NCBI GenBank assembly: GCA_019695335.1
Contig: JAIBAF010000026.1
Location: forward strand, 1-45,954
DNA from: a bacterium
GTDB lineage: Bacteria > CLD3 > SB21
Reading direction: 5' to 3'
Length of the DNA stretch: 45,954 nt
Shown here in pieces: positions 1-45,954 of the stretch. The translations under genes and the position numbers were made by a program. The first letter of the stretch is position 1. Each line of letters opens with the position of its first letter. The notes below the pieces were generated by a model. It did not search any database, was not told the origin of the DNA, and worked only from the letters and a program-made list of their open reading frames with translations.

Positions 1-247
1 TTCATTAGCATCGCGAACTTGAGTTGCTAATCGTGTCCAACTGTCAACCCATTTTTTTTCGACGGATAATTCCTGCATGATCTGTTGTGCACGCTGATTA
101 TCATTCCAGAAATCAGGCGCCGATGACTCATGTTCAAGCCTGGCTATCTTAGTTTGCCGGTTATCGACGTCAAAGATACCTCCGCATCTCATTGACTTTT
201 GATTGTGCGGACTCAAGCAATGATTCTAATTCAGACATCGAAATCAT
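1..247 (-). CDS. prfB: Peptide chain release factor 2, 5' part, with programmed +1 frameshift (runs off the left edge)
   Basis: RF2 recognises UGA and UAA stop codons and releases the finished peptide. Only the N-terminal part is present. The zero frame starts at ATG 247 (SD AAGGAA about 5 nt upstream; a second ATG at 238 is less well spaced) and reads MISMSELESLLESA...MRRYL, then hits TGA at 172-170. Reading continues after +1 slippage on CTT as DVDNRQTKIARLEHE, then APDFWNDNQRAQQIMQEL, which fits the family pattern around 'APDFWDD..AAQ' in the RF2 N-terminal helical domain. The slippage site has the canonical layout: GGAGG, three bases, CTT, TGA, C. Known biology: low RF2 lets ribosomes pause at UGA and shift, giving autoregulation. 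A normal gene finder would split or miss this gene. Confidence 0.93.
169..185 (-). promoter_or_regulatory. prfB programmed +1 ribosomal frameshift site
   Basis: Read on the minus strand this is GCGGAGGTATCTTTGAC. It holds an internal Shine-Dalgarno-like GGAGG (184-180), a 3-nt spacer TAT, the slippery CTT codon (175-173) and an in-frame TGA (172-170) followed by C. The same arrangement and spacing drive RF2 autoregulation in E. coli. Skipping T172 restores the RF2 frame at GAC (171-169). Confidence 0.92.
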
Positions 248-329
248 AAAAATTCCTTACGAAAAATTAATGTTTTTTTCAAAAAACCGACGCAAAGTAT
301 CAAAAATAAGATGAAAAGTCAAAAAATAA

Positions 330-359
330 AAAGGCCGGAAGAAATTCTATCCGGCCTTT
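330..359 (-). terminator. Rho-independent terminator of glnA
   Basis: Perfect 10-bp stem AAAGGCCGGA (330-339) with TCCGGCCTTT (350-359) and a 10-nt loop. On the minus strand it is followed by a T-rich tract (TTTATTTTTT). It lies 20 bases past the glnA stop and separates glnA from prfB. Confidence 0.88.
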
Positions 360-379
360 CTTATGCGATGTCATCGTTT

Positions 380-1801
380 TTAAATATCAAAATAAAGCGC
401 AAATTCATAAGGATGAGGACGCAAACGCAAGGCATTAACTTCTTGTTCAGTTTTGTATTGAATCCATGTTTCAATCACATCTTCTGAAAAAACCTCACCT
501 TTCATAAGAAAGTCATGATCGTTTTCCAGCGCTTTCAATGCTTCATCAAGCGAAGCACACGTAGAAGGTACTTTGGCAAGTTCTTCCGGTTTCAAGTCAT
601 AGATATTTTTATCTAAAGGATCGCCGGGATGAATTTTATTAATAACTCCGTCTAGTCCGGCCATCAGCATGGCTGAAAACGCCAGATACGGATTACAAGA
701 CGGATCCGGGCAACGGTATTCAATACGTTTAGCTTTCGGGCTTGCCGAATACATCGGTATCCGAACCGCCGCACTGCGATTGCTTTGTGAGTATGCCAAA
801 TTCACCGGAGCTTCAAATCCTGGAGTCAAACGTTTGTAAGAGTTGGTCGTTGGATTGGTCAGTGCATTTAGAGCTTTAGTATGTTTGAGAATACCACCTA
901 TAAAATATAACGCGGTCTCGCTCAACCCCGCGTATTGATTCCCTGCAAACAGCGGTTGACCAGACTTCCACAAACTCATGTGAACGTGCATCCCGCTGCC
1001 ATTATCCCCAAACAATGGCTTTGGCATAAACGTCACTGTTTTTCCATGACGGAAAGCAATATTGCGAATAATATATTTGAATAACATCAACTGATCGGCG
1101 CATACACGCAATGCATTGAAACGAAAATCGATCTCAGCTTGCCCGCCCGTCGCTACTTCATGATGCTGGCGCTCCACCTGTATGCCACATTCCTGCAATA
1201 CTATCATCATCTCATTGCGAAGATTCTGGAATCGATCGGTTGGCGGAACTGGGAAATAACCTTCTTTATTTCTAGTCTTGTAGGCCAAATTCGGACTTTC
1301 TTCGCGCCCGCGAGTCCAAACACCTTCAACAGAATCCAAAAAATAAAATCCGGAATTTTGAGTTTGATCAAAACGGGCTTCATCAAAAATAAAAAATTCT
1401 GCTTCCGGACCAAAATAAGCTGTATCAGCGATACCAGTCGACTTTAAATAGTTCTCAGCGGCCACTGCAATTCCGCGCGGGCAACGGCGGAATCGCTCTT
1501 TGGTCAATGGTTCATGGACATCCCCGATCAAACTTAAAGTCGTTGGCGTCATGAACGGATCGATAAAAGCGCTGGTGGCATCAGGAATGATCAACATATC
1601 GCTTTCATTGATTGCTTTCCACCCGCGAATACTTGAGCCGTCAAATCCAAGACCGTGTTCAAAAATTTCTTCATTTAATTCCTCCACTGGCACGCTGAAA
1701 TGCTGCCATATTCCGATGAAATCCATAAACTTGAAATCAATTACGCGAACATTTTTCTGTTTCGCCAGTTCAAACACCTTCTTCACAGCATCACTACTCA
1801 T
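380..1801 (-). CDS. glnA: Type I glutamine synthetase
   Basis: This cytoplasmic dodecamer makes glutamine from glutamate, ammonia and ATP, the main ammonium assimilation step. Its 473 aa match the GSI length. Visible signatures are the N-terminal beta-grasp with [12 protein letters not shown], the metal and substrate motifs [11 protein letters not shown] and [16 protein letters not shown], the ATP-site segment [18 protein letters not shown], and NRSAAVRIP with [16 protein letters not shown]. The KNIYDL motif keeps the tyrosine (about Tyr401) that is adenylylated by GlnE in other bacteria, so GSI-beta-type control is possible; no glnE is in view. The SD AGGAG sits 7 nt before the ATG. glnB lies just upstream on the same strand but behind a strong hairpin, so glnA is either made by read-through or from its own promoter, which I could not identify. 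Confidence 0.97.
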
Positions 1802-1867
1802 TGAATTACTCCTGTTATTTTTGTGTTATAGGATTATTAATTAAAAAGTTACTAATAAAAATAAAAT

Positions 1868-1892
1868 GCCCCTTTCCGTTTTGGAAAGGGGC
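1868..1892 (-). terminator. Terminator between glnB and glnA
   Basis: Perfect 10-bp stem GCCCCTTTCC (1868-1877) with GGAAAGGGGC (1883-1892) and a 5-nt loop. On the minus strand it is followed by ATTTTATTTTTATT. It sits 76 bases past the glnB stop and upstream of glnA, so it should end or attenuate the omp-glnB transcript. Confidence 0.82.
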
Positions 1893-1967
1893 TAAAATCC
1901 CTATAAAGCTTTTTTAGTTAAAAACCGAAGAATCGGTATCGGAAACTTCCTTCGTCGGTGACGAAGG

Positions 1968-3520
<1,553 letters not shown>

Positions 3521-3615
3521 AACTCCTCCGTTTTTAGCCCATTCGTTCTTTTGGAGAAATAAGTAATAGAAATTTTGCACAGAAATGATTGATGAGGACT
3601 TTTTTTAATGACTGT

Positions 3616-3644
3616 AAAATAAACAATTGCAAAAGCTTTGTCAA
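3616..3644 (-). promoter_or_regulatory. Sigma70-type promoter for the omp-glnB operon
   Basis: On the minus strand: TTGACA (3644-3639), 17-nt spacer, TATTTT (3621-3616). The -35 is a perfect consensus. The predicted start near 3608 leaves a leader of about 90 nt before ATG 3520. Confidence 0.75.
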
Positions 3645-3720
3645 GGTGTTTTTTAACAGCCAACGACTTCATTGGCTTGTACGATTTATCGGAGATTTCA
3701 GTCAAATTAAACCAAATAAA

Positions 3721-3749
3721 AAAGCGGGAAACTTGTATTTACCCGCTTT
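3721..3749 (-). terminator. Terminator of the exporter operon
   Basis: 8-bp stem AAAGCGGG (3721-3728) with CCCGCTTT (3742-3749). On the minus strand it is followed by TTTTATTTGG. It lies 28 bases past the stop of the last permease gene. Confidence 0.8.
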
Positions 3750-3776
3750 ATCTGGCTTCGACTTTAAATTTTGAAA

Positions 3777-5027
3777 TTACTCATACCTCAAAGACTCGAT
3801 AGGATCGAGTTTCGATGCTTTGGATGCCGGCCACATTCCGAAAATGATTCCAATAAAACTACAGAAAATCAACCCTCCGAAAGCCCAATCGTATGGAATA
3901 GTAACTGGAACACTCATTAGAACACTAACAATATTGCCTATTCCAACGCCAACGCCAATTCCAATCAAACCACCAATTTCACACAAAACTACTGCCTCGA
4001 TCAAAAATTGCATCATAATATTACCACGAGTAGCGCCGATCGCTTTTCGGATGCCAATTTCTTTTGTACGTTCCGTGACCGAAACCAACATTATGTTCAT
4101 GATTCCAATCCCTGCTACGATCAGCGAAATTCCCCCCATTGCAATTGCTACTAATTTAATAACTGCCGTCATTTCTCCGAAAGCTTTGATCATACTATCG
4201 TTTGAAAAAAAGTCAAAATCATCTTCTTCAAGAGGCTTTACGTTGCGGGCAACCCGTAATACTCCTCGTACTTCCTCTATCACATCCTCCAAGATAGCTC
4301 CGGGTTTTGCCTTTACCGTAATATTGACTGAACGATCAAATCCTTCTTTATCTTTTAAACCAAATTGGTCAACGAAAGCCGTAATCGGAATACACGCGCT
4401 GTTGTCGCCTGATCCTGAAGGGCCATCACCCAATTCCTCATACACTCCAATTACTGTATATTTATGGCCGTTAATCTTTATGATTTGATCTATCGGATCT
4501 TTAAACGGAAACAGCTTTGCAACGATTCTTGACCCAATCACAATAACATTACGACCAACCTTAATATCTTCTTCGTTGATGAAACGCCCAACCGATACTA
4601 ATTGATTATTATTAATTTGAAATTCAGGAGTGCCTCCAGCCAATGACACGTTATTATTCGTTTTGAGATCCTCATGAGCAAGCGTTGCTGGCTGCTCCCA
4701 CAATTCTGCTCCGACCAATTCTGCATCTTTAACGCGCTCGCGAATTAAATCAGCTTGTTCGATCGTTAACGGTTTTCGCCGCATAATCTTACGCCAATTT
4801 GTGCCGGGACCTCCAATCGCTGGCCATTTCTGAACCTGAAAAACTCCCGAACCCAGACGACTCATGTCCGTTTCCATTTTCGTTTGGACGATCTTGATAG
4901 CGGTCATTACGGCAATGATCGATGCAACACCGGCAACAATTCCAACCAGCGTTAACAGCGAACGTAACTTGTTGGTCACAACGGCTGTCATCGCCATTTT
5001 GATACTTTCGAACCAATCCATTCGCAT
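3777..5027 (-). CDS. MacB-type ABC exporter permease, second of two (FtsX family)
   Basis: Inner-membrane permease of a tripartite efflux system. I start it at ATG 5027 (MRMDWFESIK, SD AAGG), giving 416 aa; a TTG nine bases upstream is the alternative. The layout is typical of MacB/FtsX: an N-terminal transmembrane helix (SLLTLVGIVAGVASIIAVM), a large periplasmic MacB_PCD domain (about residues 45-270), then three C-terminal helices with the family signature SVTERTKEIGIRKAIGATRG and a last LDPIESLRYE. No ATPase domain is attached; the ATPase is the separate gene at 6313-7038. It is 24 nt downstream of a paralogous permease (5052-6290) that ends in nearly the same motif, so the two probably form a heterodimer around an ATPase dimer. 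Substrate unknown. Confidence 0.9.
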   Translation of the reverse strand: MRMDWFESIKMAMTAVVTNKLRSLLTLVGIVAGVASIIAVMTAIKIVQTKMETDMSRLGSGVFQVQKWPAIGGPGTNWRKIMRRKPLTIEQADLIRERVKDAELVGAELWEQPATLAHEDLKTNNNVSLAGGTPEFQINNNQLVSVGRFINEEDIKVGRNVIVIGSRIVAKLFPFKDPIDQIIKINGHKYTVIGVYEELGDGPSGSGDNSACIPITAFVDQFGLKDKEGFDRSVNITVKAKPGAILEDVIEEVRGVLRVARNVKPLEEDDFDFFSNDSMIKAFGEMTAVIKLVAIAMGGISLIVAGIGIMNIMLVSVTERTKEIGIRKAIGATRGNIMMQFLIEAVVLCEIGGLIGIGVGVGIGNIVSVLMSVPVTIPYDWAFGGLIFCSFIGIIFGMWPASKASKLDPIESLRYE

Positions 5028-5051
5028 AACAATCAACCTTGTTGTTTTAAA

Positions 5052-6290
5052 TTATTCATAACGCAAAGCATCGATCGGATCTAGCCGTGATGCTTTCAGA
5101 GCCGGAAAGAATCCGGACATAATGCCGACTGAAACCGCAATAACTATCGCTATAATAACGATACCAAGAGACAGAGTAGCCGTAAAGAAAATATTAATGA
5201 CCCAGCTTAACGCATACGATAACAGCAATGCAATAACACAACCAATCAAACAAATCATCGATGCTTCAAAGAGAAATTGAACTAATATCGTTCTTCTTTT
5301 GGCGCCTATGGCTTTGCGAATACCAATTTCCTTAGTTCGTTCCGTAACAGAAACAAACATAATATTCATTACGCCAATACCACCGACAAATAATGAAATA
5401 CTTGTAATCAACACGCCGATTACGCCAACAACTCCCATAATACTGTCATAGACTTTAGTGAAGGTGTCTTGACGATTGATAGAGAAGTTTTCTTCTTGTA
5501 CTGGTGATAATTTTCTGATTTTACGCATCGCACCGGTAATTTCTTCTTCCGTATCACTCATCGTTTGGGGGCCGAATGTTTTTACGGCTAATTGCAAACC
5601 ACGTTGTTTACCAAAACATTTCAGAAATGTTGTAATGGGTATCGACACCTGGATATCCAGATTTGGGCCTCCTAATCCCCCCAAAAAACGGCCCTGTTTT
5701 TCCATAACCCCAACCACTCTAAAATTATAAGCTCCCACCCGTAGTCGTCGGCCGATCGGATCTTTATTTTTGAAAAGTTTTTCTTTAATCTCCGATCCAA
5801 TCACACAAATAAATTTCGCATTTTTGACGTCCATTGCATTGATATAACGCCCAAATTCAGGCAATGCGGATGACGTAAATAATTCCTTATTGGTCGTGCC
5901 ACGAATAAAAACATCTTCCAAAGTTTCCGACTCGAATTTAATCATTCGGGTTGTTCCCACAGAAGGATTGACAGCAACTACTTTATCGCTAAGCGCCTTT
6001 TCAAGTTTTTCACTTTCCTCAAGTGTAATTTGTCGCCGATTGCGGTATTTCCACCAGTCGTCCATGATGAGCCATGGCATTCTCGAAACATATAGAACAT
6101 CTGAACCCAATGCTGATAATTGAGACTGAAATGAATTTTTCATCCCGACCATAACAGTCATCGTTGTCGAGACCGCAGTAATACCGATAACGATGCCAAG
6201 GGTTGTTAAAAAACCACGCGCTTTATTGGCCCGAATTGCTGTTAAAGCAATTTTGAATGCCTCGCTGATTTCATATACTAATCGTCTCAT
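5052..6290 (-). CDS. MacB-type ABC exporter permease, first of two (FtsX family)
   Basis: Partner permease of the gene downstream, 412 aa. It begins MRRLVYEISEAFKIALTAI, followed by the first membrane helix (GFLTTLGIVIGITAVSTTM), a periplasmic domain of about 220 residues, and three C-terminal helices containing SVTERTKEIGIRKAIGAKRR and the terminal LDPIDALRYE. Similarity to the 3777-5027 product is clear in the membrane parts but low in the periplasmic part, which suggests old duplication followed by division of labour. It follows the ATPase gene by 22 nt. By family knowledge, such permeases work by mechanotransmission, driving substrate from the periplasm through TolC. Confidence 0.9.
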   Translation of the reverse strand: MRRLVYEISEAFKIALTAIRANKARGFLTTLGIVIGITAVSTTMTVMVGMKNSFQSQLSALGSDVLYVSRMPWLIMDDWWKYRNRRQITLEESEKLEKALSDKVVAVNPSVGTTRMIKFESETLEDVFIRGTTNKELFTSSALPEFGRYINAMDVKNAKFICVIGSEIKEKLFKNKDPIGRRLRVGAYNFRVVGVMEKQGRFLGGLGGPNLDIQVSIPITTFLKCFGKQRGLQLAVKTFGPQTMSDTEEEITGAMRKIRKLSPVQEENFSINRQDTFTKVYDSIMGVVGVIGVLITSISLFVGGIGVMNIMFVSVTERTKEIGIRKAIGAKRRTILVQFLFEASMICLIGCVIALLLSYALSWVINIFFTATLSLGIVIIAIVIAVSVGIMSGFFPALKASRLDPIDALRYE

Positions 6291-6312
6291 TGTTTTTCCG
6301 TAATGTTGAGCG

Positions 6313-7038
6313 TTACGCTTCCGAGTGATCTACTAAAACTTTTTTGAATACCTTACGACCGGTAATTTTTTCATCAATCTCCACAACGCCATCCTTCAAT
6401 CTTACCACACGCCGTGCATGGGAAGCAATATCTTCTTCATGGGTAACTAAGATGATAGTTTGGCCGGCTTTGTATAAATCTTCAAACACCATCATGATTT
6501 CTTCACCGGTTTTCGAGTCGAGATTTCCTGTCGGCTCATCGGCTAAAATGATCGCAGGGTTATTGACCAGAGCACGCGCAATTGCCACACGTTGACGTTG
6601 GCCACCGGAAAGTTCATTAGGCTTATGTTTCATACGCTCGCCCAACCCTACTTTTTCAATGGCTTCTACAGTACGTTTACGCCGCTCAGGCGCGGACATT
6701 CCGGCATAAATCATCGGAAGCTCGACATTGTGAAATACATTTGATCGCGGAATCAGATTAAAATTCTGAAAAACAAATCCGATCTTACGGTTACGTATTT
6801 CTGCCAATTGATCGTCCGACATATTCGCTACGTCTTCGCCTTCGAAAAAATATTCTCCGGAAGTCGGCGTATCAAGGCATCCGATCACATTCATCAATGT
6901 GGACTTACCGGATCCCGATGGCCCCATTAATGCAATATACTCGTTTTTCTGAACGCTCAATGACACGCCTCGTAATGCATGAACCTCTTCGGTTCCTATT
7001 CTATATAATTTAGTAATATTTCGTATGTCAATTACCAT
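6313..7038 (-). CDS. ABC exporter ATP-binding protein (MacB/LolD family)
   Basis: Cytoplasmic ATPase that powers the two permeases downstream, 241 aa. Clear motifs are Walker [10 protein letters not shown] (about 39-47), Q-loop [10 protein letters not shown], signature [15 protein letters not shown] (about 142), Walker [14 protein letters not shown] and the switch histidine in LVTHE. It has the MacB/LolD hallmark [19 protein letters not shown]. The start [15 protein letters not shown] is preceded by AAAGG on the minus strand. It sits between the adaptor gene (35 nt away) and the first permease (22 nt), as in macAB operons. LolD, the lipoprotein-release ATPase, is a close relative, but the adjacent adaptor and TolC favour an exporter. 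Confidence 0.93.
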
Positions 7039-7073
7039 GACGGTTTTTCCTTTTTATCGGCATTTACGCTTTT

Positions 7074-8366
7074 TTATTTTTCATCGCCTTCAGAACTACC
7101 AAATTTTTTAGTCTTTTTTTCATTATCCACTTTAACTTTGGATCCGTTCTCAAGCAATTTACTGATTGCACGGTAGCTGCCGACCACCACTTCATCGTTT
7201 TCTTTGAGCCCTTCGATAATTTCTATATGTGATTCGCTTTGAATTCCTGTTTTAACGGCCTTTGCAACCGATACGCCATTTTCAATTACAAATACGACTT
7301 CCACAACACCATCTTTATTCGGAACAAATTCATTAGCCGTATCGTTGGCGATCGCCGCGTCTTTTTCAACGCCTTCTTTTCGTTTTAATTTTTCAGGTTC
7401 ACGTACGGTGACACATTGAATCGGCACATTCAAAACACTATTGCGAACATCGGTTGTAATGTCGGCGGTTGTCGACATACCCGGACGTAATACATCGAGA
7501 TTTTCAGCCAACGCAATCTTGACTTCAAATTCCGTTTTTTCTTCCTGAGTACCGGCAGCTTTAACATTGGCGCTGTTGGCAATCTCGGTTACAAAGCCAT
7601 TAATGTAGCGTCCGGTCAACGCATCGACTTCAATTTTCGCAGAATCACCAATATTAATTGCAATCACATCATTCTCATCAACATTCACACGTGCTTCCAT
7701 CTGAGCCAAATTAGCTACTACCATGATGACATCTTGTGAAAATTGTGAGCCTAGTGCAATTTCACCGGCTTCTTTATTTAATTGACTGACGGTTCCATCA
7801 ATCGGAGCATAGATTTCGGTTTTATTCAGATTATCCATTGTTTGCGCTAATTGTGCTTCCGCTGCTTGTACCTGGCTTTCGGCTGATGCCAGAGTAGACT
7901 GAGCCGTCAATAGCGCGGCAGTGGCAGTTTGCATTTCAGCCTCCGCAGCCAATTTCTTTTCGAATAATCCTTTGACGCGGTCGTGGTCCTGTTGCGCTTT
8001 TTGAAGGTTCGCTTTCGCATTCATGACTTGCGATTGCGTACGAAGCACTTCGGCTTTAGTCTGATTCACAGCCGCTTCATAATTCGTACGATCGAGCGAG
8101 ACCAACACCTGTCCTTTTTTTACTTTGTCGCCTTCTTTCACGTACATTCGCATAATCTTGGCGCTGACGTTGGAACTGATCTTGACGTCCGTAACCGGCT
8201 GAATTTTTCCGGATGCACTGACCGTTTTGATCACATCGCCCCGTTTGACTTTTTCAGTCTGTACTTCGGTCGATTCCTCTTTTTTGTTACTTAGATTGAA
8301 TACGACCACCGCGGTTATAACCACGGCTAGGATACTACCGATAAGTATCTTTTTCTTTTTCGACAT
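7074..8366 (-). CDS. Periplasmic adaptor subunit, MacA/HlyD family
   Basis: Links the inner-membrane permeases to TolC across the periplasm. The 430-aa protein has an N-terminal membrane anchor (KILIGSILAVVITAVVVFNL), a split biotinyl-lipoyl domain (GKIQPVTDVKISSNVSAKI ... IYAPIDGTVSQL), a long alpha-helical hairpin between them (about residues 95-175, rich in Ala/Gln/Lys heptads, used to contact TolC), then beta-barrel and membrane-proximal domains. A charged tail (KKTKKFGSSEGDEK) ends it. Order and spacing (TolC gene 51 nt upstream, ATPase gene 35 nt downstream) make a five-gene operon. Whether it exports antibiotics, toxins, peptides or lipids cannot be told from the sequence. Confidence 0.93.
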   Translation of the reverse strand: MSKKKKILIGSILAVVITAVVVFNLSNKKEESTEVQTEKVKRGDVIKTVSASGKIQPVTDVKISSNVSAKIMRMYVKEGDKVKKGQVLVSLDRTNYEAAVNQTKAEVLRTQSQVMNAKANLQKAQQDHDRVKGLFEKKLAAEAEMQTATAALLTAQSTLASAESQVQAAEAQLAQTMDNLNKTEIYAPIDGTVSQLNKEAGEIALGSQFSQDVIMVVANLAQMEARVNVDENDVIAINIGDSAKIEVDALTGRYINGFVTEIANSANVKAAGTQEEKTEFEVKIALAENLDVLRPGMSTTADITTDVRNSVLNVPIQCVTVREPEKLKRKEGVEKDAAIANDTANEFVPNKDGVVEVVFVIENGVSVAKAVKTGIQSESHIEIIEGLKENDEVVVGSYRAISKLLENGSKVKVDNEKKTKKFGSSEGDEK

Positions 8367-8417
8367 ACGTATACTCCCTGCTTAAAAAGTATAATTGTCT
8401 GTTTATAGTTTATAAAA

Positions 8418-9731
8418 TTATTTAGTTTCGATCGCACCTACGGCTATATTAAACTGTTGCTTTGCATATAGGAAATCATAAACGGCCTGAATATGATTAG
8501 CCTCGGCTTGAGCATAACTTGCATTGGCCGTGATCTGATCCAAAATGGTTCCCGCACCGAGATTGTATTTTTCCGTCGCTAGCCGTAAATCTTCTTTAGC
8601 CGAATTAACATTTTCTTCGGAGAGTTTTACATTTTCATATGACGTTTGCAAATTCAGTAGCGCTATTTTAATGTTTAGAGCAACTTGCCGGCGCGTATTC
8701 TCAAGGTTGCTTTTTGCTGTTTGTACGCTTTGATCCGCACGAATAACGCTTGCAGACGTTTGAAAACCATTGAAAATCGGCATGCTAAAATTTAAGCCAA
8801 CACTAACGCGATCATTGGCGCCTATTTCTTTAAAGCTGCCCGGTCTGAAAGCGTCGGACCAGCTATAATCGGCAAACGCTGACAACGTAGGAAAGAATCC
8901 GCTACGGGCATTCCTGAGTGAAGCACGTGAACTTTCGACCTTCTTAATGCTCGCTAAATAATCTTTACGTTGTTCCAGCGCCTTCGAAAAAGCTTTGTCA
9001 AAGTTATACTCGGACGCATCGAATGTAACATCCAAACCCAGATCCTTCAATTCAACTTGTGTATTGACGTCAATTCCAATCAAACTATTCAGGCTTGCTT
9101 TGGAAGTATTTAAATTATTTTTTGAACGATTAAGCGCTAACCGATCAGAACCTACCTGAACTTTTTGCTTGTATACATCCGAAAGAATTTGCGCACCTAA
9201 ACGATTACGTTCTTCGAGACGTTTAAGTTGTTCCTCGCTGCGTTTTAAATTTTCTTCGCTGACGCGCAACAATTGTTGATTTTTTAAGACATCAAAATAC
9301 GATTTATGAACTTGTAATGCGACGTCTTGCTTAGTGTTTTCGTAAGTGAACTGAGCTGAACTTTCATCTAACCGTGCTTGCTTCATTTCTCCAAACTTCT
9401 TAAACCCGTCAAACAATACATAATTGGCCGACAATGAATACGAATATCTTTCGGCACTTTCTTTTACACCACTGTTAGTAACAAACGTGCTTTTTTCATC
9501 GGCCAAACTGTATTGAGCATTCAAATCTACCGTCGGAAGGTTATTACCCCAAGTTTTAGGCAAAACATCCGCAACAGCCGCATTATAAGTATTTTGTGCA
9601 GTAATGACCTGAATGTTATTCTTCATGGCAATTGCCAAGGCTTCATCGAGCGTAAGAGTTATCTTCTCTTGCGCTGAAGCCCCTAAGGTCATCACCATTG
9701 TCATCAATAATAAATGAATAGTTTTTTTCAT
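8418..9731 (-). CDS. TolC-family outer-membrane efflux protein
   Basis: Trimeric outer-membrane channel-tunnel of the export system. The 437-aa protein has a signal peptide (MKKTIHLLLMTMVMTLGASAQ) followed by two structural repeats of the OEP family. Each has long coiled-coil helices (LRVSEENLKRSEEQLKRLEE and VKLSEENVNSAKEDLRLATE) and short beta-strand segments (NLPTVDLNAQYSL, FFPTLSAFADYSW). The repeated motif 'RxxLGAxxxxD' (ERNRLGAQILSD; EKYNLGAGTILD) is the family signature. It is the first gene of the exporter operon, with SD GGAGAAGGAACA just before the ATG and a plausible promoter at 9795-9822. Confidence 0.94.
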   Translation of the reverse strand: MKKTIHLLLMTMVMTLGASAQEKITLTLDEALAIAMKNNIQVITAQNTYNAAVADVLPKTWGNNLPTVDLNAQYSLADEKSTFVTNSGVKESAERYSYSLSANYVLFDGFKKFGEMKQARLDESSAQFTYENTKQDVALQVHKSYFDVLKNQQLLRVSEENLKRSEEQLKRLEERNRLGAQILSDVYKQKVQVGSDRLALNRSKNNLNTSKASLNSLIGIDVNTQVELKDLGLDVTFDASEYNFDKAFSKALEQRKDYLASIKKVESSRASLRNARSGFFPTLSAFADYSWSDAFRPGSFKEIGANDRVSVGLNFSMPIFNGFQTSASVIRADQSVQTAKSNLENTRRQVALNIKIALLNLQTSYENVKLSEENVNSAKEDLRLATEKYNLGAGTILDQITANASYAQAEANHIQAVYDFLYAKQQFNIAVGAIETK

Positions 9732-9794
9732 TGTTCCTTCTCCTCGCTTGAAAAGTATGCCTGTATTTTTAAATCACTCTTGTATTCGTTATGA

Positions 9795-9822
9795 ATCTTA
9801 TTTTGTTTCATTTTTCGTTCAA
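9795..9822 (-). promoter_or_regulatory. Candidate promoter for the tolC-led exporter operon
   Basis: On the minus strand: TTGAAC (9822-9817), 16-nt spacer, TAAGAT (9800-9795). It matches the consensus at four of six and four of six positions. It lies about 65 bases upstream of the tolC-like start, past the 9902-9929 terminator of the preceding gene. Confidence 0.42.
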
Positions 9823-9901
9823 AAAAAAATATGAAAATACCCGATTATCGCCAGATTAGACCATTTCGAAGCCCGAAAGTTGCAAACGATAAAAATAAAA
9901 A

Positions 9902-9929
9902 GCTCCTTTGAATCCATATTCAAAGGAGC
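9902..9929 (-). terminator. Terminator of the bacilliredoxin-oxidoreductase-YIP1 operon
   Basis: Perfect 12-bp stem GCTCCTTTGAAT (9902-9913) with ATTCAAAGGAGC (9918-9929) and a 4-nt loop. On the minus strand it is followed by TTTTTATTTTTAT. It lies 21 bases beyond the stop at 9951. Confidence 0.92.
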
Positions 9930-9950
9930 CCGTTTAAAAACATCATTATT

Positions 9951-10685
9951 TTATCCGAAATTCACCCCAAGCGCGGCTAAACCTGTTCCGAAAAGCACCC
10001 ATACAAACCATAGCCCGAAAACCAACCCAGCCGATTTACCCTTCGAAAATCCGAAAAGCAGCGAGATGCCGATAACCAACACTGCTAACTGCCAGAATGT
10101 AAATAGGTCGAATTTACTCAAAAACGTATACATTGCCGAACGAGTCTGATCCGCCGCGACAAATAGCCCTAAGCCGGTATCAACCCGCAACGTGGAGTTA
10201 ACAAACATGATCGGCACCTTCACCAACGTCGCCAGAATATCAATCATCATACTATATCCAAAAATAGATAGAACTTGCATATAAGTCGCTTTTCCGCCAA
10301 GTACATTGTTGCCGCCGATCATTAGAAAAACGGCTCCAATAAAATACATACTTAGAATGCCGACAAGACCGATCACATATCCTACTACCCAAAAACCTTT
10401 CATCATCTGAGTCTGCTGTTCGATGACTTGTTCTTTTTGGCTGTCAGGAACACGGTCACTTTTCATGATCTGAGTACGCACTGCTTTGATCTGCTCGGTT
10501 TGAATAATATCCTTCAACAAAATGCCCGAACTCAGAAACAGAATAATTGTCACGATTACCGGCGTAATCCAATCAGGCTTTGCTATTAAGTAATTAAACG
10601 TCTCTGACGGGCTCAAAAATACATTTAAAATTCGGCTGAAGACATTCATTTCCTCAGCGGACGTTGGCTCCGTTTGGGTTTCCAT
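9951..10685 (-). CDS. YIP1-family integral membrane protein
   Basis: 244-aa inner-membrane protein. The N-terminus (about residues 12-35, MNVFSRILNVFLSPSETFNYL) carries the start typical of bacterial Yip1-domain proteins, where 'fxnPxetf' is followed by a tryptophan-containing loop and five membrane helices. Helices are visible near 42-58, 97-125, 138-160, 193-213 and 219-240. The loop between helices 1 and 2 is charged (QIKAVRTQIMKSDRVPDSQ). Function in bacteria is unknown. It is last in a unit behind the oxidoreductase (44 nt gap) and directly precedes a strong terminator. Its SD is GGAGGAAG. Confidence 0.78.
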   Translation of the reverse strand: METQTEPTSAEEMNVFSRILNVFLSPSETFNYLIAKPDWITPVIVTIILFLSSGILLKDIIQTEQIKAVRTQIMKSDRVPDSQKEQVIEQQTQMMKGFWVVGYVIGLVGILSMYFIGAVFLMIGGNNVLGGKATYMQVLSIFGYSMMIDILATLVKVPIMFVNSTLRVDTGLGLFVAADQTRSAMYTFLSKFDLFTFWQLAVLVIGISLLFGFSKGKSAGLVFGLWFVWVLFGTGLAALGVNFG

Positions 10686-10729
10686 ACTACTTCCTCCTCC
10701 ATTTTTTTAAATTGCTTGGACAATCTTCT

Positions 10730-11740
10730 TTATGGCCTTAGAACGATCTTTCCGAACTGTTCCGACAAATCCATTTGCCGAAAAGCTTCTTTAAATTGTG
10801 AGAATGAAAATACTTTGTCGATAACAGGTTTAATTTTATGAGCAGTAATAAATTCAATCATGTGCTTAAAATCATCGTTCGTTCCCATGGTCGAACCAAT
10901 AATATGAATTTGCCGCCAATACACTTTGCGCAGATCTATCGAATCAGGCAGTCCGGCAGTAGCGCCATAGATAACAATCCTACAGCCTGATTTGACAACA
11001 TTAATCAAATGGTTGAATCCTTTACCGCCGGCTCCATCGATGATTAAATCAATTCCATTCAATGGCTTTGATTTTTCAATCAATTCTTTAAAGCCGTCAG
11101 GATTATTATAATTACTCCCAAAAACGGCGCCCTGACTAACAGCGCGTCGGATTTTATCATCACGGCCGGACGTAACGATCACTTTAGCATCGGTGGCAAG
11201 CGCCATTTGCATCGCCGAAGCAGCAACTCCTCCGCCAATACCATTGATCAATACTGTTTGATTTTTTTGCAGGTTACCTTGTGTGTATAATGCCCGATAG
11301 GCAGTCAAACCCGCCAGAGGAATCGCCGCCGCCTCTTCATCGGATAAATAGGACGGCTTTTCAATAAGATTTGCCGTGGGTACGACAACATTTTCGGCCA
11401 ATGTCCCATTATCAGGAAGACCTAGAATTCTAAAGTCTTTGCCTTGAACTCCCGGATCATCGCCCCAATTCATACTTGGATTGACAATAACTTTCTTCCC
11501 GATCCAATGGCGATCGTTTTCAGAGCCTGTATCGGTTACTACACCGCAGCCATCCGATCCTAAAATGATCGGAACTTTTATATTTGCGTAGAGACCTTTT
11601 GTGATCCATAAATCACGGTGATTTAACGCGGCTGCATGAATTTTTATTACAGCCTCGCCAGACTTAGGTTTTGGATCAACGGCCTCGCCAAAAATTAAAT
11701 TATCGTAATTGCCTACTTCCGGTAGAATAATTGCTCTCAT
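10730..11740 (-). CDS. Zinc-type alcohol dehydrogenase-like / quinone oxidoreductase (MDR superfamily)
   Basis: 336-aa NAD(P)H-dependent medium-chain dehydrogenase/reductase. The GroES-like fold runs to about residue 125 (KIHAAALNHRDLWITKG, LGSDGCGVV). The Rossmann domain follows, with the nucleotide loop LINGIGGGVAASAMQMAL and IDGAGGKGFNHLINVVKSG. The cysteine ligands of the structural zinc lobe are absent, and the HRDLW and GSDGCGVV forms resemble the YhdH/quinone-reductase branch rather than classical zinc ADHs, so a metal-independent reductase of quinones or enoyl compounds is likely. It follows the bacilliredoxin gene by 21 nt, which suggests a redox or electrophile stress role; that is inference. 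Confidence 0.88.
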   Translation of the reverse strand: MRAIILPEVGNYDNLIFGEAVDPKPKSGEAVIKIHAAALNHRDLWITKGLYANIKVPIILGSDGCGVVTDTGSENDRHWIGKKVIVNPSMNWGDDPGVQGKDFRILGLPDNGTLAENVVVPTANLIEKPSYLSDEEAAAIPLAGLTAYRALYTQGNLQKNQTVLINGIGGGVAASAMQMALATDAKVIVTSGRDDKIRRAVSQGAVFGSNYNNPDGFKELIEKSKPLNGIDLIIDGAGGKGFNHLINVVKSGCRIVIYGATAGLPDSIDLRKVYWRQIHIIGSTMGTNDDFKHMIEFITAHKIKPVIDKVFSFSQFKEAFRQMDLSEQFGKIVLRP

Positions 11741-11761
11741 GACTTTTTTAGAAAAACTCCA

Positions 11762-12196
11762 TTACTTTACGACTACCTTGGCGCAAAATTTTTCGAAAGC
11801 TTGAACAAGACTGTTCGCAACCTGGTCGGCCGTACGTCCTTCAATCTGATGACGCGGTAAAAACCACACGACTTTACCATCTTGAAACAGCGCTATTGAC
11901 GGAGACGATGGAGGAATATCGGCCAAATAACTGCGTGCTTTGGTTGTTGCTTCGATATCCTGACCAGCAAATACAGTTGTCAAATGATCAGGTAAATTTT
12001 TGTTGTGCAATGCCAACGCTATTCCCGGACGCGCCATACCGGCAGCACATCCGCATACTGAATTAACCACTACCAAAACCGTCCCCTTTTCATTACCCAA
12101 AATGGCATCCACTTCCTGCGAGTTTCTCATCTCTTTAAACCCAATGCGAGTCAATTCTTCCCGCATAGGAGCCACTAATCTTTCATCATACGGCAT
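11762..12196 (-). CDS. Bacilliredoxin, BrxA/BrxB (YphP/YqiW) family
   Basis: A thioredoxin-fold protein that removes bacillithiol from S-bacillithiolated proteins in Firmicutes. Orthologues occur in many Bacteroidota-related phyla that may use bacillithiol. The 144-aa length fits. The diagnostic Cys-Gly-Cys motif is at residues 48-50 (VVNSVCGCAAGMARPG), and the family ending (LFQDGKVVWFLPRHQIEGR) is present. SD AAGGAG and a TTGACT-N17-TAATTT promoter (12261-12289) support the start. It leads a three-gene unit with an MDR oxidoreductase and a YIP1 protein. Bacillithiol synthesis genes are not in view, so the physiological thiol is unknown. Confidence 0.92.
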   Translation of the reverse strand: MPYDERLVAPMREELTRIGFKEMRNSQEVDAILGNEKGTVLVVVNSVCGCAAGMARPGIALALHNKNLPDHLTTVFAGQDIEATTKARSYLADIPPSSPSIALFQDGKVVWFLPRHQIEGRTADQVANSLVQAFEKFCAKVVVK

Positions 12197-12260
12197 ATCT
12201 TATCTCCTTATTTATTTTCAATATCCATAAATAGTATTCATTTCATATTCATTCAACGCG

Positions 12261-12289
12261 AAATTATTCGTTTTTATCCATATAGTCAA
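12261..12289 (-). promoter_or_regulatory. Sigma70-type promoter for the bacilliredoxin operon
   Basis: On the minus strand: TTGACT (12289-12284), 17-nt spacer, TAATTT (12266-12261). Five of six -35 and four of six -10 positions match. It is about 65 bases upstream of ATG 12196. Confidence 0.65.
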
Positions 12290-12388
12290 TTATTAATTGT
12301 TGTAAATCTTTGATTTTTATGTGAATCAATTCTCTAAGTTATGCTGTCTCATTTTGAAGCATTCCAATCTTCGTGATACAATTTTTAC

Positions 12389-12418
12389 TTTACACTTGCT
12401 TTTGCGATTTTTTATAAA
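12389..12418 (+). promoter_or_regulatory. Candidate promoter for the 112-aa gene
   Basis: TTTACA (12389-12394), 18-nt spacer, TATAAA (12413-12418). Each hexamer matches the consensus at five of six positions. The implied leader before ATG 12538 is about 110 nt. Confidence 0.48.
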
Positions 12419-12537
12419 GTCTTAATTATCAATGATAGTATACCTGTTTAAAATTTGGCCGACTCTTTGTAATAGAATGGAGCAATTCAATTTAATTTTA
12501 AAACCTTCCATTTAAAACTCATTGAAAGGAATTTGCT

Positions 12538-12876
12538 ATGCAGGCCAAATTAAAATCGCACGGCAAATCAAAAACAAATCCGACTTTTTTTGAGCTTGAA
12601 CAACAAATCCTGAAGTTTGGCCTCAATTCTGAGCCAACATCGACCAATGTCGTAGCCAAGCGTCTTCACATGAAAGAAAGCCATAAGAACATTTCGATGC
12701 TTAAAGATATTTTAGAAAAGCTGACGAGAGAACACAAAGTATATCGTTGTGGAAGCCGCTATGCCATCGATTATCAGGGCGGCAAAAATCTTATGGAAAC
12801 TTTTTGTATCAAAATTTCAGACGAAAACTACAAAATCAAAAACTTTGTCTTTGAGCACATTGCCCAAAGCGTCTAA
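12538..12876 (+). CDS. Small winged-helix-like protein of unknown function
   Basis: 112 aa, not recognised as a named family. After a basic N-terminal tail (KSHGKSKTNP), residues 18-75 read as three helices and a beta wing. These are ELEQQILKFGLNSEPTSTN, a helix-turn-helix-like VVAKRLHMKE, KNISMLKDILEKLTREHKV, then YRCGSRYAI as a short hairpin. This resembles a minimal winged helix that could bind DNA. The last 30 residues (METFCIKISDENYKIKNFVF) form another strand-helix. SD AAAGGAA is well placed 7 nt before ATG. The gene stands alone, with its own candidate promoter and a strong terminator. A role as a local regulator is possible but unproven. Confidence 0.75.
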   Translation: MQAKLKSHGKSKTNPTFFELEQQILKFGLNSEPTSTNVVAKRLHMKESHKNISMLKDILEKLTREHKVYRCGSRYAIDYQGGKNLMETFCIKISDENYKIKNFVFEHIAQSV

Positions 12877-12896
12877 AACGGATTAATCCTCCTTGC

Positions 12897-12934
12897 AAAA
12901 AAAGCGGTAAGACTTTCGTCCTACCGCTTTTTTT
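12897..12934. terminator. Bidirectional terminator between the 112-aa gene and ctpA
   Basis: 17-position stem with one mismatch: A7-GCGGTAAGAC (12897-12913) against GTCCTACCGC-T7 (12918-12934), loop TTTC. A-tract and T-tract flanks make it work on both strands. It ends the plus-strand gene (stop 12876) and the eight-gene minus-strand operon that finishes at 12954. Confidence 0.93.
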
Positions 12935-12953
12935 ATTCGAATCATTTACTGAT

Positions 12954-14516
12954 TTATCGATTCTCTGAGAATTTTTTTGCTTCCGGGAAAAATTTCATTG
13001 CTTCACCGACCACATTATCCGATTGAACTCTTACCAGTGCCGCTTCGTTGTTACCCCAGATATACCGAGCGACTTCAGCTTTGATGATGTTCTTCATGTC
13101 CGTTTTATCTTTTTGGAATGACGTTTCATCAAACGGAACACCTTTACTGTCGCCCATTTTGATCATTTCCTGCATTTCGCTATCGGACAACTCAAACGAC
13201 GAAAGGAATTTAGTCATATTGGATTTAAATTGATCGCGTAACTGCGGTCCTTTCCTTTCGAGATAAACATTAGTGAATTCACGGAAAATGCCGCGGCTTA
13301 GTAATTTGACATAATAAGCCGATATGGTGTCATTATCTACGTGGTAATCCGGGACAATTCCGCCGCCTCCAAAAACTTTACGACCCATAGAAGTGTAATA
13401 GATTTTGGTAGAATCCGTATGAATAGTATCAAGACGGGCTTCGGCATAATAATCTTCAAGCGACTTGCCATCGTACGGACGCTGAATCAATCTTCCGCTC
13501 GGCGTATAGTACCGCGCTGTCGTAACACGCACCGCCGAACCGTCGCTTAATTCATACTGTTGTTGCACGAGTCCTTTTCCGAAACTGCGTTCACCAACCA
13601 CAATACCCCGATCGAGATCTTGAATTGCACCGGACACGATTTCAGAAGCCGATGCCGACCCGCGATTGATCAAAACAATCAATGGCATTTTGCGATAATT
13701 GGGTTTGGAATTGGACAAATATTCTTTGGATGAATTAGGTATTCTGCCAAGCGTATATACAATTTTTTTGCCCCCGGGTAAAAACTTATCCGTAATGGCA
13801 AATGCCTGATCTAAATAGCCGCCGCCGTTATTGCGCAAATCAAGAACCAATTGCTGCATGCCTTTGGCTTCGAGTTCCTGCAAAGCTTGTTCAATTTCGT
13901 CAGCCGTGGTTTCGGCAAATTTATTAAAACGGATATATCCTGTTTTATTATCCAACATGAATTTTGCATCGACGCTGTAGAGCGGAATTTTATCGCGTAC
14001 AACATCGAACTCAAGCAGATCGCTCATGCCCGGCCGTTCGATCGTCAGGTGAACGCTAGTTCCCTTAGGACCGCGTAATTTGGAAAACACCTCATCATTA
14101 GTAATGCCTTTAGTTGAGACATCATTGATCTTGATGATTTTATCGCCGGCCAGTAATCCAACTCTTTCCGATGGTGTACCGGGCACCGGTGTAACAACCG
14201 TCAAAATACTATTGACGATTTCAAACTGAATCCCAATGCCTTCGAAATTGCCCTGGAATTCTTCGCGAACCGTTTTCATTTCTTTCGGTGGAATATAAAC
14301 GGAATGCGGATCCAATCCTTTCAGAGCGCCGACAATAGCGTCATCAATCAACTTACCTTGATCGACATCTTCCACGTAGGTTTGTGAAACTAAGTCGAGT
14401 ACTTTTTGAAGTTTGATGATATTTTTATAAGTATTTTGCGCGGTATCAGTAAATCCGGCCAAAGCGACCACCACGACTACGATCAGCATTATCGGCAATA
14501 TGAATTTTCTTTTCAT
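12954..14516 (-). CDS. ctpA: C-terminal processing serine peptidase (S41A)
   Basis: Periplasmic carboxyl-terminal protease that degrades or trims envelope proteins and, in many species, peptidoglycan hydrolases. The 520 aa comprise an N-terminal membrane anchor or signal (IMLIVVVVVALAGFTD), a PDZ domain (about 84-175, with GIGIQFEIVNSILTVVTPVPG), and the peptidase core with LRNNGGGYLDQAF and NRGSASASEIVSGAIQD. The catalytic dyad is Ser289 and Lys314, the usual 25-residue spacing. A C-terminal extension of about 120 residues follows. It is the last gene of the operon, 10 nt after the GH57 gene, and is closed by the terminator at 12897-12934. Confidence 0.94.
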   Translation of the reverse strand: MKRKFILPIMLIVVVVVALAGFTDTAQNTYKNIIKLQKVLDLVSQTYVEDVDQGKLIDDAIVGALKGLDPHSVYIPPKEMKTVREEFQGNFEGIGIQFEIVNSILTVVTPVPGTPSERVGLLAGDKIIKINDVSTKGITNDEVFSKLRGPKGTSVHLTIERPGMSDLLEFDVVRDKIPLYSVDAKFMLDNKTGYIRFNKFAETTADEIEQALQELEAKGMQQLVLDLRNNGGGYLDQAFAITDKFLPGGKKIVYTLGRIPNSSKEYLSNSKPNYRKMPLIVLINRGSASASEIVSGAIQDLDRGIVVGERSFGKGLVQQQYELSDGSAVRVTTARYYTPSGRLIQRPYDGKSLEDYYAEARLDTIHTDSTKIYYTSMGRKVFGGGGIVPDYHVDNDTISAYYVKLLSRGIFREFTNVYLERKGPQLRDQFKSNMTKFLSSFELSDSEMQEMIKMGDSKGVPFDETSFQKDKTDMKNIIKAEVARYIWGNNEAALVRVQSDNVVGEAMKFFPEAKKFSENR

Positions 14517-14526
14517 TCAATACCTC

Positions 14527-16704
14527 CTAAATCTCACGTGATAAAGAGAGTTGTATATTAAGTTTCCATTGTTCGCCTGCATCGAGCCTCAGATTCCAAA
14601 ACGGAAGTATACATGAGCCTTGGTACACTCGTTCAAATCCTTCTTCCGATAATGAAATCGTTTCAACCGGGTATCGCCACACCGTGGCTTCACGGTCGTA
14701 ATTAAACTGAATATTAATTTTTTGCCAACCGTCAACCAATCCCATCTTTCCAATATGCTGCCATTCGCCTTTCGAACGTAATTTTTTATCAGATAAATTC
14801 AAACCTTCCGCATAATAATACCGGTCGTCCGCATCGCCGGCCAGCAAGGTCAGATTGATTTCCGTTCCGAAAAAAGTATTGAGGATCTTGTCGCTGGCAT
14901 TCTGTATTTCATACGCAACGTTTAGAATGCTTGTTCCCGGTATAAGCGTATAAATTTTCGACCAATGAACGTCTTGACTGGCAATGCGGATTACCGACGT
15001 ATACCGAACTGACAGCATTTTTTCCGTTTCCAAAATATCCGACGCACAAGGACTATCCACCGTTACAATATTTTTTCGTTCGTTTTTATAAAAATGATCG
15101 AGCATCACAGTGTCATTCCAAAACGAATCCATGAAAGAATGACGTCGGAATGAATCCTTTATCAAGAATTCGTGTAAATTTTTTTCTTTTGAAAGAACCA
15201 GATCATGGATACTGGCTATTTCCCCTGAATCATCCTTTTTTTCTTCAGTTTTCTTTAACTCTTCTTGCCGATGGAATTCAATCAATTTTTCATGATACCC
15301 TTCTTCGCGCCGCATCAGTACGTCAGTCACGTTCATTGGAATATCTTTGTAATCCAACTCCAATAACGTTCCGCCTCTTGCTGAATCAAAGTAAGCATTC
15401 AGCTTCAGCGTTTCAAATAGAATTTCCTGATTTCCATCGGCATCATAATCCGTTTGTTCAATGATATGCCATGTCGTAGACGATCCGTGCTCAATTACAT
15501 CAAGAAATTTTTCGGCCAACAGCATTTCCTTGTACAAAGCATAACGGATATTATTCAGATAAATTCCTCCGAAGACGCCGTGCCAATATGGACAATTACA
15601 CTGAGAAGCCCATAAATGATCCTGGACAGTCCGGATCATACTTGTGATTTCTTCATCGTCCGAATTCGCTGAAGCCTGGAGTTGATGCAAGCGTCGGCTG
15701 ATCCTCAACATTTTTTTGTGCATGCGATTGGCTTCCGAATATTTGACAAAAAAATTTCTCCAGAAACCACCACGAACAAAAATACCGTATGGATCAGTCA
15801 ATTTATTTTGTTTCAATTCTTTCTCAAAGTGTTCGTATTCCTGGTAACTTTTTACCGGTAATGCCCAATGCTGCATCTCGCTGTACGAGGCCGTAGGAAG
15901 ATATACAGTACCCAACGGCCTGATTTTTTCCAGCGCTTCCGAAAAATGAATAATGCGGATCCAATCTGAATTTTTTTCAAGTAATGTAAAAAATTTTTCA
16001 AGCCATTTGTTCGTATAAACATGTTCATGAGTCCCTGGCCAAATACCAAACTTCTCGCCGTCATCGGCAAAAACAGCCAATGCATTTCCATCTTCTGTTG
16101 CATGTTCTCGCAGATAGGCGATCGTTTTTTCGGGGTCTTGAAACGGAATGGTATACCGTAATTTTTTACTGATCGGAAACAAATTTGTAGAAAATCCTAA
16201 CTCCTCAGTGACGTAATAACCAAACAATTGATCTTCCTGCAATCCTGCATACTGAAAATGCGTGTCATCCAAAATAGTATAACGCATACCGGCCTCCGCC
16301 AAGGTTTTAGGCAGATGAGGTTCCCATACCCGTTCGGCCATCCACATTCCGCGAGGAACAACGCCGGTTTTTTCGTGTACAAATCGGTTTAGTTTTTCAA
16401 TTTGCCCAAGTTTATCATGATCCGGAATGATCGGCATAATCGGTTCATAAAATCCTCCGCCAATCATTTCAATCTGACCACGATCAACAAGCCCCCGTAA
16501 TTCGTCGATCAATTCAGGATAAGAGCGGTCAAGCCAGTCGAAAATGATACCGGTGTAGTGCATGCCGATTTTAATGGAAGGAAATCGTTTCAGAATATCC
16601 AAGAATGGCTTATACGCTTTGATGTACGCTTCTTCAAAGACAAAATCAAAATTGCCCACCGGTTGATGATTGTGAATGCCGAGTGCGAGATGAATGGTTT
16701 TCAT
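14527..16704 (-). CDS. Glycoside hydrolase family 57, probable 4-alpha-glucanotransferase/alpha-amylase
   Basis: Acts on alpha-1,4-glucans such as glycogen or maltodextrin, probably in the cytoplasm because no signal peptide is seen. The 725 aa show the five GH57 regions: HNHQP (11-15), GGGFYEP (82-88), WMAERVWEP with nucleophile Glu124, FADDGEKFGIWP with acid/base Asp214, and HWALP near 290. Glu124 and Asp214 fall almost exactly where the Thermococcus 4-alpha-glucanotransferase has Glu123 and Asp214. The C-terminal half matches the beta-sandwich domains (DUF1925/1926 type) of that subgroup. It starts 3 nt after ftsY ends, so it is translationally coupled in an operon with no other glycogen gene. 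Confidence 0.9.
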   Translation of the reverse strand: MKTIHLALGIHNHQPVGNFDFVFEEAYIKAYKPFLDILKRFPSIKIGMHYTGIIFDWLDRSYPELIDELRGLVDRGQIEMIGGGFYEPIMPIIPDHDKLGQIEKLNRFVHEKTGVVPRGMWMAERVWEPHLPKTLAEAGMRYTILDDTHFQYAGLQEDQLFGYYVTEELGFSTNLFPISKKLRYTIPFQDPEKTIAYLREHATEDGNALAVFADDGEKFGIWPGTHEHVYTNKWLEKFFTLLEKNSDWIRIIHFSEALEKIRPLGTVYLPTASYSEMQHWALPVKSYQEYEHFEKELKQNKLTDPYGIFVRGGFWRNFFVKYSEANRMHKKMLRISRRLHQLQASANSDDEEITSMIRTVQDHLWASQCNCPYWHGVFGGIYLNNIRYALYKEMLLAEKFLDVIEHGSSTTWHIIEQTDYDADGNQEILFETLKLNAYFDSARGGTLLELDYKDIPMNVTDVLMRREEGYHEKLIEFHRQEELKKTEEKKDDSGEIASIHDLVLSKEKNLHEFLIKDSFRRHSFMDSFWNDTVMLDHFYKNERKNIVTVDSPCASDILETEKMLSVRYTSVIRIASQDVHWSKIYTLIPGTSILNVAYEIQNASDKILNTFFGTEINLTLLAGDADDRYYYAEGLNLSDKKLRSKGEWQHIGKMGLVDGWQKINIQFNYDREATVWRYPVETISLSEEGFERVYQGSCILPFWNLRLDAGEQWKLNIQLSLSREI

Positions 16705-16707
16705 AAG

Positions 16708-17628
16708 TTATTCAACAATAGCTTGTACAAAATCATGGGCATGGAATTCTTCGAGGTCATCAATACCTTCGCCGATGCCAATATAATAAACGGGAATTTT
16801 TAATTCTTGTTGGATCGCCAGTACAACGCCACCTTTGGCCGTTCCATCTAATTTTGTAAGAACCAAACCTGTAACATTGACGGCTTGCGAAAACTGCTTC
16901 GCCTGTTGAATCGCATTTTGACCCGTCGTGCCGTCCAGCACCAGAAGTGTCTCATGCGGGGCTTCGGGAATCTGCTTTTGAATCACGCGGTGAATTTTTT
17001 TTAACTCTTCCATTAAATTAACTTTCGTATGCAGGCGACCTGCGGTATCGATCAACACAATATCGGATTGTTTGGCTTTGGCCGAAGCGAGCGCGTCAAA
17101 AATCAGGGCAGCCGGATCAGCTCCTTCCTTTTGACGTACAATTTCGACCGATGAACGTTGTGCCCATATTTCTAATTGTCCGCCTGCGGCAGCCCGAAAA
17201 GTATCTCCCGCCGCCAGTAAAATTTTTTTTCCGTGCTGTGTATAACGATGCGCCAGCTTACCGATAGTCGTAGTTTTACCCGTGCCATTGACACCGACAA
17301 TCAATATCACAAAAGGTTTCGCATGATCGAGTTTTTTTTCCACATGGATGCCTTCAATCGGGACGATCAATCTTTCCATTTCTTCTTCGAGCATAAGGAA
17401 AAGTAATTCCGGTTTTTCTAGCTTTTCTTTTTTAACCCTTTGTTGAAGCGATTGAATGATTTTTTGGGTTGTCGCTACTCCAAGATCCGCCGTGATCAAA
17501 ATTTCTTCAATTTTTTCCAAAGTTGTTTCGTCAATCTTTGCGCTGCTTTGCAGAATACCGGCAATTCGTCCAAAAACATTTTCGCGGGTTTTGACAAGAC
17601 GTTGTTTTAATTTATCGAGAATGGACAT
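16708..17628 (-). CDS. ftsY: Signal recognition particle receptor FtsY
   Basis: GTPase that docks SRP-ribosome complexes at the membrane for co-translational insertion. I use ATG 17628 (MSILDKLKQRL, SD AAGG 6 nt upstream), giving 306 aa; a TTG two codons earlier is the alternative. This is the compact NG form, lacking the acidic A domain of E. coli FtsY. The four-helix N domain is followed by G1 GVNGTGKTTTIGKLA, the DTFRAAAGGQLEIWA element, G3 DTAGRLHTKVNLMEELKK, G4 TKLDGTAKGG, and the C-terminal IGIGEGIDDLEEFHAHDFV. It lies in an operon between VanZ and GH57. Confidence 0.96.
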   Translation of the reverse strand: MSILDKLKQRLVKTRENVFGRIAGILQSSAKIDETTLEKIEEILITADLGVATTQKIIQSLQQRVKKEKLEKPELLFLMLEEEMERLIVPIEGIHVEKKLDHAKPFVILIVGVNGTGKTTTIGKLAHRYTQHGKKILLAAGDTFRAAAGGQLEIWAQRSSVEIVRQKEGADPAALIFDALASAKAKQSDIVLIDTAGRLHTKVNLMEELKKIHRVIQKQIPEAPHETLLVLDGTTGQNAIQQAKQFSQAVNVTGLVLTKLDGTAKGGVVLAIQQELKIPVYYIGIGEGIDDLEEFHAHDFVQAIVE

Positions 17629-17636
17629 GACCAACC

Positions 17637-18029
17637 TTATGATTTTGATCTGAAAATTAACTGATATCCGTGCACAATAACAATTCCGATCGAATCGGCC
17701 AAGAAATCAAGTATTTCTGAAGAACGGTTTGGAACATATAATTGGTGAACTTCATCCGAAGCCGCATACAAAAGACAAAAACTAAAACTGACGATCCAGC
17801 ACCACCATTGAGATTTTGATTGGACAGCGCCGTAATGCCTGATTGCGATAAATGATAATCCTGAAAGAACTGCAAAAACCCCGCTATGAATAAATTTATC
17901 CAGAGACCATTTCCCAAGATCGGGTAAAGAAGTCCCCGGAATCGAAGACGCAATAAAAATCAAAATCGCCCAGCCAATGACGGGCATAATATATTTAAAT
18001 TGTATCGATTTTTCATTTGAATTTTCCAT
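17637..18029 (-). CDS. VanZ-like membrane protein
   Basis: 130-aa protein with four predicted membrane segments (about 12-30, 45-62, 75-92, 106-122). It has the VanZ-like signatures KFIHSGVFAVLSGLSF and the conserved SDEVHQLYVPNRSSEILDFLADSIG. VanZ proteins confer low-level teicoplanin resistance in enterococci, but most homologues are of unknown function in the envelope. It starts 5 nt after the stop of the Omp85-family gene and its stop lies 8 nt before ftsY, placing it firmly in the long operon. Confidence 0.88.
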   Translation of the reverse strand: MENSNEKSIQFKYIMPVIGWAILIFIASSIPGTSLPDLGKWSLDKFIHSGVFAVLSGLSFIAIRHYGAVQSKSQWWCWIVSFSFCLLYAASDEVHQLYVPNRSSEILDFLADSIGIVIVHGYQLIFRSKS

Positions 18030-18034
18030 GGATC

Positions 18035-20452
18035 CTAGAATGCCTGCCCCAAGGTAACCTGAATGCCAATACGTGAAATTTGTTTGGCGCCGGCTTTTGA
18101 AATTCTCCTGACCGCACCCGATTCGTCTTTGACTTTCATTTTTGCCGGATCGGCAAGTTTGTATCCCACGTCAATACGAAAAGGTCCGACCAGCGTACGA
18201 ATACGCATTCCGGCGCCGACGGATGCAGCAATTTTTTTTGGCAAACCTTGCGGTTTATTTTTGAAATTATATTCTGTCCAGACATTTCCGACATCGAGAA
18301 ATGTCGCGAGATCCATCCCTGTGATCGCTTCACTCGGGTCTCTTGAAACATACAAGTTATATCGAAACTCTATACCGCCTTCAATAATACTGTTGCCGCC
18401 AATAAATTTGAGCGTACTGAAAGTCTTGCCATTGACACTTGATGTATCTTCTTCGATAATGCCTAATTCTTTGATACCCCAGCCACGAACGCTGTTAGGA
18501 CCACCAGCATAAAATTGCTCGCTGACCGGAATCGTTGTTTTTTGTCCGTTGGTACGGTAAGGAATAGCCGATCCGGCCCGTGCGCGCACGGCCACGCTCA
18601 ATCGCTCACTCAAACCAAAATACTTCCGATTATCCCAATTCAGTTTGATATACTTCAGATCGGACGGGAGTGTGAAGCCGGCAAAATCTGTATTGGCATA
18701 AATCAAAAATCCTGTAGTCGGAAAGAAAAAATCGTTACTGCTGTTATACGTAACTCCAAGCTTCTGATTGGTTGTAAAAAATGTACGGGTCGAATCGCCG
18801 GCATAATCTTTTTCCAATACTTTTGTAAAAGAAAACGGCGTCAAACTGGCGCTGAACTCCCGAGTAAATTGACGGACAAATGTTGGCGACGCATCGAACT
18901 TTTTGACGTCAAATGCAGCCGTATTATTTCGTTCAAATGAAAAAGTCGTAATAAGATCATTATCAGCGTCGCGCGTCAATGGCAACTTGAATGCCGGCTG
19001 CCTAAACGTAATCTTGGTCTGCATATAGTTGGCAAAGAATATTCCGTTGGTCTGAAAACCTTTACTGATCGTTCCTGAAATCTGGAGTTTTCTCGCACCG
19101 CCGTAAAAATTTTTACTTTGCCATGAGATTTGAAATGTCATGAACGGCAGCGTACTCAATCCTTTCTTTTTCTCCGATTCGGGGCGGTCGATAAAATCGG
19201 TCGTAAAGCCCACGCCGGGTTTGATGCTACGCTCCTTTCGTTCAGCGACACTGATATTCACGGCCATTGTATCAACAGTCACGCCGAATGAGCGCAACGG
19301 TACTTTATGGAGCAAACGGTTCCCGGATTTTTCTTTCACTGAATCCATTTCGAATTTGTCTAAAATCCACGTCGAATCTAATTTTCCTTTTTTCAAAAGC
19401 GTGAGCGGTTTTACCGAACGAAAAACACCGAGCCCGTTGATTTGACCAATACTCAGTGCCAATTGATCAGGATTAAAAGGACGATTTTCTTTGTAACGTA
19501 CTTTCCGCAATATCACATTATCGTCAACGATGTTTTTTGTAGTGTCGGAAGGCTGGCCATTGCCGTTTTTATAAAAATTGCCGGATACGGTTGTTTTGCC
19601 AAAAACCGTATAGCGCCCCGGCACAACTAAATATTCAATGGTCGCTTTATAAGGTCCTTGCGAAACAGTATCAATTGTTTCGCTCACGTCGACTGACGGA
19701 TAACCATTTTGCGCAAAAATTTTCTGAACGGTTGCTTTGGAAAGCTCAATATTATCCCGTCCAATCGGATCGCCTTTTTGAGTCAGCAATTGCGGAACAA
19801 TGTCTTTTTCGTTTAGCTTATCTTTAAAATCAACGAGAGGTTGTGTCGATACTGTTTTAATTTTAGGCGTCTCAGCCAACGTAGTCGGTTTACCTTCCTG
19901 GATGTAAATGCGAATGGCGATATATTCTCGGTTATCCGAAAATTCTGCCCGGTACCGGACTATCTTCGATTCGAAATAACCTTTACTTTCGTAGAGCGAA
20001 CGGATGCGACGCATATCGCTATTGAGCGTATATTTATCAAAAAAAAGCCTGTTGGCACCCCATCCCAAATCATAAAAACTCAAACTGGCAACACGAACAA
20101 TAAAATTAGCGAACCATGATCCGATTTTTCTTGCTGTACTGAGTTCACGTTCCTCTTCTTCACCAATTTTCAATGCCAGATTCAATGTCAGGTCATCAAA
20201 CGCATTCAATCCGCCTTCGACTTTTCCTTTCTCATTGACTGCATAATAATAATAGCGTTTGTTTTTAACAAACACACTGTCATCATACGACGGCAATGAG
20301 TCGAGTTTCGACCCGGTGGAATCGATATAGGTTTTATGAAAACGTAAGCGTGCTTGTGCCGCAGTTTGCGCTTGCAAAGGTTGGGCATGAATCACAATAT
20401 ACAAACCTAGAAGACCGGCGATTAACCGGCAAAAGCGGAAGGGCGCTGCCAT
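18035..20452 (-). CDS. Omp85-superfamily outer-membrane protein (BamA/TamA type)
   Basis: Outer-membrane assembly or translocation factor. I place the start at ATG 20452, giving 805 aa with a signal peptide (MAAPFRFCRLIAGLLGLYIV...QPLQAQ); earlier ATGs extend into the upstream gene and lack a signal. The N-terminal part holds POTRA-like repeats (LYESKGYFESKIVRYRAEF; FAQNGYPSVDVSETID; GRYTVFGKTTVSGN ... IVDDNVILRKV). The C-terminal part is a 16-strand-type surface-antigen barrel, with the lid motif AGGPNSVRGWG and the final GMRIRTLVGPFRIDVGYKL. TamA or a lineage-specific paralogue fits better than the essential BamA, because typical bamA neighbours (ompH/skp, lpxD) are missing. Confidence 0.88.
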   Translation of the reverse strand: MAAPFRFCRLIAGLLGLYIVIHAQPLQAQTAAQARLRFHKTYIDSTGSKLDSLPSYDDSVFVKNKRYYYYAVNEKGKVEGGLNAFDDLTLNLALKIGEEEERELSTARKIGSWFANFIVRVASLSFYDLGWGANRLFFDKYTLNSDMRRIRSLYESKGYFESKIVRYRAEFSDNREYIAIRIYIQEGKPTTLAETPKIKTVSTQPLVDFKDKLNEKDIVPQLLTQKGDPIGRDNIELSKATVQKIFAQNGYPSVDVSETIDTVSQGPYKATIEYLVVPGRYTVFGKTTVSGNFYKNGNGQPSDTTKNIVDDNVILRKVRYKENRPFNPDQLALSIGQINGLGVFRSVKPLTLLKKGKLDSTWILDKFEMDSVKEKSGNRLLHKVPLRSFGVTVDTMAVNISVAERKERSIKPGVGFTTDFIDRPESEKKKGLSTLPFMTFQISWQSKNFYGGARKLQISGTISKGFQTNGIFFANYMQTKITFRQPAFKLPLTRDADNDLITTFSFERNNTAAFDVKKFDASPTFVRQFTREFSASLTPFSFTKVLEKDYAGDSTRTFFTTNQKLGVTYNSSNDFFFPTTGFLIYANTDFAGFTLPSDLKYIKLNWDNRKYFGLSERLSVAVRARAGSAIPYRTNGQKTTIPVSEQFYAGGPNSVRGWGIKELGIIEEDTSSVNGKTFSTLKFIGGNSIIEGGIEFRYNLYVSRDPSEAITGMDLATFLDVGNVWTEYNFKNKPQGLPKKIAASVGAGMRIRTLVGPFRIDVGYKLADPAKMKVKDESGAVRRISKAGAKQISRIGIQVTLGQAF

Positions 20453-20462
20453 GAATATACGC

Positions 20463-20798
20463 TTATTTTGGAGGTGCGGGAAAATCCTTGCGCAGTTTTT
20501 CAGTTTCAAGGCCATGAAGTAGTTTTTCATCCACTTCGATTTCATCGACAATACCGATAACGGCGGCTTCAATGGATAACTCATTGGGATGGTCGCTCAA
20601 GGCTCGTCGGGCTGCGTGACCGTACGAGCAAATAACAAGTTCGCCAATTCCAGCGCCGAGTGTGTCCGCAACAACAACCACATTTGTATTCGGTGCTTTA
20701 TCGATATTAACCGGATGAATCATCAAAAAGCGAAGCGATTTGACATTATCAACTTTTTTCGTTGCCCAAACTGTTCCTACAACCCGGCCTATAAACAT
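20463..20798 (-). CDS. EutN/CcmL-family microcompartment vertex protein, orphan
   Basis: Pentameric proteins of this family (BMC-P) cap the corners of carboxysomes and metabolosomes. The 111 aa open with MFIGRVVGTVWATKKVDNVKS and continue RFLMIHPVNI, VVVADTLGAGIGELVIC and SIEAAVIGIVDEIEVD, which match the family's conserved strands and its GAG(I/V)G turn. A 25-residue tail (DEKLLHGLETEKLRKDFPAPPK) is extra. No shell hexamer (BMC-H/T) or encapsulated enzyme gene lies anywhere in the window. Instead it sits 16 nt after the VTE5/VTE6-like gene and 10 nt before the Omp85 gene. Its SD is weak. It may be a relic, may serve a remote BMC locus, or may act as a free pentamer. Confidence 0.9.
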   Translation of the reverse strand: MFIGRVVGTVWATKKVDNVKSLRFLMIHPVNIDKAPNTNVVVVADTLGAGIGELVICSYGHAARRALSDHPNELSIEAAVIGIVDEIEVDEKLLHGLETEKLRKDFPAPPK

Positions 20799-20814
20799 GC
20801 TTGAATACTTTCAG

Positions 20815-22314
20815 TTAATTGACCATCCAAAAAGCGGCTAAACCGCCAATAAAACCACACAGAATATTGACGCGATCATTGGTTAAAAATTCAAATCCGC
20901 GTGTCGGGCATGTATTTTCATTACAGTGATTAAATTTTTCAGTTATTTTATTGCACACGCGGCAAATGTATTGGACCTGGAGCGTTGCCCCAAGCCAACT
21001 GTCAACCAAACTCCCGAACATTCCTGCTAAAACAATCCACGCAAAAATCTGTTTTTGAGAAAAAAAACAATCGTCGTAAAATGCCCACCCGCTTCCCGCA
21101 ATGACGGCCGCTCCCAATAAACTCCCCAGCGTGCCTTGCCACGAAATGCCTCCGGAAGTTCCAGGTTCGACTTTTTTGAAATTCACGATACTTCGCACTG
21201 TGCCCTTAAAAAAAGTACCAACCTCTGTACCCCACGTATCGCTTGTCACAGCGGCTACCGCACCTAGATAAATCACGTACCATCGCGGCTCAGGATTATG
21301 GTAACCCATGACAACGGCTAGTCCGGCCAGTCCGCCATTGGCGACCACTTGTCCCAGATCTCTTGTATGGCCTTTTTCAAAAACCTGTTCAAAATGTTCT
21401 TTTCTTTTTTTGCCAAGCTTAGATAAAATACTCGACGTAACAAAAAATAAAAGAATAGGCCATGCCCATTTCCAACCGCCTACACCGAAGATAACCGTTC
21501 CCAACAAAAACGCACCGGCCGATCCACCCTGCGTTAAAAATCCAAGTCGATAGGAAGCAACGGCGACCAATGCCGCTATTACAATACTTGATGCAAACTG
21601 CCATTGGGCATTCGGTTCGGCATGCGTCATAAAACTTATGACCATCGCCGTAACGATCGGAATATTGAAATTATCCGAACCTTGCGATGACATCGCTTCG
21701 ACGGTAGTTGCCAAAACGGCCGTACAAACGGCGATCACGATCATTTCAAAGAACATTCCATGATAAAAACCAATGGCGTGAAGATAATAAAACGCTGTCA
21801 AAACCACAAGCAACGAAGTAAAAAACATGACGGAAGAACCTTCGAGCGATTTGCGATCGCGATACCACACAAAACTATGCGGTTGGCGGACACGCTCTCC
21901 GGCAATCGCCGCCGCGGCATCGCCTAAAGCCAGCACGGCCATCGCGATCATAAAAGCAGGTTTATCCTGATCCCAAAACACCACAGCGAGAATGGTGAAC
22001 GACAGCGGATAATAAACGGTCCCGTATGTTTTTCGCTGGGTCGCGTGCATTCCGCTCAACCATTCAAACCGGATGGCAAGAAAATTAACTATAGTAAAAA
22101 AACAGCCCAGAACAATAGCGGGAATTTTTGATACGAGAAATACGGGAGAGAAGAAAACGAGAATGCCGGTGGCAACATGAATGATCTGCCGCGTCGTTTC
22201 GCCGGGCCAGCCAAAATATTTACGAATGCTTTCGCCGGTTACTACGATACCTGTCAGACCCAGCAACGCATAAAAAAAATGCGCCCAATCGCCGGAAGCC
22301 GAAAGAAAGTCCAT
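20815..22314 (-). CDS. Fused prenol kinase-like (VTE5/dolichol kinase type) and DUF92 (VTE6-type) membrane protein
   Basis: 499-aa polytopic inner-membrane protein with two parts. Residues about 1-215 look like the phytol/dolichol kinase-CTP transferase group (TRQIIHVATGILVFF, ALGDAAAAIAGERVRQ, DRKSLEGSSVMFF). Residues about 225-499 are DUF92 (GAFLLGTVIFGVGGWKWAW, SDTWGTEVGTFFKG, GTSGGISWQGTLGSL, LDSWLGATLQ), with a four-cysteine loop (CRVCNKITEKFNHCNENTC). In plants and cyanobacteria these families, VTE5 and VTE6, phosphorylate phytol and then phytyl phosphate to the diphosphate. The natural fusion suggests the two steps in one chain, but substrate (phytol, farnesol or other prenol) is inference. 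It begins 3 nt after the ferredoxin stop. Confidence 0.85.
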   Translation of the reverse strand: MDFLSASGDWAHFFYALLGLTGIVVTGESIRKYFGWPGETTRQIIHVATGILVFFSPVFLVSKIPAIVLGCFFTIVNFLAIRFEWLSGMHATQRKTYGTVYYPLSFTILAVVFWDQDKPAFMIAMAVLALGDAAAAIAGERVRQPHSFVWYRDRKSLEGSSVMFFTSLLVVLTAFYYLHAIGFYHGMFFEMIVIAVCTAVLATTVEAMSSQGSDNFNIPIVTAMVISFMTHAEPNAQWQFASSIVIAALVAVASYRLGFLTQGGSAGAFLLGTVIFGVGGWKWAWPILLFFVTSSILSKLGKKRKEHFEQVFEKGHTRDLGQVVANGGLAGLAVVMGYHNPEPRWYVIYLGAVAAVTSDTWGTEVGTFFKGTVRSIVNFKKVEPGTSGGISWQGTLGSLLGAAVIAGSGWAFYDDCFFSQKQIFAWIVLAGMFGSLVDSWLGATLQVQYICRVCNKITEKFNHCNENTCPTRGFEFLTNDRVNILCGFIGGLAAFWMVN

Positions 22315-22317
22315 GTA

Positions 22318-22539
22318 CTACGCCACAGTTTGAGCTTTGCGCCGTTCGGATAATTTAGGAAGAGGCACCCCGTCGTTATTCAACACTTCGAAAGGGCATA
22401 TTTCAACGCAGAAATTACATTCAGTACAATTTTGATGAATAACACCAAGGCGAACTTCCGAAAGTTCGAGCGCATCAAACGGACAAACACCTACACACGC
22501 ACCGCACAAATCGCATTTATCGTAATTAATTTGAATCAT
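22318..22539 (-). CDS. 2[4Fe-4S] ferredoxin
   Basis: 73-aa cytoplasmic electron carrier with two complete cluster motifs: CDLCGACVGVCP (residues 9-20) and CTECNFCVEICP (about 38-49). The pseudo-symmetric halves are of clostridial type, followed by a short basic tail (KLSERRKAQTVA). The start ATG 22539 follows a purine-rich GGAAAA. It is the first gene of the eight-gene minus-strand unit and overlaps no other gene. The partner reductase or dehydrogenase is not nearby. Confidence 0.93.
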   Translation of the reverse strand: MIQINYDKCDLCGACVGVCPFDALELSEVRLGVIHQNCTECNFCVEICPFEVLNNDGVPLPKLSERRKAQTVA

Positions 22540-22568
22540 GATTTTCCATGTTTGACAAGAATGGCTCC

Positions 22569-22597
22569 AATATAATGACTCATGCGCACTAATGCAA
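22569..22597 (-). promoter_or_regulatory. Possible promoter for the ferredoxin-to-ctpA operon
   Basis: On the minus strand: TTGCAT (22597-22592), 17-nt spacer, TATATT (22574-22569). The -10 is good and the -35 is only half matched. It is the best candidate upstream of ATG 22539, about 25 bases after the -10. Confidence 0.33.
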
Positions 22598-22686
22598 AAT
22601 TAAAGTTTTGTTGAAGCGTAACCTCCCGATAACATTAATTTCACAGTTGAGTATTAAATTAAATCTGCTCAAATGAGACATTATCT

Positions 22687-23142
22687 ATGATCAATAAAGC
22701 CACCAAAATTTTAGCCGGCACCATGCTAGTATATTTGATTTTAGTCGCCACGCATGATGGAGAATTCTGGCCATTTAGTATCTACCCGATGTTTTCAAAG
22801 GCCGGCAGACCGTGGCAGCGAGTGATCGTTCGTGACGTCACAGGCATTCCGGATAGTACTTACAATCACCCTATCAACATGGATCGGCTGCCGGGATTGG
22901 CTGTTCCATTAAACAACTACGGCATAGAGACCATTGATCTGGCTGATTACATTAATAAAACTGAATCATGGAATAATGAAAAAATCCATGGCATCCGAAG
23001 CTTGCTTGGCGAAGAACATTTTAAAAACAAAAAATGGCTGATCGTCAAAGTTCATGGTCAATTATCGCGCGATGGTGTAAATGTAACAGCGACCCCGTTT
23101 CTGCTTCTTGAAGAAAACTCCAATAGCTTTATAAGCTTTTAA
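22687..23142 (+). CDS. Membrane-anchored protein paired with HTTM-like partner
   Basis: 151 aa, family not recognised by name. An N-terminal signal-anchor (ILAGTMLVYLILVATH) is followed at once by the striking segment FWPFSIYPMFSKAGRPW and then a soluble, presumably periplasmic domain of about 100 residues (ETIDLADYINKTESW, FKNKKWLIVKVHGQL). The gene ends 3 nt before the HTTM-like gene, so the two are translationally linked. Its role is probably as a companion subunit of the membrane partner. The upstream SD is weak (GAGACATTATCT), and no confident promoter was found in the 147-bp divergent gap. Confidence 0.8.
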   Translation: MINKATKILAGTMLVYLILVATHDGEFWPFSIYPMFSKAGRPWQRVIVRDVTGIPDSTYNHPINMDRLPGLAVPLNNYGIETIDLADYINKTESWNNEKIHGIRSLLGEEHFKNKKWLIVKVHGQLSRDGVNVTATPFLLLEENSNSFISF

Positions 23143-23145
23143 ATC

Positions 23146-24036
23146 ATGCAGAAGTTTTTTGAAAAAATTGTCGAATCAAAAAAAACCGAAACATCGGGTG
23201 ATGTTATCTTTTTTAGAATTTTTGAATTATTCGTTCTGTATTATATCGTCAAATTTGCGTGGGAATGGGGGCTCTATACTATGCGATTGGGCGACGTAGC
23301 TTTACCTTTGGGCCTTGCAAACTATATTGACATCCGGTTTATGTACGGCAACATATTGCCTTTGGCCAATGCGGTTTTAATTACTTTATTCGGCATCATC
23401 GCCTTTTTCAAGAAATTCCGCGGGACGTATGGAATGATTATTATTCTTCTACACATCCAACTCGTGGCCCGGGACAGTCAGGGAGAAATTTCGCACAGCG
23501 GCAATATGATCGGCATGACCTTGATGGGATTGGCGTTAGGGAATCTTTTTTTTAGCAATCCATCCGATAAACGAAAATTCGTTTGGAGTTTTGTATTCTT
23601 TTATATCGGACTTAGTTATGTATCCGCTGGAATATGTAAATTGGTCGGATCCGGCTGGACGTGGGCGGCTGGACAGCATCTGTGGCTATGGATGGCTGAA
23701 AAAGGAACGGATACTTTGTCCAGAACCGGAAGCTTTGAAATGAATGCCCTTCAGCAACTGGCGTCCACCCACGTCACCATAGCCACACTTATTCTAACAA
23801 TCGGTTTGGTTACAGAATTATCAGGATTTTTACTATGGTTCAGTAACACGCGACCGTATATAACGATCGCCCTGATCGGATTGCATATCGGTATTATGTT
23901 CACAATGAATATTCAATTCCATTATTTCATCCACGAATTGATCTTAATCGGTTTTCCGTGGAGCCGGTTAATCGATTATCTTTTAGTTAGAAAACCGTCG
24001 TGGTTCGAATCGCGATGGCTGCAGCCTATTCTATAG
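23146..24036 (+). CDS. HTTM-like polytopic membrane protein (gamma-carboxylase-related)
   Basis: 296 aa with seven or eight predicted membrane helices (for example near 35, 70-90, 95-110, 125-140, 148-165, 210-230, 240-260). The arrangement and the segments DVIFFRIFELFVLYYIVKF, GLSYVSAGICKLVGSGWTW and FHYFIHELILIGFPW recall HTTM/vitamin K-dependent gamma-carboxylase-like proteins. The catalytic lysine region of true carboxylases cannot be confirmed, so the activity is unknown. It follows the 151-aa gene by 3 nt and converges on the DUF3047 gene with a 6-bp overlap of their 3' ends. Confidence 0.72.
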   Translation: MQKFFEKIVESKKTETSGDVIFFRIFELFVLYYIVKFAWEWGLYTMRLGDVALPLGLANYIDIRFMYGNILPLANAVLITLFGIIAFFKKFRGTYGMIIILLHIQLVARDSQGEISHSGNMIGMTLMGLALGNLFFSNPSDKRKFVWSFVFFYIGLSYVSAGICKLVGSGWTWAAGQHLWLWMAEKGTDTLSRTGSFEMNALQQLASTHVTIATLILTIGLVTELSGFLLWFSNTRPYITIALIGLHIGIMFTMNIQFHYFIHELILIGFPWSRLIDYLLVRKPSWFESRWLQPIL

Positions 24037-24714
24037 CGACTTCAGAATAAAATCGTCATAATCTCCGCGCGCCCACGTTTTGGTATTATCTGCATCACTG
24101 AGAATTAAAATGGCTACGGGACATTTTGGAGGGTTTTCTCCAAATAAATTTTCGTAATCCTCGGCAATATTACGTTCAATCGTAAGCCATTGGCCAGAGC
24201 GTTCCATTCCTGATTCGAGAACCATTATTTTTTGATTGTTCTTGTTCACGATTTTGCCTTTTGGAAGCGAAGTGCTCCATGTATAGCGAATGGAAACCGG
24301 CGACTTGAAAATTCCGCTGAATTTATAAACCACATACACACTGAGCGCAACGTCGTTTTTATCGTCGTCATATTCGTAAGCGCCGGATGGCAATTGCCAC
24401 GCACGCCATCGCCAGGATAAAACCGGCGTTTGCATCAGATCAATATCCGTACGATTCCCTAAAGGCAAACTGAGGTGTTTCCCATCCCATCCGTCGTATC
24501 GAAGAAATTGATTGCCCTCTTCTTTTTCTATCGCATATTGGTAATTCTTTTTAGCATCTTGTGAATAATATTTTGGCTTATTTTTACCGTCACGGTTGAA
24601 CCAGTTTTCAGGCAAATTACCGACAGTATCGTTCTCAAAATTTTCCAGCGTTATCGATTTATCGCTAATGACATTCATGACGAATATGGCCATCATCAAA
24701 ATGATTCTGATCAT
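24031..24714 (-). CDS. DUF3047 family secreted protein
   Basis: 227 aa with a hydrophobic N-terminus (MIRIILMMAIFVMNVISD), probably a signal sequence. The core shows DUF3047 features: LENFENDTVGNLPENW, LSWRWRAWQLPSGA, the acidic DDDKNDVALSVYVVY, SIRYTWS, SGQWLTIERNIAEDYENLFG and ILILSDADNTKTWARGDYDD. The jelly-roll-like beta pattern suggests carbohydrate binding, though the function is not established. Its start overlaps the stop of the glycosyltransferase gene upstream (ATGA), which makes it the last gene of the minus-strand glycan operon and hints at a surface-polysaccharide connection. Confidence 0.85.
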   Translation of the reverse strand: MIRIILMMAIFVMNVISDKSITLENFENDTVGNLPENWFNRDGKNKPKYYSQDAKKNYQYAIEKEEGNQFLRYDGWDGKHLSLPLGNRTDIDLMQTPVLSWRWRAWQLPSGAYEYDDDKNDVALSVYVVYKFSGIFKSPVSIRYTWSTSLPKGKIVNKNNQKIMVLESGMERSGQWLTIERNIAEDYENLFGENPPKCPVAILILSDADNTKTWARGDYDDFILKSL

Positions 24715-25868
24715 TTCAAACCGGCCTCGTGATTATCAATTATTTGATCGTAATACGTTTCTAACTTTCTATTGACCGCTGTGATTTCATATTCTCTGCA
24801 AATTTTCTCGTACCCTGCCTCCCCCATTCGATTCCTTAATGTTTCGTCTGAAAGTAAACGTTCCAACCGATTTGCCATTGCGATTTTATCCCGTTCTGCG
24901 ACTAAAAAACCATCTTCACCATCCTTGATCATTTCAGGGATACCACCATGCAGTGTTCCAATCACCGGCACTCCGCACGCATACGCTTCTTTGACGACAT
25001 TCGTTGTAGCTTCTTTATCATTATTACTTGCAGTCCGGCTGGGAAGAAGAACGACAGCCGAATCATTGAGAAGATCATTAATGCCCGCAGCCGGTAAAGG
25101 CCCCGTGAATTCAACACAGTGATCAATACCTAACTTAGTGATCAACGATTTATAATATCGCTCCAATGTGCCGTAACCGACAATAATCAATCTTGCATTG
25201 AACTTATTGCAGATTTCTGCAAAAGCTTCAATGCCATCGTCAAATCCTTTTTTCTCTACAAATCTACCGATCATGACCACCTTCAACGGATTGCTTTTTT
25301 TTCTTCTTTCAAATTTAAAAACATTCAAATCAGTTCCTAAAATATGTGTAATCAATTTATCCGGTGGACAACCCAAAGCAATCATTGACTGTCGGAGACT
25401 CTCCGAATCACAAAAAAATGCTGAAGCATAATCCCGCATTTCAGGATAATTCTTTACATAGTAACGCCAACTCCACTGATTTTTTTCATGACCTTCGAGA
25501 ACGGAAACATCATGACCGTGCAACGTCACGACTAAAGGTAATCCGTGCCGTTTTGCAAAGCGCAAAGCATGAACGCCATTGAAGCCAAAATGGGCATGAA
25601 CGATATTAAATCGGCGTTGTCGAAAAACTCGATCAAAAGTCCAACTCTGCATACTGAGATCAAAAACCATTGACTCTAACCGGCGTTTTTTCAGGTGAGA
25701 TGTCAGCGCTATCACATCATGACCTGGAAACAATTCTGCATTCATCCATCGACGGGCAAAAACCGTGACCTCGTATCGCTCGTGATAAATGAGTTCATTG
25801 TGAATAAATGTTTCTGAAGGAGGAAGAAAATTAGTCCTAAATACAGCAACGCGTTTTTTTAAGTTCAT
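24711..25868 (-). CDS. Glycosyltransferase family 4
   Basis: 385 aa from ATG 25868 (MNLKKRVAVFRTNFLPPSETF); a TTG eight codons upstream would overlap the flippase gene. It is a GT-B fold enzyme: N-terminal donor-independent Rossmann domain with HAHFGFNGVHALRFAKRHG and LHGHDVSVLEGH, then the C-terminal domain with VVMIGRFVEKKGFDDGIEAF and the EX7E motif within KEATTNVVKEAYACG, followed by VPVIGTLHGGIPEMIKDGEDG. This form resembles exopolysaccharide transferases of the AmsK/WcaL type. Its reading frame continues into the DUF3047 gene by a 4-bp overlap. Sugar donor and acceptor are unknown. Confidence 0.9.
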   Translation of the reverse strand: MNLKKRVAVFRTNFLPPSETFIHNELIYHERYEVTVFARRWMNAELFPGHDVIALTSHLKKRRLESMVFDLSMQSWTFDRVFRQRRFNIVHAHFGFNGVHALRFAKRHGLPLVVTLHGHDVSVLEGHEKNQWSWRYYVKNYPEMRDYASAFFCDSESLRQSMIALGCPPDKLITHILGTDLNVFKFERRKKSNPLKVVMIGRFVEKKGFDDGIEAFAEICNKFNARLIIVGYGTLERYYKSLITKLGIDHCVEFTGPLPAAGINDLLNDSAVVLLPSRTASNNDKEATTNVVKEAYACGVPVIGTLHGGIPEMIKDGEDGFLVAERDKIAMANRLERLLSDETLRNRMGEAGYEKICREYEITAVNRKLETYYDQIIDNHEAGLK

Positions 25869-25884
25869 TGTACAATCTATTTTA

Positions 25885-27384
25885 TTAATCAATTCTTAAT
25901 ATTTTAATTCTTACAAAATTCAGTAAATAGTGCCAAACTTCATGATGAATGATTCGGCCGATAGTGCCTAACGTGACGAACAATGTTAAATACATCAGAA
26001 CAGAAACTAAGGCCGCAAAGTCATTGGCGATCGGATTGATGAAAGGCCGCAATCCCCAAACTATCACTCCGCAAGCAATGGATATGACCAACACTTTGAA
26101 ATAAAACGGAAAAGGCAGTACACGATAAAAAGGTAATTGCAAATGTTTTCCGATACGACGAAGCGCCAAGTACCAACTCACCATGTTGGCCAGAAAACTT
26201 CCCAACGCCGTACCGTTTATGCCTAAATACGGCGTCAATGCGAGGCTTAAAGAAATATTGACGACTAATAACGAAACAGTAATCCAGAGAATTCCTCTCG
26301 TATCTCCAAACGATTGTAAAATACTGCCGTAGGATGTGACTCGATGCAGTACAATCAAAGTATAGATCTGAAAGGGAATCACAGCGCCGAGATATTGTTC
26401 CCCGAACAGTTGAATGATTATATCGCGCGCCAACACGATACACAGTATCCCAAGCGGCACAACGATCAACGTCACGTTTCGGATACCGGCGTACCATAAT
26501 TCTAACAGCTCGCGCTTATTTTCGCCCAGTACTAGTCGCACATAGCGGCTGATTAGCACGGATCCAACAGCGAATGGAATGACGGAAATGATAGGAATTT
26601 CCTGGGCTCCTGCATTGTAATCTGCCAATGCGGCGGCGGGCAACATTGCCGCGACAATAAATTTGTCCGCATATTTATTCAGGCGGCCCACCAAAGACGA
26701 TAAACCGATGTAAAATGAAAACCGCAACTGCTCTGATAAAATCTGCTTCGGCAATTTTTCTAAAGTATTCGGTAAGACACAGTTCAGCCAAACAAACGAA
26801 CCTATAAAACGAATGATGGCATAGATCATCAATCCAATAAGCGCGACCGAAAGCGAGTAACCCAGCAAGAGCGGTCCGATCAAACAGCCGAACATCAAAG
26901 CACTCGTCGCTATCTCAAACCACGCCGCGTCTTTCTGTCGATCACATGCCAATAGCAAGTTGGTCACCGGCCAGGTCGGAATTTCAAAAATAGCTGTGAC
27001 GGCAATATAGATGAAGCACGCTTGCATTGCTTCAACCTGTTCATGACTCCATTCATTTAAAAAAAACGGAACCATATACCCGTACGCGATTACGGCAAGG
27101 GCCGCTAAAGCGCCGGTAATGGCAAGAATAGTACACGTTTGAATGGTAAAAGCTTTACGTACATTCGGATGAATGCGTTCAAAAAAATAAAAAACGCTGT
27201 CCGGAAAACCCAACGTCGCCAGATATTTGACGGTTTGATAAACCATCAGCAGATAGCTGACCATTGCAAAATCGGTTTTCGAGAGTAGCCGAACCGTAGC
27301 GATCGCCGTTACAAGATCGATCAGCGTGGTCATGACCCGTGAGAATACGACGACTCCTGCTTTTGCCGCTAATGATTTAGCCAT
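25885..27384 (-). CDS. Polysaccharide flippase (Wzx/PST family)
   Basis: 499-aa inner-membrane protein of the MOP superfamily that moves lipid-linked glycans across the membrane. It starts MAKSLAAKAGVVVFSRVMTTLIDLV, the usual amphipathic first helix, and has about 12-14 predicted helices, with the family segment FSFYIGLSSLVGRLNKYADKFIV near residue 220. The start overlaps the previous glycosyltransferase gene by 8 nt. Its placement among glycosyltransferases supports a repeat-unit flippase for surface polysaccharide, though no Wzy polymerase is seen here. Confidence 0.92.
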   Translation of the reverse strand: MAKSLAAKAGVVVFSRVMTTLIDLVTAIATVRLLSKTDFAMVSYLLMVYQTVKYLATLGFPDSVFYFFERIHPNVRKAFTIQTCTILAITGALAALAVIAYGYMVPFFLNEWSHEQVEAMQACFIYIAVTAIFEIPTWPVTNLLLACDRQKDAAWFEIATSALMFGCLIGPLLLGYSLSVALIGLMIYAIIRFIGSFVWLNCVLPNTLEKLPKQILSEQLRFSFYIGLSSLVGRLNKYADKFIVAAMLPAAALADYNAGAQEIPIISVIPFAVGSVLISRYVRLVLGENKRELLELWYAGIRNVTLIVVPLGILCIVLARDIIIQLFGEQYLGAVIPFQIYTLIVLHRVTSYGSILQSFGDTRGILWITVSLLVVNISLSLALTPYLGINGTALGSFLANMVSWYLALRRIGKHLQLPFYRVLPFPFYFKVLVISIACGVIVWGLRPFINPIANDFAALVSVLMYLTLFVTLGTIGRIIHHEVWHYLLNFVRIKILRID

Positions 27385-28651
27385 GCAAGGCCTCGTTCAA
27401 TAGATCCGCAAGTTTCTGACTGGTCGATGTAGAACTAAATGTCGTAATTGTTTTTTGAACCGCATTACCGGAATAGGGCAATTCCAATCCATCCCGTTTT
27501 GCCTGAACGCAATAAAGTAAAAATTTTGCGCTGCGATACACGGAATTATCTGAAAATTGAATTCCGGTGTTGGTCGTACGAAGTATGTTTTCGATTTCGT
27601 TATTTTGCGATAAGGATAAAATAGGTTTTCCAGCAGGTAAATAATCCCAGAGTTTGGCCGGAATGATATCGTTGCGCTGATCCGATGTGCTCAAGAGCAA
27701 CACATCAAATCTTTTTAAAGTTTCGTAGGCCATTTCAGGCAAAACGGGATCAAGGACGTTAAATTGATTCAACACACCGCGCTTTTCAGCATAACAGCGA
27801 TCATTGTGATTAAGATTTCCAAATGAAAAAATACGAATGAATGATCCAAGCTCAGGATCGATGGTTTTACATTCGGCAATCACTTCAATGATGTTTTTAG
27901 CGGACGACAATGTTCTGAATTTTCCAAAAAAAACGACGTTGAGCTGATCTTTAACCGTCAACGCATTTTCGTCACCGTTCTTTTCAACCGCTTCGGATTC
28001 AAACGAATTATAAATGGTTTTCATTTTTTCCGAATAAACCGGATAAGATGTCCGGTATCTTTCTTCGGTTTGTCGTGCCGTAAATACAATGCGGCTGGCT
28101 CTTTTTAAAATTTGTTTTTCATACAATCGATCGATATTCCGGCTGATATTCCAACGATGATGGTTTCGAACCGGACATAATGTCCAGGGATCGCGGAAGT
28201 CTGCTATCCAGGGAATCTTGAATTGTTTCGACATGGACAAAGCAGCAACGTGCGATGACCACGGATCAGCCGTACTCCACAATACGTGAGGCTTGATTTT
28301 ATGAACGATTTTCAAAAGCTGAAAATGCTGACTCCACCAAAATGGTAGCCAAGTATCGATCGGAAACCATTGATCAACAAATGATGTCAAATTTGCTTTA
28401 GGTGGCGCATTTTTATTTAAATGACTTTCTGAAGTTTGCGTGCGATCCATAGGCGGTTTTAATGACAACACCTCGATACCTTCAAGTGCGTGTCGTTCTT
28501 TTTCCGTCAATAAGTTTTGATCAGTTCCGAACGTGACGATGGTCGGTTTCCAGCCGAATTCACGTAGGTGAACGGCAAACTTAAATGGACGCAATGAACC
28601 GACGCGACGGCGCGGTGGAAAATATGGAGCCAGCATTAAGACTTGTTTCAT
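27377..28651 (-). CDS. Glycosyltransferase, GT4-like
   Basis: 424 aa from ATG 28651 (MKQVLMLAPYFPPRRRVGSLRP), which overlaps the preceding stop as ATGA and has GGGGA upstream. The N-terminal half has the GT-B start plus STADPWSSHVAALSM and IADFRDPWTLCPVRNHHRW. The C-terminal half has NVVFFGKFRTLSSAKNIIEV and NDIIPAKLWDYLPAGKPIL, the region that binds nucleotide-sugar in this subgroup (no classical EX7E). The 'ADFRDPW' motif is common in sialic-acid or uncommon-sugar transferases of capsule clusters. Specificity cannot be predicted. Confidence 0.87.
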   Translation of the reverse strand: MKQVLMLAPYFPPRRRVGSLRPFKFAVHLREFGWKPTIVTFGTDQNLLTEKERHALEGIEVLSLKPPMDRTQTSESHLNKNAPPKANLTSFVDQWFPIDTWLPFWWSQHFQLLKIVHKIKPHVLWSTADPWSSHVAALSMSKQFKIPWIADFRDPWTLCPVRNHHRWNISRNIDRLYEKQILKRASRIVFTARQTEERYRTSYPVYSEKMKTIYNSFESEAVEKNGDENALTVKDQLNVVFFGKFRTLSSAKNIIEVIAECKTIDPELGSFIRIFSFGNLNHNDRCYAEKRGVLNQFNVLDPVLPEMAYETLKRFDVLLLSTSDQRNDIIPAKLWDYLPAGKPILSLSQNNEIENILRTTNTGIQFSDNSVYRSAKFLLYCVQAKRDGLELPYSGNAVQKTITTFSSTSTSQKLADLLNEALHG

Positions 28652-29601
28652 GGCTTGTCCCCGATCATTGCGTTCCATTGTTTTTCAGCAAACTCCAGAA
28701 ACGGTTGCTTCTCATGGTGCCAGCCAAAATGTAATACGTAAGGCGTTACTTTCATTTTATCACCTTTACCGGGATAATAGGACCACAACTTGATCAATAG
28801 TTTTTTTAGTCGCTCCGATTTAAGTCCGCGAAATGAGTAAACCGTTTCATCGCCGAAATACAGACATTCGACTTGTGCAAATTCAGAATCATGCATCGTC
28901 CAGTTTTTAATATAATCCAGTTGAGGACTGCTGTGTGCCTGGAACCATGGATACACCGGGATATTCAATGATGACATAGCCATCGCTAGACTCCATTCGC
29001 ATGATTCTTCGTTCCGGCCTTTTTCTTGTTTCCGGCTCCGAAAGTGAGTTTCATGTTTCCGGCTGAGTATTTCTTGCGCTTTTAAACAAACATCCCGCGT
29101 CCGTACGGTATCTTGAGCAAATATCATCCCTGATTGAACGCGGCTCAAATAGGTCAATCCAAATCTTTGTAATGTTCGTTGCCGCCGCCGAAATAAAATA
29201 TCCGCGACAATTCCGGCATTTTTTGGGCCGCCGAAAAAATTATCCGCTACGATTTTTCCCGTGATTGTAAAAGGATGAACCGATAATGAAGTCCATAATG
29301 AGTCGGGGTCTCTGCACCATATCATATCGGAATCCAAAAAAAGATTCTTTTCAAAAATCATATACTCATGAACGTTATGTTTGAATCCGACGATGGATGT
29401 GTGTTTCGGATTCAACATGACGATTTGATCAAAAACATTTATCTCATTCTTTTGCAGGATATCACGATGGCTCGATTCACATACCAACGCGATCGGCCGT
29501 TGTTGATCATATCGGCGCAGCGTTTTTGCCGATGCAGCAGCATGGTGTAAATATTTTTCTTCGCCATACGCGGTATAAATATATCCTTCATTTTGACTCA
29601 T
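28648..29601 (-). CDS. GT-A type glycosyltransferase (GT8-like)
   Basis: 317 aa, cytoplasmic. The fold start YIYTAYGEEKYLHHAAASAKTL and the metal-binding DxD in FEKNLFLDSDMIWCRDPDSLW point to a GT-A nucleotide-sugar transferase. A downstream conserved-looking segment (FGGPKNAGIVADIL...SRVQSGMIFAQD) and the final HFGWHH resemble GT8 and relatives. A basic insertion (RKHETHFRSRKQEKGR) is unusual. It is the first gene of the minus-strand glycan operon, facing the divergent plus-strand glycosyltransferases across 245 bases. Confidence 0.8.
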   Translation of the reverse strand: MSQNEGYIYTAYGEEKYLHHAAASAKTLRRYDQQRPIALVCESSHRDILQKNEINVFDQIVMLNPKHTSIVGFKHNVHEYMIFEKNLFLDSDMIWCRDPDSLWTSLSVHPFTITGKIVADNFFGGPKNAGIVADILFRRRQRTLQRFGLTYLSRVQSGMIFAQDTVRTRDVCLKAQEILSRKHETHFRSRKQEKGRNEESCEWSLAMAMSSLNIPVYPWFQAHSSPQLDYIKNWTMHDSEFAQVECLYFGDETVYSFRGLKSERLKKLLIKLWSYYPGKGDKMKVTPYVLHFGWHHEKQPFLEFAEKQWNAMIGDKP

Positions 29602-29846
29602 TCATTACATCCTTGCATGCCATTTTTTTGTTGCGCACGTACATTGTTTCTTGCAGTAAATGTTATCGCGATTAACACTCATAATATTCTTCTAATAAAT
29701 CTTTCTGTCGTGTAACCCGGTCACTATAAATCTATCCTCTCAAAACTTTCTCATAACATTCTCGCATTCAACAATTTTCGTGAGCGTTTGGCGCAATTTT
29801 TGAGCCTAATTTTTTCGAAACATTTTTTTTCATATTAAGGGCCACC

Positions 29847-31091
29847 ATGTTCGAGCATAGTCTGCCTTTGCATGCATCGAAGTTATCCCCTCAATCTTTA
29901 AGGGTTGCGCTTTTTACAGGCAATTATCAATGCGTACGGGATGGTGTAGCGCTCACTCTGAACCGTTTAGTAAAATTTCTCGACAGCCGTGGAGTTCATG
30001 TCATGATTTTTTCACCGTATATCGACAAACCGGCCGTCGAGCCTTTTGGAAATCTCGAGACCGTTCCGTCGGTAACAATTCCGGGAAGAAAAGAATACCG
30101 TTTCTCTCTCGGGTTGCCTCAGCATACGCTGGCCAAACTTCAGAATTTTAATCCGAATCTTATTCATGTGTCCACGCCGGATGCACTTGGACTCAGTGCA
30201 ATCCGGTTTGCAAAAAGCAGGCGTATTCCAATGGTCGGTTCATACCACACTCATTTCACCGGTTATCTGAAATATTACAGATTGGGATGGCTGGAAAAAC
30301 CGGGATGGCAATTTGTAAGATGGTTTTACAAACAATGCCGGCATGTGTATGTTCCCACTCCATCGATGGCTGCTGAATTGCGAAAACATAACGTCGCTCC
30401 CGATATCCGGCTGTGGAGCCGCGGAGTCGATACGGAATTATTCGAACCGGATAAACGTGATTGGAATTGGCGGAGAAAACTTGGCTTCAACGACCATGAT
30501 AAAGTGGTATTATTAGTCTCGCGGTTGGTCTGGGAAAAAAACCTCAGTGTTTTTGTAAACGTCATGCAGGAAGCCATGAAAACGGATCGAAGCATCAAAA
30601 CGTTAATTGTAGGTGACGGTCCCGCGCGAACTGAACTGCAGCGACAGTTGCCGCAAGCTTGTTTTACGGGTACATTGTCCGGCGAAATACTTGCCAAAGC
30701 CTATGCCAGCAGCGATATGTTTTTCTTTCCGTCAGAGACTGAAACTTTCGGTAACGTTACTTTGGAAGCCATGTCCAGTGGACTACCGGTTATTGTCGCC
30801 AATGCGACGGGCAGTGTATCCCTTGTTCAGCATGGTGCTACAGGATTTGCAGCCGAGCCCAAACGTATCGAAATGTTCGTCCAATACATCCTTCAGTTGA
30901 GCCGATCGTCATCGTTACGCGAGCACATGTCCAAAGCGGCACGCCAAAAAGCGATGACACTGCCTTGGGAAAAAATCAACTCGGAATTATTGGATAATTA
31001 TTACCAGGCATTACGTTCATCAGAATATACTATTAACAAAAAACTATGGCCTTACGAATCCTCTACATCTCCCATTCCCATCCTCCCGTAA
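29847..31091 (+). CDS. Glycosyltransferase family 4 (MgtA/PimB-like)
   Basis: 414 aa with SD AAGGG 6 nt before ATG. The GT-B N-domain has RVALFTGNYQCVRDGVALTL (the DGVALTL loop is typical of lipid-linked hexosyl or mannosyl transferases such as MgtA/SqdX), HVSTPDALGLSAIRFAKSR and GSYHTHFTGYLKYYRLG. The C-domain has LLVSRLVWEKNLSVFV, IVGDGPARTELQR and the EX7E within SETETFGNVTLEAMSSG. Family knowledge suggests transfer to a lipid acceptor such as diacylglycerol, but this is inference. Its 3' end overlaps the next glycosyltransferase gene by 46 nt. Confidence 0.92.
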   Translation: MFEHSLPLHASKLSPQSLRVALFTGNYQCVRDGVALTLNRLVKFLDSRGVHVMIFSPYIDKPAVEPFGNLETVPSVTIPGRKEYRFSLGLPQHTLAKLQNFNPNLIHVSTPDALGLSAIRFAKSRRIPMVGSYHTHFTGYLKYYRLGWLEKPGWQFVRWFYKQCRHVYVPTPSMAAELRKHNVAPDIRLWSRGVDTELFEPDKRDWNWRRKLGFNDHDKVVLLVSRLVWEKNLSVFVNVMQEAMKTDRSIKTLIVGDGPARTELQRQLPQACFTGTLSGEILAKAYASSDMFFFPSETETFGNVTLEAMSSGLPVIVANATGSVSLVQHGATGFAAEPKRIEMFVQYILQLSRSSSLREHMSKAARQKAMTLPWEKINSELLDNYYQALRSSEYTINKKLWPYESSTSPIPILP

Positions 31092-32233
31092 ATGCTCCGC
31101 TTGAAAATGTCGGCGGTATGCAGCGAGTGAGTATGCAGTTGGAACAGGCATTAAGACGTCACCGAAGCGTTAAACTTTTTTCCATGGTCCAACAAACGTC
31201 ATGGTCATGGATTGGCGTAAAAACTTTTCACTTCTTGTGGAATCTGTTATTCAGGGTTCCTGTGGTTGCCGAACGTTTTAAGCCTGATGTAATTATTTTC
31301 TCTTCGATGGTAACTGCGCTGACCGCGACTATCCTGAAAAGCCGTCTTGATACACCGATGATAGCCGTCACTCACGGCAAAGATGTTACCTTGCCGTTTT
31401 TTTTATATCAATATTTTTTACCGGTTATATTTTCAAAGCTAGACGGCGTCATTTCTGTATCGCATGCTACCAGGCAAGCGTGCATGGATCGTGGTTTGGC
31501 CGAAGAAAAAAGTATCGTCATCCCAAATGGTTTCCATGATTTTCCGTTGACAACTTTTATAGAAAGAACTACGGCTAAACAATCACTGGAAGAAATTGTG
31601 CATAGACCTTTCCTTAACAAAAAAATATTGCTTACCGTCGGGCGACTGATAGAACGAAAAGGCCACGCATGGTTTATCGAAAACGTTTTTCTGAAAATTC
31701 GTCACGACTGTGTTTATCTGATTATCGGAGAAGGGCCGGAATATAGTGCTATTGAAAATATGATAAGACGTATGAATTTACAAAGCTGTGTTCAACTTCT
31801 GGGCAAACAAACGGATGAGGTTTTAAAGATGGCTTATGCCGCTGCAGATATTTTTGTTATGCCCAATGTTCCTGTCGAAGGAGACATGGAAGGATTTGGA
31901 ATAGTATTATTGGAAGCAAATATGGCTGGAACGCCGGTGATAGCGTCGGATCTGGAGGGTATCAAAGATGTTATCTCGCAAGGCAAAAACGGTTACCGCA
32001 TTCCTTACGGTCATCCTGAGATCTTCGCCGAGCGAATCGATGTAATGCTTAACGGGGAATCAAAACAGATGGCTGCGACATGCCGCGCTTATGTTGAATC
32101 CCATTTCTCCTGGGATTCCATCGTTCCGCGCTATATTAATTATCTAAATGAAATAGTGTCAGATTACATTCCGGAAACAGACCGTGGATTGATTACAGCC
32201 GAACCATCCGAAAGCGAAGTGGCTGTATCCTGA
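31046..32233 (+). CDS. Glycosyltransferase family 4
   Basis: 395 aa. The start ATG 31046 lies inside the preceding gene in another frame; it is supported because MALRILYISHSHPP is the expected first beta strand of the GT-B fold, and a later ATG would remove it. Features are VGGMQRVSMQLEQALRRH, MIAVTHGKDVTLPFFLYQY, SVSHATRQACMDRG, LLTVGRLIERKGHAWFI, IIGEGPEYSAIENMIRR and EX7E in MEGFGIVLLEANMAGTPVIAS. The sequence begins with no evident SD, so expression may rely on coupling to the upstream gene. It converges tail to tail with the lyase gene, with 1 base between the stops. Confidence 0.9.
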   Translation: MALRILYISHSHPPVNAPLENVGGMQRVSMQLEQALRRHRSVKLFSMVQQTSWSWIGVKTFHFLWNLLFRVPVVAERFKPDVIIFSSMVTALTATILKSRLDTPMIAVTHGKDVTLPFFLYQYFLPVIFSKLDGVISVSHATRQACMDRGLAEEKSIVIPNGFHDFPLTTFIERTTAKQSLEEIVHRPFLNKKILLTVGRLIERKGHAWFIENVFLKIRHDCVYLIIGEGPEYSAIENMIRRMNLQSCVQLLGKQTDEVLKMAYAAADIFVMPNVPVEGDMEGFGIVLLEANMAGTPVIASDLEGIKDVISQGKNGYRIPYGHPEIFAERIDVMLNGESKQMAATCRAYVESHFSWDSIVPRYINYLNEIVSDYIPETDRGLITAEPSESEVAVS

Positions 32234-32234
32234 A

Positions 32235-33374
32235 TTACACGTGTTCCAATGCCTGCCGGATATCGGCGATCAAATCATCGCTGTCTTCACACCCGACCGA
32301 AAGCCGGACTAGTCCGTCGGTTAATCCCAATTTCAAACGGTCTTCCTGCGGCACGGACGCATGCGTCATGCTGGCCGGATGGCATATCAAGCTTTCGACG
32401 CCGCCAAGGCTTTCCGCCAATGCAAAAATTTTAACATTGCGCAAAAGGTTTTTTCCGTTTTCAATCGAGCCCAATTCGATGGAAATCATTCCCCCGAACC
32501 CTGTCATTTGTTTTTTTGCCAACGCGTGTTGAGGATGGGTCGGTAATCCCGGATAATAAATTTTTTTCACTTTAGAATGTTCGGATAAAAATTTGGCCAT
32601 GTGCATTGCGTTTTCGTTATGCTGGCGCATACGAAGTCCGAGCGTTTTGGTCGCCCGTAAAACAAGAAAACAATCCATCGGCGACGGCACGGCGCCAATC
32701 GCATTTTGAAGAAAACGTAATTTCTCATGAATAGCATCATCGCCCGTGATCACGATGCCGCCGATCACATCGCTGTGGCCGTTAATGTATTTGGTCGTAC
32801 TGTGCATGACAATATCGATTCCAAAATTCAGCGGCGTCTGAAAATACGGACTCATAAACGTATTATCGACGACAGAAATCAGTTTATGTTTTTTTGCAAT
32901 GTTCACAACGGCCTGCAGATCGGTAATCGTCAACATCGGATTCGTCGGTGTTTCGACGTAGATCATTTTTGTATTCGGACGCACGGCTTTTTCGATGAGA
33001 CTTGCATCAGACGTATCGATCCACGACGCTTCCAGGTTAAAACGTTTCATGATCTTATCGAAAAAACGAAATGTACCGCCATAGACATTGTTTGACACGA
33101 TCACATGATCGCCGCCGTTGAGCAACGCGGCAATATTTGTAATGGCCGCCATGCCGCTGGCAAACGCGATCCCGTGTTTTCCTTTTTCAAGTGCGGCAAT
33201 ATTTTTTTCAAGCGCTACGCGCGTAGGATTGATCGTGCGTCCGTAATCAAAACCTTTGGATTTACCCAACTCCTCCTGTGCGTAGGTCGACGTGAAATAA
33301 ACCGGCGTCATCACCGCGCCGGTCGTCGGATCGGGAATTTGTCCGGCATGAATTGCATCGGTCTGGAAGCCCAT
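32235..33374 (-). CDS. Cystathionine gamma-lyase / gamma-synthase (PLP)
   Basis: Trans-sulfuration enzyme of the Cys/Met metabolism PLP family, 379 aa. The cofactor lysine is Lys195 in MHSTTKYINGHSDVIGG. Other landmarks are FDYGRTINPTRVALEKNIAA, FASGMAAITN, VYGGTFRFFD, VETPTNPML, and the C-terminal CHPASMTHASVPQEDR, which is typical of the MetB/CGL/MccB group. The upstream cystathionine beta-synthase gene makes gamma-lyase activity (cystathionine to cysteine, reverse transsulfuration) the best guess; sequence alone does not separate lyase from synthase. SD AAAAAGGAAA precedes ATG 33374. An internal promoter with an embedded palindrome lies at 33405-33433. Confidence 0.92.
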   Translation of the reverse strand: MGFQTDAIHAGQIPDPTTGAVMTPVYFTSTYAQEELGKSKGFDYGRTINPTRVALEKNIAALEKGKHGIAFASGMAAITNIAALLNGGDHVIVSNNVYGGTFRFFDKIMKRFNLEASWIDTSDASLIEKAVRPNTKMIYVETPTNPMLTITDLQAVVNIAKKHKLISVVDNTFMSPYFQTPLNFGIDIVMHSTTKYINGHSDVIGGIVITGDDAIHEKLRFLQNAIGAVPSPMDCFLVLRATKTLGLRMRQHNENAMHMAKFLSEHSKVKKIYYPGLPTHPQHALAKKQMTGFGGMISIELGSIENGKNLLRNVKIFALAESLGGVESLICHPASMTHASVPQEDRLKLGLTDGLVRLSVGCEDSDDLIADIRQALEHV

Positions 33375-33404
33375 GATATTTCCTTTTTAGTAATTGTATT
33401 GACG

Positions 33405-33433
33405 ATCATCCAATTTCAAAATTGGACTGTCAA
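33405..33433 (-). promoter_or_regulatory. Promoter of the cystathionine lyase gene
   Basis: On the minus strand: TTGACA (33433-33428), 17-nt spacer, GATGAT (33410-33405). The -35 is a perfect match; the -10 has four of six. It would let the lyase be transcribed apart from cystathionine beta-synthase, whose stop is at 33456. Confidence 0.6.
33409..33426. promoter_or_regulatory. 18-bp perfect palindrome, probable operator
   Basis: TCCAATTT-CA-AAATTGGA: two perfect 8-bp arms about a 2-bp centre. It fills the spacer of the lyase promoter and touches the -10 box. No T-tract follows, so it is not a terminator. Such a position is typical of a repressor site, for instance of a cysteine- or sulfur-responsive regulator; the regulator is unknown. 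Confidence 0.6.
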
Positions 33434-33455
33434 CGCATAATTTGATTACGATTAA

Positions 33456-34811
33456 TTACTTTCCCATAACGGCTAAATAATCGAGCAGATCGATACGCGT
33501 CATAATACTCACCGGCTTCCGATGTTCATCAACCACGACAACGGCCTGACTCTTACTTAGCATTTCTTGTAACGTTGTAATGGGAGTATTGAATCCAACG
33601 ACCGGTACTTGCCGGTTCATACATTTTGAAACCAATGAATGCGGAACGCCTGCGCCGGACGCGAGAAATTCCATCAGGTCGGCCTCCGACACAATGCCAA
33701 CCAGCACGCCGCCGGACGTTACGGGTAATTGTGAAATACCTTTTTCGCGCATTTGAGCAACGATCATCTGGATGGTTTGCATATCATCGGCACAGACCAG
33801 TTGTGGCCGCGGCGACTTATCCAAAATGTCTTTCACTTTGCCTTTGATTGGCTGTGTTTCAAAGAATCCGTTATCGCGCATCCATTTATCATCAACGAAT
33901 TTTGTCATATAATTTCTAACGCCGTCCGCCAATACAACCACGCAATTTTGACCTTTCTTAAGCGACGGAGCTTTTTGCAAAGCGGCAAACATAGCCGAAC
34001 CGCTGGAACCGCCGACCAACAAACCTTCCTCGCGAATTAACCGGCGCGACAAAAGAAACGACTGTTGATCTTCTGTTTTCACCCATTCATCCACCAATCC
34101 GCGATCAAGTACGTCCGGAACAAAATCATAGCCGATGCCTTCGACTTTGTACGTACCGACTTGCGTACCGCCGCCCAAAATCGATCCGACCGGATCGGCT
34201 CCGACAATGCGGCAATTCGGCGCAACTTCTTTGATACGTTTCGCGACGCCGGTAATCGAACCTCCGGTACCTGCTCCCATTACAACCATATCGATTTTGC
34301 CATCCACGGCTTCCAGAATTTCCTTGGCCGTAGTTTCATAATGAACGAGCGGATTATTGGGATTGGAGTATTGATCGAGAATGTGAGCATTGGGCAATTC
34401 CGATTGAAGCCGTCGCGCGACACTGATATGACTTTCGGGCGAATCAAACGATGCTTCTGTCGGCGTACGGATAATTTCCGCGCCCAGAGCCTCCAGGACG
34501 ACTTGTTTTTCACGGCTCATTTTTTCTGGCATCGTAATGATGACGCGATAACCGCGCACCGCTCCGGCAAGCGCAATGCCGATACCCGTATTACCGCTCG
34601 TGGGCTCAATCAAGGTGTCGCCGGGTTTGATACGGCCCTCTTTTTCAGCCGCTTCCACCATCGATTTACCAATACGATCTTTCAGCGATCCGCCGGGATT
34701 GAGAAATTCACATTTTGCAAATAAGTTGCATTCCAAATGGGCGCCAACGCGGTTAAGTCTTACCATCGGGGTACGCCCGATCACTTCCAGGATGTTGTTG
34801 TAATAAAGCAT
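33456..34811 (-). CDS. cbs: Cystathionine beta-synthase with C-terminal CBS pair
   Basis: PLP enzyme condensing homocysteine with serine to cystathionine, first step of reverse transsulfuration; it can also make H2S. The catalytic domain (about 1-320) has the PLP lysine Lys44 in NPGGSLKDRIGKSM, the asparagine loop EPTSGNTGIG and the phosphate loop GTGGSITGVAKR. GGGTQVGTYKVEGIGYDFVP favours CBS over plain cysteine synthase. Two CBS domains follow (about 335-390, LVCADDMQTIQMIVAQM..., and 395-450), the module that binds S-adenosylmethionine in eukaryotic enzymes. Heme-binding N-terminal residues are absent. The 81-bp gap to the lyase gene carries an additional promoter. Confidence 0.93.
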   Translation of the reverse strand: MLYYNNILEVIGRTPMVRLNRVGAHLECNLFAKCEFLNPGGSLKDRIGKSMVEAAEKEGRIKPGDTLIEPTSGNTGIGIALAGAVRGYRVIITMPEKMSREKQVVLEALGAEIIRTPTEASFDSPESHISVARRLQSELPNAHILDQYSNPNNPLVHYETTAKEILEAVDGKIDMVVMGAGTGGSITGVAKRIKEVAPNCRIVGADPVGSILGGGTQVGTYKVEGIGYDFVPDVLDRGLVDEWVKTEDQQSFLLSRRLIREEGLLVGGSSGSAMFAALQKAPSLKKGQNCVVVLADGVRNYMTKFVDDKWMRDNGFFETQPIKGKVKDILDKSPRPQLVCADDMQTIQMIVAQMREKGISQLPVTSGGVLVGIVSEADLMEFLASGAGVPHSLVSKCMNRQVPVVGFNTPITTLQEMLSKSQAVVVVDEHRKPVSIMTRIDLLDYLAVMGK

Positions 34812-34840
34812 GTCCGTTTGTCGTTAAAAGTACATAAAAA

Positions 34841-34860
34841 AAGCGGAACTGATTCCGCTT
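34841..34860 (-). terminator. Terminator of the roadblock gene pair
   Basis: Perfect 8-bp stem AAGCGGAA (34841-34848) with TTCCGCTT (34853-34860) and loop CTGA. On the minus strand it is followed by seven T. It lies 6 bases after the stop at 34867 and 30 bases before the cystathionine beta-synthase start. Confidence 0.88.
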
Positions 34861-34866
34861 GTTCAA

Positions 34867-35271
34867 TTAAAAAACAATTTCTTTTTTCTGCATCATCGAT
34901 GCCGTGGCGTCGACGTATTCCAGGGTCTTTTTCATCATCATGCTGATGCGGTTTTTGTCTTCACCGGCAACAATGATAAAAGTGTGCGGCGCCAATTGCG
35001 TCACCAATACATACCGTCGGTCACCGACTGAAACGTTGGTCCGTACGGCTTCGTTCATTTGATCGGATGTAACGCCCGGGATCGCAAAAATCTTTTTACC
35101 GTAATCCATAAAAACCGACACCATCGCTGCTAATTGTGCGTCAGCATTTTCATCGGGCGTATTCGAACTCAGCACAAAGCCTTCTTCCGAAACCAGTGCT
35201 ACAATGGATTTCGCATCGACGGATTCGATGTCTTTGATGAGTTTGTCAAAATAAGATTTATGAGAAAGCAT
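34867..35271 (-). CDS. Roadblock/LC7 domain protein (second of pair)
   Basis: 134-aa protein of the roadblock/MglB fold. The domain reads SIVALVSEEGFVLSSNTP, LAAMVSVFMDYGKKIFAI, RRYVLVTQLAPHTFIIVAG, then a long helix KNRISMMMKKTLEYVDATASMMQ. In bacteria such proteins act as GTPase-activating or scaffold partners of MglA-like small GTPases in polarity and motility, or as regulators of other signalling proteins. It follows the other roadblock gene by 15 nt, so the pair likely forms heterodimers. No GTPase gene is present in the window. Confidence 0.85.
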   Translation of the reverse strand: MLSHKSYFDKLIKDIESVDAKSIVALVSEEGFVLSSNTPDENADAQLAAMVSVFMDYGKKIFAIPGVTSDQMNEAVRTNVSVGDRRYVLVTQLAPHTFIIVAGEDKNRISMMMKKTLEYVDATASMMQKKEIVF

Positions 35272-35286
35272 GGAGCCTTTTGCCGT

Positions 35287-35637
35287 TTAATTGACGTGCG
35301 ATTTTAATTCTTTTAATGCCGTATTAATATCAAATAGAATCAATCCAAGTTTCGCATTCGTTGTCGTAAATACTGTCAGAAGCGTTTCGCGCCCCGCACG
35401 GGTAATCACGATAAAACCTTCTTTTGCGCGAATAGTGATCTGCGACATTTGTCCGATCATGGCGTCTTCTGAACTGGTTTCGCCTTGATTCAGCAGAGCG
35501 GCTGAAATTGCAGCCACCCTTTCCGCCTCAATCGAGTCGGGTAATAATGAGGAAATGATCAAACCGTCGTTGCTGACTAAGGCCACGGCGCTCACGCCGG
35601 GAGTATCGTTGCGTAATCGTTTTAAAATGTCTTCCAT
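35287..35637 (-). CDS. Roadblock/LC7 domain protein (first of pair)
   Basis: 116-aa roadblock-fold protein: MEDILKRLRNDTPGVSAVALVSNDGLIISSLLP, then ERVAAISAALLNQGE, QITIRAKEGFIVITRAGRETLLTVFTT and a C-terminal helix AKLGLILFDINTALKEL. This matches the helix-strand-strand-helix-strand-strand-strand-helix order of MglB-like proteins closely. It is transcribed from a strong promoter at 35697-35725, independent of the STAS gene upstream. Its partner GTPase or target is not identified. Confidence 0.88.
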   Translation of the reverse strand: MEDILKRLRNDTPGVSAVALVSNDGLIISSLLPDSIEAERVAAISAALLNQGETSSEDAMIGQMSQITIRAKEGFIVITRAGRETLLTVFTTTNAKLGLILFDINTALKELKSHVN

Positions 35638-35696
35638 GCTCTACCTACCTGATAGAATTAAATATGAATACACTGTCGGCGTGAAAAATTCTCGCA

Positions 35697-35725
35697 ATGT
35701 TACTGAAATATTCGAATAATGTCAA
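35697..35725 (-). promoter_or_regulatory. Sigma70-type promoter for the roadblock pair
   Basis: On the minus strand: TTGACA (35725-35720), 17-nt spacer, TAACAT (35702-35697). The -35 is perfect and the -10 matches four of six. It lies about 60 bases upstream of ATG 35637. Confidence 0.72.
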
Positions 35726-35782
35726 TAAAGGAAGTTAATGAATCTTTTAGATATTGAACCAAAAAAACAGAAATCCAAAATG

Positions 35783-35798
35783 TAAGCCGACGGGCTTA
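35783..35798 (-). terminator. Weak terminator-like hairpin after the STAS gene
   Basis: 6-bp stem TAAGCC (35783-35788) with GGCTTA (35793-35798) and a 4-nt loop. On the minus strand it is followed by CATTTTGGATTT, then T7 further on. It sits 17 bases after the STAS stop. Confidence 0.4.
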
Positions 35799-35814
35799 AA
35801 AATCCCGCGTAAAA

Positions 35815-36198
35815 TTATGTTTCTAATCCCTCTTCTTCTTCGTCCTCACGGAAACTTTCAATAGCATTTTCCTTATTTTCAAAAAATTCAAACACGCGGT
35901 CAAGTTTGGCAATTTTGAACATGCTTAGTACTTTTTCAAAGGCGCCGACGATCCGGAGATCGCCTCCGTCTTCACTGAAAATCCTCCGCCCGAATAGCAG
36001 CGATCCCAACCCTGAACTGTCAATAAAATTAACTTCGGAAAGATCAACTATCACTTTACAAATACCTTCATTGCGTAAAGCCAGAAATTCCTGTTTATAA
36101 TGAGACGATATCCGGCTGTCCACGCGTTCATCATGAATTCGCATAAGAATCACGTCACCGATTTCTTCATTGTCAAAATGAATGACTTGCCCTTCCAT
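35815..36198 (-). CDS. STAS-domain anti-sigma factor antagonist
   Basis: 127-aa SpoIIAA-like regulator. In partner-switching systems the unphosphorylated antagonist frees a sigma factor or other target from a kinase/anti-sigma factor. The core motif KVIVDLSEVNFIDSSGLGSLL contains the phosphorylatable serine (Ser62 by analogy with SpoIIAA Ser58). The acidic C-terminus (REDEEEEGLET) is unusual. It begins 25 nt after the OppF-like gene and is probably co-transcribed with it. No anti-sigma kinase or phosphatase gene is adjacent. Confidence 0.9.
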   Translation of the reverse strand: MEGQVIHFDNEEIGDVILMRIHDERVDSRISSHYKQEFLALRNEGICKVIVDLSEVNFIDSSGLGSLLFGRRIFSEDGGDLRIVGAFEKVLSMFKIAKLDRVFEFFENKENAIESFREDEEEEGLET

Positions 36199-36223
36199 AA
36201 GGCACCTCGCTTTTTTTTACAAT

Positions 36224-37216
36224 TCAAACCGCCATTGTATGACGACCAGCTAAATGACAACTTACCCAATGTCCGCCGGCTTCATTCCATGACGGCTCGA
36301 CTTCTTTGCAAATTTTTTCAGCATACAGACATCGCGTATGAAATGCACAGCCTTGCGGTATTTGAGCCGGACTTGGTACGTCCCCTTTCAATTCAATTCT
36401 TTGCTTTTTGATTTCCGGATCCGAAATTGGTACCGCCGACATAAGGGCCTGCGTATAAGGATGCAATGGATTCTTGTAAATCGACTGAGCATCCGCCATC
36501 TCAACAATTTTACCGAGATACATCACCGCAATCCGGTCCGAAATGTGGCGCACGATCGCCAGATCATGCGCAATAAACAACATTGTCAGCGAAAGTTTTT
36601 TTTTGAGTTCCGTTAAAAGGTTAACAATTTGCGCCTGGATGGATACGTCAAGCGCTGAAACAGGCTCATCGCATACTATAAACGACGGATTAACCGATAA
36701 TGCACGCGCAATACCGATACGCTGGCGTTGACCGCCGGAAAATTCATGAGGATAATTATTGGCCTTGCCAACCGGCAAACCTACCATTTCCATCAACTCA
36801 CTGATTTTTTGATCCGCCTGTGCGCCTTCGGCGATGCGATGCACATGAAAAATTTCCCGTAACATAGTATCGACGGTCTGGCGGGGATTGAGTGAACTGA
36901 AAGGATCCTGAAAAACCATCTGCATCTTACGCCGTATAGCCCGCAAATCCTTACCGGATAAGGTCGTCACATCGCGTCCTTCCAGTGTAACCGTCCCACT
37001 GGTCGGTTCGATCAGCCGGATCACACATCGGCCCGTCGTGCTTTTGCCACAGCCGGATTCACCAACAAGCCCCAACGTCTCGCCACGACTGATCGAAAAC
37101 GAAATTCCGCCCACGGCTTGAACGGCAGCAGCCGAATGTGAAAAAAAATTCTTTCTGACACGAAAATTCTTCCGAAGATTGGTGACTTCGATTAAAACGT
37201 CCGATGGCGGATTCAT
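36224..37216 (-). CDS. Peptide ABC importer ATP-binding protein (OppF/DppF family), orphan
   Basis: 330-aa ATPase of oligopeptide/dipeptide importers. Walker A is GLVGESGCGKSTTGR, signature SGGQRQRIGIARAL, Walker B FIVCDEPVSALDVSIQ, and the typical OppF segment RRKMQMVFQDPFSSLNPRQTV is present. The C-terminal oligopeptide-family extension has the iron-sulfur-type cysteines (CAFHTRCLYAEKIC ... WVSCHLAG). Neither permeases (OppB/C), the partner ATPase OppD nor a binding protein is nearby, so it must serve a transporter encoded elsewhere. It has its own promoter at 37257-37285 and heads a unit with the STAS gene. Confidence 0.92.
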   Translation of the reverse strand: MNPPSDVLIEVTNLRKNFRVRKNFFSHSAAAVQAVGGISFSISRGETLGLVGESGCGKSTTGRCVIRLIEPTSGTVTLEGRDVTTLSGKDLRAIRRKMQMVFQDPFSSLNPRQTVDTMLREIFHVHRIAEGAQADQKISELMEMVGLPVGKANNYPHEFSGGQRQRIGIARALSVNPSFIVCDEPVSALDVSIQAQIVNLLTELKKKLSLTMLFIAHDLAIVRHISDRIAVMYLGKIVEMADAQSIYKNPLHPYTQALMSAVPISDPEIKKQRIELKGDVPSPAQIPQGCAFHTRCLYAEKICKEVEPSWNEAGGHWVSCHLAGRHTMAV

Positions 37217-37256
37217 GAAATTTAGATCAGGTTGCAGAGAAGATTATGTCTTTTTG

Positions 37257-37285
37257 AAGGTAAGGAGTGATCGAGCGAAAGTCAA
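37257..37285 (-). promoter_or_regulatory. Sigma70-type promoter for the oppF-like gene
   Basis: On the minus strand: TTGACT (37285-37280), 17-nt spacer, TACCTT (37262-37257). It lies about 41 bases upstream of ATG 37216 and just beyond the desaturase terminator. Confidence 0.6.
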
Positions 37286-37309
37286 GCAGGCGGGAACGGA
37301 AAAAACAAA

Positions 37310-37335
37310 AAAGGCTGCCCGAACGGGCAGCCTTT
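37310..37335 (-). terminator. Terminator of the desaturase gene
   Basis: Perfect 11-bp stem AAAGGCTGCCC (37310-37320) with GGGCAGCCTTT (37325-37335) and loop GAAC. On the minus strand it is followed by TTTTGTTTTTT. It lies 6 bases past the stop at 37342. Confidence 0.94.
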
Positions 37336-37341
37336 ACATTT

Positions 37342-38094
37342 TTATTTCGACATATCGGAAATCTTTACCTGGGCTAACCTGAAAAACATCAGGATGCGGA
37401 TGTACATCCAACCGATATCAAATTCAAACCATTTCGATGAAAACTTACTCGATGCGGGATATTTATGATGGTTGTTGTGCAGTTCTTCACCGCCAAGCAA
37501 AATACCGAACGGAACAATATTACGGCTTTCATCTTCAACCTTATAATTGCGGTATCCCAAATAATGTCCTACGCCATTGATTACGCCGGCAGCCCAAAAA
37601 GGAATCCATACCATTTGAATGGTCCATACGAGCAATCCATATCCGACGTTAAATAATACGATATCGATGGCCAATAATGTCAAGACGCCGACGAATTGTA
37701 ATTTCGTAAAAATATATTTTTCCAGCCAGTCATTGACGACGCCTTTGCCGTATTTTTCCAGGACGGCCATGTTCTTGGTTGCCTGGCGATAATAGTACAC
37801 GCCTGCAAAGAGGATTCCCAACACGCCGTGATTGACAGGACTGTGAGGATCGTCCGCCTGATCGGTAAACGCGTGATGTTTGCGATGGCAGGCAACCCAT
37901 TCGCGTGTATTAAGCCCGGTTGACAGCCACAGCCAGAATCGCATCAGATGGCTCACCGGAGCTTTAATGGTCAATCCTCCGTGCGTTTGATCGCGGTGAA
38001 GATACAAACTCACGCATACCGTTGTCAAGTGTCCGCTGATGCATGCAATCAATACAGGCAGCCACCAATGTTCAGTCAGAACGCTCCAGATCAT
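37342..38094 (-). CDS. Membrane fatty-acyl desaturase (delta-9 type)
   Basis: Di-iron, oxygen-dependent integral membrane enzyme that introduces a double bond in acyl chains, adjusting membrane fluidity. The 250 aa have the three histidine boxes HRDQTH (about 34-39), HRKHH (about 71-75, in ACHRKHHAFTDQADDPHSP) and HNNHH (about 207-211, in LHNNHHKYP), with four hydrophobic segments between. The short length is typical of bacterial acyl-lipid or acyl-CoA desaturases lacking a cytochrome b5 domain. SD AAGGAG is 7 nt before ATG. It is a single-gene unit with a clear promoter (38225-38253) and terminator. Its presence implies growth with oxygen at least sometimes. Confidence 0.95.
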   Translation of the reverse strand: MIWSVLTEHWWLPVLIACISGHLTTVCVSLYLHRDQTHGGLTIKAPVSHLMRFWLWLSTGLNTREWVACHRKHHAFTDQADDPHSPVNHGVLGILFAGVYYYRQATKNMAVLEKYGKGVVNDWLEKYIFTKLQFVGVLTLLAIDIVLFNVGYGLLVWTIQMVWIPFWAAGVINGVGHYLGYRNYKVEDESRNIVPFGILLGGEELHNNHHKYPASSKFSSKWFEFDIGWMYIRILMFFRLAQVKISDMSK

Positions 38095-38224
38095 GTCATA
38101 ACTCCTTTGGCAGTGAAATTCAAGATAATGGTTTACAACTTTGAAGATTCCGGTAAAGGCATGAAAAAATTACTGCAACTTTACGCGAGCAGAATAGATT
38201 ATGTTTCAGTGTGTTGTCCCGGAC

Positions 38225-38253
38225 ATAGTAAGAACAAATTCAGCGAATGTCAA
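38225..38253 (-). promoter_or_regulatory. Sigma70-type promoter for the desaturase gene
   Basis: On the minus strand: TTGACA (38253-38248), 17-nt spacer, TACTAT (38230-38225). This is the best promoter match in the window. The leader of about 125 nt before ATG 38094 is long enough for post-transcriptional control. Confidence 0.78.
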
Positions 38254-38289
38254 AATATATTATCATAATCTTTTGATTAAATAACGGTT

Positions 38290-38308
38290 GCGTTGAATTA
38301 CTCAACGC
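38290..38308 (-). terminator. Weak terminator-like hairpin after the DUF445 gene
   Basis: 7-bp stem GCGTTGA (38290-38296) with TCAACGC (38302-38308) and loop ATTAC, beginning 5 bases after the DUF445 stop on the minus strand. There is no strong T-tract after it. Confidence 0.35.
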
Positions 38309-38313
38309 TGCTT

Positions 38314-39576
38314 TTAAAACAGCAACCGAATCAAACCGATCACAATTCCGATAGCAAAGCCGGCTATGGCACCGTTGACCCTGATCCACTGCATGTCATC
38401 ATACGTGCGTGCCTTGAATTGCTCTTTGATCGCCTCCGGCGAAAGACGTAAGATGTTTTCTTCGACCAATTCCCCGATGCGATGATGATGTCTGGTCAAA
38501 AGCTCTCCGACAATATTCATAATTTTTTGATTGATGTCGGACTTCAATTCAACGTCTGTTTTCAATCGCCCGATCAATTGCTCGACGCCTTCTCGAATCA
38601 TGGTGCTCAATGAGCTGTCGACTGCACGCATTTGCTCGTCGACGCTATTTTTAATAGCGGCAACGAGCCGTTGGATCCAGGCTTTTGTATCGAAATTTCG
38701 TGTCAATTCTTTCCCTAATTCATTCATTTCAACGGCAGCGGACGAACGCTCATCCAGGAGTCTCTGTGCCCAGTCCGACGTGAGTTCATTCAGTCGTTCG
38801 CGCAAAGGATGCCATTCGTTGTACTGAATGTCCTCGAGAAATCGCGTTAATTTAATAATAGTTTTATCGGTTGCGTCCGCCGGATCAAAAAACAATTGTT
38901 TGAAAAATCCGCCCCGTTCTTCCGCCATTTTTTCATAAATCAAATCGTATGCTTCTTTCGTGGATAACGCCGCAATAAATTTATCCGACAGAAAAGGGAT
39001 CAGGCGATTCATGAGTTCACGAACTCGCCCGTCATTCAGATGTTGACCTATCCACCGGCTGACGCGGATGTCGGATAGTTTTTCTTTCGCCAGTACGGTC
39101 AATTTTTCCTGCGTCGAAGGTTGTTCAAGGAACTCAAACAATGTATTCATCAGCCATTGAATGAAGGCTGTCGTTTCACCTTTACGGTGCATGGACGAGA
39201 GCATTTCCGCTATCGCATCGCTGACATCAATTTGCGTCAACATTTTGCCGATACTTTCGCGCGACAACCATTCATTGGCCACCAATTTGCCCGCACTTTG
39301 AGCGATGGCTTTTTGTTTACGTGGAATGATGCCTGACGCAGGCACGACACGCCACCGGCCGATCTTGATTTCATCGAAAATCATTTTGACAGCCAGCCAA
39401 TCGGCGGCTCCGCCGACCGTGCCCGCCTCAAAACCCGTTTGCAGTACGCTCATCCACAACGGCGCCCATTCCGGAAAAAGTTTGATGACGGCCGAGGTTC
39501 CCAGTAGGCCGGACAAAACCGCAAAAAAAGAAATCTCGCCTTTATGTTTGAGGAAAAAAGAGGATGTTGGATTCAT
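38314..39576 (-). CDS. DUF445 family membrane protein
   Basis: 420 aa from ATG 39576 (MNPTSSFFLKHKGEISF); a TTG three codons earlier is possible. An N-terminal helix (ISFFAVLSGLLGTSAVIKLF) and a conserved AADWLAVKMIFDEIKIGRWRVVPASGIIPRKQKAIAQ region define the DUF445/YjiN-type family. A long alpha-helical middle part follows, with repeated amphipathic segments. The protein ends with one membrane helix (WIRVNGAIAGFAIGIVIGLIRLLF). Function is unknown. It follows tmk by 31 nt and is likely co-transcribed with it. No strong SD is visible. Confidence 0.86.
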   Translation of the reverse strand: MNPTSSFFLKHKGEISFFAVLSGLLGTSAVIKLFPEWAPLWMSVLQTGFEAGTVGGAADWLAVKMIFDEIKIGRWRVVPASGIIPRKQKAIAQSAGKLVANEWLSRESIGKMLTQIDVSDAIAEMLSSMHRKGETTAFIQWLMNTLFEFLEQPSTQEKLTVLAKEKLSDIRVSRWIGQHLNDGRVRELMNRLIPFLSDKFIAALSTKEAYDLIYEKMAEERGGFFKQLFFDPADATDKTIIKLTRFLEDIQYNEWHPLRERLNELTSDWAQRLLDERSSAAVEMNELGKELTRNFDTKAWIQRLVAAIKNSVDEQMRAVDSSLSTMIREGVEQLIGRLKTDVELKSDINQKIMNIVGELLTRHHHRIGELVEENILRLSPEAIKEQFKARTYDDMQWIRVNGAIAGFAIGIVIGLIRLLF

Positions 39577-39607
39577 GCGAAGCAATGGTGTGGGGTAGCC
39601 GAAATGT

Positions 39608-40252
39608 TTATTTCAACCGGCTCAAGATCCATCCGCTGGTAATTTTTTTCGTTTCTTTATAAATCGCTTCATGCACGGCGTCGGGCGATTGATTGCCGTC
39701 GATAATGCGAAACCGTTTGGCGTGTGTCTGGGCCAATTGCAAATATCCGTTGCGGATGCGGTTAAAGAAATCCTGATCTTCGCTTTCAAGGCGATCCATG
39801 TGGCCGTTGCTTTTGCGACGCCGCGATTCTTCCCACGCGATATCGATGAAAAACGTCAATTGCGGCGTGAGCCCGCCGGTCGCCAGTAAATTGGCGCGTT
39901 TGACATTTTCCAAATCGATGCCGCGGCCATAACCCTGATACGCCGTAGTCGAATCGAAAAACCGGTCGATCAAAACAACGTCACATTCCCGCATACCGGG
40001 AATGATGCGTTCGTAGACGATTTGCGCACGCGCCGCTTCATACAAAAGCAATTCCGTCATCGCGCCCATTTCGGCGTGTTGATTCGACAAAAGAATTTTA
40101 CGGATTTCTTCGGAGATCGGTGTGCCGCCCGGATCGCGCAGCGTGAGTACATTAAAAGTGTCGGCGCGCAGCCTCTCAGCCAGTTTCTCCACTTGCGTCG
40201 ACTTGCCGCACGCGTCAATGCCCTCGAAACTTATAAAAAGCCCGTTTGCCAC
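39608..40252 (-). CDS. tmk: Thymidylate kinase
   Basis: Phosphorylates dTMP to dTDP, essential for dTTP supply. I use GTG 40252 (VANGLFISFEG, SD GGAG about 6 nt upstream), giving 214 aa, the family length. The longer frame upstream adds a non-homologous leader. Motifs are P-loop FEGIDACGKSTQVEKL, LRDPGGTPISEEIRKIL (the family usually has 'R-x-PGG'; here DPGG), DRFFDSTTAYQGYGRGID and a lid with RRRKSNGHMDRLE. Arginines in the lid region rather than the P-loop suggest the type II class. It lies between the sirtuin gene (134 nt) and DUF445 (31 nt). Confidence 0.93.
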   Translation of the reverse strand: MANGLFISFEGIDACGKSTQVEKLAERLRADTFNVLTLRDPGGTPISEEIRKILLSNQHAEMGAMTELLLYEAARAQIVYERIIPGMRECDVVLIDRFFDSTTAYQGYGRGIDLENVKRANLLATGGLTPQLTFFIDIAWEESRRRKSNGHMDRLESEDQDFFNRIRNGYLQLAQTHAKRFRIIDGNQSPDAVHEAIYKETKKITSGWILSRLK

Positions 40253-40386
40253 GTGAATCTCCGGTTTTTGTTGAACATTTCGGACGGACGAATGTAAAAA
40301 AATTATCCTAATAAGGAAAGTAATAATTGGGTCGTTTTCAAAAGACACTATTCGCTTTTAAAATTTATAATCCGATAAGCCGGAAT

Positions 40387-41118
40387 TCATCCCCACACGG
40401 CTTTCACCAACGCCGGCAGAATTTCCCCGCTTTTACCCTGAAGATAATAAGTTGCTTTCGGACTCAACGGCGTTACTTCCGGATTAATTTCCACTACCGT
40501 TGCGCCGTTCCGCAAAGCATCCAATGGCAGCCCGGAAGCCGGAAAGACAACGCCCGACGTTCCGATGGCAAAAAAAACATCGCATTGACGCGAGATCTCC
40601 ATAGCTTCGTGCATTTCTTTTACCGGCAACATTTCGCCAAACCATACGACGTCGGGCCGCAGCATGCCCCCGCATCGCGGACACCGCGGCGGAACATCGC
40701 CGGTATCTTTCCATAACTCCACGACGACGTCTTCTTCAAAACATTTCGTACGCTTGATGTTCCCGTGTATTTCCAAAACATGATGGTTTCCGGCCAGCCG
40801 GTGCAAACCGTCGATATTTTGTGTGACGAGAGTGAACGATTCCGCGCGCTGCTCGATCTCAGCCAATGCAAAATGTCCGGGGTTGGGTTGAACTTTGGCG
40901 ATCATTTCGCGGCGCATGGCATACCATTCCCATACCATGGCCGGATTGCGCCGGAAAGCCTGCGGCGTGGCCAGTTCCTCCGGATTGAATTGCGCCCACA
41001 TGCCCGTCTGCGCATCACGAAAAGTCGGAACGCCGCTCTCGGCGGAAATGCCTGCGCCGGTAAACGCTACAATACGTTTTGCCGTGCGTAATTTTTCGAT
41101 GAGTTTTTGGTCAAACAT
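40387..41118 (-). CDS. cobB: NAD-dependent protein deacylase, Sir2 class III type
   Basis: Removes acyl groups from lysines using NAD. 243 aa. The NAD-binding GAGISAESGVPTFRD, the TQNIDGLH motif, catalytic His118 in LEIHGNIKRT, and FAIGTSGVVFPAS are all present. The motif with Tyr66 and Arg69 (WEWYAMRRE) matches the YxxR of SIRT5/E. coli CobB, the pair that prefers succinyl- and malonyl-lysine, so desuccinylase activity is likely. The zinc ligands are partly conserved: C146-x2-C149 and C126 are present, but the fourth cysteine is replaced by Glu129. The same loss occurs in E. coli CobB, so it need not be inactive. Confidence 0.92.
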   Translation of the reverse strand: MFDQKLIEKLRTAKRIVAFTGAGISAESGVPTFRDAQTGMWAQFNPEELATPQAFRRNPAMVWEWYAMRREMIAKVQPNPGHFALAEIEQRAESFTLVTQNIDGLHRLAGNHHVLEIHGNIKRTKCFEEDVVVELWKDTGDVPPRCPRCGGMLRPDVVWFGEMLPVKEMHEAMEISRQCDVFFAIGTSGVVFPASGLPLDALRNGATVVEINPEVTPLSPKATYYLQGKSGEILPALVKAVWG

Positions 41119-41191
41119 TAGCTATTGCAGATAATTTAGTTTTCGCTGAAAAAGTCGAAAAATGTACAACTCTGTCTACTTCGAACTCGTT

Positions 41192-42658
41192 TCACCCTTG
41201 CGCCAATTTCTCGAGCATTTTCAACGTTGCTTCGTAAAACGGTTTAACGGACGGAATGAACAAGCTTTCGTCAGGCGAATGCGCACCTTGAATTGTCGGA
41301 CCGAATGAAATCATTTCCATACCTGAAAATTTTTCGCCGATGATTCCACATTCCAGACCTGCATGAATGGCCGTGACATGCGGTTCTTTGCCGTACATTG
41401 CCTGAAATGTCGTTTTAGCGATGCCGAGCACTTTCGATTTCATGTCCGGTTTCCATCCAGGATATCCTTCCGATTGTGTCATCTCGGCGCCCGCGAGTTC
41501 AGCAGTCGCGCGCACCCGATCGACCAGCGCGTCTTTTTCCGTTTCGATGAAACTGCGTTGATTGCTCCCGATCAATATTGATGTATGCGTCATTTCGATC
41601 GTCGCCAGGTTCACCGACGTCTCCACAAGTCCGGATAATTCTTTGCTCATCGCCATCACACCGTGCGGCAACGCATGTAATAAATTAATCAAAACGGCCG
41701 TTTGTGATTTCTTCATGACATGTGGTTTTTCCGTGGACGTTTCGGTCAGTGTCATTTTTAAATGCGGATCGGTCGAATGATAGACCGGTTTGATAGCTTT
41801 CTGCAATCGCTGAAAATCCTTTTTGAACGACGCAACATCTTCGTTTGAAATGGCCAGGACGGCCTCTGCTTCGCGCGGAATCGCATTGCGTTTACTGCCG
41901 CCGTGAAGATGCGACAGACGAAAACTGTACGAACGGTGCAAGCTCCAGAGAATTCGCGCAAGGATCTTGATCGCGTTTGCGCGGCCGAGATGAATATCGA
42001 GACCGGAATGGCCGCCGACTGCGCCTTCGACTTTGATTTGCAATGCCGTCATGCCGTCGTGCACGTCCTTCCATTTGACTGGAAACGTAATCGTCGCATC
42101 TTTGGCGCCGGCGCATCCGACAAAAAGAACGCCTTCTTCTTCGGAATCCAGGTTGATCAAGCGACGTCCTTTGAGCATTTTCGGGTCCAGATGCGTCGCG
42201 CCGGTCAGGCCGGTTTCCTCATCGATGGTAAAAAGCATTTCCAGCGGTCCGTGCACGAGCGAGTCGTCGCTTAAAATCGCCAGCATCGTCGCCACTGCAA
42301 TACCGTTGTCCGCGCCGAGCGTCGTACCCGTCGCTTTGATCCATTCGCCGTCAACGCGCGGACGGATCGGATCTTTGTCGAAATCCATCGTCACGTCTTT
42401 GTTTTTTTCGCACACCATATCGAGATGGCCTTGCAAAACGACCGCCGGCGCATTTTCCAAACCGGCCGACGCCGCTTTCCTGACGACGATATTGCCCGTG
42501 GTGTCTTCCTGAATTTCACGGTTCAGTTTCTTAGCCGTTTCAATAATATATGTGCGGATTTTTTCTTCTTTTTTGGAAGGCCGGGGAACCTGCGTGATCT
42601 GGTAAAAATAATCGAAGACCTGACGCGGTTCCAGTCCGGATAAACTATGTTCAGCCAT
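41192..42658 (-). CDS. pepD: Aminoacyl-histidine dipeptidase (M20)
   Basis: Zinc-dependent dipeptidase (PepD/carnosinase-type) that splits Xaa-His and other dipeptides in the cytoplasm. I use ATG 42658 (MAEHSLSGLEPRQV; SD AGGGAG 7 nt upstream), giving 488 aa, a standard length; the frame opens nine codons earlier. Metal and catalytic residues lie in LQGHLDMVCEKN, TTLGADNGIAVATML, FTIDEETGLTGA (catalytic Glu-Glu) and the late HAGLECGIIGEKF. The lid domain lies between residues about 200 and 400. A strong promoter sits 28-56 bases upstream, so this is probably a single-gene unit. Confidence 0.94.
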   Translation of the reverse strand: MAEHSLSGLEPRQVFDYFYQITQVPRPSKKEEKIRTYIIETAKKLNREIQEDTTGNIVVRKAASAGLENAPAVVLQGHLDMVCEKNKDVTMDFDKDPIRPRVDGEWIKATGTTLGADNGIAVATMLAILSDDSLVHGPLEMLFTIDEETGLTGATHLDPKMLKGRRLINLDSEEEGVLFVGCAGAKDATITFPVKWKDVHDGMTALQIKVEGAVGGHSGLDIHLGRANAIKILARILWSLHRSYSFRLSHLHGGSKRNAIPREAEAVLAISNEDVASFKKDFQRLQKAIKPVYHSTDPHLKMTLTETSTEKPHVMKKSQTAVLINLLHALPHGVMAMSKELSGLVETSVNLATIEMTHTSILIGSNQRSFIETEKDALVDRVRATAELAGAEMTQSEGYPGWKPDMKSKVLGIAKTTFQAMYGKEPHVTAIHAGLECGIIGEKFSGMEMISFGPTIQGAHSPDESLFIPSVKPFYEATLKMLEKLAQG

Positions 42659-42685
42659 GATTGTCTCCCTGAATAAGTGGGACAT

Positions 42686-42714
42686 AAAATAACCTTTCCC
42701 TTCGCGATTATCAA
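42686..42714 (-). promoter_or_regulatory. Sigma70-type promoter for pepD
   Basis: On the minus strand: TTGATA (42714-42709), 17-nt spacer, TATTTT (42691-42686). Four of six -35 and four of six -10 positions match. The implied leader is only about 20 nt. Confidence 0.66.
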
Positions 42715-42730
42715 ATGCGATTTGTTAGGT

Positions 42731-42757
42731 GTCATTCCCGCGCAAGCGGGAATCCAA
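42731..42757 (+). repeat. REP-like palindromic element, copy 1
   Basis: GTCATTCCCGCGCAAGCGGG followed by AATCCAA. The core CCCGC-GCAA-GCGGG pairs with itself and continues outward (ATTCCCGC with GCGGGAAT). Other copies in this region: 42844-42866, 43141-43168 and, inverted, 43195-43222. Confidence 0.82.
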
Positions 42758-42800
42758 GAAGGGCTCGAACAAGTTTTTCCTCGTTACTATTGTCGAAACA

Positions 42801-42848
42801 CGGTTTTATCAAGGCCGGAAAATACGCGTTGAATGAAATTGCCATTCC
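42801..42848 (+). repeat. 48-bp direct repeat, copy 1
   Basis: Begins CGGTTTTATCAAGGCC and continues through AATACG and GAATG to CATTCCC. The second copy is at 43100-43148 with a few substitutions and one base of length difference. In both copies the repeat runs directly into a REP-like element. Confidence 0.75.
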
Positions 42849-42866
42849 CCTGACAAGTCGGGGGAA
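42844..42866 (+). repeat. REP-like palindromic element, copy 2
   Basis: ATTCCCC, central TGACAAGTC, GGGGGAA. This is a diverged member of the REP-like group, with GC-rich arms that pair and the flanks ATTCC and GGAAT kept. Confidence 0.65.
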
Positions 42867-42917
42867 TCCAGACCAGAAAGCATATTCTCATAAGTGTTCC
42901 TACGGCTACGCCGTGCC

Positions 42918-42945
42918 ACTTTCTTTGTCTTGATACAAAGAAAGT
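42918..42945 (+). repeat. CTTGAT-loop hairpin, copy 1
   Basis: Perfect 11-bp stem ACTTTCTTTGT (42918-42928) with ACAAAGAAAGT (42935-42945) and loop CTTGAT. It is followed by AGCCAAAGAAAAATCAAGGC (42946-42965), a tail shared with the copies at 43455-43488 (inverted) and 43570-43603. Confidence 0.85.
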
Positions 42946-42968
42946 AGCCAAAGAAAAATCAAGGCTGT

Positions 42969-43109
42969 GATAAAACTGCCGGAATCCGAGTTCGCTTACT
43001 TAGTGGCGGAAAATAGTTCCAAATTCTATCGCATTCATAAACGTGATCAATCATTTCACATTTTCCGCTGAACCTTTCGCGAACTCGTATTCTCTTCGGC
43101 GGTTTTATC
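42969..43109. repeat. Composite palindrome, copy 1 (~140 bp)
   Basis: Three nested pairs. GATAAAACTGCCG (42969-42981) pairs with CGGCGGTTTTATC (43097-43109; one G-T wobble). GAGTTCGC (42988-42995) pairs with GCGAACTC (43079-43086). GCGGAAAAT (43006-43014) pairs with ATTTTCCGC (43060-43068). The loop is 45 nt. The same layout recurs at 43291-43435. It could fold as a long RNA hairpin or a DNA cruciform; it has no coding potential. Confidence 0.82.
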
Positions 43110-43148
43110 AAGGCCAAGGAAATACGTGTCGAATGGGATTGTCATTCC
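43100..43148 (+). repeat. 48-bp direct repeat, copy 2
   Basis: Begins CGGTTTTATCAAGGCC like the copy at 42801-42848 and continues through AATACG and GAATG into the REP-like element at 43141. Its 5' end is also the right arm of composite palindrome copy 1. Confidence 0.75.
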
Positions 43149-43222
43149 CGCGTACGCAGGAATCCAGAACGAAATTCCAAATTAGTGTGTGAAATCTGGA
43201 TACCCGCGTTCGCGGGTATGAC
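43141..43222. repeat. Inverted pair of REP-like elements (BIME-like)
   Basis: GTCATTCCCGCGTACGCAGG plus AATCCAGA (43141-43168) faces an inverted copy, TCTGGATACCCGCGTTCGCG plus GGTATGAC (43195-43222). 24 of 28 positions are complementary, with 26 bases between. Head-to-head REP pairs of this kind form stable hairpins in transcripts. Confidence 0.82.
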
Positions 43223-43290
43223 ATAAGAGTTGGAAAAGTTCCCATTCCTTTCAAAGAGATTTGGTGTTAGTTGGGCATTTCTGACCGGCC

Positions 43291-43435
43291 TTGCAAAAAA
43301 CGCCGGACTAAGAACCGGCGTTCGCATATCATCATGCGGAAAACGTGAAACACATTCAATCTTTGAGCAAAACTAATAGCATGTAACTGTTTTCCGCACC
43401 CAAAAAGCGAACGGCGGTTCAGGCGTTTTTTGCAA
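43291..43435. repeat. Composite palindrome, copy 2 (~145 bp)
   Basis: Three nested pairs. TTGCAAAAAACGCC (43291-43304) pairs with GGCGTTTTTTGCAA (43422-43435), perfectly. AACCGGCGTTCGC (43313-43325) pairs with GCGAACGGCGGTT (43407-43419; one mismatch). TGCGGAAAAC (43335-43344) pairs with GTTTTCCGCA (43389-43398). The loop is 44 nt. The inner arms (GTTCGC, then GCGGAAAA) repeat those of copy 1 at matching spacing, while the outer arm and loop differ. Confidence 0.84.
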
Positions 43436-43454
43436 AGCCTTGATTTTTCTTTTG

Positions 43455-43488
43455 GTTCTTTTCTTTGTATCAAGACAAAGAAAAGAAC
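43455..43488 (-). repeat. CTTGAT-loop hairpin, copy 2 (inverted)
   Basis: Perfect 14-bp stem GTTCTTTTCTTTGT (43455-43468) with ACAAAGAAAAGAAC (43475-43488) and loop ATCAAG. This is the reverse orientation of copies 1 and 3. The shared tail, read on the minus strand, is at 43454-43436. Confidence 0.85.
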
Positions 43489-43569
43489 ATAATGGATTTC
43501 AGGTTTTAGTGATTTGGAACACAAACAAATTCAGGCTCTGAGTGAATATCCGCAAAGACCGGACACCAC

Positions 43570-43603
43570 GTTCTTTCTTTTGGCTTGACCCAAAAGAAAG
43601 AAC
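43570..43603 (+). repeat. CTTGAT-loop hairpin, copy 3
   Basis: Perfect 14-bp stem GTTCTTTCTTTTGG (43570-43583) with CCAAAAGAAAGAAC (43590-43603) and loop CTTGAC. It is followed by the tail CAAGAAAAGGTCAAGGCTGTG, as after copy 1. Confidence 0.85.
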
Positions 43604-43627
43604 CAAGAAAAGGTCAAGGCTGTGTCC

Positions 43628-43692
43628 CGCTCCCTGAGCGGAGTCGAAGGGAGCCTCGGGCATTCCGGTCGTTTCGACTTCGCTCAACGACC
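43628..43692 (+). repeat. 65-bp direct repeat, left copy
   Basis: Starts CGCTCCCTGAGCGGAGTCGA and ends TTCGACTTCGCTCAACGACC. It matches 45499-45563 at 62 of 65 positions in the same orientation. Internal short palindromes (CTCCCT with AGGGAG; GGTCGTT with AACGACC) make it REP-like. Elements with this 'GAGCGGAGTCGAAG' core are widespread in environmental bacterial genomes. Confidence 0.9.
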
Positions 43693-43726
43693 TCGTTACA
43701 ATTGTCGAAACGCACGTAAGAATGGC

Positions 43727-43754
43727 GTCAGTTCGAGCATGTCGAGAACTGACC
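43727..43754 (+). repeat. Short palindrome GTCAGTTC...GAACTGAC
   Basis: 8-bp arms GTCAGTTC and GAACTGAC about the centre GAGCATGTCGA. A free-standing hairpin in the repeat cluster, close to the left 65-bp repeat. Confidence 0.7.
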
Positions 43755-43858
43755 AGCAAGGGCGGTTGTCCATTTTATAACTTGCGTTTCCACGAACTAT
43801 GATGTACAATTGCGACGTAATATTTTTTCAAAATAAGCAGTTTGAGCAATGACAAGCT

Positions 43859-44140
43859 ATGAACTATACTGATAGTGCAAATAAAATCATTCAAAAAGTG
43901 GACATCAACCTATATTCGCATATTGATAATTTGGTTGAGCAATATAAAGCATATAGTCATTTAAAAATTAGTTTTATGCCAGGAGATTCATCTACCTTGC
44001 ATGCTGGATTATACGACAATAATGATAAGATAATAACAGCTGCAACATTCAATAGAAGAGGTATTTTGGTATATAATTCTATAAGAACTATTATATTTTC
44101 TTATTCGAATGGAACAGTTGATTTAATTAAGGCCGACTAA
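43859..44140 (+). CDS. Hypothetical 93-aa protein in AT-rich island
   Basis: Not recognised. 93 aa: an N-terminal helix (SANKIIQKVDINLYSHIDNLVEQYKAYSH) followed by a beta-rich part with a regular strand pattern (LKISFMPGD, LHAGLYDNNDKIITAATFNRRGILVYNS, IRTIIFSYSNGTVDLIKAD). It has no signal peptide or membrane helix. The DNA is much more AT-rich than neighbouring genes, and no good Shine-Dalgarno precedes the ATG, so it may be recently acquired or may be a remnant. It is followed 97 nt later by the hydrolase gene, and the two lie between copies of the 65-bp direct repeat. Confidence 0.6.
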   Translation: MNYTDSANKIIQKVDINLYSHIDNLVEQYKAYSHLKISFMPGDSSTLHAGLYDNNDKIITAATFNRRGILVYNSIRTIIFSYSNGTVDLIKAD

Positions 44141-44237
44141 TTCGATAGACATTTCCATTTAATTTTATGTATTGATTTTCATTCCATCACTGTTCTCACA
44201 ATAGCTCCAAAATAAACCTTCATCGAAATATTCTAAA

Positions 44238-45155
44238 ATGATCAAATGGATCCTTCGTCTTCTCGCTATCGGTGTTATTATCGCTTCACTTTTATATGTA
44301 GCCGCTTGTCACATCGCCCCGTATTCTATTATCAAACCGCACCGGCTGTCCCGTTCTGAGATCGAACAAATGTTTTCTCAGCGTTATCCGGATCAATTCG
44401 GATTGACCTTTGATACACTTTCAATTCCGGTAAACGATACGATCACGCTTAAAGGCTGGTTTTTGCATTCGATAACCGATAGCAATAAAGGTACTGTTTT
44501 CGTTTTACACGGAATCGCAAGTTGTAAAGAAGCGATGCTGCCGCTCGCAAGTAAATTTTGCCGGAACAATTACAATGTTGTATTGTTTGATTTGCGGACG
44601 CACGGCGAAAGCGGCGGCGAATATTGTACGTATGGATATTGGGAAAAACGCGACGTGGTTATTGTTATCGATTCTATTCAATCCAAATATCCGCAAGCCG
44701 CTCCATTCGCCATGTTTGGCAATTCGCTCGGCGCAGCCATTACTATTCAAACGCTGGCTATAGAGCCTCGCTTGACTTGTGCTGTTGTGGAAAGTCCTTT
44801 CGCAACATTACGGGAAGTTACGTCGGATTACTTGACGCGAATCATCAAAATACGTTGGCGCTCTTTTTCAAATGCGGCTTTGAATGAAGCAGGTTCCATT
44901 GCTAAGTTTCCCGTTGACGAAGTTCAACCCGAAATCGCAGCGTTTTCCATTCGCCAACCGGTTTTGGTGGTTCACGGTACAAAAGACAAACATATCTCGA
45001 TCGAATACGGAAAAAGAGTTTATCATAATCTTCAATCTCCTTATAAAGAATTCTATGAAATATCCGAAGGTGACCATTATAATTTAATGACTGCAGGAGG
45101 AATTGAATATGAAAATAAAATCATGTCTTTCTTCGATCACTATTGTAAACCGTAA
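44238..45155 (+). CDS. Alpha/beta hydrolase with N-terminal membrane anchor
   Basis: 305 aa. An N-terminal helix (WILRLLAIGVIIASLLYVAAC) anchors it to the membrane or is a signal sequence; the cysteine (AAC) could mark a lipobox-like site. The alpha/beta hydrolase core has the oxyanion strand VFVLHGIASCK, the nucleophile elbow GNSLGA (Ser), acid Asp in VHGTKDKHIS and His in EGDHYNLM. It belongs to the serine aminopeptidase/BAAT-like 'DUF1100' type group, and its substrate is unknown. It is preceded by the 93-aa gene. No clear SD is seen before ATG 44238. Confidence 0.88.
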   Translation: MIKWILRLLAIGVIIASLLYVAACHIAPYSIIKPHRLSRSEIEQMFSQRYPDQFGLTFDTLSIPVNDTITLKGWFLHSITDSNKGTVFVLHGIASCKEAMLPLASKFCRNNYNVVLFDLRTHGESGGEYCTYGYWEKRDVVIVIDSIQSKYPQAAPFAMFGNSLGAAITIQTLAIEPRLTCAVVESPFATLREVTSDYLTRIIKIRWRSFSNAALNEAGSIAKFPVDEVQPEIAAFSIRQPVLVVHGTKDKHISIEYGKRVYHNLQSPYKEFYEISEGDHYNLMTAGGIEYENKIMSFFDHYCKP

Positions 45156-45388
45156 TCACTTTAATCACTTGCCTTTCATCTCTCCGCTTATTACAATGTA
45201 GCCGTCCAAATCATATCGTAAAAATTTTACACACATCATCCATGACGATCGATCTGAAAAAAGCTGAAAAATCACCGGCTTGAGTCTTGTGGAGATAAAG
45301 AAGATCAGAGTTTCTAAGAAGTAAAAATCCCACCGTTTATTTAATTTCCCGTTCGAACAAGTTTCACTTTAAAACCCTCGTTAAAAAT

Positions 45389-45409
45389 ATGCTGCACCGA
45401 GTTCAGCAT
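45389..45409 (+). repeat. Short palindrome ATGCTG...CAGCAT
   Basis: 6-bp arms ATGCTG (45389-45394) and CAGCAT (45404-45409) around CACCGAGTT. It begins the repeat cluster right of the hydrolase gene. Confidence 0.55.
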
Positions 45410-45498
45410 GACGCAGAGTCGTTTCTCAGCCAAAGGCTGACTGTGTCCGCCTCTGGAGGATGTGCCTCCGGCATCAGGCTTCGCTCAACGACCAAGAC

Positions 45499-45563
45499 CG
45501 CTTCCTGAGCGGAGTCGAAGGAAGCCTCGGGCATTCCGCTCGTTTCGACTTCGCTCAACGACC
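45499..45563 (+). repeat. 65-bp direct repeat, right copy
   Basis: Same orientation as 43628-43692, with 3 differences in 65 (43632/45503, 43651/45522, 43668/45539). A further partial copy (CTTCGCTCAACGACC) sits just upstream at 45479-45493. The two full copies flank the two-gene island. Confidence 0.9.
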
Positions 45564-45574
45564 GCGTCGGAAAT

Positions 45575-45603
45575 TGTAGAGCGGAACGCCGTTCCGCTCT
45601 ACA
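45575..45603. repeat. Strong 13-bp hairpin
   Basis: Perfect stem TGTAGAGCGGAAC (45575-45587) with GTTCCGCTCTACA (45591-45603) and loop GCC. No T-tract follows on either strand, so this is a REP-like element or processing signal rather than a classical terminator. Confidence 0.75.
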
Positions 45604-45731
45604 TATCAACATTGCATTGCCGTACAACGGCACAACAGCATGACGCGTTGTCATTTTTATGACAAATTGCTTGATCGTAGTGTACATCAACTTTTGTTTG
45701 CAATTGCCCCCGACGATCGTACATTAACGGC

Positions 45732-45954
45732 ATGAATTTTCTCACACATTATTATTGTAATTCGGGTCAAAACTTGAGCCCGGATTTTCATTTCGGCGTG
45801 TCATTGCCCGACATCCTGAGCGTGTACGACCGGAAACTCCGTTTTCATGAATCGGCCATCACCAAACTCATGTCGGACGAACCGCACGTCATGGTATGGA
45901 AGGGCATTCATAATCATCTCCGCGCAGACGCTTTTTTTCATCAGTCGGAATTTT
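45732..45954 (+). CDS. Partial gene, possible AcpH/ACP phosphodiesterase-like family (runs off the right edge)
   Basis: ATG 45732 opens a frame of 74 codons without a stop to the window end: MNFLTHYYCNSGQ..., GVSLPDILSVYDRK, VMVWKGIHNHLRADAFFHQS. The start 'MNFLtHyY', an early 'LPD' and a 'GIHNHLRADAFFH' segment are reminiscent of acyl-carrier-protein phosphodiesterase-like (DUF479/AcpH) proteins, which begin 'MNyLAHlyL' and carry a 'GIxxHxxID' motif. The match is partial, and the rest of the gene is needed to decide. No strong SD precedes it. Confidence 0.6.
   Translation, partial: MNFLTHYYCNSGQNLSPDFHFGVSLPDILSVYDRKLRFHESAITKLMSDEPHVMVWKGIHNHLRADAFFHQSEF

Follow-up and report, generated by a model that had tools for sequence, protein, structure and literature searches.

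Several classes of bacterial repeat resemble, each in part, the structured units considered here. In the portion of the account consulted (PMC4666352), the PIT elements, BoxC and TM_ECO have strands in the order pyrimidine-loop-purine-loop-purine, with stems of about 9 nt and short loops, and occur in many copies per genome with a patchy distribution between close relatives; the PIT/ITxF motif comprises three consecutive triad-compatible stems of 6-15 nt with loops of 1-6 nt. The module described below is similar in all of these respects, but it is A/T-rich where theirs are G/C-rich, its hairpin loop pairs with a segment beyond the third strand, and it is tied to a composite hairpin, whereas that portion of the account describes neither a pseudoknot nor a linked palindrome. 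The ERIC/IRU, RPE, YPAL, RUP and NEMIS repeats (PMC2229807) share with our units a length of 100-200 bp, a non-coding and intergenic character, a long imperfect hairpin, multiple copies and an unknown or trans-acting mobiliser. Repeats of the ERIC/RUP type carry a TA dinucleotide at their termini (PMC2229807), whereas the present units begin at a CTTTC hairpin and end in AAGGCC, have no known consensus in common with those repeats, add a triplex/pseudoknot module, which itself occurs in several phyla. REPINs (PMC3116915) likewise consist of two inverted units able to fold together, with compensatory changes between arms, but they are built from short REPs where our units measure about 200 bp, and we found no association with RAYT/Y1 genes.

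The combination of triplex module, pseudoknot and fixed composite hairpin is absent from the descriptions in PMC4666352, PMC2229807 and PMC3116915, so far as the portions consulted extend, and within that compass appears new among bacterial structured MITE-like repeats. Rfam returned no match at the gathering score, the matches far below threshold being mostly to miRNA hairpin models, and literature searches with sequence strings returned nothing. The R and L core boxes of integron attC sites (GTTRRRY and RYYYAAC) were not recognised by eye, a comparison that concerns shape only. If our reading is right, it links orphan intrastrand-triplex motifs with MITE-like palindromes, since the triplex motif can then belong to a more extensive conserved unit.

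The window, meaning the whole stretch of 45,954 nucleotides analysed, carries these units between positions 42700 and 43850, a region flanked by a peptidase M20 gene (41192-42685, minus strand) and a 93-aa open reading frame beginning at 43859 (plus strand), so that the neighbouring genes are divergent. The following features were located:

42801-42835, plus strand: further truncated unit, consisting of a right end and tail (CGGTTTTATCAAGGCCGG...).
42919-42944, plus strand: module hairpin of unit w1, CTTTCTTTGT-CTTGAT-ACAAAGAAAG, with loop CTTGAT at 42929-42934; located exactly, the same hairpin adjoining almost every full copy in the family.
42948-42964, plus strand: third (mirror) strand of w1, CCAAAGAAAA, with loop partner ATCAAG (42958-42963); based on permutation tests of the pseudoknot and of mirror symmetry.
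42965-43115, plus strand: composite palindrome of w1, the first copy of the preliminary description; covariance model R1, 145.9 bits.
43116-43140, plus strand: 3' tail of w1, with abundant ATACGTGT.. and, after it, a GTCATTCCC repeat; from flank comparison, the tail being common to several copies in the genus.
43287-43437, minus strand: composite palindrome of unit w2, the second copy of the preliminary description; covariance model R1, 148.8 bits.
43438-43455, minus strand: third (mirror) strand of w2, AAAAGAAAA, with loop partner ATCAAG.
43455-43488, minus strand: module hairpin of w2, GTTCTTTTCTTTGT-CTTGAT-ACAAAGAAAAGAAC.
43570-43624, plus strand: third unit, module alone, its loop CTTGACC pairing with GGTCAAG; the palindrome is absent after GGCTGTG.

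Both palindromes have the architecture first reported for them, an outer arm, a gap, an arm with ..GTTCGC, about 10 nt, a GCGGAAAA arm and a loop of 44-45 nt followed by the mirror arms. The best limits are those listed above, in place of 42969-43109 and 43291-43435 in the preliminary description. R1 places w1 on the plus and w2 on the minus strand, which makes the two palindromes inverted to each other, a point that the preliminary description missed. It also took as whole what proves to be part of each unit, the adjoining module (42919-42964, plus; 43438-43488, minus) having been overlooked. The loops, which it described as differing in sequence, are not free to vary: copies of the genus retain AGTTCC or AGTTAC 3' of the left inner arm, and TTYCAC ahead of the right one. 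Folded as single strands, the w1 palindrome reaches -34.8 kcal/mol (z -6.1) and that of w2 -44.2 kcal/mol (z -8.0), and for neither was any of 200 dinucleotide shuffles equally stable. The pair is flanked by the truncated right end on one side and the module-only third unit on the other. Palindromes of the type GTCATTCCCGCG..CGCGGGAATCCAG lie at 42731-42756, 43141-43166 and about 43197-43223, and flank many units of the genus on both sides; we take them to resemble the Neisseria dRS3 repeat. Between 43625 and 43720 further short palindromes (TCCCTGAGCGGAGTCGAAGGGA type) break the third unit directly after its module.

The module has a constant order. A pyrimidine/purine hairpin (CTTTCTTTG-loop-CAAAGAAAG) is followed, after 3-6 nt, by a purine strand in mirror relation to the stem and then by a segment whose sequence complements the loop of the hairpin. 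Loop and partner change together, as CTTGAT/ATCAAG, CTTGACC/GGTCAAG (the third unit in the window), GCAGCGC/GCGCTGC, TGGCTC/GAGCCA, TCGTGC/GCACGA, GGCAC/GTGCC and CCGTC/GACGG. Across 26 distinct loops the summed complementarity was 119 against 78.8+-4.7 when permuted, with none of 20,000 permutations as high, and across 16 distinct partners 73 against 45.3+-3.7; modules with very short loops, which are frequent in the sister genus g4, showed no pairing of loop and partner. To compare the third strand with the stem, we use the notation A(a)GA(b) for the purine strand of the stem and A(c)GA(d) for the third strand. Among 15 asymmetric lineage types c equals b in 13 and c equals a in one, where permutation gave a mean of 5.4 and none of 20,000 trials reached 13. 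The third strand therefore repeats the stem in mirror order, as an intrastrand triplex requires, and not in direct order. With a stem of 8-10 nt, a 6-nt loop, a spacer of 3-5 nt and its mirror third strand, w1 has the dimensions of such a motif; the module is predicted, from sequence, to form one. An origin of the third strand by slippage, which yields direct repeats, is ruled out by the single direct type against 13 mirror types. Covariation of mirror symmetry is a rare sign, legible in sequence alone, of selection acting on a three-stranded structure. The bottom strand has a pyrimidine third strand, of a kind that could form in RNA or DNA, and the top strand a purine one; according to the portion of PMC4666352 consulted, a purine third strand does not form in RNA.

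The palindrome arms also covary. In an alignment of 42 copies, which was fitted to the model and is so biased towards it, paired cells make up 94.7% of the stems and double changes occur in 17 of the 35 stem pairs. Compensatory double-change cells number 155, where shuffled alignments gave 46+-8 and sliding the partners by 1-3 columns gave 7-16. The sub-families GATAAAAC/GTTTTATC and GCAAAAAAC/GTTTTTTGC are also visible in a free MAFFT alignment. The arm covariation asked for in the preliminary description stands above both controls. On the strand as written, G-U cells are rarer than A-C mismatches (10 against 32), so the top strand has no RNA signature, while the bottom strand may bear at most a weak one. 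This bears on a reading in which the bottom strand would give rise to a structured RNA, as an RNA gene or a stability element, with a long hairpin followed by a 3' pseudoknot that has a U-rich strand. Telomerase and ENE-type RNA triplexes offer the analogy, having a U-rich strand with U.A-U and C+.G-C triples; if the bottom strand were RNA, a U-rich third strand would similarly be predicted along a U-A stem within a pseudoknot. The mirror symmetry would fit the geometry of a parallel pyrimidine third strand on the bottom strand, where the mismatches become 32 G-U against 10 A-C, the cap AACTC..TCARACA reads on inspection as tandem G.A pairs, and the RNA fold has a z of -6.3. However, G-U pairs are few overall, no Rfam family matches, gene context and orientation are not conserved, and the many near-identical dispersed copies together with an empty site indicate mobile DNA. 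A bottom-strand RNA seems unlikely to us.

DNA searches with w1 and w2 found seven full or nearly full copies in the genome of origin and three truncated ones; as the latter lie at or near contig ends, copy number is probably undercounted. A covariance model built from seven copies (R1) matched copies in this genome and in five relatives of the home family, namely the congener G001 (MAG_43, JABWBZ), G002 and the members of genus g4 (G004-G006), and found none in G003, G007, G008 or G009. Being palindromic, the element scores on both strands at many loci, and R1 counts take the better-scoring strand only. A wider genome search, proposed at the outset, has thus turned up further copies both at home and in relatives. 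At the G001 ortholog of the window locus (L045) the w1 module is kept and its palindrome deleted, while w2 and the open reading frames at 43859-45155 are absent within a larger difference. The window locus has therefore changed since the species split, and w1 predates that split. At L111, L084, L089 and L045 an additional short GC-rich hairpin, such as ATCCCGCC..GGCGGGACAGG, replaces the loop-side stem of some module hairpins, and to judge from the sequences this looks like nested repeats inserting at the tips of hairpins.

In proposing how the units came to be dispersed, we lean, with slightly more confidence than doubt, towards reading w1 and w2 as a convergent pair from a non-autonomous, MITE-like family of interspersed repeats that spreads when a folded strand is inserted by a putative trans-acting recombinase. 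Each unit would be a predicted pseudoknotted intrastrand-triplex module joined to a composite hairpin of about 150 bp. One strand would fold, most probably when replication or transfer leaves the DNA single-stranded; the recombinase, acting in trans, would recognise folded or repeated ends and insert copies, often into the centre of other hairpins; and selection on the fold, with correction between palindrome arms during replication, might keep the structure while its sequence drifts. This reading draws on multi-copy dispersal, arm covariation, the pseudoknot and mirror third strand, the empty site and recurring ends described next, the want of a fixed gene orientation, and the convergent module pairs of Caballeronia.

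G004 contains a 562-bp composite of two units with the modules inside, bounded by GAGGCTGTTGCA as 12-bp terminal inverted repeats, and the orthologous site in G006 lacks it, the flanks being 91-94% identical. This is one empty site at one locus, and it concerns a related composite in the sister genus, so that the search for empty sites suggested by the preliminary description succeeded there and not for the window copies, which are without the GAGGCTGTTGCA end sequence. The same GAGGCTGTTGCA stands at both ends of composites of about 480-610 bp at several g4 loci. These composites occupy the centre of CCCCTT..AAGGGG hairpins (L150, 5279-5840; L155, L231, L234, L236, L237), which suggests a preference for hairpin centres as targets, and the empty G006 site holds such a hairpin with other content; YPAL too targets sites of dyad symmetry (PMC2229807). 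The g4 composites thus show the terminal inverted repeats and filled/empty polymorphism of a MITE, while a parental transposase with the same ends is missing: no longer, autonomous element or transposase with matching ends was found in six genomes searched. No target-site duplication was evident at the g4 composite ends inspected, where the insertion sites are hairpins that obscure duplications. Of these two absences the first counts against mobility and the second may do so. Also against it are the lack of a Y1 association and the circumstance that the sole empty site, its hairpin holding other content, comes from metagenome-assembled genomes, in which single junctions carry some risk, with none found for the window copies.

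A more specific proposal would liken the element to a REPIN, its folded single strands being the substrate of a Y1 (RAYT/IS200-like) transposase, as the paired inverted units, their intergenic position and their capacity to fold as single-stranded DNA would allow. Y1 genes are indeed present in 10 of the 13 other carriers tested, but there is none in the genome of origin, G002, G030 or G260, and copies are not systematically beside them: just 3 of about 35 loci in relatives have a Y1 gene and a copy no more than a few kb apart, and the single copies so placed in G065, G005 and G274 may be there by chance. Mobilisation by Y1/RAYT was therefore not supported, and we think it highly improbable. 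Long stable hairpins between genes might act in cis on the mRNA of neighbouring genes, for instance in termination, attenuation or the stabilisation of 3' ends. Copies have, however, no fixed orientation to their neighbours, and every arrangement occurs, including the divergent genes at the window locus; for want of an orientation bias we reject an mRNA 3' element and find any such cis role scarcely credible.

The alternatives first offered, a folded RNA or cruciform or a non-autonomous mobile family, both gain from the further copies, the covariation and the empty site, but the top strand lacks the signature of RNA and the triplex/pseudoknot module had not been seen. The repeats might instead be by-products of DNA metabolism, their arms made complementary, and kept so without function, by template-switch correction of quasi-palindromes and the nesting of hairpins, with copies spread by homologous exchange between flanking repeats. 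The arms are often perfect, the flanks contain other palindromic repeats and tandem units, the arms in Caballeronia look shuffled between copies, and one palindrome was lost by deletion in G001. Yet template switching yields inverted repeats and slippage direct ones, neither giving a conserved mirror relation, and the module is kept across phyla; we allow this origin a slim chance.

A search with the module pattern matched 11 of 386 sampled genomes, and the reversed control none. Outside the home family it found 27 modules in G059, 18 in G062, two in G147 and one each in G030 and G088, several of which are followed by a different long palindrome. L019 (Ruminiclostridium) was set aside as a chance match of the search pattern, with no model match there. 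Short-loop copies of the home family bear a cap, AACTCG-hairpin-CTCARACA, and a search for it gave 34 matches in G274 (control 0), six in G245, five each in G030 and G260 and three in G050; module and cap stand together in the same order in G274, G050, G065 and G030, while 19 chance cap matches taken as controls had no module and no unusual fold. R1 did not detect the distant copies. A second model, R2, was built from the home family only and its automatic structure caught the outer stems alone; it matched copies in G030, G079 and G260 weakly (E 1e-4 to 0.02) and missed those in G274, G050 and G065. With model matches weak or missing, deep homology rests on the shared module, the cap motif and the string TTCTTAACGGC, and is not proven.

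Among plasmid records, pILYOP01 of Ilyobacter polytropus has 7 modules and pNK81 of Caballeronia sp. NK8 has 19, with partial module matches in Paraburkholderia and Pseudoalteromonas; the window unit itself had no match in the plasmids, nor had a pattern searched for in viral contigs. An Ilyobacter copy and the g4 copy L107 have GATTTCTTAACGGCATTTTTT in common. The Caballeronia modules mostly form plus/minus pairs separated by about 497 bp and lie where long near-palindromes end, and w1 and w2 (42919-43488) have the same convergent layout. Repeats of like build in unrelated phyla are probably mobile DNA. That module and capped palindrome form one ancient mobile structured superfamily, with members in Fusobacteriota, Pseudomonadota and several uncultured lineages, we put forward only tentatively, as possible but doubtful; an undescribed mobilising enzyme would recognise its folded ends, or its RNA would contain a telomerase-like U.A-U triplex. 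If our reading of the units is right, Ilyobacter and Caballeronia are defined, named, multi-copy cases in which to seek a mobiliser or a transcript.

Two further observations concern the palindromes of these distant carriers. Loci L254-L282 (Caballeronia sp. NK8 pNK81 and sp. M1242) are near-perfect palindromes of about 500-600 bp with a triplex module towards both ends, in which arms of different types look swapped between copies. In G245, loci L207, L208, L215 and L216 belong to a separate multi-copy palindrome of GTTCGCTC/AACTCG blocks, which has the same cap motif without the triplex module.
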